Shown here in pieces: positions 1-64,000 of a stretch of DNA of 64,000 nt (positions within the stretch are counted from its first letter, which is position 1; each line of letters begins with the position of its first letter). The notes beneath the pieces are model-generated. The model was not told where the DNA came from, did no database searches, and was given only the letters and a program-made list of their open reading frames with translations. A program made the position numbers and the translations under genes. The DNA is taken from the NCBI GenBank assembly GCA_944391425.1, contig CALXTO010000002.1:1-64000 (forward strand), given 5' to 3'. The DNA comes from an uncultured Alphaproteobacteria bacterium (GTDB lineage: Bacteria; Pseudomonadota; Alphaproteobacteria; RF32; CAG-239).

Positions 1-488
1 GCGGCAAACTGGATAAACCTGTTGTCAAATGCCAAAACAGATCCGAGGAGGTTCCAGGGAAAACCCGTAAGAATAAAGCTGCGCACCCACTCGGAAAAGA
101 CCCATAACGCACAGAAAGCCAGATATTGTGCCGGCAGTTTTCTGAAGAAAAACGATGTCCAGGCCGGAACGGCGATGAAAAGACCAAAAAAGAATCCGCA
201 GGCCAGAAAAACAATCGGGCAGAGCCAACCGAAAGTTGCCGCGTCAATCAGCAGGGCATTACCAATCCAGGAAAAACCAAAAGCAAAAAAAGCGAAACCG
301 AAAGCGTATCCGGTTTTGAAGGCTTTTGCGGCGGAGGAAGCATGGTGGATAAGCCAAATCAGGACGCTGAAAGAAACGAATAACAGCGGAAAAAGATAAA
401 AAGGGGGCAGGGCGGCAACTGCCAGCCAGCCGCATATAAATGCCGTGAGGAGAGGATATTTCTCAAATTTTCCTTTCAGCTGTTTCAT
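1..488 (-). CDS. lnt: Apolipoprotein N-acyltransferase, N-terminal part (cut by window edge)
   Basis: Reading the minus strand from the ATG at 488 gives about 162 residues with no stop before the window edge. It begins [20 protein letters not shown] and continues as a run of hydrophobic helices containing FGFSWIGNALL, FVSFSVLIWLIHH and a WVRSFILTGFPWNLLG stretch, typical of the membrane half of Lnt, which adds the third acyl chain to outer-membrane lipoproteins. The carbon-nitrogen hydrolase domain with the catalytic Glu-Lys-Cys lies outside the window. The start lies inside the end of the upstream corC-like gene (26-nt overlap), so translation is probably coupled. The corC-lnt order is a standard proteobacterial arrangement. 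Confidence 0.88.
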   Translation of the reverse strand, partial: MKQLKGKFEKYPLLTAFICGWLAVAALPPFYLFPLLFVSFSVLIWLIHHASSAAKAFKTGYAFGFAFFAFGFSWIGNALLIDAATFGWLCPIVFLACGFFFGLFIAVPAWTSFFFRKLPAQYLAFCALWVFSEWVRSFILTGFPWNLLGSVLAFDNRFIQFA

Positions 489-1362
489 GCTCTTGTTCCG
501 AGGGAAGGACAATCATAATTTTTTTTATGCGACGGGGATCAACTTCGAGAATTCTGAATTTGATGCCGTCGAATCCGTCAATGACTTCTCCGCGGCTGGG
601 AATACGCTGTGCCAGGTGAAAAACAAGGCCGCCGAGAGTTTCAATATCGGAGGCTTCTTCCTCGTCAAGGCCGGTTGTCAAATCAAGGTTGCAGATCTCT
701 TTTATTTCAGGAATTTCTGCTTTGGCATCGGCAATGATGGTGCCGTTTTCCTGAATATTGATGACCGGATCTTCGTCAAAGTCGTATTCGTCTTCAATGT
801 CACCGACAATTTCTTCAAGAAGGTCTTCGATTGTTACCAGGCCGTCAATTCCACCATATTCATCTACGACCATGGCCATATGGACTTTTTGACGTTGCAT
901 TTCGCTTAAAAGGTCAAGAACGCGCATGGACGGAGAGACAAATTTGACGTTTGAGGTTATAATTTGAGATACTTTAATGTCTTTTTGGCCTTTAAGAAAG
1001 CATTTGACCAAATCAATGACATGAATAATGCCGATAATATCATCCAGGGAATCGCCGTAAATAGGAATGCGGGAATGCCCTTTGGTAATCATCAGTTCTG
1101 CCAAATCGCGGATATTCCCGTCTTTTTGAAAGGCAACAATATCCGCTCTGGGAATCATGGCGTTGCTGCATTTTTTGTTTTTGAGGCAGAGGATGTTGTT
1201 TAGCAGCAGTTGTTCATGTTCGCTGAAAGGTTCGTTGCCGTCAATTCCGGCTTCTTCAAGAAGATCTTCGATTGTTTCGCGGACGGTTTCCGGTTGTTTG
1301 TGGCGGAAAAAGGTAGTCACAAAGTTGCAAAAAGATGTTTCGTGTTTTGCTTCTTCAGACAT
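463..1362 (-). CDS. CorC/HlyC family protein with paired CBS domains
   Basis: The 299-residue protein has no DUF21 membrane domain. It contains a tandem CBS pair (about residues 65-190; [10 protein letters not shown] and [18 protein letters not shown], then [16 protein letters not shown]) followed by a C-terminal CorC_HlyC domain (about 205-290). Proteins of this soluble type are placed in magnesium/cobalt efflux or envelope homeostasis; the exact role here is inferred from the family only. It lies one base after ybeY and overlaps lnt, as in the usual ybeY-corC-lnt series. A second, membrane-anchored paralogue is encoded at 11996-13270. Confidence 0.9.
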
Positions 1363-1363
1363 T

Positions 1364-1873
1364 TTAGGACTCCTGATAAGGATTAGCGATGTTAAGCCGT
1401 TTTAAAACGGCGGTTTCCAGCCCTTCCATTTCTGTGGCTTCGGCATCGTTTTGGTGATCGTAGCCCAGCAAATGAAACAGGCCGTGGGTAAAAAGGTGGC
1501 AGAAATGATCATGCAGGCTGACCTGTTGTTCCAGGGCTTCTTTCTGCATGGTTTCAAGAGCAATGATAATGTCTCCGAGTTCCAGCAGTCCTTCGGGTTT
1601 GATATCAAAGTCCTCGGCATCGATGTTGGCAAAAGATAAAACATTTGTCGGACGATCCAATCCGCGGAATTCGTTGTTCAGTTCGCGAACATGGCTGTCC
1701 GCGCTCAGAGAGAGGTTTACGGCTGTGTCGTTGCCGATAAGAAATCCGCAGTTTTTTTGTTCGCGCATAAAAGAAAGCACTTGGCCGAAAACTTTTTGCG
1801 CGGTCGGCTCAACATCCGGAAAATACTTTTCCCAAGAAGGTTCTTCAATGAGAATGTTCAGGCTGTCATTCAT
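1364..1873 (-). CDS. ybeY: Endoribonuclease YbeY
   Basis: A 169-residue metal-dependent RNase for 16S rRNA 3'-end maturation and ribosome quality control. The zinc-binding signature is present near the C terminus as HGLFHLLGYDH (HGxxHLxGYDH), preceded by the conserved RGLDRPTNVLSF region. I chose the ATG at 1873, giving MNDSLNILIEEP; the open frame extends 27 codons further upstream but that part lies inside phoH and has no family similarity. The start overlaps the phoH stop by 8 nt, implying translational coupling. Confidence 0.95.
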   Translation of the reverse strand: MNDSLNILIEEPSWEKYFPDVEPTAQKVFGQVLSFMREQKNCGFLIGNDTAVNLSLSADSHVRELNNEFRGLDRPTNVLSFANIDAEDFDIKPEGLLELGDIIIALETMQKEALEQQVSLHDHFCHLFTHGLFHLLGYDHQNDAEATEMEGLETAVLKRLNIANPYQES

Positions 1874-2831
1874 CTCCGTATTCTTTCTTGCTTCGTTGTT
1901 CGTAAGCCTGAACGATTTTGGCCACCAGTCCATGACGGACGACGTCTGCCGCATTGAAGCGGACCGAACTGATGTTGGGCATCCCTTTTAAAACTTCCAA
2001 TGCATCTCTTAAGCCGGAAATGGTTCCTCTGGGAAGATCCACCTGGCTCAAGTCGCCATTGACAACCATGCGGGAGTTTTCACCCAGACGGGTCAGAAAC
2101 ATTTTCATTTGCATTGGCGTAGTGTTCTGGGCTTCATCCAGGATGACAAAAGCGTTGGAAAGAGTTCTTCCGCGCATAAACGCCAGCGGGGCAATTTCAA
2201 TTTCACCGAGAGCTATTTTTTTATCAACCTGTTCGGCCGGAAGCATTTCGTACAAAGCATCGTACAGCGGGCGCAGGTAAGGGTCAACTTTTTCCTTAAG
2301 GTCTCCGGGCAGAAAACCAAGGTTTTCTCCCGCTTCCACTGCCGGGCGGGAAAGGATGATCTTGTCAATTTTGCCTTCAAGCATCATGGAGACGGCCAAA
2401 GCAACGGCCAGATAGGTTTTTCCGGTACCGGCAGGGCCAAGGCCGAAAACAAGCTCGTTGTTCATCATTTCCTGAATATAAGCGGCTTGGGTGGCGGAAC
2501 GTGGATAAATATGACGTTTTTTGGTCTTGAGGACAATATTGCTCAAATCCTGAGCCGTGGCGCTGTCCGTATGGCCATCACTGAAACGAACGGCGGCTTT
2601 GACTTCCTGTTCGTTGATTTCAATGCCTTTGCTGACTTTGTTGTAAAGGACTTCAATAGCTGTTTTGGCTTGTTCGGCGGCTTCGGCCGGTCCTTTGATG
2701 TTTATCTGGTTGCCAAAGGAAGAAATTTCAACGCCGAGGATTTTTTCGAGCAGGCGCAGATTGTCGTCCTGAGAGCCTACCAGTTGCTGAATGAGCGTGT
2801 TGTTATATAATTCGAAAGTTATTTCAGCCAT
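1866..2831 (-). CDS. ybeZ: PhoH-like ATPase (YbeZ type)
   Basis: A 321-residue P-loop ATPase of the PhoH family. The Walker A motif GPAGTGKTYLA is around residue 130 and Walker B appears in AFVILDEAQNTT. The first 100 residues resemble the small N-terminal nucleic-acid-binding-like region found in YbeZ-type proteins. YbeZ interacts with YbeY in rRNA metabolism in other bacteria, and the 8-nt overlap with ybeY supports the same partnership here. The start at 2831 lies 2 bases after the miaB stop. Confidence 0.93.
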   Translation of the reverse strand: MAEITFELYNNTLIQQLVGSQDDNLRLLEKILGVEISSFGNQINIKGPAEAAEQAKTAIEVLYNKVSKGIEINEQEVKAAVRFSDGHTDSATAQDLSNIVLKTKKRHIYPRSATQAAYIQEMMNNELVFGLGPAGTGKTYLAVALAVSMMLEGKIDKIILSRPAVEAGENLGFLPGDLKEKVDPYLRPLYDALYEMLPAEQVDKKIALGEIEIAPLAFMRGRTLSNAFVILDEAQNTTPMQMKMFLTRLGENSRMVVNGDLSQVDLPRGTISGLRDALEVLKGMPNISSVRFNAADVVRHGLVAKIVQAYEQRSKKEYGDE

Positions 2832-2833
2832 GG

Positions 2834-4168
2834 TTATGTTCCTTCCTGTATACCGGTCAGCGAATTGGCGGTTGCCCCGGTGATTTTGACGTTAATTATT
2901 TTGTTGCGGCATTCTTTGCCCAGTGCGGCATGAAGGTTTTGCATATAAGGCGTGCGCCCGATAAGCTGCCCTTTATGGCGGCCTTTGTTGTCAAACAGTA
3001 CCGGCATGATTTTACCGACACTTTCTTTATTAAACTTTAACTGATATGAAAATAACAGATTTTGGAGGATTTCCAGACGTTCTTTTTTTACTTTTTCTTC
3101 CACTTGTCCGGGCATAAGCGCTGCCGGCGTTCCGGCACGGCGGGAATATTTGAATGAAAAGGCCTGAATGAATTTGACTTTGTTTACAAGGTCAAGCGTT
3201 GCCTGAAAATCGGCATCGGTTTCGCCGGGGAATCCGACGATAAAATCGGAAGAAAACCCTAAATCCGGATTGGCATCTCTTAACTTTCCGATGATTTCAA
3301 GATATTGTCCGGAGGTATGACGGCGGTTCATGGCCTTGAGGATGGAATCGGATCCGGATTGGACGGGCAGGTGAAGATAGGGCATGAGTTTTTTGATTTC
3401 CCGATGGCAGGAAATAAGGTCATCGTCGACATCGGCCGGATAGGAGGTAGTGTAGCGGATACGTTCAAGTCCGTCGATTTCATCAAGTTTATGCAGAAGA
3501 TAAGCCAGGTTTCGTTCTTTGCCGCCGGCATCCTCACCGTGGTAGGAGTTGACGTTTTGCCCCAGCAGATTAATTTCCAACGAGCCGCCTTCAACCAGGC
3601 GCCGCGCTTCTTTGACAACGTCTTCTACGGGGCGGGAAGTTTCGATGCCGCGGGTATAAGGCACGACGCAGTAGGTGCAGAAATTGTTGCAGCCTTCCTG
3701 AATGGCAAGAAAAGAGCAGCCGCCCATAGAAGTGTTTGCGGGAAGAAAGTCGAATTTTGATTCGGCCGGAAATTCGGTGTCAATCAGCGGTTCGCCCTTG
3801 CGGCGAGAAATTTGGGCCAAAACAGCGGGCAGCCGGTGATAGGTGAGAGGCCCAAGAGCAAAATCAACGAAAGGCGCCCGTTTGGCAATTTGCTCGTCTT
3901 CAGCCTGAACAACGCAACCGACGACGCCGATGACGGTGTCCAGTCCTTTGGCAAGACGTTCTTCTCTGATCATGTTAAGGCGTCCGAGGTCCGAAAAGAC
4001 CTTTTCGGCGGCTTTCTCCCGAATGTGGCAGGTGTTAAAAATTACCAAATCCGCGTTTTGAGGAGAGGTGGCTTCCGTCAGCCCGAGATTTTGCAGAATA
4101 GCGGCGATGCGGTGAGAATCGTAAACATTCATCTGGCAGCCGAAAGTTTTAATATAATATTTCTTCAC
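2834..4168 (-). CDS. miaB: tRNA-2-methylthio-N6-dimethylallyladenosine synthase MiaB
   Basis: A 444-residue radical-SAM methylthiotransferase that converts i6A37 to ms2i6A37 in tRNA. The N-terminal UPF0004 domain starts with KTFGCQMNVYDS (auxiliary-cluster Cys11 and downstream Cys residues). The radical-SAM CxxxCxxC motif is CNNFCTYC, followed by VVPYTRG, and a TRAM domain closes the protein. Length is standard. It is the first gene of the minus-strand miaB-phoH-ybeY-corC-lnt operon; the divergent intergenic space to the TerB gene (4169-4329) probably holds its promoter. Confidence 0.97.
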   Translation of the reverse strand: MKKYYIKTFGCQMNVYDSHRIAAILQNLGLTEATSPQNADLVIFNTCHIREKAAEKVFSDLGRLNMIREERLAKGLDTVIGVVGCVVQAEDEQIAKRAPFVDFALGPLTYHRLPAVLAQISRRKGEPLIDTEFPAESKFDFLPANTSMGGCSFLAIQEGCNNFCTYCVVPYTRGIETSRPVEDVVKEARRLVEGGSLEINLLGQNVNSYHGEDAGGKERNLAYLLHKLDEIDGLERIRYTTSYPADVDDDLISCHREIKKLMPYLHLPVQSGSDSILKAMNRRHTSGQYLEIIGKLRDANPDLGFSSDFIVGFPGETDADFQATLDLVNKVKFIQAFSFKYSRRAGTPAALMPGQVEEKVKKERLEILQNLLFSYQLKFNKESVGKIMPVLFDNKGRHKGQLIGRTPYMQNLHAALGKECRNKIINVKITGATANSLTGIQEGT

Positions 4169-4276
4169 TCTGTTCTCATCAAAATTATCAAACTAACTTT
4201 CAGTTTAAGCCATTGTGGCGTTAATTTCAAATCTTTTTTGGGCTTTTTGAGGCGGAGCTGCTTTTTGATTGTGTTT

Positions 4277-4305
4277 TTGCAAAATTTTGTTAATATATAG
4301 ATAAT
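4277..4305 (+). promoter_or_regulatory. Predicted sigma70-type promoter for the TerB-like gene
   Basis: TTGCAA at 4277-4282, a 17-bp AT-rich spacer, and GATAAT at 4300-4305. A ribosome-binding site (ACAGGAG, 4314-4320) and ATG at 4330 follow at sensible distances. Confidence 0.6.
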
Positions 4306-4329
4306 CAGTAATAACAGGAGATTTCCGCA

Positions 4330-4776
4330 ATGTCTAATTTTAACATGGAGAATGATATGAGTTATCTGGCCGACATGAACGAAGATGAACGAGTAGCTTT
4401 TCTTAAAGTTTTAGTGCGTCTGGCAAAAGCGGACGGAAACATCGACAGCGGCGAAAAAGATTTTATCGCGAATCTGGGCATGATTTTTCAGGTTCCGGCT
4501 TCCCGATACGACGAGATTAAAAACGTAGGAAATGACGAAGAGGTGGTTAAAGCCGTTAAAGCCATTCGCAGCCGCCGTACGGCACTGGAGCTGATTAAGG
4601 AAATGTGCCTGTTGGCCAATTCCGACAGCGATTTGTCGGACAAAGAAACGCTGCTGATTGGAAAAGTCGGACAGGCGATGGGCGTTGAATTGGAAAAAAT
4701 CGAGCAGATCAGCCAGTGGGTTATTGACAGAATTATCTGGCTGGAAGAAGGCAAAATTATTTTTGAAAGAGTGTAA
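4330..4776 (+). CDS. TerB-like helical domain protein
   Basis: A 148-residue soluble, mostly helical protein. The pattern VRLAKADGNIDSGEKDFI (residues about 30-47) and a second acidic helix pair LLANSDSDLSDKETLLIGKV match the TerB/DjlA-type fold, a seven-helix domain that carries an acidic metal-binding patch in tellurite-resistance proteins. No other ter gene is nearby, so a tellurite role is not supported. It sits 26 bp upstream of a long coiled-coil protein in the same direction and probably forms a two-gene unit with it. Confidence 0.75.
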   Translation: MSNFNMENDMSYLADMNEDERVAFLKVLVRLAKADGNIDSGEKDFIANLGMIFQVPASRYDEIKNVGNDEEVVKAVKAIRSRRTALELIKEMCLLANSDSDLSDKETLLIGKVGQAMGVELEKIEQISQWVIDRIIWLEEGKIIFERV

Positions 4777-4802
4777 AGCCAAGCGCCGAAGGGAGAGCAG
4801 CC

Positions 4803-5828
4803 ATGCAAAGAGATGTAGAAGCTTACCGCGAGTGGAAGGAAAGTTTTGCTGAAAATAACGAGAAACTAAACCGAGAAATTGTTTCCCTGTATCGTCGTAC
4901 GCCCGACCAGCAGCTGACGGAAGCTGCAATCCGGGAACATCTGAATCGGGTACCGCCTCAGGTTTTGAGAAAAGAGGCGGACAAGTTTATTGCCAAACAA
5001 GGTTTAGAAAATGCCGGCAGTCCGGCCGGAATATCTCTTAAGGAAGAGCTGAAAAAGAATACGAATTTTCAGGGGATGACGGTCAGTACGTTTGATTTGG
5101 ATTATATGATTGCGGAAACACTGCAAAAACTTTATTCCAGTGAAGATCCCCGGGCGGAGTATTATGACTGGGTGGAAACCCAACAAAAAATTGCTTTGGA
5201 TATTAATACCGGCGGAACAACCCAAGAAGAGGTTGATGCCCGCAACTTGTTTATTGATTTTTTGGATGACAGGGAAACGGAAATTAAACGTATTATGTCG
5301 CTGTATGCCGGTGCTGCCATTCACGGACAGGGCTATTATAAGGACATGGCTCAGGAAAAGCTGGCTTTCCTGACTTTTAAACTCAGCGAATTGAGACGCC
5401 TGCGAACCCGTACCGAACAGCTGAAGAACAAATCTGACGAGCAAGAACGGAGAGAACAAGAGCTTGAAAAAGATGCCAGAGTGCTGGCGGCCGGAACGGC
5501 GATGGTTGCGACAGCTTCCGCGGCGGAAACCTATATGCTGGCAAAAACAGGCATGTTTGCCAAAGACTATGAAAAGAATCTGGGCGAATATATGGTTGAA
5601 TTCCGTCCCGTTTCCAGAAACAGAGAAGAAGCGGAGCGAAAAATATCGTCTGTTCGGGAAAACTCACGGAAGATGGCGGAAATGATTAACGGTTTTCGTT
5701 TCGGGAAGTCTAAGGAAGAACAGGAAAAAGAAGGGAAAACTCAGCTTCTGAAGGATAGAATCCGCCGGATCAAAGGCTTTGAAATGTCACGTTTCAATAC
5801 GCTGGAAAGGGATTCTCTTTCGGCATAA
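4803..5828 (+). CDS. Hypothetical charged, largely coiled-coil protein
   Basis: I do not recognise this 341-residue protein. It is very rich in Glu, Lys and Arg, with likely coiled coil around residues 190-225 (LRRLRTRTEQLKNKSDEQER) and a basic C-terminal third. A short low-charge stretch, VLAAGTAMVATASAAETYML (about 228-247), is the only segment that could contact a membrane, but it is weak for a transmembrane helix. No signal peptide. Spacing of 26 bp after the TerB-like gene, with GGGAGAG just before the ATG, suggests co-expression. Confidence 0.7.
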   Translation: MQRDVEAYREWKESFAENNEKLNREIVSLYRRTPDQQLTEAAIREHLNRVPPQVLRKEADKFIAKQGLENAGSPAGISLKEELKKNTNFQGMTVSTFDLDYMIAETLQKLYSSEDPRAEYYDWVETQQKIALDINTGGTTQEEVDARNLFIDFLDDRETEIKRIMSLYAGAAIHGQGYYKDMAQEKLAFLTFKLSELRRLRTRTEQLKNKSDEQERREQELEKDARVLAAGTAMVATASAAETYMLAKTGMFAKDYEKNLGEYMVEFRPVSRNREEAERKISSVRENSRKMAEMINGFRFGKSKEEQEKEGKTQLLKDRIRRIKGFEMSRFNTLERDSLSA

Positions 5829-5842
5829 AACAGATTTGTTTA

Positions 5843-5871
5843 TTGACAGAAAGATGAAGTTGGATTATCAA
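5843..5871 (+). promoter_or_regulatory. Predicted promoter for the yggT-DUF167-folD unit
   Basis: A perfect TTGACA at 5843-5848, a 17-bp spacer and TATCAA at 5866-5871, 33 bp before the yggT start. The RBS AGGAG precedes ATG 5905. Confidence 0.5.
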
Positions 5872-5904
5872 ATCTATGGTTGTTAATATTAGGAGAATAT
5901 TATA

Positions 5905-6204
5905 ATGGGAGCTATTTTTGAGCCGTTTGTGTATGTTATCGCCCTGCTGGTCGATATTTATTTCAAGATTGTCGTGGTTCAAGTTGTTTTGTATTGGCTG
6001 ATTCACTTTAAAGTCTTGGAACCTTCCAATAAATATGCTCAGAAAACCGTTGAAGTTTTAGATAAGCTTACGGTGCCTGTTTATAAGAAAATCGGAGAAA
6101 AAATTCCGCCGATTTCCGGATTTGATTTCTCACCGTTTATCTTGTTGCTGGCATTGATTTTTGTCAGCCGTCTGTTGATGAGACTCAGCGCTTTGATGCT
6201 GTAG
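5905..6204 (+). CDS. YggT family membrane protein
   Basis: A 99-residue protein with two hydrophobic segments (about residues 5-32 and 75-95) separated by a conserved linker, KLTVPVYKKIGEKIPPISGFDFSPF, characteristic of YggT/YlmG proteins (broken here: KLTVPVYKKIGEKIPP then ISGFDFSPF). The family is linked to membrane and nucleoid organisation and osmotic stress; the precise function is not known. The adjacency to a DUF167 gene is common in proteobacteria. Confidence 0.9.
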   Translation: MGAIFEPFVYVIALLVDIYFKIVVVQVVLYWLIHFKVLEPSNKYAQKTVEVLDKLTVPVYKKIGEKIPPISGFDFSPFILLLALIFVSRLLMRLSALML

Positions 6205-6213
6205 GGTCGAGAA

Positions 6214-6528
6214 TTGGTTTTTGAGGAAAATCGACAAGAGTTTTTTTTGAGAGTTAGGCTTGTGCCTAACTCTTCTTGTTGTCAGGTCGGTGGCATTTTT
6301 ACCAATGTACGGGGCGAAGAATTTTTGAAGATCAACGTGGTCAGCGTTCCTGAAAAAGGGAAAGCCAATGAGGAGCTTTTAAAGTTTTTAGCCAAGTCGT
6401 TCAGGATTGCCAAGTCGGCCATTGAAATTGTTGCCGGAGAAACCGACCGTTGCAAAAAACTGCGTATTACCGGCAGCACGGAAGGAATAAAAGCCAAAAT
6501 CAGCCAGTGGCTGGAGGAGGAAAAATGA
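6214..6528 (+). CDS. DUF167 (YggU) family protein, TTG start
   Basis: A 104-residue member of the YggU/DUF167 family, recognised by RLVPNSSC, VSVPEKGKANEELLKFLAK and GETDRCKKLRI. The molecular role of the family is unknown. The only usable start after the in-frame stop shared with yggT (6202-6204) is TTG at 6214. The stop overlaps the folD start in an ATGA arrangement. Confidence 0.88.
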   Translation: MVFEENRQEFFLRVRLVPNSSCCQVGGIFTNVRGEEFLKINVVSVPEKGKANEELLKFLAKSFRIAKSAIEIVAGETDRCKKLRITGSTEGIKAKISQWLEEEK

Positions 6529-7412
6529 CAGCCTGTATTATAGACGGGAAAGCCGTTGCCGCCGGAATCAGAAAAGATTTAGCCAAAAAGACCACTGCCT
6601 GCAGTCATACTCCGGTATTAGCCGTGGTTTTGGTGGGTGAAAACGAAGCGAGCCGGATTTATGTGCGCAACAAGAAAAAAGCGGCTGCAGAGGTTGGAAT
6701 CCGCTGTGAGGTTTTTGAATTTTCAGGCAGCATCGGTGAAAATGCTTTATTGTCAAGCATCCAGGATTTGAATGACGATCCACATGTCGACGGTATTATC
6801 GTGCAACTTCCCCTACCGCCTCAAATTAATCCGCAAAAGGTGTTGTCCCATATCAATCCCGGAAAAGATGTTGACGGTTTCAGCCCGTATAATGTGGGAT
6901 TGCTGGCTGAACGAGAAGAAAGCGCGGTTGTTGCCGCTACTCCAAAAGGGATTTTAAAACTGTTGGAAAGCACGGGAGAATCTCTGGAGGGAAAACATGT
7001 CGTTATTATCGGCCGCTCAAACATTGTCGGTCGCCCGACGGCTTTGTTGTTGTTGAATCACGATTGTACGGTAACGGTTACCCATTCAAAAACAGTCAAT
7101 TTGTCCGATACGGTACGGCAGGCTGATATTGTAGTTGCGGCCTGCGGCTGTCCTAAAATAGTCAAAAAAGACTGGATTAAGCCGGGCGCAATCATTATTG
7201 ACGTCGGCATCAATCGGCTTGAAGACGGGAGCCTTTGTGGAGATGTCGATTTTGAAGAAGTAAAAGAAACGGCCTCGTACATTACGCCGGTTCCGGGCGG
7301 AGTCGGTCCCATGACGGTGGCGATGCTGCTTGAAAATACGCTGGAAGCGGCACAACGACATGCATGCTGTCATGACGAAAATTGTCATTGCGGCCGGTGC
7401 GGCGGAAACTAA
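6525..7412 (+). CDS. folD: Bifunctional methylenetetrahydrofolate dehydrogenase/cyclohydrolase
   Basis: A 295-residue FolD: it interconverts 5,10-methylene-THF, 5,10-methenyl-THF and 10-formyl-THF. Signatures include SRIYVRNKKKAA with the catalytic lysine, DGIIVQLPLP, the NADP-binding GRSNIVGRP and the terminal PVPGGVGPMTVAMLLENT. The ATG at 6525 follows GGAGGAGG and overlaps the DUF167 stop by four bases. Oddly, the protein carries a C-terminal extension of about 15 residues with Cys281, Cys282, His283, Cys287, His288, Cys289 and Cys292, resembling a small metal-binding tail that FolD normally lacks. Confidence 0.96.
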   Translation: MTACIIDGKAVAAGIRKDLAKKTTACSHTPVLAVVLVGENEASRIYVRNKKKAAAEVGIRCEVFEFSGSIGENALLSSIQDLNDDPHVDGIIVQLPLPPQINPQKVLSHINPGKDVDGFSPYNVGLLAEREESAVVAATPKGILKLLESTGESLEGKHVVIIGRSNIVGRPTALLLLNHDCTVTVTHSKTVNLSDTVRQADIVVAACGCPKIVKKDWIKPGAIIIDVGINRLEDGSLCGDVDFEEVKETASYITPVPGGVGPMTVAMLLENTLEAAQRHACCHDENCHCGRCGGN

Positions 7413-7480
7413 TCTTAAAAATTTTAAAATAGCGATTATATTTTCCTTATCTGTGCAACAGGCAGACGAGGTATGTTTTT

Positions 7481-8113
7481 ATGAATAAAATCGGAAAAGT
7501 CTTTATCTTGGACGATGATCGGCTTTTTTTACGTCTATACCAACAGTTGTTGGAAGCAAAAGGTTATGAAGTTTTTGCAACGGATAACGCATATAAATTT
7601 ATTTTATACGGCAGAGAAGTTTTGCCGGATGTCTTTTTTTTAGACGTTAATATGCCAAAGATGAGCGGATGGGAGGTTTTAGACAGGATTAATCATGACA
7701 AAGCTTTGGAAGAAGTTCCGGTTGTTGTTTTAAGCGTTAATCAAGATGAAGATCTGGCAGATGTTAAAGGAGCTGCTCATTTTTTATGTAAACCTTTGGA
7801 TATGGAGGAGTTGACGGAGATTTTGGAAAGTTATTGTCTGGGGCATAAAGACCATGATATTTTACTGCTTGAAGGCTATGAACCAATGTTCAGCTGTTGC
7901 CGCAGTATTCGGGAAAAAACGCGAAAGAGCTGCTTTTGCACCCATGATCTGAAAGGGGCGAAAAAATACCTGAAAAAAAACAAACCCGGAAAAATAATTG
8001 TACGCCACAGCAAAGAAAAATTCGGGCAAATTCAAAAGGAACTTTCCGGACGGGAGATGTTCAGAGCCGAAACTTTTCAAGATGTGGAAAATCTTGCCGG
8101 GAATCTTAAATAA
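7481..8113 (+). CDS. Response-regulator receiver protein with degenerate second domain
   Basis: A 210-residue protein. Residues 1-120 are a receiver domain: acidic DDD at 11-13, phosphoacceptor Asp55 in FFLDVNMPKMSGWE, Ser85 in VVLSVNQ and Lys104 in FLCKPLD. Residues 127-205 begin DILLLEGYEP and look like a second, degenerate alpha/beta receiver-like fold without the acidic pocket, containing Cys143, Cys144, Cys155 and Cys157. No DNA-binding or enzymatic output domain and no neighbouring histidine kinase are present, so partners must be elsewhere. Confidence 0.85.
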   Translation: MNKIGKVFILDDDRLFLRLYQQLLEAKGYEVFATDNAYKFILYGREVLPDVFFLDVNMPKMSGWEVLDRINHDKALEEVPVVVLSVNQDEDLADVKGAAHFLCKPLDMEELTEILESYCLGHKDHDILLLEGYEPMFSCCRSIREKTRKSCFCTHDLKGAKKYLKKNKPGKIIVRHSKEKFGQIQKELSGREMFRAETFQDVENLAGNLK

Positions 8114-8167
8114 ATATTTATTTTTATTCGTTAAGCTTTCCTGAGTGATATTTTTAAGGAAAGTCTG

Positions 8168-8785
8168 ATGGGTATTTTAAAATATGTAAGTTCTTCCTTT
8201 CATAGCTGGGTTAAGGCCGTTTATGATTATATGCTGGATTTATCGGCTCGGCCGAACGCAATGTTTTTTTTATTTCTGGTCGCGTTTGCCGAGAGTTCCT
8301 TTTTTCCGATTCCGCCGGATATTATGATAATCCCCATGGTTTTGGCTATGCCCCAGAAGGCTTGGAGAATAGCCGGTCTGGCTACGGTAGCAAGCGTTGC
8401 CGGCGGGTATTTCGGTTATGCAATCGGCGTTTATTTTTTTGATTTGATTGCTAAACCGATTTTGACTTTTTACGGCTATATGCACCAATTTGACGTTTTT
8501 AAGGATTATTATCACGAATGGGGCGCCTGGATTGTATTCGGCGCGGGAATTACACCATTTCCGTATAAGGTAATTACAATTGCCAGCGGAGTGGTCGAAC
8601 TGAATTTGGCAACATTTACGATTGCTTCCGTTATTGCCAGGGGGATGCGTTTTTATCTGGTAGCTTGGCTGTTGAAAAAATACGGCGCGCCGATGAAGGT
8701 TTTTATTGAAAAAAATCTCGGGATTTTATCGGTTTTGTTTTTGATTTTGCTGATTGGCGGTTTTGTTGCCATTAAGTATATGTAG
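8168..8785 (+). CDS. DedA/YqaA family (SNARE-associated/VTT domain) membrane protein
   Basis: A 205-residue polytopic inner-membrane protein of the YqaA branch of the DedA superfamily. The conserved FAESSFFPIPPDIMIIP motif is near residues 40-56 and the family-typical FGAGITPFPYKVITIASGV is near 123-141. DedA-type proteins are implicated in lipid-carrier or phospholipid flipping and envelope homeostasis. It is preceded by AAGGAAAG at 8157-8164. Confidence 0.9.
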   Translation: MGILKYVSSSFHSWVKAVYDYMLDLSARPNAMFFLFLVAFAESSFFPIPPDIMIIPMVLAMPQKAWRIAGLATVASVAGGYFGYAIGVYFFDLIAKPILTFYGYMHQFDVFKDYYHEWGAWIVFGAGITPFPYKVITIASGVVELNLATFTIASVIARGMRFYLVAWLLKKYGAPMKVFIEKNLGILSVLFLILLIGGFVAIKYM

Positions 8786-8825
8786 AAGGGTTTTCTTTTT
8801 TCTTGGTATCCAGAAGGAGGGAAAA

Positions 8826-9203
8826 GTGAGCAAGGCAAAAGAAGAAATCAACTGTCTACTGGAGCGGATTTATAAAAAAATGAATCTTTCCTGCCGGGAG
8901 GAACTGAAGGAAATCGGGCGAATAATGTCTGAACGGCGAAAATCTCTGGATTATTCGGTCTGGCAAGTGGGCATGGAGGTTGACGCAGCTTTTGACGATG
9001 TTGAAAAAGTGGAACAGGCTGTCAGTCTTGGCGGAGAAAAATTTGATTATATGCAGTTCCGGCGGTTTCTTTTGTGTTTTTTTGCCTTGGACGAGCTGTA
9101 TACGGTTTATGAGAACAATCCCAATCTGCTTGAGTTTGAAAAACTATGTAAGCTTATCTACAAAAAATATGACCAAGAACGAGGCACAAAGGGAAAAAGC
9201 TAA
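8826..9203 (+). CDS. Hypothetical small cytoplasmic protein, GTG start
   Basis: I do not recognise this 125-residue protein. It is helical and charged, with CFFALDELYTVYENNPNLLE near the middle and no signal or membrane helix. The GTG at 8826 is favoured because AGGAGGG lies just upstream (8815-8821); the open frame continues upstream to a TTG inside the DedA gene without support. Its last bases overlap the convergent nth gene by 4 nt. Confidence 0.6.
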   Translation: MSKAKEEINCLLERIYKKMNLSCREELKEIGRIMSERRKSLDYSVWQVGMEVDAAFDDVEKVEQAVSLGGEKFDYMQFRRFLLCFFALDELYTVYENNPNLLEFEKLCKLIYKKYDQERGTKGKS

Positions 9204-9835
9204 ATCCGTTTGTCCGGAGAGCGGCAGAAAGCGGCGACGGGACAATCTTCGCACAAGGGCTTCTGAGCTTTGCAGATGTATCTTCCGAACAAGACTAACC
9301 AGTGATTGACATGGCGTTTATATTCGTCAGGCAGGACGCGGTTAAGATCCGCTTCTACTGTCAGCGGCGTTTTGCCGTCGCTGAGTTCCAGGCGTTCGGC
9401 CAGACGCAGGACGTGTGTGTCAACGGCAACCGTTGGTTCGTTCCACCAGACGTTCAACAGGACATTTGCTGTTTTGCGGCCGACGCCGGGAAGTTTTTCA
9501 AGAGCGTTCCGATCATAGGGCACTTCTCCGCCATAATCTTTGACTAAAATTTCGCTCATGGCGATGATGTTTTTGGCTTTGTTGTTGTACAGGCCGATGG
9601 TTTTGATGTATTCTTTGAGTCTGTCAACGCCGAGACGGAGCATTTTTTGCGGAGTGTCGGCAATTTTGAAAAGTTCGTCGGTAGCTTTATTGACGCCTTT
9701 GTCCGTGCTTTGGGCAGAAAGGACAATCGCCGTCAGCAGAGTATAGGCATTATGATAATGCAGTTCGCTGCTCGGGTTAGGGTCTTTGTTTTTGAATACG
9801 TCAAGTATTTCCAATATTTCTTTGGTTTTTCTCAT
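9200..9835 (-). CDS. nth: Endonuclease III
   Basis: A 211-residue base-excision-repair DNA glycosylase/AP lyase for oxidised pyrimidines. The helix-hairpin-helix LPGVGRKTANVLLN carries the catalytic lysine, the aspartate is in VAVDTHVLRLAERL, and the C terminus has the [4Fe-4S] loop C-x6-C-x2-C-x5-C (CKAQKPLCEDCPVAAFC). Full length. The start overlaps the tsaD stop by four bases, so the two form an operon. Confidence 0.97.
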   Translation of the reverse strand: MRKTKEILEILDVFKNKDPNPSSELHYHNAYTLLTAIVLSAQSTDKGVNKATDELFKIADTPQKMLRLGVDRLKEYIKTIGLYNNKAKNIIAMSEILVKDYGGEVPYDRNALEKLPGVGRKTANVLLNVWWNEPTVAVDTHVLRLAERLELSDGKTPLTVEADLNRVLPDEYKRHVNHWLVLFGRYICKAQKPLCEDCPVAAFCRSPDKRI

Positions 9836-10908
9836 GCTTTGACTCCGCCGGCTCCCGCCGCTTTGGGGGCGTTGGCATCCAGAGGCCAGCGCGGGCGGGG
9901 TTTGAAATTCAAATCATCATAAAGCCCTTTGAGCGCGCGTTCCATGCCGGCCCAGGCAATCATTACGCCGTTATCCGTACAAAACCGGATCGGCGGTGCT
10001 GAAAAGGACAAGCCTTCCGTTTCGGCCAGAAACTTCAGGCGGTCGCGCAGGTAAGTATTGGCGGCAACTCCTCCGGAAACGACTAAATCTTTGCCGTGAG
10101 GGTACTTGGTTTTGAAAATGACAATCGCTTTTTGTAATTTGTGAATCAGGCTTTCGGTAACCGCAAGCTGAAAAGACGCACAGATATCAGCCGCGTCTTT
10201 TTTGCGCAAAATGGCGTGTTCGATGTTGTTGTCGGGTGAATATGATTCGATAATCTTGCGAACGGCGGTTTTGAGCCCAGAAAAAGAAAGGTTGCAATCG
10301 CCGGAGTTTTGCAGCGGGCGCGGCAAGACAAAACGGTTTTCGTCTCCGAGCGCCGCCATTTTTTCGATGATCGGGCCGCCGGGGTAGCCGAGGTTGAGCA
10401 TTTTTGCAACTTTATCAAAAGCCTCTCCCGCAGCATCGTCAATCGTCGTGCCGAGGCGTTCAAAATTTCCGACGCCTTTGACGATTAATATTTGGCAGTG
10501 GCCGCCGGAAACCAGAAGCAGAAGATAAGGATATTCCACATCAGAAGTCAGTCGTGCCGCCAAGGCATGGCCTTCAAGATGGTTAACGGCGATAAAGGGT
10601 TTGTTTAGAGCGAGCGCCAACGCTTTGGCCGCCATGACTCCAATGACGACGCCGCCGATCAGTCCGGGACCGGAGGCTGCGGCAACAGCGTCAATATCGC
10701 AAGGCGAAAGCCCGGATTTTTTGAATGTTTCTTCCAGAATTTCATCCATGTGTTCCAGGTGAGAACGAGCGGCAATTTCCGGAACCACGCCGCCGTAAAT
10801 CTTGTGTTCAAGCTGAGTCAGGACGCATTCGCCCAGTATTTCTTTTTTGTCGTTAACGATTGCGGCCGCGGTTTCATCGCAACTGCTTTCAATTCCCAAA
10901 ACCTTCAT
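9832..10908 (-). CDS. tsaD: tRNA N6-adenosine threonylcarbamoyltransferase TsaD
   Basis: A 358-residue Kae1/Qri7/TsaD protein that transfers threonylcarbamoyl to A37 of ANN-decoding tRNAs. Visible features are GIESSCDETAAAIV at the N terminus, the metal-binding SHLEHMDEIL region and VSGGHCQILIV. I chose the ATG at 10908 (MKVLGIESS); the upstream part of the open frame has no family similarity. The C-terminal 15 residues are low-complexity Ala/Gly. The gene is divergent from the Mic60-like gene. Confidence 0.97.
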   Translation of the reverse strand: MKVLGIESSCDETAAAIVNDKKEILGECVLTQLEHKIYGGVVPEIAARSHLEHMDEILEETFKKSGLSPCDIDAVAAASGPGLIGGVVIGVMAAKALALALNKPFIAVNHLEGHALAARLTSDVEYPYLLLLVSGGHCQILIVKGVGNFERLGTTIDDAAGEAFDKVAKMLNLGYPGGPIIEKMAALGDENRFVLPRPLQNSGDCNLSFSGLKTAVRKIIESYSPDNNIEHAILRKKDAADICASFQLAVTESLIHKLQKAIVIFKTKYPHGKDLVVSGGVAANTYLRDRLKFLAETEGLSFSAPPIRFCTDNGVMIAWAGMERALKGLYDDLNFKPRPRWPLDANAPKAAGAGGVKA

Positions 10909-10921
10909 TTTATTCCTTTGG

Positions 10922-10935
10922 ATACATATATGTAT
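10922..10935. promoter_or_regulatory. Perfect 14-bp palindrome between tsaD and mic60-like gene
   Basis: ATACATATATGTAT reads identically on both strands. It sits 14 bp upstream of tsaD and about 70 bp upstream of the divergent gene, so it could be an operator, but an AT-rich chance palindrome is also possible. Confidence 0.3.
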
Positions 10936-11005
10936 TGCAGTTTTTTTTATATTATATACACTATAAAAAAACGAATGCCAAGAATTTACTGCAGAGGATA
11001 ATAAA

Positions 11006-11986
11006 ATGGTTGAGAAAAAAAACGCGCCGGAAACTGTTCCTGAAACGGTACGAAAATCTTCGTTGAAACCGGCTGCTGCAAAGATATTGTTTTTGGCAGC
11101 GCTTGTTGCCGCCGGATACGGTATATGGAAGAATCCGCAAATCATCGAGCAGGTTAAGGGCGTTTTTTCTTCAGAAAAAGAAGATGTCTATCAGCAGCAG
11201 ATAGATAAGCTACAGCAACAGCTGTCGGCAATGCAGCATCAGATGCAGATGCTGTCCGCAAATGCGAGTACTCCCGATTTGTCTGAATTTGAGGCTAAAG
11301 TTGCCGCTATTGAAAAGATGAATTTAAATGTTATTGATTCCAAGGCAGATGTTGCTACGGTTTTAGGTGTGGTTACCCGCATGGACAAAGCTGAACAGAA
11401 AATCGACCGGCTGGCAAGCGTCAGCGATGAAAGCGCTCTGACGCTGACAGCGCTGATGCTGGTCAAAGACAGTGCGGAGCGTGGCGGCACATTTGAGTAT
11501 GAAGCTGAGGTTTTAAGCGAGGTTGTGAAAGGAAACCCCAAGCTGGAAGAAAAAGCCCTGAAAATAGAAACCTTCGCCAAAGAAGGTGTTGCCAGTGAAA
11601 GAGATTTGGAAAAATCTTTTGATGGTATTTACCGGAAACTGTTGAAACAACAAAAACAAGATTTTGATAAAACCTGGAAAGAGCGGATAAACAGCAAACT
11701 GCAGGAAATCGTGCAGATTAAAAAAGTTAACGGCGAGGCTCCCAAATTTGAAGCGGATAAAGGGCTCGAAGCCGTCCGTAAAGCCGTTGTTGACGGAGAT
11801 CTGGCTTTAGCTGCCGGGATGCTGGAAAAGCCGCAAAACGCCGAATTATTGAATAATGCCGAGTTAAAACAGTGGCTGGAAAAAGTGAAAGTTCGCAACG
11901 AATTTTATGATTTGATTACATCGATGTCCGCCAGCTCTTTGGCGGTTATGAAAGTGCGCTTTTTGAAAAAGGCCGACTGGAACTAG
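11006..11986 (+). CDS. Mic60/mitofilin-like inner-membrane protein
   Basis: A 326-residue protein with a short charged N terminus, one transmembrane helix (about residues 24-41) and a periplasmic coiled coil (residues 60-85, rich in Gln) followed by a helical domain ending in a mitofilin-like C-terminal region. The topology, the composition and above all the position next to tsaD match the alphaproteobacterial Mic60 (COG4223) family, which shapes inner-membrane invaginations. In other alphaproteobacteria this gene usually travels with hemC/hemD-type genes, which are absent here. Assignment rests on architecture and synteny rather than a short motif. Confidence 0.68.
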   Translation: MVEKKNAPETVPETVRKSSLKPAAAKILFLAALVAAGYGIWKNPQIIEQVKGVFSSEKEDVYQQQIDKLQQQLSAMQHQMQMLSANASTPDLSEFEAKVAAIEKMNLNVIDSKADVATVLGVVTRMDKAEQKIDRLASVSDESALTLTALMLVKDSAERGGTFEYEAEVLSEVVKGNPKLEEKALKIETFAKEGVASERDLEKSFDGIYRKLLKQQKQDFDKTWKERINSKLQEIVQIKKVNGEAPKFEADKGLEAVRKAVVDGDLALAAGMLEKPQNAELLNNAELKQWLEKVKVRNEFYDLITSMSASSLAVMKVRFLKKADWN

Positions 11987-11995
11987 GCTGAACGG

Positions 11996-13270
11996 TTATT
12001 TTTCTGTCCGGGTTTTTTCCTGCCGCGTAATTTTAATCAGGCTGAGCTGATTTTTATTGCGCTTGAGAATCTCGTATTGAAAATCGTCAAAAATAAACTT
12101 CTGTCCTTCGGAAGGGATGGAACGGGTCATGTCCATCAGGTAGCCGGCAATGGTGACGGCGTTATCATCGGATATATTCCAGCCGTATTTGCGGTTGAGG
12201 TCGCGAATCGGCACCTGTCCGTCGACAATGAAACAGGAATCGTTGATTTTGCGAATGCCCATAATGTCTAAATTGGAGATGTCGCTTTCATCGTTGATGT
12301 CGCCGACAATTTCTTCCAAAATATCTTCAAGCGTGACAATTCCCTGCAAGACCCCGTATTCGTCGACAACGATAGCAAAGTGTTCGCGGCGGGCACGGAA
12401 CAGCTGCAACTGCTGCATCAAGGTGGTGTTGTCGGGAATAAACCACGGTTTGGTCATGATTTCTTCAATTTTGATGTTTTCGTAGTTGTTATGGTGTTCG
12501 ACGGCCTCTTTAAGGAGAGTTTTGATGCGGATGACTCCGACGATGTTTTCGGGCCGGTTTTTATAGAGAGGGATTCTGGAAAAAGGACAATTTTTGACCC
12601 GGTTGAGGATTTCTTCGACCGGAAGGTCGATATCCAGGGAGAAAAGGTTTCGACGATGGTTCATAACGTCATAAACATGAATGTCTGTCAGGTCAAGAAT
12701 GCTTTTAAGCATGGCTTTTTCCTGAAGCGCGTCATTGCCGTCGTACATATAAATGGCGCCGCGAACTTCGGCCAGAGAATCGGTGGCAGAAGAGCTGTTT
12801 TTATTGGCTCCGGCGAGTTTGAACGTGTAATTGACGATAAACTGCAAAAACCAAACAGCCGGAGAAAACAATCGGACGAAGAAGTTTATGGGCGAGGCAA
12901 CCAACAATGCCATTTTGTTGGCATTGCGGACGGCATAGCTTTTGGGCAGCATATCTGTGTAAACCAAAACCAGAAAAGTCATGATGATGGTTGCATAGGC
13001 CACGCCTTCCCGTCCGAAAAGGGAGATCAGCACGCTGGTGGACAATGAGGTGGCCAAAGTGTTGCTCAGGTTTGAGCCAACCAATGTCGTGATAATCAGA
13101 TTATCCCTTTTTTGGAAAAGCCGGTTTAAAAGTTTTGCTCTGGGGTTGTGGGCGTTTTTTTCCTGATCAATGACAAAAGCCTGCGAAGCGCCGGTAAGGG
13201 CGGTTTCCGAACCTGAAAAGAAAGCGGACAGCATCAGGAGAATGACAACGGCAGCAATGGAAATAATCAT
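11996..13270 (-). CDS. CNNM/CorB-type transporter: DUF21 membrane domain plus CBS pair
   Basis: A 424-residue protein. Residues 1-170 are the DUF21 membrane domain (FFSGSETALTGAS, VGSNLSNTLATSLSTS, YTDMLPKSYAVRNANK), the TM module of CNNM/CorB magnesium transporters. A CBS pair follows (about 195-320; FAIVVDEYGVLQGIVTLEDI) and then a CorC_HlyC domain. Probable Mg2+ export or homeostasis. The start overlaps the aroK stop by four bases. In many alphaproteobacteria aroB lies between these two genes; here it is missing. Confidence 0.92.
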   Translation of the reverse strand: MIISIAAVVILLMLSAFFSGSETALTGASQAFVIDQEKNAHNPRAKLLNRLFQKRDNLIITTLVGSNLSNTLATSLSTSVLISLFGREGVAYATIIMTFLVLVYTDMLPKSYAVRNANKMALLVASPINFFVRLFSPAVWFLQFIVNYTFKLAGANKNSSSATDSLAEVRGAIYMYDGNDALQEKAMLKSILDLTDIHVYDVMNHRRNLFSLDIDLPVEEILNRVKNCPFSRIPLYKNRPENIVGVIRIKTLLKEAVEHHNNYENIKIEEIMTKPWFIPDNTTLMQQLQLFRARREHFAIVVDEYGVLQGIVTLEDILEEIVGDINDESDISNLDIMGIRKINDSCFIVDGQVPIRDLNRKYGWNISDDNAVTIAGYLMDMTRSIPSEGQKFIFDDFQYEILKRNKNQLSLIKITRQEKTRTEK

Positions 13271-13812
13271 TTAGTTTCCTTTTTTAAAAAATCTTCAATG
13301 GCGCCGATGACTCTGTTAACGGTGATGTCTACCTGTTCCTCTTTGGTTTCGACAATGATATCGGCTTGCGAGTAGTAAGGATATTCATCGTGGATATATT
13401 TTTCAAGCTTGCTTTTAAGCTCGTCATCGCTGCCTTTAAGAAAGGGTCGGTGTTTGCGGCCGGCAGTACGTGTGTAAAGGACGTCAATGTCAGCTTTCAG
13501 CCAGATAGTAATGGCGTTTTTTTTGGCATATTCGCGGGTTTGCGGCGCAACAAACGAACCGCCGCCTGAGGCCAGAACGCAGGGCGCTCCCTGCAGAAGC
13601 CGTTTCATGACCCGGGCTTCTCCGGCACGGTATTCTTCTAATCCGAAACATTTTAAAATATCTACCAAAGACAATCCTGCGGCTTTTTCAACCTCCTGAT
13701 CGCCGTCTACAAAAGGGAGATTTAATCTTTTGGAAAGTCTTTTGCCAACACTGGTTTTGCCGCTTCCCATCAGGCCGACCAGCAAGATTATTTTTTCGTT
13801 TTTATTTATCAT
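13267..13812 (-). CDS. aroK: Shikimate kinase
   Basis: A 181-residue kinase that phosphorylates shikimate in the chorismate pathway. The P-loop GLMGSGKTSVGK is at residues 14-25, the substrate aspartate lies in FVDGDQEVE, GGGSF is the shikimate-binding glycine loop, and GRKHRPFL is the lid with its arginines. It is the promoter-proximal gene of a two-gene unit with the CorB-type transporter and is divergent from the small ORF-xerD pair. Confidence 0.95.
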   Translation of the reverse strand: MINKNEKIILLVGLMGSGKTSVGKRLSKRLNLPFVDGDQEVEKAAGLSLVDILKCFGLEEYRAGEARVMKRLLQGAPCVLASGGGSFVAPQTREYAKKNAITIWLKADIDVLYTRTAGRKHRPFLKGSDDELKSKLEKYIHDEYPYYSQADIIVETKEEQVDITVNRVIGAIEDFLKKETK

Positions 13813-13908
13813 TTTATCTTAATTTTTAATTTATCTTTCAAACTTCTTATGCTAACTATATAAATAAAGCGTGGCTTTAGCAATATTTTTTTAAGAAGGA
13901 GTCTGATA

Positions 13909-14040
13909 ATGCGGCAAAAAAAATCAAACTTGATGTATTATGTTGCGGCCGTTGTCGTTTTGGCGGCCGTCGCCTTTGTGGTTATGCATGAAGTTCCGAT
14001 GCAGGTCGAGCATGTTGAAGAAGCGATAACCGTTGAATAA
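13909..14040 (+). CDS. 43-residue single-pass membrane protein coupled to xerD
   Basis: A short ORF starting at ATG 13909 after AAGAAGGAG (13893-13901). It encodes a basic N terminus (MRQKKSN), a transmembrane helix (about residues 9-28, YYVAAVVVLAAVAFVVM) and an acidic tail ending VEHVEEAITVE. Its last 8 bases overlap the TTG start of xerD, so it may act as a translational leader for xerD, as a real microprotein, or both. I recognise no family. Confidence 0.6.
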   Translation: MRQKKSNLMYYVAAVVVLAAVAFVVMHEVPMQVEHVEEAITVE

Positions 14041-14953
14041 ATTTGACGAAAACAAAGCGGATTTATTGCTGGCCGATTTTTTAAATATGATGGCGGCGGA
14101 GATTGGCGCTTCAAAAAATACACTTGAAGCGTATGAACGTGATTTGCGGCAATATTTCGCGTATAACGGGAAAAGCCTGAAAGAAATTTCCCAAGGAGAC
14201 ATTTCTGCCTATATGCAGCATCTGGGAAAGAAGGGATATGCTCCGAAGTCTGCTGCCCGTAAGCTTTCTGCTTTAAAGGATTTTTTCAAGTTTTTATATA
14301 CCGAAAAAGAAATTGACAAGAATCCGACGGCCAATGTTATTGCGCCGCGGCTGGAAAAACCGTTGCCTAAATTTTTGACGGCTGAGGAGATAAGGCTTTT
14401 GCTTCAAGCGGCCGGAGAAAAAAAAGATGCGGTTCATGTGCGGACGGTAACGATGCTGACGTTGATGTATGCCTGCGGGTTGCGCGTTTCGGAACTGGTT
14501 TCTTTACCGGAAGGCTGCATTAATTTTGACAAAAAACAGATTTTGGTTCGCGGCAAGGGGAGCAAAGAAAGGCTTTTGCCGATTGCCGATGCGGCTGTGG
14601 AGGCTGTTTTGGCTTATTTGCCGTATCGGGAAAATTTTATCCGCGGCAGGAAATCCGTGTGGCTTTTTCCTTCTTTGCGTTCAAAGCTGGGGCACGTGAC
14701 ACGCGACGGTTTTTTTAAAAACCTGGCAAAACTGGCAATGAGCTGCGGGATTGATTCGCGACGGGTTTCTCCGCACGTGTTAAGACATTCCTGCGCGACC
14801 CATTTGCTGCATCGTGGCGTTGATTTAAGGCTGGTGCAGAAAATGCTGGGGCACGAAGATATTGCCACAACGGAGATTTATACGCATATTATGCCGGAAG
14901 ATTTGCTGAAGCAGGCAAGCCAGAAACATCCGTTGGCAAAATATTTAAAATGA
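14033..14953 (+). CDS. xerD: Tyrosine recombinase XerD
   Basis: A 306-residue site-specific recombinase for chromosome dimer resolution at dif with XerC and FtsK. The N-terminal SAM-like core-binding domain (residues 8-95) precedes the catalytic domain, which shows all active residues: Arg in CGLRVSEL, Lys in RGKGSKERLLP, HxxR in SPHVLRHS, His in MLGHEDIATT and the nucleophile Tyr in TEIYTHI. It begins with TTG overlapping the small membrane-protein ORF. Housekeeping xerD rather than a phage integrase, given its divergent pairing with aroK typical of alphaproteobacteria. Confidence 0.95.
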   Translation: MNKFDENKADLLLADFLNMMAAEIGASKNTLEAYERDLRQYFAYNGKSLKEISQGDISAYMQHLGKKGYAPKSAARKLSALKDFFKFLYTEKEIDKNPTANVIAPRLEKPLPKFLTAEEIRLLLQAAGEKKDAVHVRTVTMLTLMYACGLRVSELVSLPEGCINFDKKQILVRGKGSKERLLPIADAAVEAVLAYLPYRENFIRGRKSVWLFPSLRSKLGHVTRDGFFKNLAKLAMSCGIDSRRVSPHVLRHSCATHLLHRGVDLRLVQKMLGHEDIATTEIYTHIMPEDLLKQASQKHPLAKYLK

Positions 14954-14954
14954 C

Positions 14955-14980
14955 AAGAGCCGCTTTGCAAAGCGGCTCTT
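14955..14980. terminator. Perfect 26-bp palindrome, probable bidirectional terminator
   Basis: Thirteen-base arms AAGAGCCGCTTTG / CAAAGCGGCTCTT with no spacer, directly after the xerD stop and 24 bp before the end of the convergent gene at 15004. The T-tracts on either side are short (TTTGAT on plus), so termination may be modest. Confidence 0.65.
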
Positions 14981-15003
14981 TGATAAGGTTAGCGGAAGAT
15001 TGG

Positions 15004-15669
15004 TCAGGCGTTTTTCATGCTGAGCCGAATGAGGCATTCCGTGAAAACGTCCATCAGCTCGCCGACGGTTGTTTCATCGGTAATCCAGCTAATGTATTGT
15101 CCGTCTTTTTCAAGAGCGAAGAAAACGCCGGTACATAAGGCTGCGTTGATTTCATCTTCAAGGTCAAAGATCGGTTGATCCCAGCTTGAACAATAGGTTG
15201 AGAAACATTGTTTCACCTTCCGTTCTTCAAGGCCGGTACTTCTCAGTCCGCAGTTGACCGCGTAACGGCGCAGCAGGAAAGGACGAAGTGCCTGGATTTT
15301 TTCGATGTTTTGGCCGTCGCGTTCAAAGTCGAAGTCGACTTCGGGAAGCTTTTTGGGCTTCAACATTTCCTGATATTTTTCTATTTCAGGGCAGCCGTCC
15401 GAGAAGTATGCGTCGATCATGCCGATGCTGATGTTGTTGGGCAACCACTTGAGCGGGCGTCTGATGTCCTTTGACAGAAGGCTGTCTTTGTCGCTGTGTT
15501 CCTGAAATTTTGAAACAGCGTGGATGAGAAACGGTCTCAGCAGGTCTTCCGGACATCCGATACTCCGGCGGCTGATATCTTCAGCAGACATTTCGATTCC
15601 TGATTTTTTGAGGGATTTCTGAATGAACTTAATGAAATCACCTTTTTTTACGGTATTTTTTCCTTCCAT
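15004..15669 (-). CDS. Hypothetical protein
   Basis: I do not recognise this 221-residue soluble protein. It has no signal peptide or membrane helix; it contains seven Cys scattered singly (including CGLRSTG, KQCFSTYCSS and AALCTGVFFAL) and an acidic-aromatic C-terminal half. It stands alone: 109 bp of AT-rich DNA separates it from rsmA, and the palindromic terminator separates it from xerD. Start at 15669 is the only early ATG. Confidence 0.55.
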   Translation of the reverse strand: MEGKNTVKKGDFIKFIQKSLKKSGIEMSAEDISRRSIGCPEDLLRPFLIHAVSKFQEHSDKDSLLSKDIRRPLKWLPNNISIGMIDAYFSDGCPEIEKYQEMLKPKKLPEVDFDFERDGQNIEKIQALRPFLLRRYAVNCGLRSTGLEERKVKQCFSTYCSSWDQPIFDLEDEINAALCTGVFFALEKDGQYISWITDETTVGELMDVFTECLIRLSMKNA

Positions 15670-15778
15670 GTTGAAAAAATTTTGAGTTTAACAATAATGT
15701 GTAAGTAATTCGCTTTTATGAAAATATTTTTATCACAAAAGACGAAAAAATCAACAGAAATTTTTATTTTTGTCAAAA

Positions 15779-16630
15779 TTAAAGTCTAAGCGCTAATTTA
15801 AGGAAGAGCTCAGGAGAGATTTCTTCCGGCCGGGCTGTGAGAGAAATGCCCAGTTCATTACAGGCCGATTCCAGTTCGGGGTATTTTTTCAGGCTTTGGC
15901 GAATCATTTTCCGACGTTGAGAAAAAGCCTGGGCTGTAAGGTTTTCCAGCTTGAGGATCTGTTCTGCCGACAAAGTTTTTTCGCGAGGGAGGAACAGTAA
16001 TACGGATGACCATATTTTGGGTGCCGGGACAAAACATTCGGGGTTAAGGTCAAACAACCTGGTGATGCGGCATTGCAGTTGGGAAAGGATTGAGATGCGT
16101 CCGTAGTCTTTACTGCGAATCGGAGCGAGAATCCGGTCGGCCACTTCTTTTTGAAACATCAGAGTCAGACTTTGATAAGCGCTTATTTGAGTCAGCCAGC
16201 CGGTTAAAAGCGGAACAGAAATGTTATACGGCAGATTGGAAACGATATGTTGAGGTCTTTTTTCGGGAGCGGCGAAATTGTATTGCAGGGCATCTTGATT
16301 AAGAATTTCCATAATGCCGCCGCTTTTATCGCGCAGTTCTTCCATAATGGAAATACAGCGCGGATCCATTTCAATGACGGTGAGCCGTTCCGGTTCTTTT
16401 TTGAGAATCGATCTGGTCAGCCCTCCAGGGCCCGGGCCGACTTCATAGACCTTGGCACCATGATAATTCTCCAGTTTTTGCGCCGCCAGGGACATGGATA
16501 TAATTTTGTCGGTGATGTTGCGGTCAAGCAGAAAGTTCTGTCCGAGAGCTTTTTGCGCCATTAATCCGTGTGCATCGACAGTTGTTCGCAGCGACGGCAG
16601 AGAATTGATTATTTCCGAAAGCGACGGCAT
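15779..16630 (-). CDS. rsmA: 16S rRNA (A1518/A1519-N6,N6)-dimethyltransferase
   Basis: A 283-residue KsgA/RsmA enzyme. The SAM site EVGPGPGGLTRSIL and the catalytic NLPYNIS motif are present, with GQNFLLDRNI near the N terminus. The ATG at 16630 was chosen because it follows the surA stop by one base; the frame extends six codons further into surA. In most alphaproteobacteria pdxA lies between surA and rsmA; here they abut. Confidence 0.96.
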   Translation of the reverse strand: MPSLSEIINSLPSLRTTVDAHGLMAQKALGQNFLLDRNITDKIISMSLAAQKLENYHGAKVYEVGPGPGGLTRSILKKEPERLTVIEMDPRCISIMEELRDKSGGIMEILNQDALQYNFAAPEKRPQHIVSNLPYNISVPLLTGWLTQISAYQSLTLMFQKEVADRILAPIRSKDYGRISILSQLQCRITRLFDLNPECFVPAPKIWSSVLLFLPREKTLSAEQILKLENLTAQAFSQRRKMIRQSLKKYPELESACNELGISLTARPEEISPELFLKLALRL

Positions 16631-16631
16631 T

Positions 16632-17543
16632 CTAGCTCCGGATTTCAATAACGGCTTTTTGCCGCAGATCCTGCAAGAGGCGTTTGGAAAGTCCTTCCAT
16701 TTTTTGATTGGTGAGCAGCGTTTTGATTTCCGCTTCCGTCGGAAGTTCCGGTTTGTCTTTGTCCGGGTTAAAGGTTTTTTGCAGTTTCAGAATGTAGTAA
16801 CCGTCGCCCAATGCGATGGCATCACTGATTTCTCCGGGCTTCATGCTTTTTAGCTTTTGTTCAAGCTTGGGTGCAAGTTTTCCTGAATTGACCCAGCCGA
16901 GGTTGCCGCCGTTGGCCGCGCTCGGGCTCTCGGAAAACTGCATGGCATAAAGCTCAAATCGGGGATCGTTGCGCAAATTGTATACCAGGTCAGACAGGTT
17001 GCGGGCATTTTCTTTTTTAATGAAAATTTCCGAAACGAGATATTTGGGCGTGTTTAGGTCTTTTTTGGCTTCGGCCAGCATATCTTCCACTTCTTTTTGG
17101 GTCGGTGTGCCTTCGGCATAGAATTTTTTGCGGATGAGGCGAATCCATGCCAAGTCTGACTTCATCTGTTCGGCAAATGTTTCCGGGCTGACATTGGCTT
17201 GTTTGAGAACGGTACTCAATTGTCCGAAGGGAATATTGTGGCTTTTTTCAAACTGGCGAAGCTGGCTGTTCACCTCTTCTTCAGTAATAGATATTCCGTT
17301 TTTTTCAGCTTCCTGCAGCTTGATTTTTTCATCGACGGCGGCATTTAAGACTCGCTGCATAATCATTTTTTGCGTTTGTCCGTTGAGGGGAATTTGCGTC
17401 GTCATTAAAAAGGCATTAACGCGGTTTTGGAAATCTTCGCTGGAAATGATTTCGTTGTTGACCAGGGCGACGATTTTCAGCGGGGCGGACCATGCCGGAA
17501 CCGCCGCTGTCAAAAAGGCCAGAAAAACAAGAAATTTTTTCAT
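16632..17543 (-). CDS. surA: Periplasmic chaperone/peptidyl-prolyl isomerase SurA
   Basis: A 303-residue exported protein: signal peptide (KKFLVFLAFLTAAVPAWSA, cleavage near residue 20), an N-terminal SurA chaperone domain, and one PpiC rotamase domain (about residues 165-265; VSEIFIKKENAR, GGNLGWVNSGKL, DGYYILKL). It escorts outer-membrane beta-barrels such as LptD to the Bam complex. ATG 17543 is preceded by AAAGGAAA. Directly downstream of lptD (18 bp). Confidence 0.92.
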   Translation of the reverse strand: MKKFLVFLAFLTAAVPAWSAPLKIVALVNNEIISSEDFQNRVNAFLMTTQIPLNGQTQKMIMQRVLNAAVDEKIKLQEAEKNGISITEEEVNSQLRQFEKSHNIPFGQLSTVLKQANVSPETFAEQMKSDLAWIRLIRKKFYAEGTPTQKEVEDMLAEAKKDLNTPKYLVSEIFIKKENARNLSDLVYNLRNDPRFELYAMQFSESPSAANGGNLGWVNSGKLAPKLEQKLKSMKPGEISDAIALGDGYYILKLQKTFNPDKDKPELPTEAEIKTLLTNQKMEGLSKRLLQDLRQKAVIEIRS

Positions 17544-17561
17544 ATCGTTTCCTTTCAAAAA

Positions 17562-19814
17562 TTATTTTGTTCCCGTCCCGCCCAGCGTTTTCAGGAAGAA
17601 GTTTACGCCGAACTCAAAGTCTCCTTCATAGTTGGGGTCGCTGGAATTATCCTTTTCAATATTGAATATGAGTTTGGTGCATTCGTCTTCATAAGTCAGA
17701 AAACCGCCGTGCTCCAACGAACCGCCGTTGTCCGCCAGATTTTGGCGGTTGTAAATACTGAGCGACCAGTTCTTGGTGAGCATGGTGCTCAGCGAGGTGT
17801 AAAGCTCCTGTCTTTCGTAGCCGTACCAGGAGGCTGTTTCATTGGCTTCAAAATAAATATAGGATAAATACAGTTTTAATATTCGCGGCCCAATGGACGA
17901 GGCCAGTTCGCTGTATCTTATTTTATAATTATCTTTATCTAATTTGAAACGGTAGTTGATGTCAAAATATTCGTTGGGAGAGGCATAGGCGCGTCCGACA
18001 TAGTCCGTAAAATTGCCGTCTTGCCCGTCGGCGTTGGCGAAGCTTTCATCTTTGCTGAATTCGTAGCTTTGTGCCAAGAGAACCGATGTCCGTCCGAAGC
18101 GTTTGCCATAGGAACTCCAGTTTATTCCGTAGCTGACGCGGCTTCCGGTATCGTTGCGGTCATATCCAGAATAACGATCCAAGTTTAAGATGTTGGTATC
18201 GTTTAATTCTACGTCCTGACTGTCTTCGTTGGGAATTTTTTCCGGTTTATTGCTTTGGTTGGGCGATACGGCGGCAACGATGATCGGTTCGATAATCTGG
18301 CTGCTGTCTTCGGTTGCGCGGATAAACGGCAGGCGCCATTCCAAACCAACCTGCGGGAATACGCGGCCGACGGCGCCGCTGTAAGCCGGATCATCTTCGT
18401 AAACGTAATTGTCGACATAGTATAAATCTGATTTTACCGAAGCGACCATTTTGTATTTTTCACCGTAAGGGCTGGTATAAGGCAGGTTCCAAGAGTTGAT
18501 CATGGTGGCGCGCTGGGCTGAGTTGTCTTCTTCGTGAAAAACGGAAGCGAGGCTCAGTGTCGTTTTGCTGTAAGCTCCATAGCGGTCGGGGTCACTGATG
18601 TTTTCGTAGCTGAACAACGGCAGAACTGTCGGACTGTCGGCATGACGCAGATCATAACTTAATATCGTATAGTAATAAGCTTCCAAAGCGGCGTAATTGC
18701 GGTTGTCGAATCCCTGCAGGCTGGCTCTTGACGTCAGCCAGGCATCGTCTTTGTTGGGGAGAGATAAATCTTTGAGGAAAGCCGTGTCAGAAGCGTAGTT
18801 GATGTCCGTGTCGGCAACCCAGTAGTCGTTTATTTCATAACGACCGTAAGCAAAGATGTTGCCGCGGTTTTCCTTTGTGTCCTTATCACGCAGAAAAGTT
18901 CCGCTGGCGGTTACTTCTCCCCGATAAAAGTATTTGTTGTAAGCCGCACTGTAGGCGATGCCTTTGTCGCTGCTGATGATGGGATTGAACAAAATATCTT
19001 CGTTATCTGAGATGCTCCAAAAATACTTTGGCTGAATTGAAGCGCCCAAATAAGAGTTGGAGCTGATGCTCGGAAAGAGAAAACCGGAACGGCGTTTAAC
19101 GGTTGGATCCGGATGCGATAAAAACGGTGTATAGAACACCGGCATGCCTTTGACTTCGATGGTGGCATTTTGGTAATTGACATCTTTGCTCTCGGCGTCA
19201 TGTTCAACTTTACGCGCTTTGATTTGCCACAAAGGATCCTGATTGCGGCAAACGTCGCAAGGCGTGTAAACGGCATAAGTCATCGTTTTTTTGTCTTTGT
19301 CGCCGCGGCGGAAAGTGCTGGCGGCAATGCGGGACTTGTCGGCCAAGAGGACTTTGATGTTTTTCATTTCGCCTTTGGTCATTTTGTCAGTTAATTCCGC
19401 ATAGTCGGAAAAAACGACGTTGCCATCCTCTTCCACCAGAACGACATCGCCGACAGCGGTCACCGTGTCTTCTTTTTGATTGTAAATGACTTTATCTGCT
19501 TTGACGGTCAGGTTGTTGCGGATGATTTCGACATTGCCGGTGGCGGTAATCAAACTGAGTTCCTGATTATTCTCAACTTCGTCGGCGCTGAAGTAAATTT
19601 CCGGATTGTCGGGATCTTTGCTCGGTTTAGGCGTAAAGACATCGGTAAGGTTGAGCTTGGGGTCTATTTTGGCCGGCGAATCGGAAACGGTTTCGGAAAC
19701 GGTGGCACGCGTATCCGGCGTTACAACACTGTTTGATGCCTGAGCAACCGGTGTGCTTAATAAAACGGCACCGGACAAAATACAGAATTTGGAAAAGACG
19801 GAGCTGTCAGGCAT
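17562..19814 (-). CDS. lptD: LPS-assembly outer-membrane protein LptD
   Basis: A 750-residue outer-membrane beta-barrel that, with LptE, inserts LPS into the outer leaflet. The start at 19814 gives a signal peptide (MPDSSVFSKFCILSGAVLLS, cleavage after AQA). The periplasmic OstA/LptA-like domain follows (ADEVENNQELSLITATGNVE, then VTAVGDVVLVEEDGNVV), then the LptD barrel, which includes the conserved PCDVCRNQDPLWQIKA segment with a CxxC. The start overlaps the lptF stop by 8 nt. The open frame extends 107 codons upstream within lptF but is not credible there. Confidence 0.95.
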   Translation of the reverse strand: MPDSSVFSKFCILSGAVLLSTPVAQASNSVVTPDTRATVSETVSDSPAKIDPKLNLTDVFTPKPSKDPDNPEIYFSADEVENNQELSLITATGNVEIIRNNLTVKADKVIYNQKEDTVTAVGDVVLVEEDGNVVFSDYAELTDKMTKGEMKNIKVLLADKSRIAASTFRRGDKDKKTMTYAVYTPCDVCRNQDPLWQIKARKVEHDAESKDVNYQNATIEVKGMPVFYTPFLSHPDPTVKRRSGFLFPSISSNSYLGASIQPKYFWSISDNEDILFNPIISSDKGIAYSAAYNKYFYRGEVTASGTFLRDKDTKENRGNIFAYGRYEINDYWVADTDINYASDTAFLKDLSLPNKDDAWLTSRASLQGFDNRNYAALEAYYYTILSYDLRHADSPTVLPLFSYENISDPDRYGAYSKTTLSLASVFHEEDNSAQRATMINSWNLPYTSPYGEKYKMVASVKSDLYYVDNYVYEDDPAYSGAVGRVFPQVGLEWRLPFIRATEDSSQIIEPIIVAAVSPNQSNKPEKIPNEDSQDVELNDTNILNLDRYSGYDRNDTGSRVSYGINWSSYGKRFGRTSVLLAQSYEFSKDESFANADGQDGNFTDYVGRAYASPNEYFDINYRFKLDKDNYKIRYSELASSIGPRILKLYLSYIYFEANETASWYGYERQELYTSLSTMLTKNWSLSIYNRQNLADNGGSLEHGGFLTYEDECTKLIFNIEKDNSSDPNYEGDFEFGVNFFLKTLGGTGTK

Positions 19815-20946
19815 TAAGGTCTCCGTTTGCAAAAAACGGCGCTTTCTTTTTCTTTTGGAAAAAAGAAGGATTGTAAAAGCGCAACAGAAAAAGGCAGCAG
19901 GCAAAGGGCAGGAAAACGTTGAGATACATTGCGGCCAGCCACCCCAGATTTTTGGCGGCCAGGTTTCCGAATGACAGATCCAGGGCTTGAATGATAACCA
20001 TGGCGCCGACGGAAAGGGAAACAATCTTAATCTGTCCCCGGCGGTTAAAGTTTCCGACAAGAAGCCCTGTGCAGGCCATAAGGGCATAAACGATGTTGAG
20101 CAGGGGCGTTGTAATTCTTTTGTTGCCCTCAACAATCCAACGGCGGACTTCTTTGGGAGACAACGAAGGATCTGAGGCTGCGTTGAATAATTCGGAAAGA
20201 GATTTTTCGCGTACGCCGGCTTCTTTGCGCGCTTTGCTTTCTTTAGCGCCGAAATCTACCGAATATCTTTCAAACGAAACGGAACTGAATTGGTGGTTCT
20301 GTTTATTAAGCTGCTGTCTGGTACCGTGAATTAAAATGATTCTCGGGCCTTTTTCTGTCTGGATAATCCGTCCCAGTTCCGCAGACAGAGTTGATTTGTT
20401 TTGAGGGTCGCGTTCGTCGTTAATCAGGATTCCGCCGACGGCGCCGTCCGGTTCATGTGTTGTAATAAAAACCGTAAGGTTGGGCTGCAGGGTTGTAAAT
20501 TCGCCTTCCCGGAACATCAGGTGCGAAACGTCGTTTTTTATCCGCCATTCCAAGTCATTGAACTGGTTTTCGGCGTAAGGGATGACGATGTTCATAACAT
20601 AAACGTTGAGCAGTGCCAGAACGATGCCGAAAAAAAGCGTGGGTTTGGCGTTTTGCCAGGGGCTGATTCCGGCCGCTTTCATAACGACCAGTTCCCGGTC
20701 CGAGAGCATACGGTTATAAACAAACAAAATGGCGGCAAACAACGATATTGGTGAGAGCAAGGTAAAAATGCGCGGCATGAGCAAAGACGTCAGCTCGATA
20801 AAAATGCCGACGGATATGCCTTTGTTGGTAATAAGGTCGATAAATCGCAGGGATTGCGTAAGCCAGATGATGGACATAAGCGAAAAGGCGACCAGCAAAA
20901 AACCGACCAAAATTTGTTTGGTTATATAGATGTTTAGTTTTTTCAT
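19807..20946 (-). CDS. lptF: LPS export permease LptF
   Basis: A 379-residue inner-membrane permease of the LptB2FG transporter. Three N-terminal helices, a periplasmic beta-jellyroll region (about residues 130-250) and three C-terminal helices are visible, plus the coupling-helix region MLSDRELVVMKAAGISPW. It begins MKKLNIYITKQI at 20946. It is called LptF rather than LptG because the clear LptG lies at the right end of the window; the two, normally adjacent, are about 42 kb apart. Confidence 0.9.
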   Translation of the reverse strand: MKKLNIYITKQILVGFLLVAFSLMSIIWLTQSLRFIDLITNKGISVGIFIELTSLLMPRIFTLLSPISLFAAILFVYNRMLSDRELVVMKAAGISPWQNAKPTLFFGIVLALLNVYVMNIVIPYAENQFNDLEWRIKNDVSHLMFREGEFTTLQPNLTVFITTHEPDGAVGGILINDERDPQNKSTLSAELGRIIQTEKGPRIILIHGTRQQLNKQNHQFSSVSFERYSVDFGAKESKARKEAGVREKSLSELFNAASDPSLSPKEVRRWIVEGNKRITTPLLNIVYALMACTGLLVGNFNRRGQIKIVSLSVGAMVIIQALDLSFGNLAAKNLGWLAAMYLNVFLPFACCLFLLRFYNPSFFQKKKKAPFFANGDLNA

Positions 20947-21061
20947 GCCGATGATTATAATCAAAATATCAGATTAAGAAACAAAATTATTCATAATATT
21001 ATAAAAAAAATATAAAATTTTGCTTAAAAATATAAAATCTGGGGGCGCAAAAAGAATCTGC

Positions 21062-21090
21062 TTGAACCGCCGTTTTTTTCTTTATATGAT
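21062..21090 (+). promoter_or_regulatory. Predicted sigma70-type promoter of the hydrogenase operon
   Basis: TTGAAC at 21062-21067, a 17-bp spacer and TATGAT at 21085-21090. Transcription would start near 21097, followed by AAGGAG (21121-21126) and ATG 21133. I see no obvious FNR-type palindrome (TTGAT-N4-ATCAA) around it. Confidence 0.6.
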
Positions 21091-21132
21091 TTAGGCATAG
21101 AAAATTACGAACAAAAAAGCAAGGAGATTTTT

Positions 21133-21612
21133 ATGGAAGGCAACTCTACAGCCTCGCAGGTTGCGGCGAAATGGCGCAAAAAACGCGGCTCTCTGATTAT
21201 GGCTCTGCACGAAATTCAAGGCGTCAAAGGGTTTGTTCCCTGGGAAGACGCCATGGACATCGCGGCGGAAATGGATATTCCGCTGGCAAGGATTTATGAA
21301 GTTTTGACATTCTATAACTTTTTTAAATTGGATGCGCCCGGGAAAGCCGTTATTTCGGTTTGTACCGGAACGGCCTGTTACCTTAAGGGAAATGACAAAG
21401 TCCTGGAGGAGTTTAAAAAAGAGCTTGGCATCGGCGAGGGCGAAAGCACGGAAGACAAGATGTTTCATTTGCAAAGCGTGCGTTGCGTCGGCTGCTGCGG
21501 TCTGGCTCCGGTTTGCGTGGTTAACGGCAAGACCTACGGCCGCGTAACACCCAACGATGTCCGGAACATTCTGGACGAATGGCGCAAAAAACTTAGCGAG
21601 GACGAGGAGTAG
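21133..21612 (+). CDS. hydC: NADH-linked [FeFe]-hydrogenase, NuoE-like [2Fe-2S] subunit
   Basis: A 159-residue thioredoxin-like ferredoxin of the NuoE/HndA/HydC family. The four cluster ligands are in CTGTACYLKG (C-x4-C) and CVGCCGLAP (C-x3-C, first and fourth positions). The N-terminal helical bundle GFVPWEDAMDIAAEMDIP is family typical. It passes electrons between the flavin subunit and the hydrogenase. First gene of a three-gene operon with HydB and HydA; no complex I membrane subunit is nearby, so NuoE of respiratory complex I is excluded. Confidence 0.93.
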   Translation: MEGNSTASQVAAKWRKKRGSLIMALHEIQGVKGFVPWEDAMDIAAEMDIPLARIYEVLTFYNFFKLDAPGKAVISVCTGTACYLKGNDKVLEEFKKELGIGEGESTEDKMFHLQSVRCVGCCGLAPVCVVNGKTYGRVTPNDVRNILDEWRKKLSEDEE

Positions 21613-21616
21613 GACG

Positions 21617-23311
21617 ATGGCCGAGACAGATTTGGACAAGAGATTTGACATTCATGAAATTGCCAAAACCAAAAAAGCGGAAATGGATAGTTTTGCCTGC
21701 AGTATTTATTGCTGCCATTCAACTGGCTGCAAGTCTTCCGGCAGCGATGATATTATTACGCTGATCAAAGAGGCAATTGCTGCCCACGGTATTGAGGACA
21801 AAGTCCGGGTTGTGGCGACCGGTTGTATGGGGTTGTGCGCCCAGGGGCCGCTTATCCGGGTAGAAATCAAAGGTCAGAAAGATGTTTTATATAAACGGGT
21901 TGAACCGCTCATCGGGCGCCTGATTATTACCGAACATGTCGTTCCTGCCCTGCGGTTGCCGGAAGGTGAAGTGTTTGAAATTCCCGAGTTTTTGGCGCAA
22001 CATGTGTTATCTTTGGAGCTGCCTTTCTTTACCAAACAAGAGAAAGTGGTTTTACGTGATGCCGGGCACATGGACCCCGAAGATATTCAGGAATATATCG
22101 CCCGCGGCGGATATCTGGCTCTGGAGAAGGTTCTTAAAACGATGAAGCCGGAAGAGGTGGTCGAGGAAATCAAAAAATCCGGTCTGCGCGGCCGGGGCGG
22201 CGGCGGATTTTCAACCGGGATGAAATGGGAACTGGCTTCCAAAGTGCCTACCGTTGACGAAAAATTCATTATCTGCAACGGCGATGAGGGCGATCCGGGC
22301 GCGTATATGGATCGCAGTATTTTGGAAGGCGATCCGCATTCGGTGATTGAGGGAATGATGATTGCCGCTTATGCGATCGGTGCGACATCCGGTTGGTTTT
22401 ATGTGCGGGCAGAATATCCGCTGGCGGTTGAACGTTTGGAAAAGGCCATCAAGGCCTGTAAAAAGACCCGTCTGCTCGGCAACAACATCATGGGGACGGA
22501 TTTCAGTTTTAATATTGAAGTGCGTTTGGGTGCCGGCGCTTTTGTCTGCGGCGAAGAAACGGCTTTAATTCATTCGATTGAGGGCAAACGCGGAACGCCG
22601 CGTCCGCGCCCGCCGTATCCGACCAACAAGGGGCTGTGGGACAAGCCGTCCTGTGTCAACAATGTGGAAACTCTGGGCAATATCCCCAAGATTATTTTGA
22701 AAGGTGCCGACTGGTTTGCTTCTTTTGGAACGGAAACATCCAAAGGAACCAAAGTTTTTGCCCTGACCGGACAAGTTGAACACTCAGGGTTGATTGAGGT
22801 GCCGATGGGAACGACCATTAACGAGATTGTCAATGAAATTGGCGGTGGCGTGCCTAACGGCAAAAAACTGAAAGCAGTGCAGACGGGAGGTCCCTCCGGC
22901 GGCGTTATTCCGGCAGAAAACATGGATTTGCCGGTATGCTACGAAGAGCTGAAAAAAGTCGGTTCGATTATGGGCTCCGGCGGTATGATCGTTATGGACG
23001 ACTCTTCCAATATGGTCAATATCGCCAATTTTTACCTTGATTTTACGGTTGACGAATCGTGCGGAAAATGCGCACCCTGCCGTATCGGCGGAAAGCAGAT
23101 GCTGCTGCTTTTGGAGAAGATCAACAAGGGAAAAGGAACAAAGCAGGATCTGGCGGATTTAAAACGAATCGCTCTGGCCATGCAAAAAGCGTCTTTATGC
23201 GGTTTGGGACAAACGGCTCCGAATCCGGTTCTTTCTACGCTGCGTTTCTTTGAAAACGAATATTGGGAAAAACTTATTGATAAACCGTCAGCTTCCGGGG
23301 AGGCAAAATAA
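21617..23311 (+). CDS. hydB: NADH-linked [FeFe]-hydrogenase, NuoF-like flavin subunit
   Basis: A 564-residue protein. Residues 25-105 are a thioredoxin-like [2Fe-2S] domain (CCHSTGC, GCMGLCAQGP). Residues about 150-480 are the NuoF FMN/NADH domain (RGRGGGGFSTGMKW at 191-204, NGDEGDPGAYMDR, GAFVCGEETALIHSIEG) with an SLBB region, then the [4Fe-4S] domain (CGKCAPCRIGGKQM and CGLGQTAPNP). The protein ends about 30 residues after this, lacking the extra C-terminal two-cluster ferredoxin domain of Thermotoga-type electron-bifurcating HydB. ATG 21617 lies 4 bp after hydC; the stop overlaps the hydA start by one base. Confidence 0.93.
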   Translation: MAETDLDKRFDIHEIAKTKKAEMDSFACSIYCCHSTGCKSSGSDDIITLIKEAIAAHGIEDKVRVVATGCMGLCAQGPLIRVEIKGQKDVLYKRVEPLIGRLIITEHVVPALRLPEGEVFEIPEFLAQHVLSLELPFFTKQEKVVLRDAGHMDPEDIQEYIARGGYLALEKVLKTMKPEEVVEEIKKSGLRGRGGGGFSTGMKWELASKVPTVDEKFIICNGDEGDPGAYMDRSILEGDPHSVIEGMMIAAYAIGATSGWFYVRAEYPLAVERLEKAIKACKKTRLLGNNIMGTDFSFNIEVRLGAGAFVCGEETALIHSIEGKRGTPRPRPPYPTNKGLWDKPSCVNNVETLGNIPKIILKGADWFASFGTETSKGTKVFALTGQVEHSGLIEVPMGTTINEIVNEIGGGVPNGKKLKAVQTGGPSGGVIPAENMDLPVCYEELKKVGSIMGSGGMIVMDDSSNMVNIANFYLDFTVDESCGKCAPCRIGGKQMLLLLEKINKGKGTKQDLADLKRIALAMQKASLCGLGQTAPNPVLSTLRFFENEYWEKLIDKPSASGEAK

Positions 23312-25086
23312 TGGTGAACTTGAAAATTGATAATTTTGATGTCAGCGTACCGGAAGGAACCAGCATTTTGGAAGCTGCCCGTCAGGCGCAGATTGACATT
23401 CCGACGCTTTGCAAACATCCGGACGTGGATCCGACGGCAGGTTGCGGCATGTGTATCGTCAAAGTCAACGGCCGGGTAATGCGTTCGTGTTGTACGCCGG
23501 TGGCCGAGGGAATGGAAGTTATTACGGGCGATGCGGAGATTGTTTCGGTGCGTCGTACGGTACTGGAACTGATTTTGAGCAATCATCCGAACGAATGTCT
23601 GACTTGTATTCGTTCCGGACACTGCGAATTGCAGGATATGGCAAATACGTTCGGAATAGCAACTTCTCATCTGCCAAGCCTGAATAAAAAAGCTGAACTG
23701 GATGATTCAACGCATTCGATTGTGTTGGATGCGTCCAAATGCATTGTGTGCGGTCGTTGTGTTGAAGTTTGTCAGAATCAGCAGAATGTATGGGCTTTGA
23801 GCTATCTGAACCGCGGTTTGGCCACTAAAATTACGGCAGCCGGCGGCATTAAGCTGGCAGACAGTCCCTGTATCAAATGCGGGCAGTGTTCCGCGCATTG
23901 TCCGACGGGGGCTATTGTTGAATATGACGAGACGCAAAAAGTTTGGGAAATGTTGCGTGATCCGGATTTGGTTACGGTTGTTCAGATTGCGCCGGCCGTC
24001 CGGGTGGCCATCGGTGAAGAATTCGGTTATGATTTCGGCGAAAACCTGACCGGAAAAACTTATGCCGCTTTGCGCCGTCTCGGTTTTGACAGGGTTTTTG
24101 ACACCAATTTCGGTGCCGATTTGACGATTATCGAAGAGGCGACCGAGTTTGTCGAAAGGTTTACCAAACGTCCGGAAAGCCTGCCGATGTTTACGTCCTG
24201 CTGTCCGGCCTGGGTTGATATGCTGGAAAAATATCATCATGACATGATTCCCAATTTCTCAACCTGTAAGTCGCCACAATCAATGGTCGGTGCACTGGCA
24301 AAAACCTATTATGCGGAGAAAATGGCAATTAACCCTGAAAAAATCCGCGTGATTTCGGTTATGCCCTGCACGGCTAAAAAATGGGAAATTGTTCGCAGCA
24401 AAGATATGAGTTCTTCTGGATATCAGGATGTGGATGTGTCGCTGACGACCCGTGAACTGTGCCGGATGATTAAACAGGCCGGAATTGATTTCCGCCGTTT
24501 GCCTGAAGAAGAGGCCGACAGCCCGTTGGGCGAATATTCCGGTGCGGGAACCATTTTCGGCGTAACCGGCGGGGTGATGACGGCTGCTTTGCGCACGGCA
24601 TATTTTTATATTACCGGCGAAGAGCTCGGAGAAGTCAACTTCAAAGGAATCGAAGGATTGGAAGGCGTTAAGGAAGCTGAAGTCGACATTAAGGGAACCA
24701 AAGTCCGGATTGCTGTGGCTCACGGTTGCGGTAATGTGGAAAAGGTTTTGGATAAAATCCGCACGGCCCGCGAAAACGGTGAGGAAACGCCTTATCATTT
24801 CGTTGAGGTGATGGCTTGCCGCGGAGGCTGCATTTCCGGCGGCGGACAGCCGCGCGTTATGATGCCCGGGCAGCCCAAGCCGCGCGGCATTACCGACGAT
24901 ATTCGTCAAAAGCGCGCGCAAGGCCTGATGAATGAGGATTTACAGGCCAAGAACCGTTTGTCGCATCATAACGAATCGGTTAAAACCTTGTATAAGGAAT
25001 ATTTGGGGCAGGCGGGGTCAGAAAAAGCCCATCATCTTTTGCATACGCATTATGTGGCCAGGCCGAAATATGATAAGAAAGCCTAA
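23311..25086 (+). CDS. hydA: [FeFe]-hydrogenase catalytic subunit
   Basis: A 591-residue hydrogenase. In order: [2Fe-2S] domain (Cys34, 45, 48, 60), His-Cys3 [4Fe-4S] (His92, Cys96, 99, 105), two [4Fe-4S] clusters (Cys144/147/150/154 region and Cys187/190/193/197 region), then the H-cluster domain with all three signatures: L1 FTSCCPAWV (Cys297-298), L2 MPCTAKKWE (Cys353), L3 EVMACRGGCISGGGQP (Cys503 and 507). A small-subunit-like C-terminal domain closes it. It should evolve H2 from NADH (with or without ferredoxin) through HydB and HydC. The maturases HydE, HydF and HydG are not in this window. Confidence 0.97.
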   Translation: MVNLKIDNFDVSVPEGTSILEAARQAQIDIPTLCKHPDVDPTAGCGMCIVKVNGRVMRSCCTPVAEGMEVITGDAEIVSVRRTVLELILSNHPNECLTCIRSGHCELQDMANTFGIATSHLPSLNKKAELDDSTHSIVLDASKCIVCGRCVEVCQNQQNVWALSYLNRGLATKITAAGGIKLADSPCIKCGQCSAHCPTGAIVEYDETQKVWEMLRDPDLVTVVQIAPAVRVAIGEEFGYDFGENLTGKTYAALRRLGFDRVFDTNFGADLTIIEEATEFVERFTKRPESLPMFTSCCPAWVDMLEKYHHDMIPNFSTCKSPQSMVGALAKTYYAEKMAINPEKIRVISVMPCTAKKWEIVRSKDMSSSGYQDVDVSLTTRELCRMIKQAGIDFRRLPEEEADSPLGEYSGAGTIFGVTGGVMTAALRTAYFYITGEELGEVNFKGIEGLEGVKEAEVDIKGTKVRIAVAHGCGNVEKVLDKIRTARENGEETPYHFVEVMACRGGCISGGGQPRVMMPGQPKPRGITDDIRQKRAQGLMNEDLQAKNRLSHHNESVKTLYKEYLGQAGSEKAHHLLHTHYVARPKYDKKA

Positions 25087-25099
25087 ACGCGCAAATAAA

Positions 25100-25127
25100 A
25101 AAGCAGAGCATATGCTCTGCTTTTTTT
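25100..25127 (+). terminator. Rho-independent terminator after hydA
   Basis: A hairpin with arms AAGCAGAGCA / TGCTCTGCTT, followed by seven T residues, 14 bp after the hydA stop. The A-run on the left would let it also serve the convergent gene ending at 25141. Confidence 0.88.
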
Positions 25128-25140
25128 GATGAACTGGCGC

Positions 25141-26646
25141 TTAAGGAACAAAAGTTTCCAAAAACGTCTGCTGCCAGCCAAGTTCCTCCCGGCGGGCAAG
25201 AATAGCCTCTTTCAGATTTTTTGGAATGTTTTCCAAAGTTTCAAAGGGCGTTTCGACCAATTGTTCAGCAATATCCCGGCAATTGAGAAGATTTTCGGGA
25301 AGGGTGTTGATAAGGTCTTCCAACACTTCCGACGTTTCAGCTACTGTCTGCGACGCGTCTTCTTTAAGTTCCGTCAGGCAGGATACTGCTTGAGACATTT
25401 GCTGTGGCTGCATGTGGATTTTTTTGATTAATCCCGGCCATTGTCTGATTACGGCGCGCAGCAGCTCGGTATCGTATCCGTTGCTGTTTGAACAAGCCAT
25501 CGCTACAAAATTTGAAACCTTGTAGAGTTTGTTATGTTCAAGACCGGACATTATCCGCACAATCTGTTTTACAGAGCTAATGTGCAGGATGATGTTGTCG
25601 CGGCAAAGCAGATGATGAAGCGTTGACAACGCCAGGTTGACAATCGGCAGCGCCTTTTTGCAAGTCAGTCTGTTGTCAGCCGTTTTATAGATGATATCAC
25701 AAATATTTTGCACCACGATGTCGATGTTTTCAACATCGTTTACAACCGAAAGGCTATTGTAAACTTCAAGAACGTCATAGCTGTTTTCTTCGTCAGTATG
25801 GTGTTTCAAAAAAATCAGAAAGTTTTTTCTGGTATCCATGTCGACGATATTTTCCTGTTTCAGCATACTGCAGATCACCGGAAAGACGTCTTTGGAAATT
25901 GCCAATCCTTTTCGGCATATTTCGTGGACAGGTGCAAAATTATGCAAATCGTCTTTTTGCGTTTGCAGAATTTGAAAGAGTTTTCGAATAAGGCGATCAT
26001 GTCCGGGAGCTCTTTCGTCGCCGCCGAAGAATTTAATCTGCTCCAATGCCGTCATTGCCTGGCTGCGCGTTGCATGCATAAAGCTGAACAAGTATTCGGC
26101 TATTTCCAGCTCGCGGTTTCCGGGACCGATGTACCAGTCAGGATAACTTTGGGAAATATCCAGGTATTTGAGCCGCCGGATTACCAACGCCATCAACCAT
26201 GAATGAAAGATGGATCTGTTAAGGATTTTTTCCTCGACTTCCATGTTTTGCGGAGGCAGCAGGGCAAGAAACTGCTGACACATTGAGCAGAATATTTTTT
26301 CATGGTAGAGAGAGTAAGCGTTGATGACCAGATCTATGCCGTCAAAGCCTTTTTGAGATTTTGCAAACTTAAAAAAGTTTTGATAGGCGCTAAGCAGCGG
26401 GATGGTCCTTACATTTGCCGTCAAAGCCGCAAAAAGCAGCTTCTTTTTTGCAAATATCGGCTGGGCGCAGGTGCTGCCGAATTTTTGGTCGTATTCTTTT
26501 TCCGTTAAGAAAGAAATGTCTTCGGCTGCAATTTTACCAAGCAGGATATGCTGGGCAAGAAGCCTGTATACTTCTTCGACGAATTTGCCGTCGTTGTTGC
26601 AAAGAGCCTGGCTGATTGCAACAAAAGGTACGGGATTTTTCTCCAT
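25141..26646 (-). CDS. Hypothetical large helical protein
   Basis: I do not recognise this 501-residue protein. It appears all-helical and cytoplasmic, with no signal peptide, membrane helix or nucleotide-binding motif. Leu-rich helices and single Cys residues (FCSMCQQFLALLP, MACSNSNG, NLLNCRDIAEQL) recur, suggesting a HEAT/ARM-like or TPR-like scaffold, but no repeat is regular enough for me to name. It is a single-gene unit between the hydA and grpE terminators. Confidence 0.6.
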   Translation of the reverse strand: MEKNPVPFVAISQALCNNDGKFVEEVYRLLAQHILLGKIAAEDISFLTEKEYDQKFGSTCAQPIFAKKKLLFAALTANVRTIPLLSAYQNFFKFAKSQKGFDGIDLVINAYSLYHEKIFCSMCQQFLALLPPQNMEVEEKILNRSIFHSWLMALVIRRLKYLDISQSYPDWYIGPGNRELEIAEYLFSFMHATRSQAMTALEQIKFFGGDERAPGHDRLIRKLFQILQTQKDDLHNFAPVHEICRKGLAISKDVFPVICSMLKQENIVDMDTRKNFLIFLKHHTDEENSYDVLEVYNSLSVVNDVENIDIVVQNICDIIYKTADNRLTCKKALPIVNLALSTLHHLLCRDNIILHISSVKQIVRIMSGLEHNKLYKVSNFVAMACSNSNGYDTELLRAVIRQWPGLIKKIHMQPQQMSQAVSCLTELKEDASQTVAETSEVLEDLINTLPENLLNCRDIAEQLVETPFETLENIPKNLKEAILARREELGWQQTFLETFVP

Positions 26647-26759
26647 TTTACAAAAAAATTATGTTAATTATTTGAGGTGTCATAATAAGTTTAAAGTGCG
26701 GACAGGTTAGCACAATATTGTCGGAAATCAAGAGCTTTTTACATATTGTTTTATTCACA

Positions 26760-26791
26760 GAAAAAAGCCCTGCAGAAAGCAGGGCTTTTTT
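26760..26791 (-). terminator. Rho-independent terminator after grpE
   Basis: Hairpin arms AAAAAAGCCCTGC / GCAGGGCTTTTTT around an AGAAA loop, immediately downstream of the grpE stop (26795). A T-run follows on both strands, so it could work bidirectionally. Confidence 0.85.
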
Positions 26792-26794
26792 CTC

Positions 26795-27385
26795 TTATTT
26801 TTCCGACGGGCCGCCTTTGGTAACGACGACCATCGCTTCGCGGAGCAGCCTGTCATTCAGCATATAACCGGTTTGCAATTCGGCAATAACGGTACCTGCT
26901 GGTTTTTCCGCATCTTCAACTTCCTGAATTACCTGATGAAAATTGGGGTCGAAAACTTTGCCGAGGATGTCCATACGACTGATGCCGAATTTACCAAAAA
27001 CTTTCATTAATTCGGCTTCGGTCAATTTGACGCCTTCGAGCAGCGCAGCGCAGTTTTCTTTTGACTGACCCTGTTCAACGGCATCAATGGCGCGATGCAG
27101 GTTGTCGGCAACGGAAAGAAGGTTTTTGGCAAAAGAGGAAATCGCATATTTATTGTTTTTTTCAATTTCCTGAGCACAGCGTTTTTTGGTGTTTTCGGCT
27201 TCGGCAAAAGCTCGGAGATAGTCTTCGCGAAGCTTTTGGTTTTCGGCTTGCAGAAGTTCAATATCCGGGGTCTCTTCCTCTTCCGGCCGAGCTTCTTTTT
27301 CATCGGCGTTTTCTTCAGAGGAAAGTTCCGGGTTCAGGCTTTCTTCATCCGAGATTTCAGGGTGCTTTTTTTTGTTCTTTTTCAT
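26795..27385 (-). CDS. grpE: Nucleotide exchange factor GrpE
   Basis: A 196-residue co-chaperone that releases ADP from DnaK. A basic, then strongly acidic N terminus leads into the long dimerisation helix (ELLQAENQKLREDYLRAFAE) and the C-terminal beta-domain (KVFDPNFHQVIQEVED, LQTGYMLNDRLLREAMVVV). ATG 27385 was chosen over the upstream extension, which lacks similarity. In many alphaproteobacteria hrcA precedes grpE and rph-rdgB lie divergent; here hrcA is absent and glgA occupies the gap. dnaK/dnaJ are not in the window. Confidence 0.95.
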   Translation of the reverse strand: MKKNKKKHPEISDEESLNPELSSEENADEKEARPEEEETPDIELLQAENQKLREDYLRAFAEAENTKKRCAQEIEKNNKYAISSFAKNLLSVADNLHRAIDAVEQGQSKENCAALLEGVKLTEAELMKVFGKFGISRMDILGKVFDPNFHQVIQEVEDAEKPAGTVIAELQTGYMLNDRLLREAMVVVTKGGPSEK

Positions 27386-27447
27386 GTTTTTTCTCTTTAA
27401 ATATTTATTGCTTACGTGTATATATATAAGGAATTTAGTGACTAAAG

Positions 27448-27477
27448 CTTGACAAGTCAAGAGCGATAGTTTTTTAT
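27448..27477 (+). promoter_or_regulatory. Palindrome overlapping a predicted glgA promoter
   Basis: CTTGACAAGTCAAG at 27448-27461 is an inverted repeat (CTTGAC / GTCAAG around AA). Inside it TTGACA (27449-27454) is a perfect -35, followed 17 bp later by TTTTAT (27472-27477) as a weak -10 for glgA. A regulator bound at the palindrome could block this promoter and influence divergent grpE. No CIRCE element is visible. Confidence 0.4.
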
Positions 27478-27541
27478 TGGTGAAATAAAGGGATTTATCG
27501 GAATCCGATTTAATTATTTTTGAGTTTCTGAAAGATTAGAT

Positions 27542-29581
27542 ATGGAAAAAAAAGTTGTGAACCCAAATCTTTTTGCTAGTTCTAAAATGTTGCCGAAGGG
27601 TTTTAACAAGAAAAAATTTAATATAACGTATACTGTTGCCACTAATTCCAATCTTCAGGAAATTCAAAATCTTTCTAAAACGCAATGCCACGTCAAAAAA
27701 AATTGGCCGCAGATTGATAAAATCCGGGGGTGGATGATTTCGGCTGAGACCGCTACTTTTATGAAGTGGGGAGGTTTGGGTGTTATTGCTTCGGAACTTC
27801 CGGAAGCGTTTAATGACAGTTTTGCCGCGAAAGGCAGTTCGCTGACAGTCGTGACCCCTCTTTACTGCGGAGATACCAAAAAGAAAAAAGCAGAGCTTAA
27901 GACCGATGTTTATGTTGGAGCTGAGGGTACGGAAATCAAGCTTAAAAAGGTGAAAACAATAGATGTCCCCTTTTTCGGAGAGAGGAATTCTCTGGTTAAA
28001 AACAAAGTAGATGTTTATACCGGCCGTTACAGCAATACAGATTATATTTTTTTGGGTAACGAGCGCTTTTTCAGCATTAATCCCCATAAAAACAATCCGC
28101 CGGCTCAGGACGGTTGTTATGTTATGAACGAATTCGGGATAAACGAGGTCGAAAGGTTTGCTTTCTTTTCCAAGGCGGTTTATGTTTTAATCAGGGATTT
28201 GTGCGACCGCGGCGTTGATGGGGTGGCGTGTCCGAATGTGTTGATTGCCAATGACTGGCACAGCGGCGCTTTGTCCGGGCTGACCAAATATTTTACGGTG
28301 GCTCAGGTAGAAAACGGCCGGATGAAACCTGAACTGGCGGCAAAAATCAAAAATATTCCGGTGGTGCATATCGCCCATCATCTGGGATATCAGGGCTGGG
28401 ATTATGAAAACACTTCCAAAATTCTGAATTCCCTGTATGAGGAAACGGCTTCAATGGTTTTCAAGAATGCCAAAGCCGTGAAAAACAGTAATCCACGCGC
28501 GACCAATACGTTGATTGTTTATGATTGTTATAATCAGGCTTCGTGTAATTTTCATCTGGCGGACAGAGTAGTGACAGTTTCCAAAAATTATATGGAAGAA
28601 GTTTCCAAAGAACTTGGTTTCGGCTTTGATTTTCGCGATATTTTGAAAATTCGCAAAGATCATCGAGGCTTTTTCGGCATTGTTAACGGATATGAGAAAA
28701 AACTGATTTCTCCCAACAAAGATAAAATTTCTGAGGTCAACCGATATTTTGGGGATACGGCGTTTCAGACATTTGATGAAAAAAGTCTGGATTGCAAGCT
28801 GCAAAACAAACGGGAGTTTGTCAAACTCATTTCACGGATTGCGACGGATGAAGCCTATCGTAAAAAAGTAATTCCGTTGATTGACGTTTATCAGTTTGAA
28901 GATATTTCAAAATCAATCAAGGATGTATCTAAAACGCCGATTGTCTGCGCTACCAGCCGTCTGGTCGAACAGAAAGGTTATGATATTGCCGTTCAGGCCA
29001 TTCTGAATCTGGCGCAGAAGTATGAGCGTTTTAAGGCGGAATATCCCGTTTTTATTTTAGGCGGCGCCGGAGATATTAACTATTTTGAAATGTTAAAAAA
29101 ACTTAAAGACAAGGTTGCCGAGATTGATAAAAAAACGGCTCAACGGGTATTTGTTTTCCGGGGTTACAGAGATGAATTCGCCTATGCGGTGCAGTTGGCA
29201 TCTGACTTTTATATGATGCCGTGCCGGTTTGAACCCTGCGGTTTGACCCAAATGGAGGCAATGGCTAAGGGAACTCTGCCAATTGCAATGTCTACCGGCG
29301 GTTTGGTCGATACGATTGAAGACGGTGTGGACGGTTTCCGCACGGAGGTGTTTTTTACCGAGAAACGCCGTGTTTACGGAAGCAATCTGACGGCACAGAG
29401 GCTCAAAAACAATGAAAATGCCTATACGGAAACATTGGAAAAAGCGCTTAACGTTTTTTACCGTCATCCTAAAATAATTGAGCAGATGAAGGCCAAAGCA
29501 ATGGAAAAAGACTTTAGCTGGGATGTCGAAGGCGGTTCTTTGTATAAGTATTATAATCTGCTTTCTCTCGGCCATTTGTAA
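27542..29581 (+). CDS. glgA: Divergent, enlarged GT5 glycogen/starch synthase
   Basis: A 679-residue ADP- or UDP-glucose glucosyltransferase of the GT5 type; usual bacterial GlgA is about 480. The sugar-nucleotide site KWGGLGVIASELP is at residues 75-87 in place of the usual K-x-GGLGDV, SRLVEQKGYDIAV provides the second domain, and the E-x7-E motif is intact in RFEPCGLTQMEAM (Glu564, Glu572). Extra length comes from a roughly 60-residue N-terminal extension and added sequence around residues 380-460. No glgB, glgC or glgP is adjacent. It lies between grpE and rph, an unusual place that suggests insertion. Confidence 0.88.
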   Translation: MEKKVVNPNLFASSKMLPKGFNKKKFNITYTVATNSNLQEIQNLSKTQCHVKKNWPQIDKIRGWMISAETATFMKWGGLGVIASELPEAFNDSFAAKGSSLTVVTPLYCGDTKKKKAELKTDVYVGAEGTEIKLKKVKTIDVPFFGERNSLVKNKVDVYTGRYSNTDYIFLGNERFFSINPHKNNPPAQDGCYVMNEFGINEVERFAFFSKAVYVLIRDLCDRGVDGVACPNVLIANDWHSGALSGLTKYFTVAQVENGRMKPELAAKIKNIPVVHIAHHLGYQGWDYENTSKILNSLYEETASMVFKNAKAVKNSNPRATNTLIVYDCYNQASCNFHLADRVVTVSKNYMEEVSKELGFGFDFRDILKIRKDHRGFFGIVNGYEKKLISPNKDKISEVNRYFGDTAFQTFDEKSLDCKLQNKREFVKLISRIATDEAYRKKVIPLIDVYQFEDISKSIKDVSKTPIVCATSRLVEQKGYDIAVQAILNLAQKYERFKAEYPVFILGGAGDINYFEMLKKLKDKVAEIDKKTAQRVFVFRGYRDEFAYAVQLASDFYMMPCRFEPCGLTQMEAMAKGTLPIAMSTGGLVDTIEDGVDGFRTEVFFTEKRRVYGSNLTAQRLKNNENAYTETLEKALNVFYRHPKIIEQMKAKAMEKDFSWDVEGGSLYKYYNLLSLGHL

Positions 29582-29703
29582 AAGTGCGTCTGACGGGCTT
29601 CTAATACAGATTTTACAGGTTAAAAACATCCTCACGTACGCCTTTGTACGCTGCGGTGTTTTTCCCCTTAAATCTTATTATAATCCGCGTCAGTCGCACT
29701 TTT
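29580..29703. repeat. MITE-like element with 16-bp terminal inverted repeats
   Basis: AAAAGTGCGTCTGACG (29580-29595) and CGTCAGTCGCACTTTT (29688-29703) are inverted repeats differing at one position and bound a 124-bp segment that begins at the glgA stop codon. Inside it CGTAC-GCCTTT-GTACG forms a small hairpin. It carries no credible gene. It may be a miniature inverted-repeat element or a REP-like mRNA 3' structure. Confidence 0.6.
29591..29655 (+). repeat. Direct repeat, copy 1 (65 bp)
   Basis: This 65-bp segment, starting TGACGGGCTTCTAATACAGA and ending in CTTTGTACGCTGCG, recurs at 29714-29777 with a single-base deletion in a T-run. It lies inside the inverted-repeat element. With copy 2 and AT-rich flanks it accounts for the 304-bp gene-free spacer between glgA and rph. 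Confidence 0.9.
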
Positions 29704-29713
29704 ATTTTGGTTT

Positions 29714-29777
29714 TGACGGGCTTCTAATACAGATTTACAGGTTAAAAACATCCTCACGTACGCCTTTGTACGCTGCG
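29714..29777 (+). repeat. Direct repeat, copy 2 (64 bp)
   Basis: Near-identical to 29591-29655 apart from one missing T. It lacks the flanking 16-bp inverted repeats of copy 1, so it looks like a partial or decayed second unit. The remaining bases up to rph (29778-29885) show nothing else except the RBS region. Confidence 0.9.
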
Positions 29778-29885
29778 ACCTTTTTTATTTTGAAATCGGT
29801 TGCTGAAGAATAGATTTTTGGTTGCGAAAAATCAAGAAATGGCTTATGCTCTGAGGCAGGTTTAACTCTATCGGAAAATAATAAA

Positions 29886-30599
29886 ATGCGCCATTCAAAT
29901 CGTCAAAAAAATCAACTTCGCGAAATTGAACTGATTCCCGGTTTTAACCCTTATGCCGAGGGCTCCTGTCTGGTTAAGTTTGGCGGGACCCATGTCATTT
30001 GTACGGCCAGCGTGGAAGAAAAGGTTCCTGCCTGGCTGAAAGGGCAAAACAAAGGCTGGATTACCGCCGAATATGCTATGCTGCCGCGTTCGGCACAGGT
30101 CCGGGTTCCTCGCGAAAGTAAAAAGCCTTCGGGACGGACGCAGGAAATTCAGCGGCTGATCGGGCGTTCGTTGCGTTCGGTGGTTAATCTGGAACAGATG
30201 AAAGATATTTCCATTTGTATTGACTGTGATGTTATTCAGGCCGACGGCGGAACACGCGTTGCTTCGATTACCGGCGGCTTTGTCGCTTTATATCAGGCTG
30301 TGCAGAAACTGCTTACCCTAAAAAAAATCAAAGTTAACCCGATCCGCGAATTTGTGGCCGCCGTATCTTGCGATATTTACAACGGAGAGGCAATTTTGGA
30401 TGTGGATTATGAGGAGGACGCCAACTCGCAGGTGGATATGAATTTTGTGATGACCGAAAGCGGCAAAATTGTCGAAATTCAGGGAACTGCGGAAGGAGAG
30501 CCTTTTGACGAAACTCAGTTTAATGAGCTGCTGGCTTTGGGAAAAGAGGGAATTGCCCGGTTGATTGCCAAACAGAAAGAAGTTTTGGGAGTTGAGTAA
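29886..30599 (+). CDS. rph: Ribonuclease PH
   Basis: A 237-residue phosphorolytic 3'-5' exoribonuclease that trims tRNA 3' ends. Signatures: GSCLVKFGGTHVICTASVEE, the RSAQVRVPRESKKPSGRTQE region with phosphate-binding arginines, IDCDVIQADGGTR and VDYEEDANSQVDMN. Full length. Followed one base later by rdgB, the usual alphaproteobacterial pairing. Confidence 0.97.
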   Translation: MRHSNRQKNQLREIELIPGFNPYAEGSCLVKFGGTHVICTASVEEKVPAWLKGQNKGWITAEYAMLPRSAQVRVPRESKKPSGRTQEIQRLIGRSLRSVVNLEQMKDISICIDCDVIQADGGTRVASITGGFVALYQAVQKLLTLKKIKVNPIREFVAAVSCDIYNGEAILDVDYEEDANSQVDMNFVMTESGKIVEIQGTAEGEPFDETQFNELLALGKEGIARLIAKQKEVLGVE

Positions 30600-30600
30600 G

Positions 30601-31203
30601 ATGCCTTTGAAAGAACTGGTGATTGCTTCGCACAATCGGGGCAAAATAGAGGAAATTACCAAGATGCTGTCGCCTTTCGGCGTAAAAATTTTTTCGGCTG
30701 AAGAACTGAAACTTCCCGATGTGGAAGAAACCGGCACGACTTTTGCCGAAAATGCCGGGCTGAAAGCCGAGCAGCTGTCGGCTTTTTGCGGCAAGCCCTG
30801 TCTGGCTGACGATTCAGGTTTGTGCGTTGATGCGCTGGGCGGGCGGCCGGGAGTCTATTCGGCCAGATATGCTCCCAATCGAGATTTTGATCTGGCAATG
30901 AAAAAGCTAATCAACGAATTGGAGGAAAGCGGGAATCCAGATTGGTCGGCGCATTTTTCCTGTATGCTGGCCTTGAAAATTCCGGGGCAGGAGTGTCGGT
31001 TTTTTGAAGGACGGGTAAACGGAAAAATTATTTCCGAGCGGAGAGGAAGTTTGGGTTTCGGTTTTGATCCGATATTTGTTCCGGACGGGTTTGAGCAGAC
31101 TTTCGCCGAAATGTCCGGGGAAGAAAAATCGGCAATTTCACATCGTGGACGGGCATTTGCCAAATTTATCAAAGAGGTATTTCAAACTGGGAAAAATATA
31201 TAA
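30601..31203 (+). CDS. rdgB: dITP/XTP pyrophosphatase (RdgB/HAM1)
   Basis: A 200-residue house-cleaning NTPase that removes dITP and XTP. It begins IASHNRGKIEEI (family SxNxxKxxE), followed by ADDSGLCVDALGGRPGVYSARYA and GFGFDPIFVPDG, with SHRGRAF at the end. ATG 30601 lies directly after the rph stop. In other alphaproteobacteria hemW follows; here addB does, and hemW is about 18 kb away. Confidence 0.97.
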   Translation: MPLKELVIASHNRGKIEEITKMLSPFGVKIFSAEELKLPDVEETGTTFAENAGLKAEQLSAFCGKPCLADDSGLCVDALGGRPGVYSARYAPNRDFDLAMKKLINELEESGNPDWSAHFSCMLALKIPGQECRFFEGRVNGKIISERRGSLGFGFDPIFVPDGFEQTFAEMSGEEKSAISHRGRAFAKFIKEVFQTGKNI

Positions 31204-34057
31204 CATTTCAGCTACGCACAGTTTTGCCGACGTGTTGGCAGAAAAGCTTTTGCATGATTATGAAACGGATATACTGGGGCTGCCGGATGTGTTGATTTTG
31301 CTGCCTAACCGCCGCGCCTGCAAAACCCTGGCCGAAGCTTTTGTCCGTCATAAAGGAATGCAGCCGACGTTGTTGCCGCAAATGGCGCCGCTGGGCGATG
31401 TGGAAGAAGACGAGCTTGTTTTGCGCGGCGAAACGGCCGGCGAGGAGTTTTTTTCCGTTGCTCCGGCGATTGAAAACAGTGAACGTCTGATGCTGTTTAT
31501 GAAAATAATCATGAGCCGGCCGCAAGATTTCGGTATTGGTCCGATGCCGCCGGAGCAGGCGTGTTATCTGGCTGCGGAATTGGGACGATTGATTGATACG
31601 GCTAATAATGAACGTCTTGATTTTACGCTTTTGCAGGATCTGGTTCCGGAAGAGTATGCCGCCCATTGGCAGGAGACGCTTAAATTTTTGAAAATTATTA
31701 CCGAATATTGGCCGGATATTTTAAAAGAAAGGGGCGTTACCGACGCCAGTTTCCGCCGCGGCGAACTGATGTTGCTGCAGAGTCGCATTTGGCAGAACAA
31801 TCCACCGGCTGCCAGGGTGATTGCCGCGGGAACGACGGCAACTTTCCCGGCGATGAAAGAATTGGTGAAAACGGTTGCTGGACTTCCCTGCGGAGAAGTT
31901 GTACTGGCGGGGTTGGATAAATGTCTGGATGAGGAGGCTTGGGCGGCGGTTGATGAGACGCATCCGCAGTTTGAGCTGAAATCGCTTCTGGATTTTTTAG
32001 GCAAGAGCCGTAATGATGCGGAAGATTTGATTCCGGCAGCCAATCCTTGGCGGGAAAAACTGTTGTCAGAAGTTATGCGGCCGGCAAAAACGACCGATAA
32101 ATGGCGGGGATTACCGCAAGCGGAAGGAACGGAAGCCGTAAAGGGAATCCAAACCTTGAATTGCAGAGATATTCGCGAAGAGGCTTTGGCAATTGCATCC
32201 GTTATGAGAGAGACGCTGGAAATGCCGGAAAAAACGGCAGCTTTGGTAACTCCGGACCGTAATTTGGCACGCCGGGTTGCTGCCGAGCTGGAAAGATGGA
32301 ATATCAAAGTTGACGATTCAGCGGGGCGGCCGTTGGTTTCGACGCCGTGGGGCGTATTTATGCGTCTGGTTTTAAGAGCAGCCCGGCCGGAGGCAACCCG
32401 GACAGATGTTTTGAGTTTGTTAAAACATCCGCTGACGGGTTTGGGGCGGGATTACGGAGATGTCCGTCGGCGAGCCAGAGAATTGGAATGCAAAGTCTGG
32501 CGCGCCGGTATGACGGATGAAGCTATAGAGCAGATTATGCGCGAACTGCAGAATGCGACAGAGCATTTGCAGCAACTGGCGGCACAAAAGCGCGCCGGAC
32601 TAAAAGATTTGCTGACGGCGCATTTGGAAACGGCGGAAACTATTGCCGCCACAGCAGACAAAGATGGGGCTTCTTTGCTGTGGCGGGGAGACGACGGTAA
32701 TGCCGGCGCAGTATTTGCAGCGGACTGGCTGGCGTGCGCAGATGTTTTGGGTGAAATTGACCCGGCAGGCTATCCGGGGTTGTTTGAGGCAATGCTTAAC
32801 GGCATCATGGTACGTCCAAAATTCGGAACACATCCCCGCTTAAAAATTTTAGGTCCTATAGAAGCCCGGCTGAATCACTTTGACGTAATGATCATCGGCG
32901 AGGTTAACGAAGGTGTTTGGCCTCCGGCCGCTGCGTCTGATCCCTGGATGTCGCGGCCAATGAAGCGTGATTTCGGTTTTCCGCAGCCGGAGAAAAGCAC
33001 GGGCGTTTTGGGGCTGGACTTTTGCCAATTGCTGGGCGCCGAAAAAGTTTTCCTGACACGAGCGGAAAGAGTACAGGGAACACCGATGATCAAATCACGC
33101 TGGTGGATGCGCCTGGAAACGGTTTTAAAGGCCATGGGCATTGCTCCTGAACGGTTGGAAGCACATTTTTACAGACAGGCGGCTGCGAAAGCCGACCAAC
33201 CGCAGGCTTTTGAAAAAGCAGGTGCGCCGGCACCACGTCCTCCGGTTTCCGCCCGGCCGAGGGAATTGTCGGTCAGCGCTTTTGAAATGCTGCTGCGGGA
33301 TCCGTACAGTATCTTTGCCCGCTATATTTTGCATTTGAAGCCTTTGGAAGAAATTGAGCCGGATTTGACAATGGCCGATTACGGCACGATTATTCATAAA
33401 ATTTTGGAAGATTTTAACAATAAATATCCGCATGATTGTCCGCCTCAGGCAGAAGAAGAACTTTTGGCACTGGGGAGAGAAAGCTTTGCCCAAAATAAGG
33501 TGGCTGAAGACAAAAAAGCCTTTTGGTGGCCTAAGTTTGAAAAAATGGTCAAACATCTGGTTGAATTGGAAAAGAATTACCGTAAAGATATAAAAACAAT
33601 TCATAACGAGGTTCGGGGTTATTACGAATTTGCTGCGCCGGCAGGTGTTTTCCGGATTACGGCCAAAGCCGACCGCATTGACGAAACGAAAGACGGCAGG
33701 CTGAATATTATTGACTACAAAACCGGCCGGGCCCGCAGCGTTAAGGAAATGAGCAAGGGGTTTGCCCCGCAGCTTCCGCTGGAGGGACTGATTGCCCAAA
33801 AAGGCGGGTTTGCGGGTATTGCCGCGGCAGAGGTTGAAAAGCTGATTTATTGGCAGTTGGGCGTAAAAGATACGGTTGCTGAAAAAGACGTTGCGAAGAT
33901 GATTGATACAAACGAGCAGAATCTTAAGGAAGTTATCAATTTATTTGATTTTGAAAGTACGCCCTATATATGTCATCCCAATCCGAAAAGGATTCCCGAA
34001 TATTCGGATTACGAGCATCTGGCCAGAGTCAAAGAATGGAAAGTGACGGAGGATTAG
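31187..34057 (+). CDS. addB: Double-strand break repair protein AddB
   Basis: About 956 residues. AddB is the partner of AddA in the helicase-nuclease that resects DNA ends for RecA. The N-terminal part shows VLILLPNRRACKTLAEAF (degenerate P-loop region), then MIIGEVNEGVWPP, and the C-terminal PD-(D/E)xK nuclease motif ADRIDETKDG / LNIIDYKTG. The start is uncertain: no ATG fits. CTG at 31187, 9 nt after AGAGG, would give MGKIYNISATHSFAD, matching where the family begins; TTG 31157 is the alternative. The gene overlaps rdgB. Confidence 0.9.
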   Translation: MGKIYNISATHSFADVLAEKLLHDYETDILGLPDVLILLPNRRACKTLAEAFVRHKGMQPTLLPQMAPLGDVEEDELVLRGETAGEEFFSVAPAIENSERLMLFMKIIMSRPQDFGIGPMPPEQACYLAAELGRLIDTANNERLDFTLLQDLVPEEYAAHWQETLKFLKIITEYWPDILKERGVTDASFRRGELMLLQSRIWQNNPPAARVIAAGTTATFPAMKELVKTVAGLPCGEVVLAGLDKCLDEEAWAAVDETHPQFELKSLLDFLGKSRNDAEDLIPAANPWREKLLSEVMRPAKTTDKWRGLPQAEGTEAVKGIQTLNCRDIREEALAIASVMRETLEMPEKTAALVTPDRNLARRVAAELERWNIKVDDSAGRPLVSTPWGVFMRLVLRAARPEATRTDVLSLLKHPLTGLGRDYGDVRRRARELECKVWRAGMTDEAIEQIMRELQNATEHLQQLAAQKRAGLKDLLTAHLETAETIAATADKDGASLLWRGDDGNAGAVFAADWLACADVLGEIDPAGYPGLFEAMLNGIMVRPKFGTHPRLKILGPIEARLNHFDVMIIGEVNEGVWPPAAASDPWMSRPMKRDFGFPQPEKSTGVLGLDFCQLLGAEKVFLTRAERVQGTPMIKSRWWMRLETVLKAMGIAPERLEAHFYRQAAAKADQPQAFEKAGAPAPRPPVSARPRELSVSAFEMLLRDPYSIFARYILHLKPLEEIEPDLTMADYGTIIHKILEDFNNKYPHDCPPQAEEELLALGRESFAQNKVAEDKKAFWWPKFEKMVKHLVELEKNYRKDIKTIHNEVRGYYEFAAPAGVFRITAKADRIDETKDGRLNIIDYKTGRARSVKEMSKGFAPQLPLEGLIAQKGGFAGIAAAEVEKLIYWQLGVKDTVAEKDVAKMIDTNEQNLKEVINLFDFESTPYICHPNPKRIPEYSDYEHLARVKEWKVTED

Positions 34058-34058
34058 C

Positions 34059-37000
34059 ATGGCGGATTGGAAACAGGAAAAACAAAATCGTATTTTTCTG
34101 GCCGGCCAGCAGCAACGTCGGGCGTCTGATCCCGAAAAATCGGTGTGGGTGGAAGCTTCCGCCGGAACCGGAAAAACCAAGGTGCTGTCGGACAGGGTTT
34201 TACGACAGTTGTTGTCCGGAGTGGCGCCGGGGCGCATTCTCTGCCTGACGTATACTAAGGCTGCGGCCGTGGAAATGAACAGCCGTATTGCCGACAGGTT
34301 GAGCCGCTGGGCCGTTATCGGAAATGACGAACTGGAAGCTGAATTGGAGCAGCTGTTAGGCAGTCTGCCGGAAAGCAGCCGGAAGAAAACGACAGCTCAG
34401 GCGCGCAAACTGTTTGCCGTTTTGCTGGATACGCCGGGCGGGATGAAAATCCAAACCATTCACAGTTTTTGCCAGGAAATTTTAAAGAGGTTTCCTTTGG
34501 AGGCTAAAGTTTCTCCTTATTTTGAAGTGATGGACGACCGGGCGGCTGCCGAAGCATTGGATAGCGTTAAAACCGCGCTGCTCAACCAGATAGAACGCGA
34601 TCCGGGCTGCCGGACAGCGGCGGCAATGGCATTTTTGACCGCAGAGATGAGTGAGTTTACCTTTCCAAAACTGATGAATTCTCTTACGGAAAACCGCAAT
34701 AAAATTTTGCGTATGCTGGAACAAAAAGGCGGTTTGGATAATCTGCTGGCGCAAACGGCAAAAAATTTGGGCGTTAACGAGGATGATACGCCGCAAAAGC
34801 TGAAGGATGCTTTTTTTGAGAATGTGCCGGAAAAAGAGCTGAAGCTTTTGACCGACGCGATGGCTGGCGGAAGTGCAGCGGATGCCGGTAAGGCGGAAAG
34901 CCTGAAAGCAGCTTTGTCCGTTCGGGATTACGAAGCTTATCGCAAAATTTTTCTGACGGAGAAAAATGAAGTCCGCAAGAGTGTTGCGACACAGGGAGCA
35001 TTAAAAAATTATCCCGACGGGCAGAGGCTTGCCGATGAAGAAGCCGGGAGAATCCTGTCGGCAGACAAAAAAATCGCCGCTGCGGGTTTGCTGGCGTCAA
35101 CGCGGGCGGTTTTGTATCTGGCTGACGAATTGCTGCGCGGATACAGGGATTATAAAGAACTGCATGCCAAAATGGATTATGAAGATTTGATTGTGCAAAC
35201 GCGTAAATTATTGGAAAATCCGGGTGTGTCTGATTGGGTGTTGTTTAAACTGGACGGCGGCATAGACAATGTTTTGATTGATGAGGCGCAGGATACTTCT
35301 CCGGATCAGTGGGCAATCGTGCGCGCGATTACCGAGGAATTTTTCTACGGCGAGGGTGCTAAATCTTCTCAGAATACGGTGTTTGCCGTCGGCGACCGCA
35401 AACAGTCAATTTATTCGTTTCAGGGTGCTGATCCTCAGGAATTTGACCGGATGCGCCGTCATTTCGCGGCCAAGAAAACGGTTCAGCGGGATTTTGCCGA
35501 AGTTAATCTTGATGTATCTTTTCGCTCCACCGCTGCCATTTTGGATGTTGTTAACTGCATTTTTGCCGAAGGGCGACCGAAGCAGGGCGTTGTTTCCGAA
35601 GGGCAGAGTGTTGTGCATATTCCCTCACGAATCGGCGAAGGCGGACGGGTAGAGCTATGGCCATTGGTTGAAGCCGAAAAAGATGAAAATCCGGATATAT
35701 GGCTGCCGCCGGTGGAAAGGGTGAACGCTGAGTCGACCAGTGCGCGGCTGGCGCGGCAGATTGCCGAATATATTCGGCAAAAAGTTGAAGGAGGCGAAAT
35801 TCTGGCATCAAAAAACCGACCGCTGCATTACAGGGATTTTATGGTTTTAGTGCAGCGGCGCAACAGTTTTGTGGAAGAACTGGTACGCGCCTGTAAAAAT
35901 GCCGGAGTTAATGTTGCCGGCGTAGATAAAATACGCCTGTTGGAGCAGATTGCGGTCGAGGATCTGGTCTCGATCGGGAAATTTGTATTGTTGCCGGAAG
36001 ATGATCTGACTTTGGCGGAGATTCTGAAATCGCCGCTATGGGGGCTGACCGATGATGATTTGTTTGAACTGTGCCGGGATCGGCAAGGCAAAACTTTGTG
36101 GTCGCGGCTGGGCGAAAATGCTAAATATGCCGGCGTTTATACCGAATTGCAAAGCCTTTTGAATATGGCAGATTATGCGCGGCCGTTTGAATTTTACAGC
36201 CATATACTCAATACGCTCAAGGGACGGCAGAAGTTTGTGGCGCGTATCGGTTACGAAGCGGAAGACGGTATTGACGAATTTGTAAATTTGTGTCTGGATT
36301 TTGAGAAAGAGCATATTCCGTCAATGCAGCTATTTATGGCCTGGATTTCCAAAGATGAAGTGGAAATTAAGCGGGAACTGGAACAAAGCGAAGCTGATGC
36401 CGTGCGGATTATGACCGTGCATGGATCGAAAGGACTGCAGGCGCCGGTCGTTATTCTTCCCGATACGGTGCGGATTAAGGCGGTGCGCAATGAAGCCGGG
36501 TTGCTGTGTGATGAAAACTGTCTTTATTATCCTTTAAAGTCCGCCGATTATGAAGATTGCTGCAGAAAAATCAAAGAAACGGAAAAAGAACTGTCGCTGG
36601 AGGAATATCACCGCTTGCTGTATGTTGCGCTGACCCGGGCAGAAGAGCGGTTATGTATCTGCGGATACAAAATGAGTGCCGAACCCAGTCCTGAATGCTG
36701 GTATGAATTATGTCGCAAAGCTTTAAGCAGGATTGCCGAAGAAAAAGAAGACGGAACGCTGGTTTACGAAGTGGCGCAGGAAGCCGAGACCAAACCGCGG
36801 GAAGAAGAACAACGGCAAGTCGGTGAAAATCTGCAATTTCCGGAATGGATGAGAAGCAATGCCCCGGAAGAAGGGCCTTTGGCCAGACCGCTGACACCGT
36901 CAAAACTGGATGAGGCCGAAGACGATACGATGGCGTCGCCGTTGAAAGCCGCCGCGAAAGATTATTATCGCCGCGGCCGTCTGATTCATAAGCTGCTGCA

Positions 37001-37427
37001 ATTGCTGCCAGAAGTTTCTTCCGTTCGGAGACGACAGGCGACCGAAGAATTTTTGCGCCAAAACGGCGAAGGTTTTACTTCTTCGCAAAAGCAAAGAATG
37101 GTGCAGGAGGTTATGGATTTGGTAGAGAATCCGGAATTTGGGGTTTTATTTGGATCCAATTCGCGAGCAGAAGTTCCGCTGATGGGATTGTCGGACGGAC
37201 GGATTATTTCCGGGCAGATAGACCGGTTGGTTGTTGAAGAAGACAGAGTACTGATTGTGGATTTTAAAACCAATCGTCCGGCGGCAACTTCCGCCGCAGA
37301 TGTTCCTCCGGCATATCTTAAGCAGATGGAAGCTTATGAAGCGCTGATGCGGCAGATTTATCCCGGACGGAAAATCGAATTGTATATTTTGTGGACGGAT
37401 ACGGCGCGGATGATGAAGCTGAACTAA
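34059..37427 (+). CDS. addA: ATP-dependent helicase/nuclease AddA
   Basis: A 1122-residue UvrD-type SF1 helicase with a C-terminal RecB-like nuclease. Walker A is EASAGTGKTKVLSDRV (residues about 32-47); later helicase motifs are NVLIDEAQDTSPDQW, GDRKQSIYSFQGA, IMTVHGSKGLQAPVVIL and YVALTRAEERL. The nuclease motif is ISGQIDRLV followed by VLIVDFKTNRP. With AddB it replaces RecBCD. ATG 34059 follows GGAGG, one base after the addB stop. Confidence 0.97.
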   Translation: MADWKQEKQNRIFLAGQQQRRASDPEKSVWVEASAGTGKTKVLSDRVLRQLLSGVAPGRILCLTYTKAAAVEMNSRIADRLSRWAVIGNDELEAELEQLLGSLPESSRKKTTAQARKLFAVLLDTPGGMKIQTIHSFCQEILKRFPLEAKVSPYFEVMDDRAAAEALDSVKTALLNQIERDPGCRTAAAMAFLTAEMSEFTFPKLMNSLTENRNKILRMLEQKGGLDNLLAQTAKNLGVNEDDTPQKLKDAFFENVPEKELKLLTDAMAGGSAADAGKAESLKAALSVRDYEAYRKIFLTEKNEVRKSVATQGALKNYPDGQRLADEEAGRILSADKKIAAAGLLASTRAVLYLADELLRGYRDYKELHAKMDYEDLIVQTRKLLENPGVSDWVLFKLDGGIDNVLIDEAQDTSPDQWAIVRAITEEFFYGEGAKSSQNTVFAVGDRKQSIYSFQGADPQEFDRMRRHFAAKKTVQRDFAEVNLDVSFRSTAAILDVVNCIFAEGRPKQGVVSEGQSVVHIPSRIGEGGRVELWPLVEAEKDENPDIWLPPVERVNAESTSARLARQIAEYIRQKVEGGEILASKNRPLHYRDFMVLVQRRNSFVEELVRACKNAGVNVAGVDKIRLLEQIAVEDLVSIGKFVLLPEDDLTLAEILKSPLWGLTDDDLFELCRDRQGKTLWSRLGENAKYAGVYTELQSLLNMADYARPFEFYSHILNTLKGRQKFVARIGYEAEDGIDEFVNLCLDFEKEHIPSMQLFMAWISKDEVEIKRELEQSEADAVRIMTVHGSKGLQAPVVILPDTVRIKAVRNEAGLLCDENCLYYPLKSADYEDCCRKIKETEKELSLEEYHRLLYVALTRAEERLCICGYKMSAEPSPECWYELCRKALSRIAEEKEDGTLVYEVAQEAETKPREEEQRQVGENLQFPEWMRSNAPEEGPLARPLTPSKLDEAEDDTMASPLKAAAKDYYRRGRLIHKLLQLLPEVSSVRRRQATEEFLRQNGEGFTSSQKQRMVQEVMDLVENPEFGVLFGSNSRAEVPLMGLSDGRIISGQIDRLVVEEDRVLIVDFKTNRPAATSAADVPPAYLKQMEAYEALMRQIYPGRKIELYILWTDTARMMKLN

Positions 37428-37519
37428 TTTTGAATATTTTTGAAAATTGCTCTTTATTTAAAAAAAATATCTACTATATTAGAACTAAAGGTTACAAAGA
37501 TTGATGAAAGGATAACGGT

Positions 37520-37834
37520 ATGAAAGCAATTACGGACAGCCAGTTTGAAAATGAAGTTTTGAAAGCAAAAGGTTTGGTTTTGGTTGATTTTTGGGCTGAA
37601 TGGTGCGGTCCCTGCCGCCAGCTTATTCCGGTGTTGGAAGAAGTTTCCAAAGAAATGTCCGGCAAGGTTGAAATCTGCAAAATCAATGTCGACGAATCTC
37701 CGAATACGGCGGCTCAGTATGGTATCCGCAGCATTCCGACCATGTTCCTGTTTAAGGATGGTAAGCAGATTGATACCAAAGTCGGGCTGAATTCCAAAGC
37801 AACTTTGGTTTCATGGATTGAAGCAAACGCTTAA
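37520..37834 (+). CDS. trxA: Thioredoxin
   Basis: A 104-residue thioredoxin with the redox motif WAEWCGPCRQ at residues 28-37 and the cis-proline in IRSIPTMFLF. It is the general cytoplasmic disulfide reductant. The addBA-trxA order is usual for alphaproteobacteria, but an AT-rich 92-bp gap and AAAGGAT before ATG 37520 suggest it also has its own promoter. Confidence 0.97.
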   Translation: MKAITDSQFENEVLKAKGLVLVDFWAEWCGPCRQLIPVLEEVSKEMSGKVEICKINVDESPNTAAQYGIRSIPTMFLFKDGKQIDTKVGLNSKATLVSWIEANA

Positions 37835-37850
37835 ACTGTGACAGAATACG

Positions 37851-37880
37851 AAAAAAGCGGCTTAACGAGCCGCTTTTTTT
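37851..37880. terminator. Rho-independent terminator after trxA
   Basis: Arms AAAAAAGCGGCT / AGCCGCTTTTTT around TAACG, with a T-run on plus and an A-run on the left. It sits between trxA and the convergent TPR gene ending at 37905 and is probably bidirectional. Confidence 0.88.
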
Positions 37881-37904
37881 ATTTGGCAGATTTTCCGAAA
37901 CCAG

Positions 37905-39266
37905 TTATGCATTTATCAGGCGCGAGGTTTTGGCGATGTCTGACGTTAGGCGTTTGACGTCATCTTGGCGTTGCATGTTTTCAAAAATATACAAGGCGTC
38001 ATGATAGCAGTCCAACGCTTCTTCCAAGCTGTCGTTGTCACTGTTTTTTTGCCCCAAAAAGCCGTATATTCCGCCGATATTTTCCTGAATGGCCGCCCAG
38101 AGCAGCGGATCCCGGCGTTCGGTAATGATTTTTTGGCGATTTTTGTGAGCAGCCAGAGCAAGTTCAAAAATGGCATCATTTCCGGTAAGGCGGCCAAGAA
38201 TGGTTAAAAGATGCCCGAGTTCGCCCTGTATATCAGCCCAGAATTCGGGAAACAACGCATAGGTAAAGATTTTTTCCGCCTCCCGCAGGTTAAATACGGC
38301 GTCGCGCAAAGCCTGCAGGTCTTCCTTTTGCTTCCAATAGTCGTAAAAAAGATGTGATAATTGGTAGGAAATCATGCCGTAATCATAAGGGTAGCTGTAT
38401 TTGCCGATGTATTTTTGCGCAAGCCGGTAGTTGCTGATGGCTCCCCGGCAATAGGCGGAATGGCGTTTAGCTTGGTGCAGCGAAGCTGTTCGGTAAAGCT
38501 GGCCCAGATGGTTGTAAATGCAACCGAGATGCAGCGGGTTTTTAATCAAATCCTGATGTTTGATGGCGTTTTCAAGCAGATTACGAACGATTTTGAAATC
38601 TTTGTCTTTATCTGATTCACTGCTGTAGCTCAGATAGATAAGTCCCAAGAAGTTCATGACGTAAGGCAGATAGTCTATTGACAGGGCTTTGGCGGAATTG
38701 TCCGAGGAAAGCCGGGCAATTATTTTTTTGAGCAGATATTTTTTTTGGATTTTTTTCTGACGGTTGGATGGAACAAGTGCGCTGACAACCGCTCCATAGA
38801 CCAGTACGCCCAGCGCCGGCGGAAAATTTTGCGGTGTTTCAAAAAATGAGGCGGGGAAATACAGGCTGTCCAGCGGTGAAACGAAACTACCGCCATTTTT
38901 GCCGTATTGGGCTGAGGTTTGAAAGTTGAGCCGGATTTTGTCGTTTTCCCGGCAGCCCCAAACAAGGACATCTGCTCCAGTGCGGTCCAGAATAGATTGT
39001 CCTTTGTCTATCAAATCAAAAAAAGTGCGTCCGTCAAGGTTGAGAAAGCTTTTATTAAAAGGTTCGTTAAAATAAGAAACGGAGAGACCTTCACAACTTC
39101 CGAGGATTGCCGCAATGGTTTCACCGCCGTTACTTTCCACGTTATCGGCAAATTCGGCAACTATGATTTTGAAGTTTATCTGCAACGCCTCTTCCGGCGA
39201 AAGATCTTCCGGCGAAGCGGGCCGCGGTTCCAGAAAAGTATGTTTTAAAAGTTCCAGAAAGTTCAT
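37905..39266 (-). CDS. TPR-repeat protein of unknown function
   Basis: A 453-residue soluble protein. The N-terminal 150 residues are an alpha/beta region (IIVAEFADNVESNGGETIAA, VLVWGCRENDKIRL); the rest is a helical array of TPR-like units with alternating YNHLGQLYRTAS, YQLSHLFYDYW, WADIQGELGHLLTILGRL and WAAIQENIGGIYGFLGQ. Proteins of this layout are common in alphaproteobacteria and have no assigned role. The start overlaps the upstream membrane-protein gene by four bases, implying joint function. Confidence 0.75.
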   Translation of the reverse strand: MNFLELLKHTFLEPRPASPEDLSPEEALQINFKIIVAEFADNVESNGGETIAAILGSCEGLSVSYFNEPFNKSFLNLDGRTFFDLIDKGQSILDRTGADVLVWGCRENDKIRLNFQTSAQYGKNGGSFVSPLDSLYFPASFFETPQNFPPALGVLVYGAVVSALVPSNRQKKIQKKYLLKKIIARLSSDNSAKALSIDYLPYVMNFLGLIYLSYSSESDKDKDFKIVRNLLENAIKHQDLIKNPLHLGCIYNHLGQLYRTASLHQAKRHSAYCRGAISNYRLAQKYIGKYSYPYDYGMISYQLSHLFYDYWKQKEDLQALRDAVFNLREAEKIFTYALFPEFWADIQGELGHLLTILGRLTGNDAIFELALAAHKNRQKIITERRDPLLWAAIQENIGGIYGFLGQKNSDNDSLEEALDCYHDALYIFENMQRQDDVKRLTSDIAKTSRLINA

Positions 39267-40336
39267 TTTCGGTTGTCCGTTTTTTGGAAACTGTTTTTGA
39301 GGCTGTCGATGTTTTGTTTCAGTCCGCCGATAAATTCTTTGTTGGCCTGTTTAAGCGTATCGGGCGAAGCGTTCCAGTTAAGCAGGCGGTAAATCTGCCA
39401 GATTACGAGCAGCGTGCAGAAAAGCGGAACGGAGTAGCCGTTTGGCGCAAAGGCCTGAAAGCATCCAAACATGACTAGCAGAAAATTAATACGGATAATC
39501 TGTCCGTTTATCAGAGCGGGGGACAGGCCGGAAAGCTCAGCCCGGTAGTAGGCCGGGTTGGTGCGGATATCCGAAAACGAAGGCAGAAAAGTAAATTTTT
39601 TGCCCAAAGCCCAGAAGATTTCAATCAGCAGATAAAGCATGAAAATGTAGAAGCAGGAAAAAGTGCCTTCCGCCGATGAAAAAACGACAATCCAACCCAA
39701 AAGGAATCCAAGAACGTCAAGCGAGGCATCCGGGAGGCGCAGCTTTGAAGGGTACCAGCTCCAGGCAATGAGGGGAACGGCGGCAACGGCCATGAAAAGC
39801 GCCATGGTGCCGACAGCTGCGGGGAGAACTGAAATTATCCAAAGTAAAAAGGCGCCAAAACAGACGGAAGCCAGTTCTATACCCGGCAGAGCCGAGTTAC
39901 TGCCCAGCAGGCGCAGGGCGAAAGAAAGCACCGTCCACAGGGCGACGGTCAGCAGTGCGTTTACCCATGAGGGAGCTTGCGGCAAAAAAGTTATTGTTGC
40001 CGAGAAAAAGAAAACAATTACCGACGAAAGCGCCGCAATAAGCAGTAGCCGGAACCAGCCGGGAATGCGAAGAAAAGAACAGACCAACAAAACAACCGTC
40101 GCGGTACCAGCAGCGGCAAAGGAGGCTGCAGACAGGTCCGAAACAAAATCATAGTCCTGCCATTCGTATAGAAAGGCGGCAGCAGAAGCAATTAAAACGA
40201 CCACGCAAAAGATTATAACGGGAACGGGAGAAAATGTGTCCGGCGAAGCAATTCGTTTACCGTAAAGAGAAAGTCCGGCAAAACAGCCTAACAGGCAAAA
40301 AACGGTTCCGGCGAGTAAGATAGCAGTTTGAAACAT
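39263..40336 (-). CDS. Polytopic membrane protein of unknown function
   Basis: A 357-residue protein with roughly nine or ten hydrophobic helices and a cytoplasmic, charged C-terminal tail (ANKEFIGGLKQNIDSLKNSF). The segment LRLPDASLDVLGFLLGWIVV (about residues 198-217) weakly recalls the LGDxGSLxLGFLL motif of MraY/WecA polyprenyl-phosphate transferases, but the catalytic acidic residues are not convincingly conserved. Treat the relation as a suggestion only. Co-transcribed with the TPR protein. Confidence 0.65.
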   Translation of the reverse strand: MFQTAILLAGTVFCLLGCFAGLSLYGKRIASPDTFSPVPVIIFCVVVLIASAAAFLYEWQDYDFVSDLSAASFAAAGTATVVLLVCSFLRIPGWFRLLLIAALSSVIVFFFSATITFLPQAPSWVNALLTVALWTVLSFALRLLGSNSALPGIELASVCFGAFLLWIISVLPAAVGTMALFMAVAAVPLIAWSWYPSKLRLPDASLDVLGFLLGWIVVFSSAEGTFSCFYIFMLYLLIEIFWALGKKFTFLPSFSDIRTNPAYYRAELSGLSPALINGQIIRINFLLVMFGCFQAFAPNGYSVPLFCTLLVIWQIYRLLNWNASPDTLKQANKEFIGGLKQNIDSLKNSFQKTDNRK

Positions 40337-40417
40337 ATTCGGCCTTTCTGTTTAATCCGTACAGGTTATGTTATAATCTTTTTCCTCTTTTTCTTCAAGC
40401 GGGATTACAAGGTTATG

Positions 40418-41329
40418 CTAGTATTTATTGTATATTTCCCGGAGCAGGGCGTAGAGGGTCGGCGCCTGAGCGCGCCGGTTCTTTCCGGGGCTGCCGAGAA
40501 GCGATGACAAAATGTCCGCCGTTTTGGGCGAGGACGCATTTTGGAGCGGAGAAACATAACCTGAAGGAATGTTGTACAGGCTGACGAGGATTTCGGCATG
40601 TTCGAGACGGACATTTTCTTCAGCCGCCAGGGCAACGGTTTCTTCCGCACACAGATCGATTATCTTGCGTTCTTCGTCATTTTTATAAAGTGCATAAAAG
40701 TTTTTGCCGCGGGCGGCAGAAAGCAGGTTGGAAATGATAAACGGCGCGAAAAATCTCCAAAAATTAAGCCGCTGGTTTTCGGAAACGGAAACTTTTATCT
40801 TTGTGTCTTCAAACAGGGATTTTATTTTGAAAGCCCGTCCATCGGTTTCGTCAACACCGGCATAAAGCAAGCTGTCTGCTCCCAAAACCGAAAGGTGGTT
40901 TTTGTCGCGATGCAGATATGCGGTGAAACAAGCATCGATGACCGGTGTTTTGAGGATATCTTTAAGGTTTTGCGAATCGATATCCAGAGAAAAATTCAAA
41001 ACGAGGGTATTTTTGAGCTTTGAGGGCGTCAACAGCGGAACGGCCGTATTTCGCAGCAAAGATGCGATGATCAGGATATCCGGCTCCCTTTCCATTTCAA
41101 AGGCATATTTAAAACTGCAGCGTTGGTTTTGAAGCAGACGCGGTTCTTTGACGATAATGTCGGCGTTTTCAAATTCGCTCAAGCGGGACGGCGAATCCAA
41201 AATAGTGACGTCACAGCCTTTTTTTTGAAGAGTATAAGCCAGAAAGAGGCCCAAATCCGAAAGTCCGGCAATACATACGGAAGGGGAAAGCGAAGAGGTT
41301 TGAGAAGGGGTATCTTTGGCAAAAAACAT
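40418..41329 (-). CDS. Ketopantoate-reductase-like Rossmann-fold protein
   Basis: A 303-residue protein with an N-terminal dinucleotide-binding region, VCIAGLSDLGLFLAYTLQKK, where the usual GxGxxG is altered to GLSDLG, and a helical C-terminal domain ending AQAPTLYALLREIYNKY. The overall plan (Rossmann domain, LVLNFSLDID in place of the usual QNG motif, helical dimerisation domain) resembles ApbA/PanE ketopantoate reductases, yet the conserved catalytic Lys and Glu cannot be placed with certainty. It starts 4 bp after rsmB. Confidence 0.55.
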   Translation of the reverse strand: MFFAKDTPSQTSSLSPSVCIAGLSDLGLFLAYTLQKKGCDVTILDSPSRLSEFENADIIVKEPRLLQNQRCSFKYAFEMEREPDILIIASLLRNTAVPLLTPSKLKNTLVLNFSLDIDSQNLKDILKTPVIDACFTAYLHRDKNHLSVLGADSLLYAGVDETDGRAFKIKSLFEDTKIKVSVSENQRLNFWRFFAPFIISNLLSAARGKNFYALYKNDEERKIIDLCAEETVALAAEENVRLEHAEILVSLYNIPSGYVSPLQNASSPKTADILSSLLGSPGKNRRAQAPTLYALLREIYNKY

Positions 41330-41332
41330 TGT

Positions 41333-42601
41333 TTAATCCTTTTGTAGTAATGCCGCGAAAAAACCGTCGGCACCGCCGTAGGTTTGCAGGTGGTAGGGCA
41401 GAACACGCACGCAGCCTTCCGGTGTAATCAGTTCCGAAAGTTCAGCCGGGAGGGCAGGTCTGATGATATGAAAGCCGGAATGTTTTTCCAAAAAAGCGGA
41501 TATTTGCTTTTCGCCCTCGAGGCAGGACAAAGAACAGGTGCAATAAAGGAGAAAGCCGCCGGAGATCACGGCCGGAGCAGCCTGTTCCAAAAGTTTGGCC
41601 TGAACGGGGACAAGGCGTTCTGTATCGCCGAGGTTTTTGATGTGGACAAGTTCGGGATGTCGGCGTAAAGTTCCGGTTGCAGAACATGGTGCATCAAGGA
41701 CGACAATATCGTATGATTCCGGGCAAATGCCGGACAGGAACGCAAAAGCGTCGGCGCAGATAACTTCTCGGGGCGAAAGTTTAAGCCGCCGCAGGTTTTC
41801 CCGCAGGCGTTCGAGCCGGACGGCAGAAATGTCAACAGCCGTCACTTCTCCGCCGAGACTGAGTAACTGGGCGGTTTTACCACCCGGAGCGGCGCATAAG
41901 TCCAAAATGCGTTTTCCTTTGACCTCAGGGAGGAGTTTGACCGGCAGGGCGGAAGAAAAATCCTGTACCCACCATTTCCCTTCGCTGTAGCCCGGCAGAG
42001 CGGACACGGCGCCGTTGTTTTTTAAGCGCAGGGTTCCGCCCGGCAGCAGGCGCGCATTCAGTTCAGCCGCAATGCGTTCGGGGTTTTCTTTGGCGGAAAG
42101 GTCCAACAGAGGTTCTTCAAGAGCGGCTTTTTCAATACGCGAAGTTATTTTTGGGCTGTAGCTGAGATTGAGTAGCCTGCGGAATTCCGACGGAAAAAAC
42201 TGTCCGTTATCTTCGGTGGCAAGCTGTTGTCTGGCTGCGCAAATTCGGCGCAAAACGGCATTTACGAATCCGGCCACGTATTTGTCGAGCGAAGTTTTGA
42301 CGATTTCGACATAGCTGTTGATGACGGCATAATCCGGTGTTTTTAGATACAAAATTTCGGAAGTGCCGAGAATCAGCATGTATTGTGCCAGTGTTGCCCG
42401 CGGCGGGAGCTTTTTTTGGACAAAGCGTTTGAGAATTTTTTTTATGAAAACCAGGCGTCGCAGTGATGTCAAAACCAGCATGTTGACAAAAGCATTGTCT
42501 TGTTCCGACGGCTCAAAGCAGGCTTTGGCCTCGGAGGCAAAGACCTTTTTTTCCAGAATTTGCTGCAGAATCAGAGCTGCGGTAAGGCGGGGATCAGACA
42601 T
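41333..42601 (-). CDS. rsmB: 16S rRNA m5C967 methyltransferase RsmB
   Basis: A 422-residue enzyme with an N-terminal NusB-like helical domain (residues 1-130) and a C-terminal RNA m5C methyltransferase domain: SAM motif LDLCAAPGGKTAQLL, acidic residue in EVTAVDIS, catalytic region VLDAPCSATGTLRRHPE and the nucleophile Cys in YCTCSLSCLEGE. ATG 42601 begins MSDPRLTAALIL; the upstream extension is not conserved. First gene of a four-gene minus-strand series. Confidence 0.95.
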   Translation of the reverse strand: MSDPRLTAALILQQILEKKVFASEAKACFEPSEQDNAFVNMLVLTSLRRLVFIKKILKRFVQKKLPPRATLAQYMLILGTSEILYLKTPDYAVINSYVEIVKTSLDKYVAGFVNAVLRRICAARQQLATEDNGQFFPSEFRRLLNLSYSPKITSRIEKAALEEPLLDLSAKENPERIAAELNARLLPGGTLRLKNNGAVSALPGYSEGKWWVQDFSSALPVKLLPEVKGKRILDLCAAPGGKTAQLLSLGGEVTAVDISAVRLERLRENLRRLKLSPREVICADAFAFLSGICPESYDIVVLDAPCSATGTLRRHPELVHIKNLGDTERLVPVQAKLLEQAAPAVISGGFLLYCTCSLSCLEGEKQISAFLEKHSGFHIIRPALPAELSELITPEGCVRVLPYHLQTYGGADGFFAALLQKD

Positions 42602-42741
42602 TTTGTTTCTTTTGCGTTGTTGTTTTGATGGTATTGTATTTAATCGGATTAATAAATACAAGAAGGAAAATTGACTCTTGTCAAATATGTTAAATTAAGA
42701 TAATTTTCTAAGAAGTGTCAGATTTTAAGGGAAATCAGAAA

Positions 42742-43173
42742 ATGAAAAAACTTTTGCCGGTGCTTTTGGCCGCAGCTTTTTTGAATGGGGGATGCGCATG
42801 GTTGAACCCTTTTTCCGCCAGTGACGACAGCAAGGAAACCGTATCTTTTGTACCAAACAAATTTTTGTGGGAAGCGGCCCGGAACAAACTGGAATTTATG
42901 AAAATCGAAAAAGAGAACAAAGAAGCCGGAACAATTGTCAGCGACTGGCAGGCTGTTGGAGACATCCGGAATGAAGAGTTTAAAATTGAAGTTAAGGTTT
43001 TGTCTTCAGAATTGCGTTCGGACTGTCTGAAAGTTGTCGTCTACAAACGACTGTGGAACGGTTCGGCCTGGGTTGAACAACCGGAAAATATCCGGCTTAA
43101 CCAGAAAATCGAAGAAAGCATTTTGGAAAAGGCCCGTGTTTTATACAGGGAAGCTTTGGCAATCAATAATTAA
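42742..43173 (+). CDS. DUF3576 family lipoprotein
   Basis: A 143-residue exported protein: a hydrophobic signal ending in FLNGGCAW, a probable lipobox with Cys18 (Asn at -3 is atypical). The mature part (VPNKFLWEAARNKLEFMKI, GTIVSDWQ, LRSDCLKVVVYKR) matches DUF3576, an alphaproteobacterial envelope family. It lies 17 bp upstream of leuS, exactly its usual position. ATG 42742 is preceded by AAGGGAAA; an earlier in-frame ATG-like start lacks a signal sequence. Confidence 0.88.
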   Translation: MKKLLPVLLAAAFLNGGCAWLNPFSASDDSKETVSFVPNKFLWEAARNKLEFMKIEKENKEAGTIVSDWQAVGDIRNEEFKIEVKVLSSELRSDCLKVVVYKRLWNGSAWVEQPENIRLNQKIEESILEKARVLYREALAINN

Positions 43174-43190
43174 AAATCAGGATATAAAAA

Positions 43191-45644
43191 ATGAACGACA
43201 GATATAACGGAAAAGAAAGTTTTGAGGAATGGGCCGAAGAATGGCGGATGGAAGACCGCTACAATTTCAAGGCGATTGAAAAAAAATGGCAGGCAATCTG
43301 GGATAAGGAAAAAGCCTACAAGGTTGAAATCGATAAGAACAAAGAGAAGTTTTATGCTCTGGTAGAGTTTCCGTATCCGTCCGGCGCCGGGTTGCATGTG
43401 GGGCATCCGCGTTCATACACGGCTTTGGACGTTATTGCCCGCAAAAAAAGAATGCAGGGATTTAATGTTTTATATCCGATGGGTTTTGACGCTTTCGGTC
43501 TGCCGGCGGAAAACTATGCGATTAAGACCGGCGTGCATCCGGCGGTTTCAACCCAGGCCAATATCAAAACTTTTACCAAGCAGTTGAAATCTTTAGGGTT
43601 CAGTTTTGACTGGGACAGATGTATCGACACGTCTTCTCCGGAATATTATAAATGGACACAGTGGATGTTTATCAAGTTCTTTGAGAAAGGCTTGGCTTAC
43701 AAAGATAAAATTGCCATCAACTGGTGTCCGTCCTGTAAAGTAGGCCTGGCCAACGAAGAAGTCGTCAACGGACATTGCGAGCGCTGCGGCGCCGAGGTAG
43801 TGCGCAAAAACAAAGAGCAGTGGATGATTGCAATTACCAAGTATGCCGACCGCCTGATTAATGATTTGCAGGATTTGGATTTTATTGACCGTGTCAAAGC
43901 GCAGCAAATTAACTGGATCGGCCGTTCGGAAGGTGCGGAACTGGATTTTGAATTCGGCGAGGACAAGCTGACGGTGTTTACGACCCGGCCGGATACGGCT
44001 TTCGGCGTAACTTATATGGTTTTGGCGCCGGAGCATGCGTTTGTGCAGAAATATATGGATCGTTTTGAAAATCCGGACGAAGTTCGGGCTTATGTAGAGG
44101 CAACGGCCAAAAAGTCTGATTTGCAGCGTACAATGGACGACAGCAAAACCGGTGTTGAACTGAAAGGTATGAAAGCCAAAAACCCCTATACGGGCGATAT
44201 GATTCCGGTGTTTATTTCCGACTATGTTCTGACCGGATACGGAACCGGCGCGATTATGGCGGTGCCGGCGCATGACCAGCGCGATTACGATTTTGCCAAA
44301 GTATTCCATCTGCCGATTATCCAGGTTTTGGAAGGCGGGGATATATCCGAAAAAGCCTGGGAGGAAGACGGTGCCCATATTAATTCCGGCTTTATGAACG
44401 GTATGAACAAAGAAGACGGCATGAAAGCCGCCATTGATTATGCCGTCAAAAACGGGTTCGGGCGCTCAAAAGTTAATTTCAAACTGCGTGACTGGGTGTT
44501 TTCCCGCCAGCGTTACTGGGGGGAGCCGATTCCGATGGTTTATTGCGAAAAATGCGGTTGGCAGCCCATTCCGGAATCCGAACTGCCGCTGACTTTGCCG
44601 GAAGTTCCCGATTATCATCCCAATGATGAGGGAGAATCTCCGCTGTCTAAAGCCGGTGAATGGCTAAATGCGACTTGTCCGAAATGCGGCGGTCATGCAC
44701 GGCGGGAAACGGACACTATGCCCAACTGGGCGGGATCTTCGTGGTATTTCCTGCGTTATTGCGATCCGCATAATGACAAGGAATTTGCCTCCAAAGAAGC
44801 GTTGGACTATTGGATGAATGTTGACTGGTACAACGGCGGCATGGAACACACCACCCTGCACCTGCTGTATTCGCGCTTTTGGCACAAATTCCTGTATGAC
44901 TACGGTTTGGTGCCGACCAAAGAGCCTTACAACAAGAGAACGTCGCACGGAATGATTTTGGCCGAAAACGGTGAAAAAATGTCTAAGTCCCGCGGCAATG
45001 TCATTAATCCGGACGATATTGTTGCAGCATACGGCGCGGACACTTTTCGTCTGTATGAGATGTTTATCGGGCCGTTTGACCAGGTCGCGATGTGGTCGGA
45101 CGAAAGTCTGATGGGCGTTTACCGTTTTGTCAGCAAAGTCTATGGATTGTTCAGAAAAGTCTATAAAGATGCTGTGCCCGGCGAAAAAGATTTGCGCGCG
45201 ATGCACAAATGTATTTTGGAGGTGACGGAACGTATTGATCAGATGAAGTTTAATACGGCGGTATCCTCATTAATGACTTATGTCAATTATCTGTCGGGAA
45301 TGGAAAAAGTTCCTGCGGAAATGTATGCGGTTTTACTGAAGCTGATGGCGCCGTTTACACCGCATCTGGCGGAAGAAATGTGGGCGCGCATGGGATATTC
45401 CAGTTTGATAATTATGGAAAGCTGGCCTGTCGGAGATGCCAAACTGGCGGAAGACAACCGCGTTACTTATGCCGTTCAGGTTTGCGGCAAACTGCGCGGT
45501 ACGGTTGAGCTGCCGAAAGGCGTTGCCCGCGAAGAAGCCGAAAAGGCAGCTCTGTCATTGGATAATGTCAAACGGCAGACGGAAGGCAAGGATATCCGCA
45601 AAATCATTGTGGTGCCGGATAAAATCGTCAACATTATTGTCTGA
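43191..45644 (+). CDS. leuS: Leucyl-tRNA synthetase
   Basis: An 817-residue class I aminoacyl-tRNA synthetase. HIGH appears as HVGHP, KMSKS is intact in EKMSKSRGN, the zinc-binding CPSC/CERC pair is at about residues 180-200, and the CP1 editing domain shows TTRPDTAFGVTYM and VPAHDQRDYDF. The first 19 residues are an acidic extension before MEDRYNFKAIEKKWQ; an internal ATG at 43248 might be the real start, although it lacks an RBS. Confidence 0.97.
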   Translation: MNDRYNGKESFEEWAEEWRMEDRYNFKAIEKKWQAIWDKEKAYKVEIDKNKEKFYALVEFPYPSGAGLHVGHPRSYTALDVIARKKRMQGFNVLYPMGFDAFGLPAENYAIKTGVHPAVSTQANIKTFTKQLKSLGFSFDWDRCIDTSSPEYYKWTQWMFIKFFEKGLAYKDKIAINWCPSCKVGLANEEVVNGHCERCGAEVVRKNKEQWMIAITKYADRLINDLQDLDFIDRVKAQQINWIGRSEGAELDFEFGEDKLTVFTTRPDTAFGVTYMVLAPEHAFVQKYMDRFENPDEVRAYVEATAKKSDLQRTMDDSKTGVELKGMKAKNPYTGDMIPVFISDYVLTGYGTGAIMAVPAHDQRDYDFAKVFHLPIIQVLEGGDISEKAWEEDGAHINSGFMNGMNKEDGMKAAIDYAVKNGFGRSKVNFKLRDWVFSRQRYWGEPIPMVYCEKCGWQPIPESELPLTLPEVPDYHPNDEGESPLSKAGEWLNATCPKCGGHARRETDTMPNWAGSSWYFLRYCDPHNDKEFASKEALDYWMNVDWYNGGMEHTTLHLLYSRFWHKFLYDYGLVPTKEPYNKRTSHGMILAENGEKMSKSRGNVINPDDIVAAYGADTFRLYEMFIGPFDQVAMWSDESLMGVYRFVSKVYGLFRKVYKDAVPGEKDLRAMHKCILEVTERIDQMKFNTAVSSLMTYVNYLSGMEKVPAEMYAVLLKLMAPFTPHLAEEMWARMGYSSLIIMESWPVGDAKLAEDNRVTYAVQVCGKLRGTVELPKGVAREEAEKAALSLDNVKRQTEGKDIRKIIVVPDKIVNIIV

Positions 45645-45654
45645 GGAATTGCGC

Positions 45655-46203
45655 ATGAGAAACGTCGGCGTTGCTGTTTTGCTTTTGCTGCTGGGGGCTT
45701 GTGGTTTTGAGCCTTTGTACGTGCAGCGGAAAAGTTCCGGTCTGTGGTATTTTGACGGAACTTTCGACACCTCCATCAGTTCTCAAATGGCTCAAATCAA
45801 AATTGATCCGATTGCAAACCGTTTCGGGCAGCAACTGCGCAACAGTTTGTTGGATTTGATTACGCCGCAAGGAGCTCCTAAAAATCCGAAATATCATTTG
45901 TCGGTTTCCCTGCGCAGCCGGAATGTTGTTCAGCAGGCGATGCGCGACGATATTACGGCAACGAGCGAAAGAGTTTCTTATGTCGTCGACTACAGTCTGT
46001 GGCAGAACAATGAAGAATGTTTGAAAGGCGACAGCGTTGCCTATGTCAGTTATGACATTATGGCGAATCCGTATTCAACGACAATGGCTCAGAAAAAGAC
46101 GGAAGCCGATGCCGCCAAGATTATTGCCAATGATATTGCATTGCGTTTGGGCGCATATTTCCATTCGCAGATGAAAGAAAAAGGCCCGAATCATGCTTTT
46201 TAA
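45655..46203 (+). CDS. lptE: LPS-assembly lipoprotein LptE
   Basis: A 182-residue outer-membrane lipoprotein that plugs the LptD barrel. Signal peptide MRNVGVAVLLLLLGACGFEP with lipobox LLGAC (Cys16) followed by the family-typical GFEPLY. The remaining fold (IKIDPIANRFGQQLRNSLLD, ASERVSYVV-like TATSERVSYVVDYSL) suits LptE/RlpB. It follows leuS by 10 bp and overlaps the holA start by 11 nt. Confidence 0.92.
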   Translation: MRNVGVAVLLLLLGACGFEPLYVQRKSSGLWYFDGTFDTSISSQMAQIKIDPIANRFGQQLRNSLLDLITPQGAPKNPKYHLSVSLRSRNVVQQAMRDDITATSERVSYVVDYSLWQNNEECLKGDSVAYVSYDIMANPYSTTMAQKKTEADAAKIIANDIALRLGAYFHSQMKEKGPNHAF

Positions 46204-47227
46204 GGCCGCCCAGTTTGATAAATATATCAAAAAAAACGATCCGGATATCAGAGTTTTTATCGTCTATGGCAGTAATGAGGGCTTGGTTGCCGAATATGTC
46301 AAAAAGCTGGTCGGCACGGTATCTGCCGATTTGTATGATCCGTTTGCGGTTGTTTACCTGAACGGGGCGGATGTCAACGCTGATCCCGGTGTTTTGTTTG
46401 CGGAATACAGCAGCCGTTCTTTGATGGGCGGCCGGCGGGTAATTGTAGTGCGCGATGCCGACAATAATCTGACCAAACATATCAAGTATCTTCTGGAGAA
46501 TCTGAAATCCGACACGCTGGTTGTCATAACTTCGTCGTCCCTGAATAAGAAATCTTCGCTGGTTTCTTTGGGGGAGAGCAATGCCGAGGCGGCTGTTTTG
46601 GCTTGTTACGAAGACCGAGATGAAGATATATTTGCTACGGCACGCAGTCTTTTTATCGAGAACGGACTGACAATAAACAGCGAGGCTTTGCAGCTGTTGT
46701 GTTCGCGGCTTTCCAATGACCGCAAATCGAGTTTGGGCGAGATAGAGAAGCTGATTACCTATATGGGCGATAAAAAGAACGTGACGACGGAAGATGTTCG
46801 GACCGTTATTGCCGACCAGTCGGCGTCTAACAGCGAAGATGTTTGTTATTATGCCGCGGGCGGCTATGCGGATAAGGCCCAAGCTGCTTTGCAGAAGCTT
46901 TTTAATGAAGGCGAAGAGCCGGTTTCAATCACCCGAGCTTTGAGTTATCATTTTAGCCGTCTGCTGGCCTGCAAAGGCTTTATGGAAAAAGGCGAACCTT
47001 TGGACAAGGCTGTCGGAAAATTGGTTCCGAGGGTTATTTTTTACCGGGAATCGAGTTTTAAACGACAGGTAGCCTTGTGGCCGAAAGAAAGGATATATTC
47101 GGTTTTGGAATTATTGTATAAATGTGAAAAAGACTGCAAAACTACCAATATGCCGGCGGCCGAAGTTCTCAGTTATGCTTTGATGCAGATTTCTTCCGCT
47201 GCTGCCCGCCTGGGTAAAGCGGTTTGA
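46193..47227 (+). CDS. holA: DNA polymerase III delta subunit
   Basis: A 344-residue clamp-loader wrench subunit. It opens with FIVYGSNEGLVAEYVKKL (degenerate AAA+ P-loop), has FAEYSSRSLMGGRRVIVVRD in domain I and the helical C-terminal collar domain (ITRALSYHFSRLLACKGFME). The leuS-lptE-holA order is widely conserved in proteobacteria. Its start lies in the lptE coding end. Confidence 0.93.
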   Translation: MLFKAAQFDKYIKKNDPDIRVFIVYGSNEGLVAEYVKKLVGTVSADLYDPFAVVYLNGADVNADPGVLFAEYSSRSLMGGRRVIVVRDADNNLTKHIKYLLENLKSDTLVVITSSSLNKKSSLVSLGESNAEAAVLACYEDRDEDIFATARSLFIENGLTINSEALQLLCSRLSNDRKSSLGEIEKLITYMGDKKNVTTEDVRTVIADQSASNSEDVCYYAAGGYADKAQAALQKLFNEGEEPVSITRALSYHFSRLLACKGFMEKGEPLDKAVGKLVPRVIFYRESSFKRQVALWPKERIYSVLELLYKCEKDCKTTNMPAAEVLSYALMQISSAAARLGKAV

Positions 47228-47261
47228 TTTTGCGGCTTTACCCGAGGCAGGGTGTGTTTGT

Positions 47262-47483
47262 TTAATTCATTTTGTGGTTGATTGCTTCACGCAGCGAACA
47301 TGACGGAACAAAAACCATCGCCAAAGCTGACAAACCGATTAATACGTAGAGGATGCGGCTGAGGACGCTCATCGGGCCGAAAAGAAAAGCGACGAGGTCG
47401 AATTCGAAAGCGCCGACCAGACCCCAGTTGAGGCCGCCGACGATTGTCAGAATTAAAGCCAGATTATGCCAGAAAGCATTCAT
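47262..47483 (-). CDS. DUF378 small membrane protein
   Basis: A 73-residue protein with two transmembrane helices; the motif LTIVGGLNWGLVGAFEFDLV is diagnostic of DUF378. Function unknown. ATG 47483 (MNAFWHNLAL) is preceded by AAAGGAGA on the minus strand. Confidence 0.9.
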   Translation of the reverse strand: MNAFWHNLALILTIVGGLNWGLVGAFEFDLVAFLFGPMSVLSRILYVLIGLSALAMVFVPSCSLREAINHKMN

Positions 47484-47568
47484 TTTAAATCTCCTTTGCA
47501 ATTGTTTAACAGATACGGTTAAGATATAAATGCGAAAAAGAGAGTTTCAAGCGGAGAGGGGCTTTTTA

Positions 47569-48345
47569 ATGTACAGTAACAAGTTTAAAACCTTTATTCA
47601 GATATGGCAGAAGGATTTTGCCATTGAGAGAACGATTGATGAGAGAGTCTGTCTGGATAAGGACGGTCATCCCCTGCCATGGTATACTTATCCGGCAATC
47701 GAATATTTGCGGCAGTTTGACTACAAAGAAAAGAAAATATTTGAATTCGGATGCGGGATGTCTTCTTTGTTTTGGGCGATGCGGGCAAAAAAAGTCGTCA
47801 GTGTGGAGGATAATCCCGAGTGGTTTGCAAAATGGCAAAAAGAATTTAATATGCCTAATCTGGAAGTTCGTTGCCGTTCGTCTGATAATTTGTATGAAAG
47901 AGCCGTTTTTGAAGATGAGGACAGGTATGATGTTATTGTTGTTGACGGCAAACGCCGGGCGGCATGCTGTGAAGCAGCAGTGCGGAAATTGGCTGACGGA
48001 GGCATGATTATTTTAGATGACAGTGATCGTGTTAACACCAGTGCCGAATATATTGCGGCAGTTGCGGCCTTGCAAAGGAGTAATCTGCTTCAGATTGATT
48101 TTTACGGTTTTTGCCCGATGAATAATTATACCAAAACAACGTCTCTGTTTTTGCACCGCGATTTTGATTTTAAAACTTCCGGCGTACAACCGGCAAACGG
48201 CTGGGGAAATTTATGGTCAATGAGCCGGAAGGAACGTAAAATATTTTACCGAGAGAATGTTTTAGTCGATAACGCCCCAGTTGCCCGCTACCAAGACCAT
48301 AATCAGGAGCAGGAAGAAGATCATTGCGAAACCGGCTCGCACTGA
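47569..48345 (+). CDS. Class I SAM-dependent methyltransferase-like protein
   Basis: A 258-residue protein. The SAM-binding loop is IFEFGCGMSSLFWA, the acidic strand-2 end is VVSVEDNPEWF, and VIVVDGKRR with MIILDDSDR complete the Rossmann-like core. Substrate unknown; related proteins often accompany surface-polysaccharide loci. ATG 47569 follows GGAGAGGGG; another ATG is at 47530. The last 28 codons overlap the convergent transporter gene by 84 nt and are polar and low complexity (HNQEQEEDHCETGSH), so the natural stop may have been lost. Confidence 0.75.
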   Translation: MYSNKFKTFIQIWQKDFAIERTIDERVCLDKDGHPLPWYTYPAIEYLRQFDYKEKKIFEFGCGMSSLFWAMRAKKVVSVEDNPEWFAKWQKEFNMPNLEVRCRSSDNLYERAVFEDEDRYDVIVVDGKRRAACCEAAVRKLADGGMIILDDSDRVNTSAEYIAAVAALQRSNLLQIDFYGFCPMNNYTKTTSLFLHRDFDFKTSGVQPANGWGNLWSMSRKERKIFYRENVLVDNAPVARYQDHNQEQEEDHCETGSH

Positions 48346-49164
48346 AACATTGTCCGGAATTTTATTATATTTGTTCAGCAGAAATACGAAGACCGGTGCC
48401 GTCAACAGCAGAGCAATAACATATCCGGGATTGGGAGCAAGACGCATGGCCATGGTTTTGGAGGCAATCAGGGCTGCGGAAAAGCTGATAATGTAAATTC
48501 CGGTGTCGATGATTTTACGGTCAAACACGTTTTTGAAGAAACCGACGAATCCGGGTTTTTCGTATTTGATGTAGAAAATCGTGTTATAGACGCCGCTGAC
48601 AAAAGTGGCGACGACTAAATAATAGGCGATGTTTGCCCATATATTTTGCCCCATCATGGCGATTTCTTTGGTGGCGATGCTCATTCCCGATAAGGCAAAG
48701 ACAGCCGGAGCCATGTAGGCGAAAATCGCTTTGCTGACCGGACTTTTTATCATATACCAGTAGCTGACCGTGAAACCGAACAAAACAAGCAGCAAGGTTA
48801 TGAAAACACTGCCGTTTTCGGCAAGATGAAAAAACAGCTGCGGTGTCAGTATCCACCACATGACGGCGGTAATCAGGACCGTTACGGCCAGGGTGCGCGA
48901 TGTCGGTCCGGCGCCGAAGTTGGCAGAGGCAAAGAAAAGGTGAGAATCGTATATGCCGATGAGCCAGCCCTGAAAAATCAGCAAAAACCAGTTGTAAGCG
49001 CTGGTTTGTAACGGCAGGAAAAACAAAAAAGGGAAGAATACCAATGCAATGCCGAAACCGCGCCAAATACCGAGAATATATCCGTTAAATTTGTGCTTTT
49101 GGTTAACCAGCGTGTACAAAGCGTTGAAAAAGCCATAAACCAACCCGTTGATTATCCAAAGCAT
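48262..49164 (-). CDS. DMT-superfamily (EamA/RhaT-like) transporter
   Basis: A 300-residue inner-membrane protein with about ten hydrophobic helices arranged as two halves, including WGVID at the end and WRGFGIALVFFPFLFFLP near the start. This layout fits the drug/metabolite transporter superfamily; substrate cannot be read from the sequence. Minus strand, 62 bp upstream-facing gap to hemW, 84-nt tail overlap with the methyltransferase-like gene. Confidence 0.75.
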   Translation of the reverse strand: MLWIINGLVYGFFNALYTLVNQKHKFNGYILGIWRGFGIALVFFPFLFFLPLQTSAYNWFLLIFQGWLIGIYDSHLFFASANFGAGPTSRTLAVTVLITAVMWWILTPQLFFHLAENGSVFITLLLVLFGFTVSYWYMIKSPVSKAIFAYMAPAVFALSGMSIATKEIAMMGQNIWANIAYYLVVATFVSGVYNTIFYIKYEKPGFVGFFKNVFDRKIIDTGIYIISFSAALIASKTMAMRLAPNPGYVIALLLTAPVFVFLLNKYNKIPDNVSVRAGFAMIFFLLLIMVLVAGNWGVID

Positions 49165-49226
49165 CTCTGAAAACTCCGTTAACGTTTTCTTAGATATAGT
49201 TGTCGGTGCCGAAAATTAAAGGTTTC

Positions 49227-50372
49227 TTATGAACAGAGTTTTTCAATCAAGTAATTGAGAAGCAGGAATCCTTGCCGCGTGGCTTTAAGGGTATGAGCTG
49301 TCTCCGTCAGAAGCCTGTTTTTTTGCAGCTCACAAAGAGCAGAACGGTTGATGAAAGAATCCAAGTCCAGACCGCAGCAGCGTCGGAATTGTTTTTTGCT
49401 GATGCCGGCAGTCAGGCGCAATCCCATAAGGACAAGTTCTTCGGCGCGTTCAACAGACGTCAGTTTTTCCAGGATGCGAGGAAAAGTCTGTGCGTAAATT
49501 CCTTCCGGCAGCGTCAGTCGCCCGTGCGCACCTTGACCGATGCCGAGATAATCGTCTCCCTGCCAATAAAGCAGATTATGTCGGCAAGCGAATCCGGGCT
49601 GTGCGTAATTGGAGACTTCATATTGTCCGAATCCTTTATCTGCGGCTGTTAGGGTTGCCATTTGGTAAAATTCCGCCGCTTGTTCTTCCGCCATGGGTTT
49701 GATGCCTTTTTTGGCAAATACAGTCTTTTCTTCGATTGTCAATAGGTAGAGGGAGAGGTGTTTAAGCGGAAAGTTCAGCAGCCGTTCAAGGTTTTGTTGC
49801 CATTTTTTTTCGTCTTGTCCGGGCAAGGCATAAATGAGATCGGCAGAGGCATTGTCAAAAAGGCGGCATACTTCTTCCAGAGCATACAGGGCCTGGGCAG
49901 AAGTATGGGTTCGGCCCAAAAATTTCAGCTCTTTGTCGCAGAGAGATTGCACACCTAGAGAAAGCCTGTTAATGCCGGCCTGTTTTAATTCGGAAAATAA
50001 AGTCGGCGTGTGGGTGTTGGGGTTGGCTTCAAGCGAAATTTCAATGTCGGAGGATAGTTTCCAGTTGCGGGCAACGGTATTGAGAATTTTTTCAATATTT
50101 TGAGGTTTGAGCAGGGAAGGCGTGCCGCCGCCGAAAAAAATGGATGTTACCGTTTTGTGGCCGGTGAATTCGGCATAATAATCCAAATCATCCAGATATT
50201 GCTTAATCAGATCGTCTTGTCCGGCATTTTTTTGAACTTTGCTGAAGAAGTCGCAATAAGGGCATTTGCTGAGGCAAAAAGGCCAATGCACATATATTCC
50301 GAATGGAAAAGGCTTTTTAATGGAAGCTCTGTTCAGCAGTTCGCTGTCTGAAAATTTTTGCTGTGGTTCCAT
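49227..50372 (-). CDS. hemW: HemW-type radical SAM protein
   Basis: A 381-residue protein with the radical-SAM motif CLSKCPYCDFF, SIFFGGGTPSLL, and EANPNTHTPTLFSELK with RLSLGVQSL. It is of the HemW type (heme chaperone) rather than true coproporphyrinogen dehydrogenase HemN, because it lacks the longer HemN N-terminal region and the fourth cysteine after the motif is absent (CxxxCxxCxF). Start at 50372 (MEPQQKF), 4 bp after hslU; the longer open frame upstream lies in hslU. Position next to hslVU is unusual; elsewhere it follows rdgB. Confidence 0.9.
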   Translation of the reverse strand: MEPQQKFSDSELLNRASIKKPFPFGIYVHWPFCLSKCPYCDFFSKVQKNAGQDDLIKQYLDDLDYYAEFTGHKTVTSIFFGGGTPSLLKPQNIEKILNTVARNWKLSSDIEISLEANPNTHTPTLFSELKQAGINRLSLGVQSLCDKELKFLGRTHTSAQALYALEEVCRLFDNASADLIYALPGQDEKKWQQNLERLLNFPLKHLSLYLLTIEEKTVFAKKGIKPMAEEQAAEFYQMATLTAADKGFGQYEVSNYAQPGFACRHNLLYWQGDDYLGIGQGAHGRLTLPEGIYAQTFPRILEKLTSVERAEELVLMGLRLTAGISKKQFRRCCGLDLDSFINRSALCELQKNRLLTETAHTLKATRQGFLLLNYLIEKLCS

Positions 50373-50376
50373 CTTT

Positions 50377-51684
50377 CTACAGGATAAATTTTGACAGGTC
50401 GCCAGCTTCGGTATACTTATGCAGTCTTTCTTCGACAAATTCGGGGGTGATGACGGCTGTTTCTCCGCTTTTATCGGGAGCATAGTAGCTGATGTCTTCA
50501 AGCAGAATTTCCAAGACCGTATGCAGTCGGCGCGCACCGATGTTTTCGACGTTTTCATTGATGGAAACGGCAATATCGGCAATCTTGTCTATGGCTTCCG
50601 GACGGAATTCCAAACGGAAATTTTCGGTTCCGAGCAGAGCCGTGTATTGTTCGATGAGATTGGCTTCCGGTTCGGTAAGAATGCGGACGAAGTCATTGTG
50701 CGTGAGGGCTTTCAGTTCAACGCGGATCGGTAGGCGGCCCTGAAGTTCAGGCAACAGGTCCGACGGTTTGGCAAGATGAAAAGCGCCGGAACAGATAAAC
50801 AAAATATGGTCGGTTTTGACCATGCCGTATTTTGTGCTTACGGTAGTGCCTTCAATCAGGGGCAACAGGTCGCGCTGGACGCCTTCGCGGGAAACATCGC
50901 CACGGCTGCCGTCGGATTTTCCGGTGATCTTGTCAATCTCGTCAATAAAGACAATACCGTCGTTTTCCACGGCTTTGATTGCTTCGCGGGTAACGGTTTC
51001 ATTGTCCAGGAGCTTGTCGCTTTCTTCATCAATTAGGAGTTTGCGGGCTTCCCTGACCGTCAGTTTGCGGGTTTTGTATTTTTGCGGAGAACCGCCAAGC
51101 AAATCACCCAGACTAATCATGCCCATGGAGGCTCCGGGCATTCCGGGGATGTCTATGGTCGGCATGGAGGCATTGGAGTTATCAAGGAGAGAAATTTCGA
51201 TTTCCTTGTCGTCCAATTTCTTTTCACGAAGGAGCTGGCGGAACTTTTGCTTGGTTTCATCCCCGGCGGATAAGCCGACCAAAACTTCCAGCAGGCGTTC
51301 TTCGGCTCCTTCTTCGGCTTTGGCACAGACCTGCCGCCGCAGCCTTTGGCGGGTGTCGTTGAGAGCAATTTCCAACAAATCGCGAATGATGCTTTCAACA
51401 TCGCGACCGACATAGCCGATTTCGGTAAACTTGGTCGCTTCAACTTTGATGAATGGCGCTTTGGCTAATTTAGCCAGCCGTCGGGAGATTTCAGTTTTGC
51501 CAACCCCGGTCGGTCCAACCATCAAAATGTTTTTGGGAACAATTTCTTCTTTGAGCTTGTCAGAGAGCTGCATCCGCCGCCAGCGGTTTCGCAAAGCAAT
51601 GGCGACGGCTTTTTTGGCATCTTCTTGTCCGATAATATATTTATCGAGTTCGGAGACGATTTCGCGGGGGCTGAAACTAGTCAT
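50377..51684 (-). CDS. hslU: HslU ATPase/unfoldase subunit
   Basis: A 435-residue AAA+ (ClpY) unfoldase of the HslUV protease. Walker A is [15 protein letters not shown], the pore motif follows in [11 protein letters not shown] (GYVG), Walker B is [11 protein letters not shown], and sensor 2 is in [10 protein letters not shown]. The insertion (I) domain is at about residues 110-240. ATG 51684 overlaps the hslV stop by 8 nt. Confidence 0.97.
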
Positions 51685-52210
51685 TTTTAATACTTTCAAT
51701 GATTACGTTATGATTGGTGTAGACATCTATGTCGCCGGCAATTTGCATGGCTTTGCGGGCAATATCTTCCAGCGACAGTTCCGGAATGTCATAAAGGGCT
51801 TTGGCTGCAGCCATGGCATAATTGCCTCCGGAACCGATGCCGATGATGCCGTCGTCAGGTTCCATGACTTCTCCGGTGCCGGAAATGACCAGGGATGTTT
51901 CTTTGTCGGCAACAATCATAAAAGCCTGCAGTTGGCGCAAATATTTGTCCATCCGCCAGTCCTTGGCGAGTTCTACTGCGGCGCGTTTGAGTTGGTTGGC
52001 GTGTTTTTCCAATTTTGCTTCCAGCCGTTCAATCAGGGTTATGCCGTCGGCAGCTGCGCCGGCAAATCCGGCGATAATATTGTTGTTTCCGCCGATACGC
52101 CTCACTTTGACGGATTTTGATTTAAAAATTACCGCTTCACCCAGAGTTGCCTGTCCGTCTCCGGCCATAACCACTTCCTTTCCTTTGCGGATGCATAGAA
52201 TTGTTGTCAT
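51677..52210 (-). CDS. hslV: HslV peptidase subunit
   Basis: A 177-residue proteasome-like threonine protease of the HslUV complex. After Met removal the catalytic Thr is the N-terminal TTILCIRKG residue; [10 protein letters not shown] and [19 protein letters not shown] are diagnostic. Slightly shorter at the N terminus than some homologues, consistent with direct Met-Thr processing. Confidence 0.97.
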
Positions 52211-52242
52211 TTCGGATATCCTTTTTATTTCATCTGGATTTA

Positions 52243-52271
52243 TATTTAGGTAAAAATCTTTTTAATTGCAA
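52243..52271 (-). promoter_or_regulatory. Predicted hslVU promoter
   Basis: Read on the minus strand: TTGCAA (52271-52266), 17-bp spacer, TAAATA (52248-52243). An overlapping CTTG at the left end recalls heat-shock promoters, but the right half does not fit the alphaproteobacterial sigma32 consensus well. Confidence 0.45.
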
Positions 52272-52286
52272 GCCGTCGGTACAAAA

Positions 52287-52312
52287 AACGCCCGGTTTGT
52301 TTATCCGGGCGT
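52287..52312 (-). terminator. Rho-independent terminator after the pseudo-protease lipoprotein gene
   Basis: Arms AACGCCCGG / CCGGGCGTT separated by TTTGTTTAT. On the minus strand the stem is followed by a T-run (complement of the A-run at 52282-52287), 17 bp beyond the stop at 52329. Confidence 0.8.
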
Positions 52313-52328
52313 TGGAGGCTTGATGCGG

Positions 52329-54278
52329 CTATTTCTTTTCTTCGTCTTTGATAACGGCCGGCGTTTTATCAGCTTTGGAGTTATCAATGGCGTCGGCCAG
52401 CGGCGTTTCATAAGTTTTTACCGCCGCCGGTTTTTTATTTTCAAATTTGCGTCCGCAAATTTCCAGCCCAAGACCTTTAAGAGCGGTTTCCACCGGAATA
52501 AACAAATCCGGAGAATCGTCCACCTTTTTGCTGGTGTGGGCAAGTCCGACAATGTTGCCGTTCTTGTCAATCAGCGCTCCGCCGAGGGTAACGGTCTGAA
52601 CAAATGTATCGGCAATGATTTCGGCGCCGCGTTCTTCCGACCAGCGATAACCGGTGACACGTCCTTCATTGTCGATATAGCCTTCGCCTTCGGTGTCAAG
52701 ATCCAACAGACCCAGAGTCAGCAGAATGTCTTTGTTGACTTCCGGCAAGGACAGAGACAACGGCAGCGGTGTGTATTCCGTCGGTTCGTCCAGCAACAGA
52801 AGAGCGACATTTTTGTTGGGGTTGACGCGGAAAGCCGCGCCTTTGAACTTTTTGCCGTTGATTGTCTGAAGGTTAAAGTTGTTGTTGCCTTTGATCATCA
52901 GATCCGCCGAAGTGAGAACCAGATTGTCGGCAATGATCAAACCGGCGCCTTTTTTGCCTTCGGCATTTTCTACGGAAATAATAGAAGCTCTCACCTTATA
53001 AAGGTTATAGGGATTGAGGTTTTCATACGGCGGCTGGTTTTCAATGCAGAAACTGTTGTTGATGTTGGCAAAAGAACTTTCAACCATGTTACGGTTGGCA
53101 ATCAGCTTCTCGTCCGCGGTATTTAAGGGAACGTCCAGCCAATAGTCATCGGCGATAGTTACTTTGTCGTCGATTGTTTTAACGACGGTGCAGCCGTCAT
53201 CAACAATTTCAATGGCGCGGCAATTGTCGTCAATGGCCAGACCGGCCGTTTTGCCGTCACGGGCTTTGATTGTTTTTCCCGTTGCGCTGGAACCTCCGGC
53301 CTGATCGACATTGTTGCCAATACCGGAAGCACAGTTTTGCAGCAGGTTTACGCCTTTGATTTCTTTGTCATATTGGGAGGCAAAGGTTTGGTTGCGCGCA
53401 TCCAGGCTTTGGAGATAGGCCAGCTGCCGCTGAATATCTTCCGGACGGATGCGCTGGGCAAGCGTACTGTTGAAACAATCGATTTCCGGAAGCTTAATCA
53501 AAGCGTCTTCAAAAGCGCGTTCAACGAGGAGCGTTTCGCCATTGGGTTCTCCTTCCGAAATCTGTCCGTAACCGGTTGTGATACCCTTGCAGTAAACTTC
53601 GTCGCGGGCAAGGTTCATCACACGCCAGACGACCGTCATTTCAGAAGAACCGCTGCGCAGCTTTTTCTGTTTGACATTGTTCCAGTCGAATTCGTCACAG
53701 ATATTCATGAAATAATCGGTAATTTCGGCTGTTATGATATATTCGGGATAGGGATGCTTATCCGAATCCATGTAATAGGGGCTTTTTTTATCAACGACAA
53801 CCGGATAGTAATCGTTCATCGTTTCATAAAAGACATCGAAGAAACGCATATCTTTCTGCATGGCGCGTCCCTGATTGAGGAAAACGTTCCGGCTTTCGCG
53901 GCGGCAGCCGAAAATGCGGAAACGATAGTTGCCGAGTTTGTTTTCAAACTCGTCGTATTTGCGTCCTTTTTGGATGCGGAAGTCAACGTATTCCAGTTTG
54001 ACGGGAGCAAAGGAATCGCGGCGGTGGTGCAGGTAAATGTAGGCATCGTACTGGCTGTCGTCGATAATCAGTGTTTGATAGCGGGGCTGAGTGCGGTCCT
54101 GCAGGTAGGAAATGCGCCGAACCGGTTTTTTCTTCATCGGTTCGCACATGCAGTCAAACATTCCCAAAGTGGATTCGCTGCCGTCGCACATACAGGGAAT
54201 CAGTTCAGGGCTTTCTTTGCTGCAAGACGCCAGCAAAAAGAAGCCGAGCAGGAATTTGAGGGATGTTTTTTTCTTCAT
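52329..54278 (-). CDS. Large lipoprotein with inactive trypsin-like domain
   Basis: A 649-residue exported protein. Lipobox LLASC gives Cys19; two CMC motifs follow (residues 29-31, 43-45). Residues 430-605 align with a DegP-type trypsin fold: GAGLIIADNLVLTSADL, NKNVALLLLD, FVQTVTLGGALIDKNGNIVG, and LFIPVETALKGLGLE. Every catalytic position is replaced: His by Asp459, Asp by Asn490, Ser by Leu565. So it is probably a binding or scaffolding pseudo-protease. The middle region (175-265) has an alpha/beta pattern I cannot name. Preceded by yifB with an 11-bp gap. Confidence 0.8.
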   Translation of the reverse strand: MKKKTSLKFLLGFFLLASCSKESPELIPCMCDGSESTLGMFDCMCEPMKKKPVRRISYLQDRTQPRYQTLIIDDSQYDAYIYLHHRRDSFAPVKLEYVDFRIQKGRKYDEFENKLGNYRFRIFGCRRESRNVFLNQGRAMQKDMRFFDVFYETMNDYYPVVVDKKSPYYMDSDKHPYPEYIITAEITDYFMNICDEFDWNNVKQKKLRSGSSEMTVVWRVMNLARDEVYCKGITTGYGQISEGEPNGETLLVERAFEDALIKLPEIDCFNSTLAQRIRPEDIQRQLAYLQSLDARNQTFASQYDKEIKGVNLLQNCASGIGNNVDQAGGSSATGKTIKARDGKTAGLAIDDNCRAIEIVDDGCTVVKTIDDKVTIADDYWLDVPLNTADEKLIANRNMVESSFANINNSFCIENQPPYENLNPYNLYKVRASIISVENAEGKKGAGLIIADNLVLTSADLMIKGNNNFNLQTINGKKFKGAAFRVNPNKNVALLLLDEPTEYTPLPLSLSLPEVNKDILLTLGLLDLDTEGEGYIDNEGRVTGYRWSEERGAEIIADTFVQTVTLGGALIDKNGNIVGLAHTSKKVDDSPDLFIPVETALKGLGLEICGRKFENKKPAAVKTYETPLADAIDNSKADKTPAVIKDEEKK

Positions 54279-54289
54279 GAGTTTTGCTC

Positions 54290-55813
54290 CTATTTACCAT
54301 TGGAAGAAAGACTGCGCCGGTAAGACAACGCTTCCGCTATGTGCAGTTTAAGGATTTTTGATTCGTTTTGCAAGTCTGCAATTGTTCTTGCTAACCGCAA
54401 AGTGCGATGGTAGGCCCGGGCGGAGAGCCTGTTCTGTTCGGCAAAGGTAATCAACAGTTTTTCGGCATCGTTGTCAAGCGCGGCAATTTGTTCGAGAAGC
54501 TTGCCTTTCAGTCCGGCGTTGGTACGAACGTCTTTCTCGCCCAAAGCTTTAAAACGTTCGGTCTGTAAGGCACGTGCTTTGACAACGCGTTCTCTGACAG
54601 CGGCGGAGGATTCTCCTTTTTTAACCATGGCGAGGTCCCAGGGGCTGACGGCCGGTACTTCAATGCAGATGTCAATGCGGTCCAGCAAAGGGCCGGAAAT
54701 TTTTGACTGGTATTCCGCTGCGCAAAGCGGTGCGCGGGGGCATTCCAATCCGGGATTTCCCAAATGTCCGCAGCGGCAGGGGTTCATGGCGGCAACGAGT
54801 TGGAAAGCCGCAGGGTAGGTCGTGTGAGCGTTGACGCGGGAGATGCTGACGTTGCCGTTTTCAAGTGGCTGACGCAGGGCTTCCAGCGTTGAGCGGTTAA
54901 ATTCGGGAAGCTCGTCCAAAAAAAGCACGCCGTTGTGCGCCAAAGATATTTCTCCGGGTTTGGCTTTGCGTCCGCCGCCAATCAATGCAGGGGTGGAGGC
55001 GCTGTGATGAGGTGCCCGGAAAGGGCGCTCAAAGCAGATTTGTCCGTCTTTGAGTTCTCCGGCAACGGAGTGAATCATACTGGTTTGTAAAGCTTCTTCA
55101 ACGGAAAGCGGCGGCAGAATCCCGGGTAATCTGGCGGCAAGCATGGATTTGCCGGATCCGGGAGGGCCGATCATCAAAAGGTTGTGTCCTCCGGCAGCGG
55201 CGACTTCAAGTGCTTTTTTGGCGCTTTCCTGGCCTTTGACATCGGCCAAATCCAGAAGAGAGCTTTGCGGCTGCGCTTGACGGGGCTGCGGAGGAAGAAC
55301 GGGATGGATACCTTTGAAATGGTTAATCAGCTCCAGCAGATTTGGAGCCGCAACAATGTCTTTCAGTCCCGACCAGGCTGCTTCCGAACCGCAAGCCTGC
55401 GGACAGATAAGACCACGGCGTTTGTTTTTGGCATGCACGGCTGCCGGCAGAATGCCGTTGACGGGGAGGATTGAAGCATCCAGACCGAGTTCTCCCAAAG
55501 CAAGATAGGGTTTCAGCCGTTCAGAGGGAATGATGCCCATTGCGGCAAGGACCGCCAGTGCAATCGGAAGATCAAAATGGGAACCTTCTTTAAGCAGGTC
55601 GGCCGGCGCCATATTGATAACGATGCGTTTGGGCGGCAGCTGCACACCCAAAGACTGCAATGCCGAGCGGACGCGTTCGCGGCTTTCGGCGACGGCTTTG
55701 TCCGGCAAGCCGACGATAATGAAATTGGGTAATCCGGCCGCGAGTTGGATTTGCAGGTCAACGTCCAGTGTTTCAAGACCGTTGAAAGTGAGCGTATTGA
55801 TCCGGGACAGCAT
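54290..55813 (-). CDS. YifB/ComM-type AAA+ Mg-chelatase-like ATPase
   Basis: A 507-residue protein with an N-terminal Lon-substrate-like ChlI domain (GLPNFIIVGLPDKAVAESRE), Walker A MIGPPGSGKSMLAARLPG, Walker B GVLFLDELPEF, RAPHHSAS and a zinc-like CRCGHLGNPGLECPRAPLC loop, ending in the Mg-chelatase C-terminal domain (LSARAYHRTLRLARTIADL). Family members such as ComM are hexameric helicases promoting branch migration during natural transformation. Confidence 0.95.
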   Translation of the reverse strand: MLSRINTLTFNGLETLDVDLQIQLAAGLPNFIIVGLPDKAVAESRERVRSALQSLGVQLPPKRIVINMAPADLLKEGSHFDLPIALAVLAAMGIIPSERLKPYLALGELGLDASILPVNGILPAAVHAKNKRRGLICPQACGSEAAWSGLKDIVAAPNLLELINHFKGIHPVLPPQPRQAQPQSSLLDLADVKGQESAKKALEVAAAGGHNLLMIGPPGSGKSMLAARLPGILPPLSVEEALQTSMIHSVAGELKDGQICFERPFRAPHHSASTPALIGGGRKAKPGEISLAHNGVLFLDELPEFNRSTLEALRQPLENGNVSISRVNAHTTYPAAFQLVAAMNPCRCGHLGNPGLECPRAPLCAAEYQSKISGPLLDRIDICIEVPAVSPWDLAMVKKGESSAAVRERVVKARALQTERFKALGEKDVRTNAGLKGKLLEQIAALDNDAEKLLITFAEQNRLSARAYHRTLRLARTIADLQNESKILKLHIAEALSYRRSLSSNGK

Positions 55814-55820
55814 CTGCGTT

Positions 55821-56207
55821 CTACCAACGAGGAGTGAGTTCGGAATTGCGCCAGCGCCGGGTGGGATAGGTGTCGACTTTTAAAAAGTCATAGTTGGCGG
55901 TTTTATAGGGAATATCCCGGAAACGAACATATCCGAACTTTTCAAAATAGCGGGCGCATTGTTCGGCGGAATATTCTTCGTTGCTGTAGCAGTGAACGAT
56001 GTTGCGGTTTTCAAGATTTTGCAGCCCGATATGGTTTTCGTCGTTGACATAGGGGACTTCCGTTACGACACGAATGATTTTTTTTGTTTTTGGGGGGCTT
56101 TGAAACCATGTTTTCCATTCGCATACATCGCATTTTGCTACTGCAGACGCAGCCAGGCAGCAGCTTAAAAACAGGGCGCAAAACGCGGGCAGAAAGGAAC
56201 GTTTCAT
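55821..56207 (-). CDS. Small exported hypothetical protein
   Basis: I do not recognise this 128-residue protein. It has a clear signal peptide (KRSFLPAFCALFLSCCLAAS, cleavage likely after AVA) and a short mature domain with KCDVCEWKTWFQ and SAEQCARYFEKFGYVRF. Four Cys in the mature part could form disulfides. ATG 56207 was chosen for the signal peptide. It heads the minus-strand unit with yifB (7 bp) and the pseudo-protease lipoprotein. Confidence 0.65.
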   Translation of the reverse strand: MKRSFLPAFCALFLSCCLAASAVAKCDVCEWKTWFQSPPKTKKIIRVVTEVPYVNDENHIGLQNLENRNIVHCYSNEEYSAEQCARYFEKFGYVRFRDIPYKTANYDFLKVDTYPTRRWRNSELTPRW

Positions 56208-56281
56208 TAAAAACTCCGCATAAATCCTTATAATTCTATCATACCTTAGCGCCAAAAGATTAATTTTATACTAAAATATGC

Positions 56282-56309
56282 TTGCAAAATAAAGTTTTTG
56301 TGGTATGTT
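56282..56309 (+). promoter_or_regulatory. Predicted promoter of the rpsF operon
   Basis: TTGCAA at 56282-56287, a 16-bp spacer and TATGTT at 56304-56309, about 90 bp before rpsF. Confidence 0.55.
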
Positions 56310-56317
56310 GCACCCCG

Positions 56318-56369
56318 TCCCTTGCTGTGCCGAAAGGCAAAGCTATACAAGAACCGGCTTTAACAAGCC
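56318..56369 (+). promoter_or_regulatory. Structured 5' leader of rpsF (possible S6:S18 autoregulatory element)
   Basis: The leader contains GCC-GAAA-GGC (56329-56338) enclosed by CTTG/CAAG (56321-56324 with 56348-56351) and a second hairpin GGCTT-TAAC-AAGCC (56356-56369), with ACCG at 56353-56356. Ribosomal S6:S18 binds a CCG-containing leader hairpin in many bacteria. The match is suggestive only. Confidence 0.35.
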
Positions 56370-56399
56370 ATTTGTTGAGAATCCATAAGGAGATTTTTT

Positions 56400-56735
56400 A
56401 TGAATAAATACGAAAGCGTGCTTATTGCACGTCAGGATTTGGGCGCTTCGCAGGTTAACAGCCTGGTCAGCGACTTTTCAAAAGTCATTGCCGACCAAGG
56501 CGGGGAAGTCGTCCGCGTTGATAACTGGGGTTTGAAAAACCTGGCTTATCGCATTAAGAAAAACCGTAAAGGCTATTATGTTCTGCTGAACATTTCTGCT
56601 CCGGCGACCGCAATTGCTGAGTATGAAAGATTGCTCCGGGTTAACGAAGACGTTATCCGTTACATGACTGTCAAAGTCGACGAATTTTCAGAAGCCGCCG
56701 GTGAAAGCGCTTCCGAAGCCGCTGTTGAAGAATAA
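56400..56735 (+). CDS. rpsF: 30S ribosomal protein S6
   Basis: A 111-residue S6: [39 protein letters not shown] and [17 protein letters not shown] are diagnostic. The C terminus is an acidic Glu/Ala tail. It forms a heterodimer with S18, encoded next. RBS AAGGAG precedes ATG 56400. Operon with rpsR and rplI. Confidence 0.98.
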
Positions 56736-56746
56736 GGAGAACGAAA

Positions 56747-56974
56747 ATGGCTAAACAGGTATTTTTTAGAAGAAAAAAAAGCTGTCCGTTTTCCGGTGAA
56801 GACGGATTGAAAATCGACTATAAGGATGTTAAGCTGCTTTCCCGCTATATTTCGGAAAAAGGCAAAATCATCCCCAGCCGCATTACTTCGGTTTCCGCAA
56901 AAAAACAGAGAGAGCTGGCTCGCGCCATCAAACGCGCCCGTTATCTCGGTTTGTTGCCCTATGTCGCTATGTAA
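56747..56974 (+). CDS. rpsR: 30S ribosomal protein S18
   Basis: A 75-residue S18: [30 protein letters not shown] and [20 protein letters not shown] are typical, ending [15 protein letters not shown] Cys is retained at the N terminus but the C+ zinc form is not complete. Located 11 bp after rpsF. Confidence 0.98.
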
Positions 56975-56990
56975 GCAGAGGAGAAAAGAA

Positions 56991-57479
56991 ATGGAAGTTA
57001 TTCTGCTTGAACATGTAGAAAAATTGGGTAAAATGGGCGAAAAAGTAAACGTTAAAAACGGTTATGCCCGCAATTACCTGCTGCCGCAGAAAAAAGCTCT
57101 GCGCGCAACGGAAGCCAACTTGGCTGTTTATGAAAAGCAAAAGGCTGAATTGGAAGCTCACAACAAACAGCTGTTGGAAGAAGCAACCAAAGTTGCCGAA
57201 TCCCTGAAAGGCTTCTCCGCGGTGCTTATTCGTCAGGCGGCCGAAACAGGTCAACTGTACGGTTCTGTTACCATCCGTGACATTGCCGCCGCGATTAAAG
57301 AGGCCGGTTTTGGCGTTGAACGCCGCCAGGTTTATCTGGAAAAGGCAATCAAAGATCTGGGTGTTTATGAAGTTAAACTTAATTTGCATCCTGAAGTCAG
57401 CCAGAGCATTTTGGTTAATGTTGCCAGAACTGAAGATGAAGCCAAAAAACAGGCTAAAAATTACAACGTCGAAGCATAA
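56991..57479 (+). CDS. rplI: 50S ribosomal protein L9
   Basis: A 162-residue L9 with the N-terminal domain MEVILLEHVEKLGKMGEKV, NVKNGYARNYLLPQKKA, the long connecting helix and the C-terminal domain LYGSVTIRDIAAAIKEAG. Last gene of the rpsF-rpsR-rplI operon. Confidence 0.98.
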   Translation: MEVILLEHVEKLGKMGEKVNVKNGYARNYLLPQKKALRATEANLAVYEKQKAELEAHNKQLLEEATKVAESLKGFSAVLIRQAAETGQLYGSVTIRDIAAAIKEAGFGVERRQVYLEKAIKDLGVYEVKLNLHPEVSQSILVNVARTEDEAKKQAKNYNVEA

Positions 57480-57494
57480 GTTTCGGTTTGTAAG

Positions 57495-57524
57495 AAAAAA
57501 CCCCGGGCAGTCCGGGGTTTTTTA
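57495..57524 (+). terminator. Rho-independent terminator of the rpsF operon
   Basis: Arms AAAAAACCCCGG / CCGGGGTTTTTT with loop GCAGT, 15 bp after the rplI stop. Confidence 0.92.
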
Positions 57525-57601
57525 TTTTTCTGCATAATTTTTTGCCATTGGTTAGCATTTGTTAAAACTCTTGTGTTATTTTGACGAGCAAGGAGATTTT
57601 T

Positions 57602-58885
57602 ATGCTGGAAAAATGGCGCAAAGCCGGAAAGGTTTATTTTGACAGACGAATGCTGGTGATGATTCTGCTCGGTTTTTCGAGCGGATTTCCGCTGCTTTTG
57701 GTGTTCGGAACCTTTAATTTGTGGCTTAAAGATGCCGGCGTTTCTCTGGCGGCCATCGGTCTGTTTTCGCTGGCCAAGACGCCATACAGCCTGAAATGGA
57801 TGTGGTCTCCGATTGTGGACCGAGTGAGGCTGCCGCTGTTTAATCGCCTGGGCCGTCGCCGCGGCTGGGCTTTGTTTACTCAGCTTTGGCTGATTGCGGC
57901 CTTGTGGGGCATGGCGATGACGGATCCGGCTTTAAATCCGGTGCATATGGCATGTTTTGCTTTTTTGATGACAATTGCTTCGGCAACGCAGGATATCGTT
58001 TTGGATGCCTATCGCATTGAGAGTTTCAGCAATCGCGAACAAGGCGCCGGGGTGGCCGTTTTTGTGCTGGGTTATCGTCTGGGAACAATTTTTTCGGGGG
58101 CCGGCGCTTTATTTATGGCGGCAGTGATGAGCTGGGAGGATGTTTATAAAATTATGTCGGCAGGCGCCGTTATCGGCATGTTGACGATTTTGCTGTCCAA
58201 AGAGCCCAAGACTGAAAAAAAGGCCGAAAAAGTTCGGAAGCAACCGCCTATGATTCGGGCGGCCGAGTTTTTGAAAAATTCTGTTTACAGTCCGTTTGCC
58301 GATTTTATGAAACGTCCGGACTGGGTTTTGATTTTACTGTTTATTTTCTTATATCGCATGAGCGATGCTTATATGGGGCCGATGGCTTATCCGTTTTATG
58401 ACGATATGGGTTTTTCCAAGGTTCAAATTGCTTCGGTGACCAAAATTTACGGGGTTGCGGCAACCATCGCCGGAACAATCGTCGGCGGTTTGGCCGTAAG
58501 CCGCTGGGGAATTGTCCGTTCGCTGATTTTGTGCGGTATTTTGCAAGGGGTATCCAATCTGGTGTTTGTTTTTCAGGCTTACGCGGGAAACAACCTTTAT
58601 GCTTTAATGCTGACGATTGCGGTTGAAAATGTTTCCGGCGGTATGGGAACGGCAGCTTTTGTCGCTTATTTGTCGTCATTGTGCAACCGGGCTTATACGG
58701 CAACGCAGTATGCGCTGCTTTCTTCTTTTATGAGTTTGGCGCGCGATGTCTTTGCGGCAACTTCCGGCTTTTTGGCCGGCACAGTTTCCTGGGCGGTATT
58801 TTTCGTTATAACGGCGCTGATGTCAATTCCGGGGCTTCTGATCTTGTTTTGCCTGATCAGGCGCCAGTCCATCCGCAATATCTAG
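57602..58885 (+). CDS. ampG: AmpG-like muropeptide permease (MFS)
   Basis: A 427-residue protein with about 12 transmembrane helices. FSSGFPLLLVFGTFNLWLKD, KTPYSLKWMWSPIVDRV, RRRGWALFTQLW and SATQDIVLDAYRIE are typical of AmpG, which imports anhydro-muropeptides for cell-wall recycling. ATG 57602 follows AAGGAG; the frame extends seven codons upstream. The stop overlaps the convergent SDR gene by four bases. Confidence 0.9.
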   Translation: MLEKWRKAGKVYFDRRMLVMILLGFSSGFPLLLVFGTFNLWLKDAGVSLAAIGLFSLAKTPYSLKWMWSPIVDRVRLPLFNRLGRRRGWALFTQLWLIAALWGMAMTDPALNPVHMACFAFLMTIASATQDIVLDAYRIESFSNREQGAGVAVFVLGYRLGTIFSGAGALFMAAVMSWEDVYKIMSAGAVIGMLTILLSKEPKTEKKAEKVRKQPPMIRAAEFLKNSVYSPFADFMKRPDWVLILLFIFLYRMSDAYMGPMAYPFYDDMGFSKVQIASVTKIYGVAATIAGTIVGGLAVSRWGIVRSLILCGILQGVSNLVFVFQAYAGNNLYALMLTIAVENVSGGMGTAAFVAYLSSLCNRAYTATQYALLSSFMSLARDVFAATSGFLAGTVSWAVFFVITALMSIPGLLILFCLIRRQSIRNI

Positions 58886-59643
58886 ACTTTATACGGCAGT
58901 TTGGAATAAATAAATTCACTCAGCCAGTTGGGCAGAATTGAACCGAACCATGATACCAGACGCATCGGCCAGGGGAAAGAGATGATTCCCACATTGCGCT
59001 CCAGTCTGGCAGCAATGATTTCGGCAGCCCGCGGCGCATCCATCAGAAACGGCATAGGACAGGTGTTTTTATCAGTGATGCGCGAGCGGACGAATCCGGG
59101 ACAAATGACGCTGACATTGATATTATAGGGCTTTAGGGAAAGCCGCAGTGCCTCGCCCCAAGCTTTGACGCAGGCTTTGCTTGCGCTGTAGGACGGACAA
59201 GTCATCAGTCCGTGATATCCGGCAATGGAGCTGGTGATGGCAATCGTTTTGACGCGGGGGTTGGGGCGGTTCTTGAAAATTTCAATAAAGGGGATTACGG
59301 TATTTAATACGCCAAAAATGTTGGTGTTAAAAGTGTTGTATACGTTTTCCGGCGTTTCTTCAAGCGTGGCGACGCCGGCATTGGCAAAAACCAGATTGAG
59401 AGGAGCCTGTTTTTCACAATTGTCGATCCATTTTTCCATGGCAGTACGATCGGTAACGTCGATGACTTCGGCAAAGACTTCGCAACCTTCGGCGCGGCAT
59501 TGCTTGGCAACGCTTTCCAGACGTTTTTTGTTGCGTCCGCATAAAAACAGAGTTTGGGCGCTGCCGGCGTAGTGAAGCGCCAATGCTTCGCCGATACCGC
59601 TGGAAGCTCCGGTAATGAGAATGTTTTTGAATTTCTGCATCAT
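58882..59643 (-). CDS. Short-chain dehydrogenase/reductase
   Basis: A 253-residue classical SDR. The cofactor motif is TGASSGIGEALA, NAGVATLEE provides NAG, the catalytic Ser is in TSSIAGYHG and YSASK holds Tyr and Lys. CGRNKKRL after strand 2 suggests NADP preference. The hydrophobic C-terminal end (SFPWPMRLVSWFGSILPNW) may touch the membrane. Substrate unknown. Confidence 0.9.
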   Translation of the reverse strand: MMQKFKNILITGASSGIGEALALHYAGSAQTLFLCGRNKKRLESVAKQCRAEGCEVFAEVIDVTDRTAMEKWIDNCEKQAPLNLVFANAGVATLEETPENVYNTFNTNIFGVLNTVIPFIEIFKNRPNPRVKTIAITSSIAGYHGLMTCPSYSASKACVKAWGEALRLSLKPYNINVSVICPGFVRSRITDKNTCPMPFLMDAPRAAEIIAARLERNVGIISFPWPMRLVSWFGSILPNWLSEFIYSKLPYKV

Positions 59644-59714
59644 TTTTCCTTTCGGTAAAAACTTTTTAAATATTTATATATATAATACCCGAAAATCAAT
59701 GAGGAGTATATGCC

Positions 59715-60620
59715 ATGAGTATAGCAAGCATGACGGGATTTGCAAGAAACTCCGGAAATTGGGAGGCGGAGGACGGAAGCGTCAGCTGGGTGTGGGAACT
59801 CAAAAGCGTCAACGGCAAGGCTTTGGACGTTAAGGTCAAGCTGCCTCCTGCATGGGAAGAGCTGGGGATAGTTCTTAAGAGTATAGCGGCGAAGCATTTG
59901 CAGCGAGGAAGTTTGAGCGTTTTGCTGGATGTGAAAAAAACGCAATCGGACGGTTGTTTGAAAATCAATTCGGCATTTTTGGAAGAGCTTGCGCAAAGGG
60001 CGATTATGCTGTATCAGAGCTATCCGGGCGAAATTGAAAAACCCGTCAGCAGCCAGTTGTTAGCGATTAAAGGCGTGGCGGAGACGGAGGAAAACCCTCT
60101 GACGGAAGATGAGGTCGCGCGGCTGCGGGAAAAAATGCTGGCCGGGTTTGAAGATGCCTGCTGCCGGCTGAAAGCAGACAGAGAAAAAGAAGGCGAAAAA
60201 ATTCGCAGCGTTTTGGTTGTCATATTGCAAGAAATAAAAGAAAAAGTTCGGGGTATTGAAAAAGTTGCCGCGACGCTTCCCGAAAAAATAAAAGAAAAGC
60301 TGCAAGAACAACTAAAGCAATGGCTGGAGCCTTCGGCGCAGATCAGCGAAGACCGGTTGGCACAGGAGATTGTCTTTTATGTGACCCGGGCCGATATTCG
60401 GGAAGAAACAGACCGGCTGAAAGCTCATATCAAAACAGCGGAACAACTTTTGAACAGCGGTGAAGCGGTTGGCCGGCGGTTGGATTTTTTGTGTCAGGAG
60501 TTGAATCGCGAAGCTAATACGACTTGTTCAAAATCAACGGATGTGACAATTACTAATTTGGGAATGGATTTAAAAGCCCTGATCGAACAGTTCAGGGAAC
60601 AGGTTCAGAACATAGAATAG
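59715..60620 (+). CDS. yicC: YicC family endoribonuclease
   Basis: A 301-residue YicC/YloC protein: starts MSIASMTGFARNSG, has WELKSVNGKALDVKVKLPP, a long coiled coil (VRGIEKVAATLPEKIKEKL) and the DUF1732 C-terminal RRLDFLCQELNREANTTCSK with SKSTD. Family members are endoribonucleases affecting small-RNA turnover. Ten bp upstream of gmk, the usual pair. TATAAT at 59681-59686 is a likely -10. Confidence 0.96.
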   Translation: MSIASMTGFARNSGNWEAEDGSVSWVWELKSVNGKALDVKVKLPPAWEELGIVLKSIAAKHLQRGSLSVLLDVKKTQSDGCLKINSAFLEELAQRAIMLYQSYPGEIEKPVSSQLLAIKGVAETEENPLTEDEVARLREKMLAGFEDACCRLKADREKEGEKIRSVLVVILQEIKEKVRGIEKVAATLPEKIKEKLQEQLKQWLEPSAQISEDRLAQEIVFYVTRADIREETDRLKAHIKTAEQLLNSGEAVGRRLDFLCQELNREANTTCSKSTDVTITNLGMDLKALIEQFREQVQNIE

Positions 60621-60630
60621 GGGAAAAAGC

Positions 60631-61293
60631 ATGAACGAAGTTATCGACAGGCTTAAAAAAGTGCGCAAAGGGGCGATGTTTATCATTGAAGCGCCGTCCG
60701 GGACCGGAAAAGGGACTGTGGCGAAAGAAATTTTGAAAAACGATCCGAATATCAAGTTTTCGGTTTCTGTTACGACGCGGCCGCCGCGCGAGGGGGAAGT
60801 CGAGGGCGTTGATTATTATTTTGTGACCGATGAACAATATGATGAATTTTTGGCTCAGGACGCTTTTTACGAGTATGTCGATTCCCAATACGGCGCCCGT
60901 TACGGAACTTTGCGTTCGGAAGTCGACAGCTTTATTAACGTAGGGCAGGACGTTTTGTTTGACATGGATTGGGCCGGCGCCCGCCAGATGCGCAAAAAGG
61001 CTGGGAAAGACGTGGTAACGATTTATTTGCTGCCGCCATCAATCAAAGAACTTCGTAAACGTTTGGAAAACCGCGGCACGGATTCCAGGGAAGTGATTGA
61101 AAAGAGAATGGGGATTATTCTTGATAAGATCAGCCATTGGGATGAATTTGACTATGTTATCGTCAATGTCAGCTTGGAAGAAACCGTCAGAAAAATTCAG
61201 AAAATTATTTCCGGAGAGCGGATGAAAAGAGTGCGTCAGGTGGGATTGAAAGGTTTTGTGCAAGAGCTTATTAAAGAAGCCAAGGAAGATTAG
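60631..61293 (+). CDS. gmk: Guanylate kinase
   Basis: A 220-residue GMP kinase: P-loop EAPSGTGKGTVAKEIL, GMP-binding SVTTRPPREGEVEGVDYYFV and lid region LENRGTDSREVIEKRM. Essential in GTP synthesis. Overlaps the convergent Sel1-type gene by four bases. Confidence 0.97.
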   Translation: MNEVIDRLKKVRKGAMFIIEAPSGTGKGTVAKEILKNDPNIKFSVSVTTRPPREGEVEGVDYYFVTDEQYDEFLAQDAFYEYVDSQYGARYGTLRSEVDSFINVGQDVLFDMDWAGARQMRKKAGKDVVTIYLLPPSIKELRKRLENRGTDSREVIEKRMGIILDKISHWDEFDYVIVNVSLEETVRKIQKIISGERMKRVRQVGLKGFVQELIKEAKED

Positions 61294-61865
61294 TTCGTTT
61301 TGAGGCTGCGGCGCTGATCCTCATTCATGGCTTTATAAACCAAAGCGGCATTTTCTTCTGCCCGAGGAACCTGAAGAGACGCTGCATGGCGGTAAAGCCG
61401 GAAAGCTTTGACATAATCGGTTTTTACGCCGACGCCTTTGGTATACATCCAAGCCATGACTTCAACCGCTTTGGCGTCGTTTTGGCGTGCGCGATATTCG
61501 ATTTCCTGAAGCTCCAGCGGTGTGACGCGGTTTTCGGCGACGGCTTTCAATGTATTGTCCCACTTGAGCTGGCGCGCTTTGCGCAAAGCATTGGGATCCG
61601 GGCGCGTGTTGGTGAGGTTGAGCGGCTTTTGATCAGGGTTTTTCAGCGTTTCGGGCGTTTGTGCCGGAATTCTTTTTAAGATTTCTTCCTCTACCAGAAT
61701 ATCCGGAATGTCGCGGTTTTTAACAAACATGGGCAGATAACCCTGATTGTCGGAACGGATAATGTCGCGGTAAAGCTCGTCAAGGCTGGACGCTTCCGCA
61801 ACGCCGATTTGCGCCGGTGTTAGGAAAACCATCAGACTGAAGATTATTTTGTAAACTTTTTTCAT
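61290..61865 (-). CDS. Exported Sel1-repeat-like protein
   Basis: A 191-residue protein with a signal peptide (KKVYKIIFSLMVFLTPAQIG, cleavage near VAEA) and one or two Sel1-like repeats at the C terminus (AVEVMAWMYTKGVGVKTDYV and AFRLYRHAASLQVPRAEENA). Sel1 repeats are protein-binding helices, common in envelope or host-interaction proteins of alphaproteobacteria. Specific partner unknown. Confidence 0.8.
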   Translation of the reverse strand: MKKVYKIIFSLMVFLTPAQIGVAEASSLDELYRDIIRSDNQGYLPMFVKNRDIPDILVEEEILKRIPAQTPETLKNPDQKPLNLTNTRPDPNALRKARQLKWDNTLKAVAENRVTPLELQEIEYRARQNDAKAVEVMAWMYTKGVGVKTDYVKAFRLYRHAASLQVPRAEENAALVYKAMNEDQRRSLKTN

Positions 61866-61888
61866 TTTTCTAAAATTTGTTTTATTTA

Positions 61889-61917
61889 TTGTAATAATAT
61901 CAAAATGTTGCTATACA
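61889..61917 (+). promoter_or_regulatory. Predicted cysK promoter
   Basis: TTGTAA at 61889-61894, 17-bp spacer, TATACA at 61912-61917. ATG 61964 follows with GGGAGA as RBS. Confidence 0.5.
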
Positions 61918-61963
61918 GGTCTAGAAGATTTTGCCGCTTATAAACATGATTTGGGAGAGCCGC

Positions 61964-62884
61964 ATGAAAAAAATTTATCATTCAATAACGGAAATGGTCG
62001 GACGTACACCGTTACTGGAGCTGGGGAACGTGGAAAAAAAACATCGTCTGAAGGCGAAAATTTTCGCCAAATGCGAATTTTACAATCCCCTGTTTTCAGT
62101 TAAAGACCGAGCGGCATTGTTTATGCTGGAAAAGGCCGAAAAAAGCGGAAAGATTTCCCCGCAGACGGTTTTCTTGGAAGCAACCAGTGGCAACACCGGA
62201 ATTGCTCTGGCGGCCCTGTGCGCGGCAAAAGGGTATAAATTGGTGATTACCATGCCGGAAAACATGACCAAAGAAAGAATTGCCGTCATGCGTCATTTTG
62301 GAGCCGAGGTTATTTTGACGCCGAAGGAAGACGGTATGAAGGGTGCCATTGTCAAGGCGGAAATGTTGGCGGAGAAAAATCCGGACGTGATTATGCTCAA
62401 ACAATTTTATAATGAAGCCAATGTGGATGCGCACCGTTTCGGTACCAGTATCGAAATTTTGGAGGATACGGGCGGCGAAGTCGACGTTTTGGTCTGTGCG
62501 GTGGGAACGTCCGGAACACTGAGCGGAATTGCCGCGACGCTGAAAACTTCAAATCCGGATCTGTATGTGGTAGCAGTAGAGCCGAAATCCAGCCCGGTTT
62601 TGAACGGCGGACAGGCCGGTCCGCACGATATACCGGGAATTGGCGCCGGGTTTGTGCCGCCGCTTTATGATGCTGCTCTGGTGGATGAAGTGATGGATAT
62701 TGAGGACGAACAAGCCTGGAAGACGGCTGCCGAAGCGGCATCTCTGGAAGGTATTCCGGCCGGAATTTCCGGCGGCGCGGCTTTGAATGCCGCCGTTTCC
62801 GTTGCCGGACGTCCGGAAATGAGAGGCAAGAACATCGTGGTTATTCTTCCGGATTCCATTAATAATTATCTTTCCAGACTGTAG
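61964..62884 (+). CDS. cysK: Cysteine synthase
   Basis: A 306-residue O-acetylserine sulfhydrylase, PLP-dependent. Starts KKIYHSITEMVGRTPLLEL; the PLP lysine is in NPLFSVKDRAA (the usual S becomes F at the fourth position), substrate loop EATSGNTGIALA, and phosphate-binding AVGTSGTLSGIA. Final SGGAALNAA is typical. ATG 61964 was chosen; the upstream 11 codons lack support. Makes cysteine from sulfide. Confidence 0.95.
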   Translation: MKKIYHSITEMVGRTPLLELGNVEKKHRLKAKIFAKCEFYNPLFSVKDRAALFMLEKAEKSGKISPQTVFLEATSGNTGIALAALCAAKGYKLVITMPENMTKERIAVMRHFGAEVILTPKEDGMKGAIVKAEMLAEKNPDVIMLKQFYNEANVDAHRFGTSIEILEDTGGEVDVLVCAVGTSGTLSGIAATLKTSNPDLYVVAVEPKSSPVLNGGQAGPHDIPGIGAGFVPPLYDAALVDEVMDIEDEQAWKTAAEAASLEGIPAGISGGAALNAAVSVAGRPEMRGKNIVVILPDSINNYLSRL

Positions 62885-62964
62885 ATATAAAAAAATCTGT
62901 TGCCTAAAAGAAAATTTGAAAATAATCTTATGGGCAAAACGACGTAACTCTTAAAGAAGAAAAA

Positions 62965-64000
62965 ATGAAGCCGAATTCTATTCTGGGACGCTATCTTACC
63001 AAGCAGCTGGTTTTTAATTTTCTGGCCGTATTGGTAATGGTTGTCGGCATCATCATGTTGTTTGAGGTGGTTGAGCTTTTGCGCCGGACTTCGGGACGTT
63101 ATGAGGTCAGCTTCTGGTTTGTGCTGGAAATGGCTTTTACAAAACTGCCCAAAAGCGCCGAAATGGTTTTCCCTTTTGTGGTGATGATTGCCGCAATGGC
63201 AACCTTCTGGAAACTCAGCAAGAATAATGAGTTTGTGATTATGCGGGCGGCCGGCGTTTCCATCTGGGGATTTTTGTTGCCGGTGATGGTGACGACGTTT
63301 GTAATCGGCATGATTAACGTCGGGCTGATTAATCCTGTTTCTGCCAATTTGAACGATTTGTACGAAACCCTGAATTACCGCCTGAAAACGCGGAATCCGA
63401 ATGCAGTTTTGTTTTCTGACCAAGGATTGTGGATACGCGAAGCCATAGACAATGACAATGTTATGGTTTTGCAGGCCAAATCCCTGCGACAGGAGAAGAA
63501 AGACCTGCTTTTGCGCGACGTGACAATTATCGAAATGGATCGGCGCTCGCAGCCGCTCAGAAGAATCGAGGCTTTTGCCGGCACGCTGGAAAACGGATAT
63601 TTTGATTTTAAGGATGTGCGGCTTTTTAAAGCAGGAGAGCCGACGCAGGTTGTCAACAGTCTTGAATATAAAACGGTTTTGACGGCGGAACGCATCAAAG
63701 AAAACTTTGTGGAACCGGAATCGATTTCTTTTTGGGCGCTGCCGCAAATTATCCGTTTTTATGAAATGTCGGGTTTTTCCGCTTTGCGGCACCAGATGCG
63801 TTATTTATCGCTTTTGGTTTCGCCGTTTTTGCTTTGTTCAATGGTTTTGGTGGCGGCGGTTTTTGCTTTGCGCCCCAATAATCGCCGCGGCGGTATAATG
63901 TTCTTGATCGTGGGCGGTATCGCTACGGGTTTTACGGTTTATTTTCTGACGCAGCTGGTTTATGCCTTCGGTATTAACGGTGATATTCCGGCCTGGATGG
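62965..64000 (+). CDS. lptG: LPS export permease LptG (cut by window edge)
   Basis: At least 345 residues with no stop before the window end. Starts MKPNSILGRYLTKQLVFN at ATG 62965 after AAAGAAG. Membrane helices at about 14-33, 62-82 and 100-120, the cytoplasmic coupling region KLSKNNEFVIMRAAGVSIWG, a periplasmic jellyroll domain (130-250) and C-terminal helices are visible. Pairs with LptF (19807-20946) and LptB, although the genes are unlinked here. Confidence 0.93.
   Translation, partial: MKPNSILGRYLTKQLVFNFLAVLVMVVGIIMLFEVVELLRRTSGRYEVSFWFVLEMAFTKLPKSAEMVFPFVVMIAAMATFWKLSKNNEFVIMRAAGVSIWGFLLPVMVTTFVIGMINVGLINPVSANLNDLYETLNYRLKTRNPNAVLFSDQGLWIREAIDNDNVMVLQAKSLRQEKKDLLLRDVTIIEMDRRSQPLRRIEAFAGTLENGYFDFKDVRLFKAGEPTQVVNSLEYKTVLTAERIKENFVEPESISFWALPQIIRFYEMSGFSALRHQMRYLSLLVSPFLLCSMVLVAAVFALRPNNRRGGIMFLIVGGIATGFTVYFLTQLVYAFGINGDIPAWM

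Follow-up and report, generated by a model that had tools for sequence, protein, structure and literature searches.

The gene at positions 52329..54278 of the window (the whole stretch of 64,000 nucleotides that was analysed) encodes a predicted lipoprotein which, judged by its sequence, represents an inactivated branch of a separate and apparently undescribed lipoprotein-protease family; a literature search found no description of such a family. The protein seems to be a one-time envelope protease retained by evolution for a job other than cutting. With a probability of roughly 0.4, we favour the reading that it is a lipid-anchored, probably outer-membrane and periplasm-facing pseudoprotease, i.e., an inactivated protease orthologue, that would serve another envelope factor as a client-binding adaptor or an allosteric partner. 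The coding sequence is divided as follows.

52329..54278, minus strand: pseudoprotease lipoprotein gene, 649 aa (open reading frame; homologues in 81 of 134 related genomes)
54222..54278, minus strand: signal peptide and lipobox LASC with Cys19 and Ser at +2 (from the sequence; Cys19 in 97 of 102 aligned members)
54144..54194, minus strand: Cys-rich segment CMC-x11-CMC with C29, C31, C43, and C45 (cysteine conservation)
53412..54014, minus strand: N-terminal alpha/beta domain, residues 89-289, with a CsgG/DUF330/LptE-like predicted fold (AF2, Foldseek, and conservation)
53010..53411, minus strand: interdomain linker, residues 290-423 (134 residues in the window protein)
52455..53009, minus strand: degenerate trypsin/HtrA-fold domain, residues 424-608 (Trypsin_2 and Foldseek)
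52902..52904, minus strand: D459 at the catalytic His position (D in 55/61 own-family members; H in 25/25 of the intact set)
52809..52811, minus strand: N490 at the catalytic Asp position (N in 61/61; D in 25/25)
52584..52586, minus strand: L565 at the catalytic Ser position (L, I, or V in 57/61; S in 25/25)
52590..52592, minus strand: V563 at the oxyanion-hole Gly position (V in 39/61; G in 25/25)

A sequence-only reading of this DNA had proposed a C-terminal trypsin-like domain of DegP type in which Asp459, Asn490, and Leu565 replace the catalytic residues, and both parts of this proposal stand. Pfam Trypsin_2 matches residues 444-579 over the full model length (E 8e-9, 36.8 bits vs. a cut-off of 27.6), and residues 424-608 show pLDDT values mostly around 85 in a full-length AlphaFold2 model that is modest as a whole (pLDDT 72, pTM 0.53; 47-row alignment). 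Structure prediction, which that reading had suggested as a check for a double beta-barrel, returned a DegP/HtrA-type fold: Foldseek found 715 matches in the PDB at E ≤0.001, the best of which include DegP, DegQ, MucD, HtrA1, and Rv3671c (E about 1e-9 to 1e-8), with isolated protease domains giving target-normalised TM-scores as high as 0.76. A Pfam scan of the pseudoprotease detected no PDZ domain, and about 40 residues follow the barrel. D459, N490, and L565 align with the His, Asp, and Ser of HtrA2 and of 25 intact homologues, and their codons were checked against the sequence. Since degeneration of the triad positions extends to all 61 aligned members of the own family of the window (f1), the replacements are neither chance nor sequencing error. 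The alignment also reveals that the oxyanion-hole glycine is replaced by V563, which the sequence-only reading had overlooked, whereas its claim of a shortened loop before the GGAL motif has to be withdrawn, because residues 555-566 comprise 12 residues in 61/61 own-family members and in 25/25 intact ones. N490, Q561, and R430 (61/61), together with an aromatic residue at 546 (61/61), are clade-specific invariants of the own family. These new invariants mean that the region of the old active site remains under constraint, but of a different kind.

The H-D-S triad and the oxyanion glycine are intact in 25 homologues from other alphaproteobacterial families, with a domain order identical to that of the window protein, and two genomes outside the class (L156 and L157) also keep H-D-S. 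In the families f74, f2, and f51, His and Ser are lost and Asp is kept (EDL, SDL, RDL, GDL), and not one of the 61 own-family members retains the triad. In a tree of 54 rows calculated with the triad columns omitted, f74, f2, f51, and f1 form one clade of 24 rows with a support of 100/100; five very divergent homologues (L143-L147), whose protease domains align poorly, were left out. The catalytic triad is ancestral to the trypsin fold. For this reason, and given the spread of intact forms over many families and beyond the class, we infer that the triad was lost, not gained: a lipoprotein protease with an intact triad was probably inactivated via intermediates keeping only the Asp, and the present DNL arrangement would have followed. 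Homologues with an intact triad had been counted in advance as evidence against a pseudoprotease; they do exist, but only outside the inactive clade, where they support descent from a protease. The label DegP-like is right for the fold, but the protein is not a broken DegP: its family is a distinct one, whose members are lipid-anchored, lack PDZ domains, and carry an N-terminal domain of their own.

Degenerate triads are also present in family f91 and genome G127, which the tree places elsewhere, with G127 on a very long branch. This placement suggests separate losses in the two. When f91 was constrained to group with the large inactive clade, however, the AU test gave no rejection (p 0.267). 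Given this result and the long branch of G127, only one loss of catalysis is firmly supported, and more than one is possible. The f91 members L128, L129, L132, and L140, which come from small genomes, have the triads KGA, KNA, IDS, and SDS, possibly a second catalytic loss. Among the 385 genomes sampled across the class, 47 encode the N-terminal domain. Those of the closest relatives that have named records belong to uncultured Alphaproteobacteria, and several of them derive from animal gut samples; the annotated plasmid-borne relatives gave generic trypsin-like matches only and no full-length match.

The protease domain is under strong purifying selection. Its pairwise dN/dS lies at about 0-0.11 for pairs with measurable dS, which is similar to the N-terminal domain and usually lower than the linker. 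Of the 78 genomes that belong to the own family and order, 75 contain a match without internal stops; two near-complete own-family genomes (G007 and G069) contain no match to the query. The predicted protease fold, the clade-wide loss of aligned catalytic residues, and purifying selection together characterise the protein as a pseudoprotease.

The N-terminal 400 residues, described as unfamiliar in the sequence-only reading, are not a single unknown but consist largely of a domain with a predicted CsgG/DUF330/LptE-like fold (residues 89-289) and a fast-evolving linker (residues 290-423). Folded alone with AF2, the domain reached a pLDDT of 89.6 and a pTM of 0.86, and its best PDB neighbours in Foldseek were CsgG, a DUF330 lipoprotein, Cj1090c, and LptE. 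The match to CsgG has an E value of 2e-5 and a probability of 1.00, but a TM-score of at most 0.46 against the query. Sequence searches with this domain against Pfam, NCBIfam, and PDB profiles gave nothing significant; for the CsgG, DUF330, and LptE families it stayed below the cut-off, with best E values of 0.02-0.2 in one or two members. We therefore read residues 89-289 as a predicted CsgG/DUF330/LptE-like lipoprotein fold, short of proven membership. A match to Nairovirus GP38 (E 0.02-0.13) was taken as chance. C125 and C194 of this domain are near-invariant in active and inactive members alike and may be disulfide-bonded. The loci L141 and L142 (genomes G259 and G261) encode proteins of 213-238 aa that consist of the N-terminal domain without the protease domain, and one of them is divergent from hslVU.

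The linker comprises 20-39 residues in intact members and mostly 104-661 in the inactive clade, and long linkers contain internal repeats. Very long linkers are present at L040, L041, L054, and L061, with repeats (GRYxxGKFVED, GYIDENGKFV, DEDSGVLSSGQGAI) that vary by genus, and a search of the longest-linker locus found no tandem repeats at the DNA level. Long, repeat-containing linkers would suit a surface or envelope structural protein, whose CsgG-like domain docks or assembles at the outer membrane, whose linker and Cys segment are exposed, perhaps for host or cell contact, and whose protease fold serves as a spacer or oligomerisation module. CsgG being the top Foldseek match of the N-terminal domain and the Ser at +2 point in the same direction. 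However, the protease domain is held by selection as tightly as the N-terminal domain, which exceeds the needs of a spacer, the TM-scores to CsgG are below 0.5, and the low dN/dS of the linker is unlike that of an antigenically diversifying region, so that we regard a structural role as possible but unlikely.

The lipobox and the two CMC motifs noted earlier were both recovered at the N-terminus of the window protein. A Ser at +2 after the lipobox Cys fits outer-membrane sorting. The strict lipobox pattern is present in 20/25 intact-triad members and 46/77 degenerate members, and an obvious lipobox is missing from some other own-family genera. The four CxC positions are Cys in 57-62 of the 77 degenerate members vs. 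0/25 intact-triad members, and the CxC-x11-CxC cysteine pair is, by this alignment, a gain of the inactive clade. At L050, L068, L070, and L081, which belong to other own-family genera, KDGSxFPGGxCxxC repeats stand in place of the CMC segment. The strong conservation of the four cysteines and their restriction to the inactive clade raise the alternative that, as in MamO, the dead protease fold has become a scaffold for metal binding or redox chemistry. CMC-x11-CMC and acidic residues near the old active site would then bind metal or form disulfides, and the fold would do no more than present them. D459 is largely conserved, and MamO is a metal-binding alphaproteobacterial pseudoprotease with the same loss of Gly193 (PMC4794232). 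The CxC pairs, however, fall into an N-terminal stretch that is modelled with low confidence and is distant from the protease domain along the sequence, and other genera carry the KDGSxFPGGxC-type repeats there, which leaves this explanation rather improbable.

An unusual hydrolase activity retained by a rearranged active site would agree with the conserved fold and the partly polar old active site; it is very improbable, as 57/61 members have L, I, or V at the nucleophile position and neither the general base nor the oxyanion glycine is retained. A functionless gene decaying towards loss, as the lost catalytic residues and the two near-complete genomes without a match could indicate, can practically be dismissed: it is contradicted by the dN/dS values, which lie far below 1 for every pair with measurable dS, and disagrees with the stop-free matches in 75/78 genomes and with the clade-specific invariant residues.

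The pseudoprotease gene is the third of a closely spaced unit, whose surroundings are as follows.

55821..56207, minus strand: small exported protein with a YPTRRWR...PRW end, first gene of the unit (alignment, order, and co-occurrence)
54290..55813, minus strand: yifB, encoding a Mg-chelatase-like AAA+ protein (PF01078 E 3e-95; adjacency conserved)
52283..52313, minus strand: terminator-like hairpin and U-run after the stop codon (9-bp stem; whole stretch -22.7 kcal/mol, z -3.1)
50377..52210, minus strand: hslV (51677-52210) and hslU (50377-51699) (gene calls; neighbours also in orthologue loci)

yifB begins about 7 nt after the small-protein gene and the pseudoprotease gene starts 11 nt after yifB. 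Almost every own-family locus with sufficient flanking sequence shows the same order, as does L048 from the sister family, and spacing and order together bear out the proposal that the three genes form one unit. The hairpin and U-run suggest that this unit probably ends before hslV; the generic terminator scan missed the hairpin because of its 9-base loop, and the promoter-like sites from a generic scan were no more frequent than expected by chance. The small exported protein is a lipoprotein in most relatives, has a strongly conserved C-terminus, and gave no Pfam match at E 10. It was detected in 20/385 genomes of the class, and in 14 of these together with the N-domain protein, namely in the sampled genomes of f1, f4, f51, and f74 and in three of f91. 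Because these genomes are related, the co-occurrence is suggestive only. The small protein was also found in f23 and f40, in genomes without the N-domain protein. Downstream of the pseudoprotease gene, hslV and hslU are present in many own-family loci, and hslVU also lies directly or closely downstream of the intact-triad orthologues L043, L044, L120, L122, L131, L134, L138, and L139. These common neighbours support the orthology of the intact and inactive forms.

The own genome encodes two Trypsin_2 proteins, the pseudoprotease and a 474-aa Do protease with an intact triad and a PDZ-type C-terminal half, whose gene lies at L155:3241-4702 behind hflK-hflC. Most own-family genomes sampled likewise have two Trypsin_2 matches and a few have one. 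In three congeneric genomes, a degP match is located about 3-4 kb from the pseudoprotease gene, and inspection of one of them showed the two genes in convergent orientation and separated by other ORFs. This linkage is confined to one sub-lineage and could be chance.

For the adaptor or allosteric partner that we favour, fold and conservation suggest that the emptied substrate groove may still bind extended peptides or protein termini without cutting them, while the CsgG/LptE-like domain and the lipid anchor would hold the protein at the membrane. There it could present clients to, or modulate, another envelope factor; candidate partners are the PDZ-containing Do protease from the hflKC-degP locus and the small lipoprotein of the same unit. 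We prefer a non-catalytic, membrane-anchored peptide-binding adaptor by analogy with the active/inactive pairing of MamE and MamO. A more specific version has only a small chance of being right: an hslVU-linked lipoprotein protease, inactivated in an ancestor of the gut lineage, would have been rebuilt with the Cys pair and a long linker as a regulator of the single Do protease, together with the PRW-tailed lipoprotein.

Pseudoenzymes are often duplicates accompanied by an active paralogue. In the present case, catalysis seems to have been lost by the orthologue itself, and living Asp-only intermediates as well as intact orthologues in a related neighbourhood would provide a clean natural series for how an envelope protease becomes a binding protein. 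The analysis also defines a conserved three-gene unit in uncultured gut Alphaproteobacteria.

Among known systems, CsgG, DUF330 (ABC_trans_aux) proteins, and LptE are lipoproteins whose folds the predicted fold of residues 89-289 may resemble, but they show no significant sequence match and a TM-score of at most 0.46. The best Foldseek match of the whole model is the S1C-NTF2 structure of RsgI9 (7sjy), in which the protease fold is likewise a module of an envelope protein; RsgI9, however, is a Gram-positive anti-sigma factor with another partner domain. MarP (Rv3671c) ranks second (3k6z) and has weak NCBIfam similarity, but at 17.7 bits vs. a cut-off of 250 the window protein is far below the threshold, and it carries a lipobox and a CsgG-like domain, whereas Rv3671c is catalytic. 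HtrA/DegP (S1C) proteases share the trypsin-like fold with its double beta-barrel (E about 1e-9 to 1e-8 in Foldseek); the window protein differs in lacking the catalytic triad and the PDZ domain and in having an extra N-terminal domain and a lipid anchor. A further parallel is the active/inactive trypsin-like pair of the magnetosome, in which MamE-dependent proteolysis is promoted by the metal-binding MamO (PMC4794232). Like the window protein, MamO has an alphaproteobacterial Trypsin_2 fold with a degenerate triad and a non-glycine residue at position 193 (PMC4794232), and its genome also holds active trypsin-like proteases. The NCBIfam MamO model matched 18/47 members of the window family at E values up to 1. 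MamO belongs to the Deg branch and is encoded in the magnetosome island, whereas the window family consists of lipoproteins with a CsgG-like N-terminal domain that are often linked to hslVU. If the regulator reading is true, the pairing of an active with an inactive protease would have arisen here independently of the magnetosome case.
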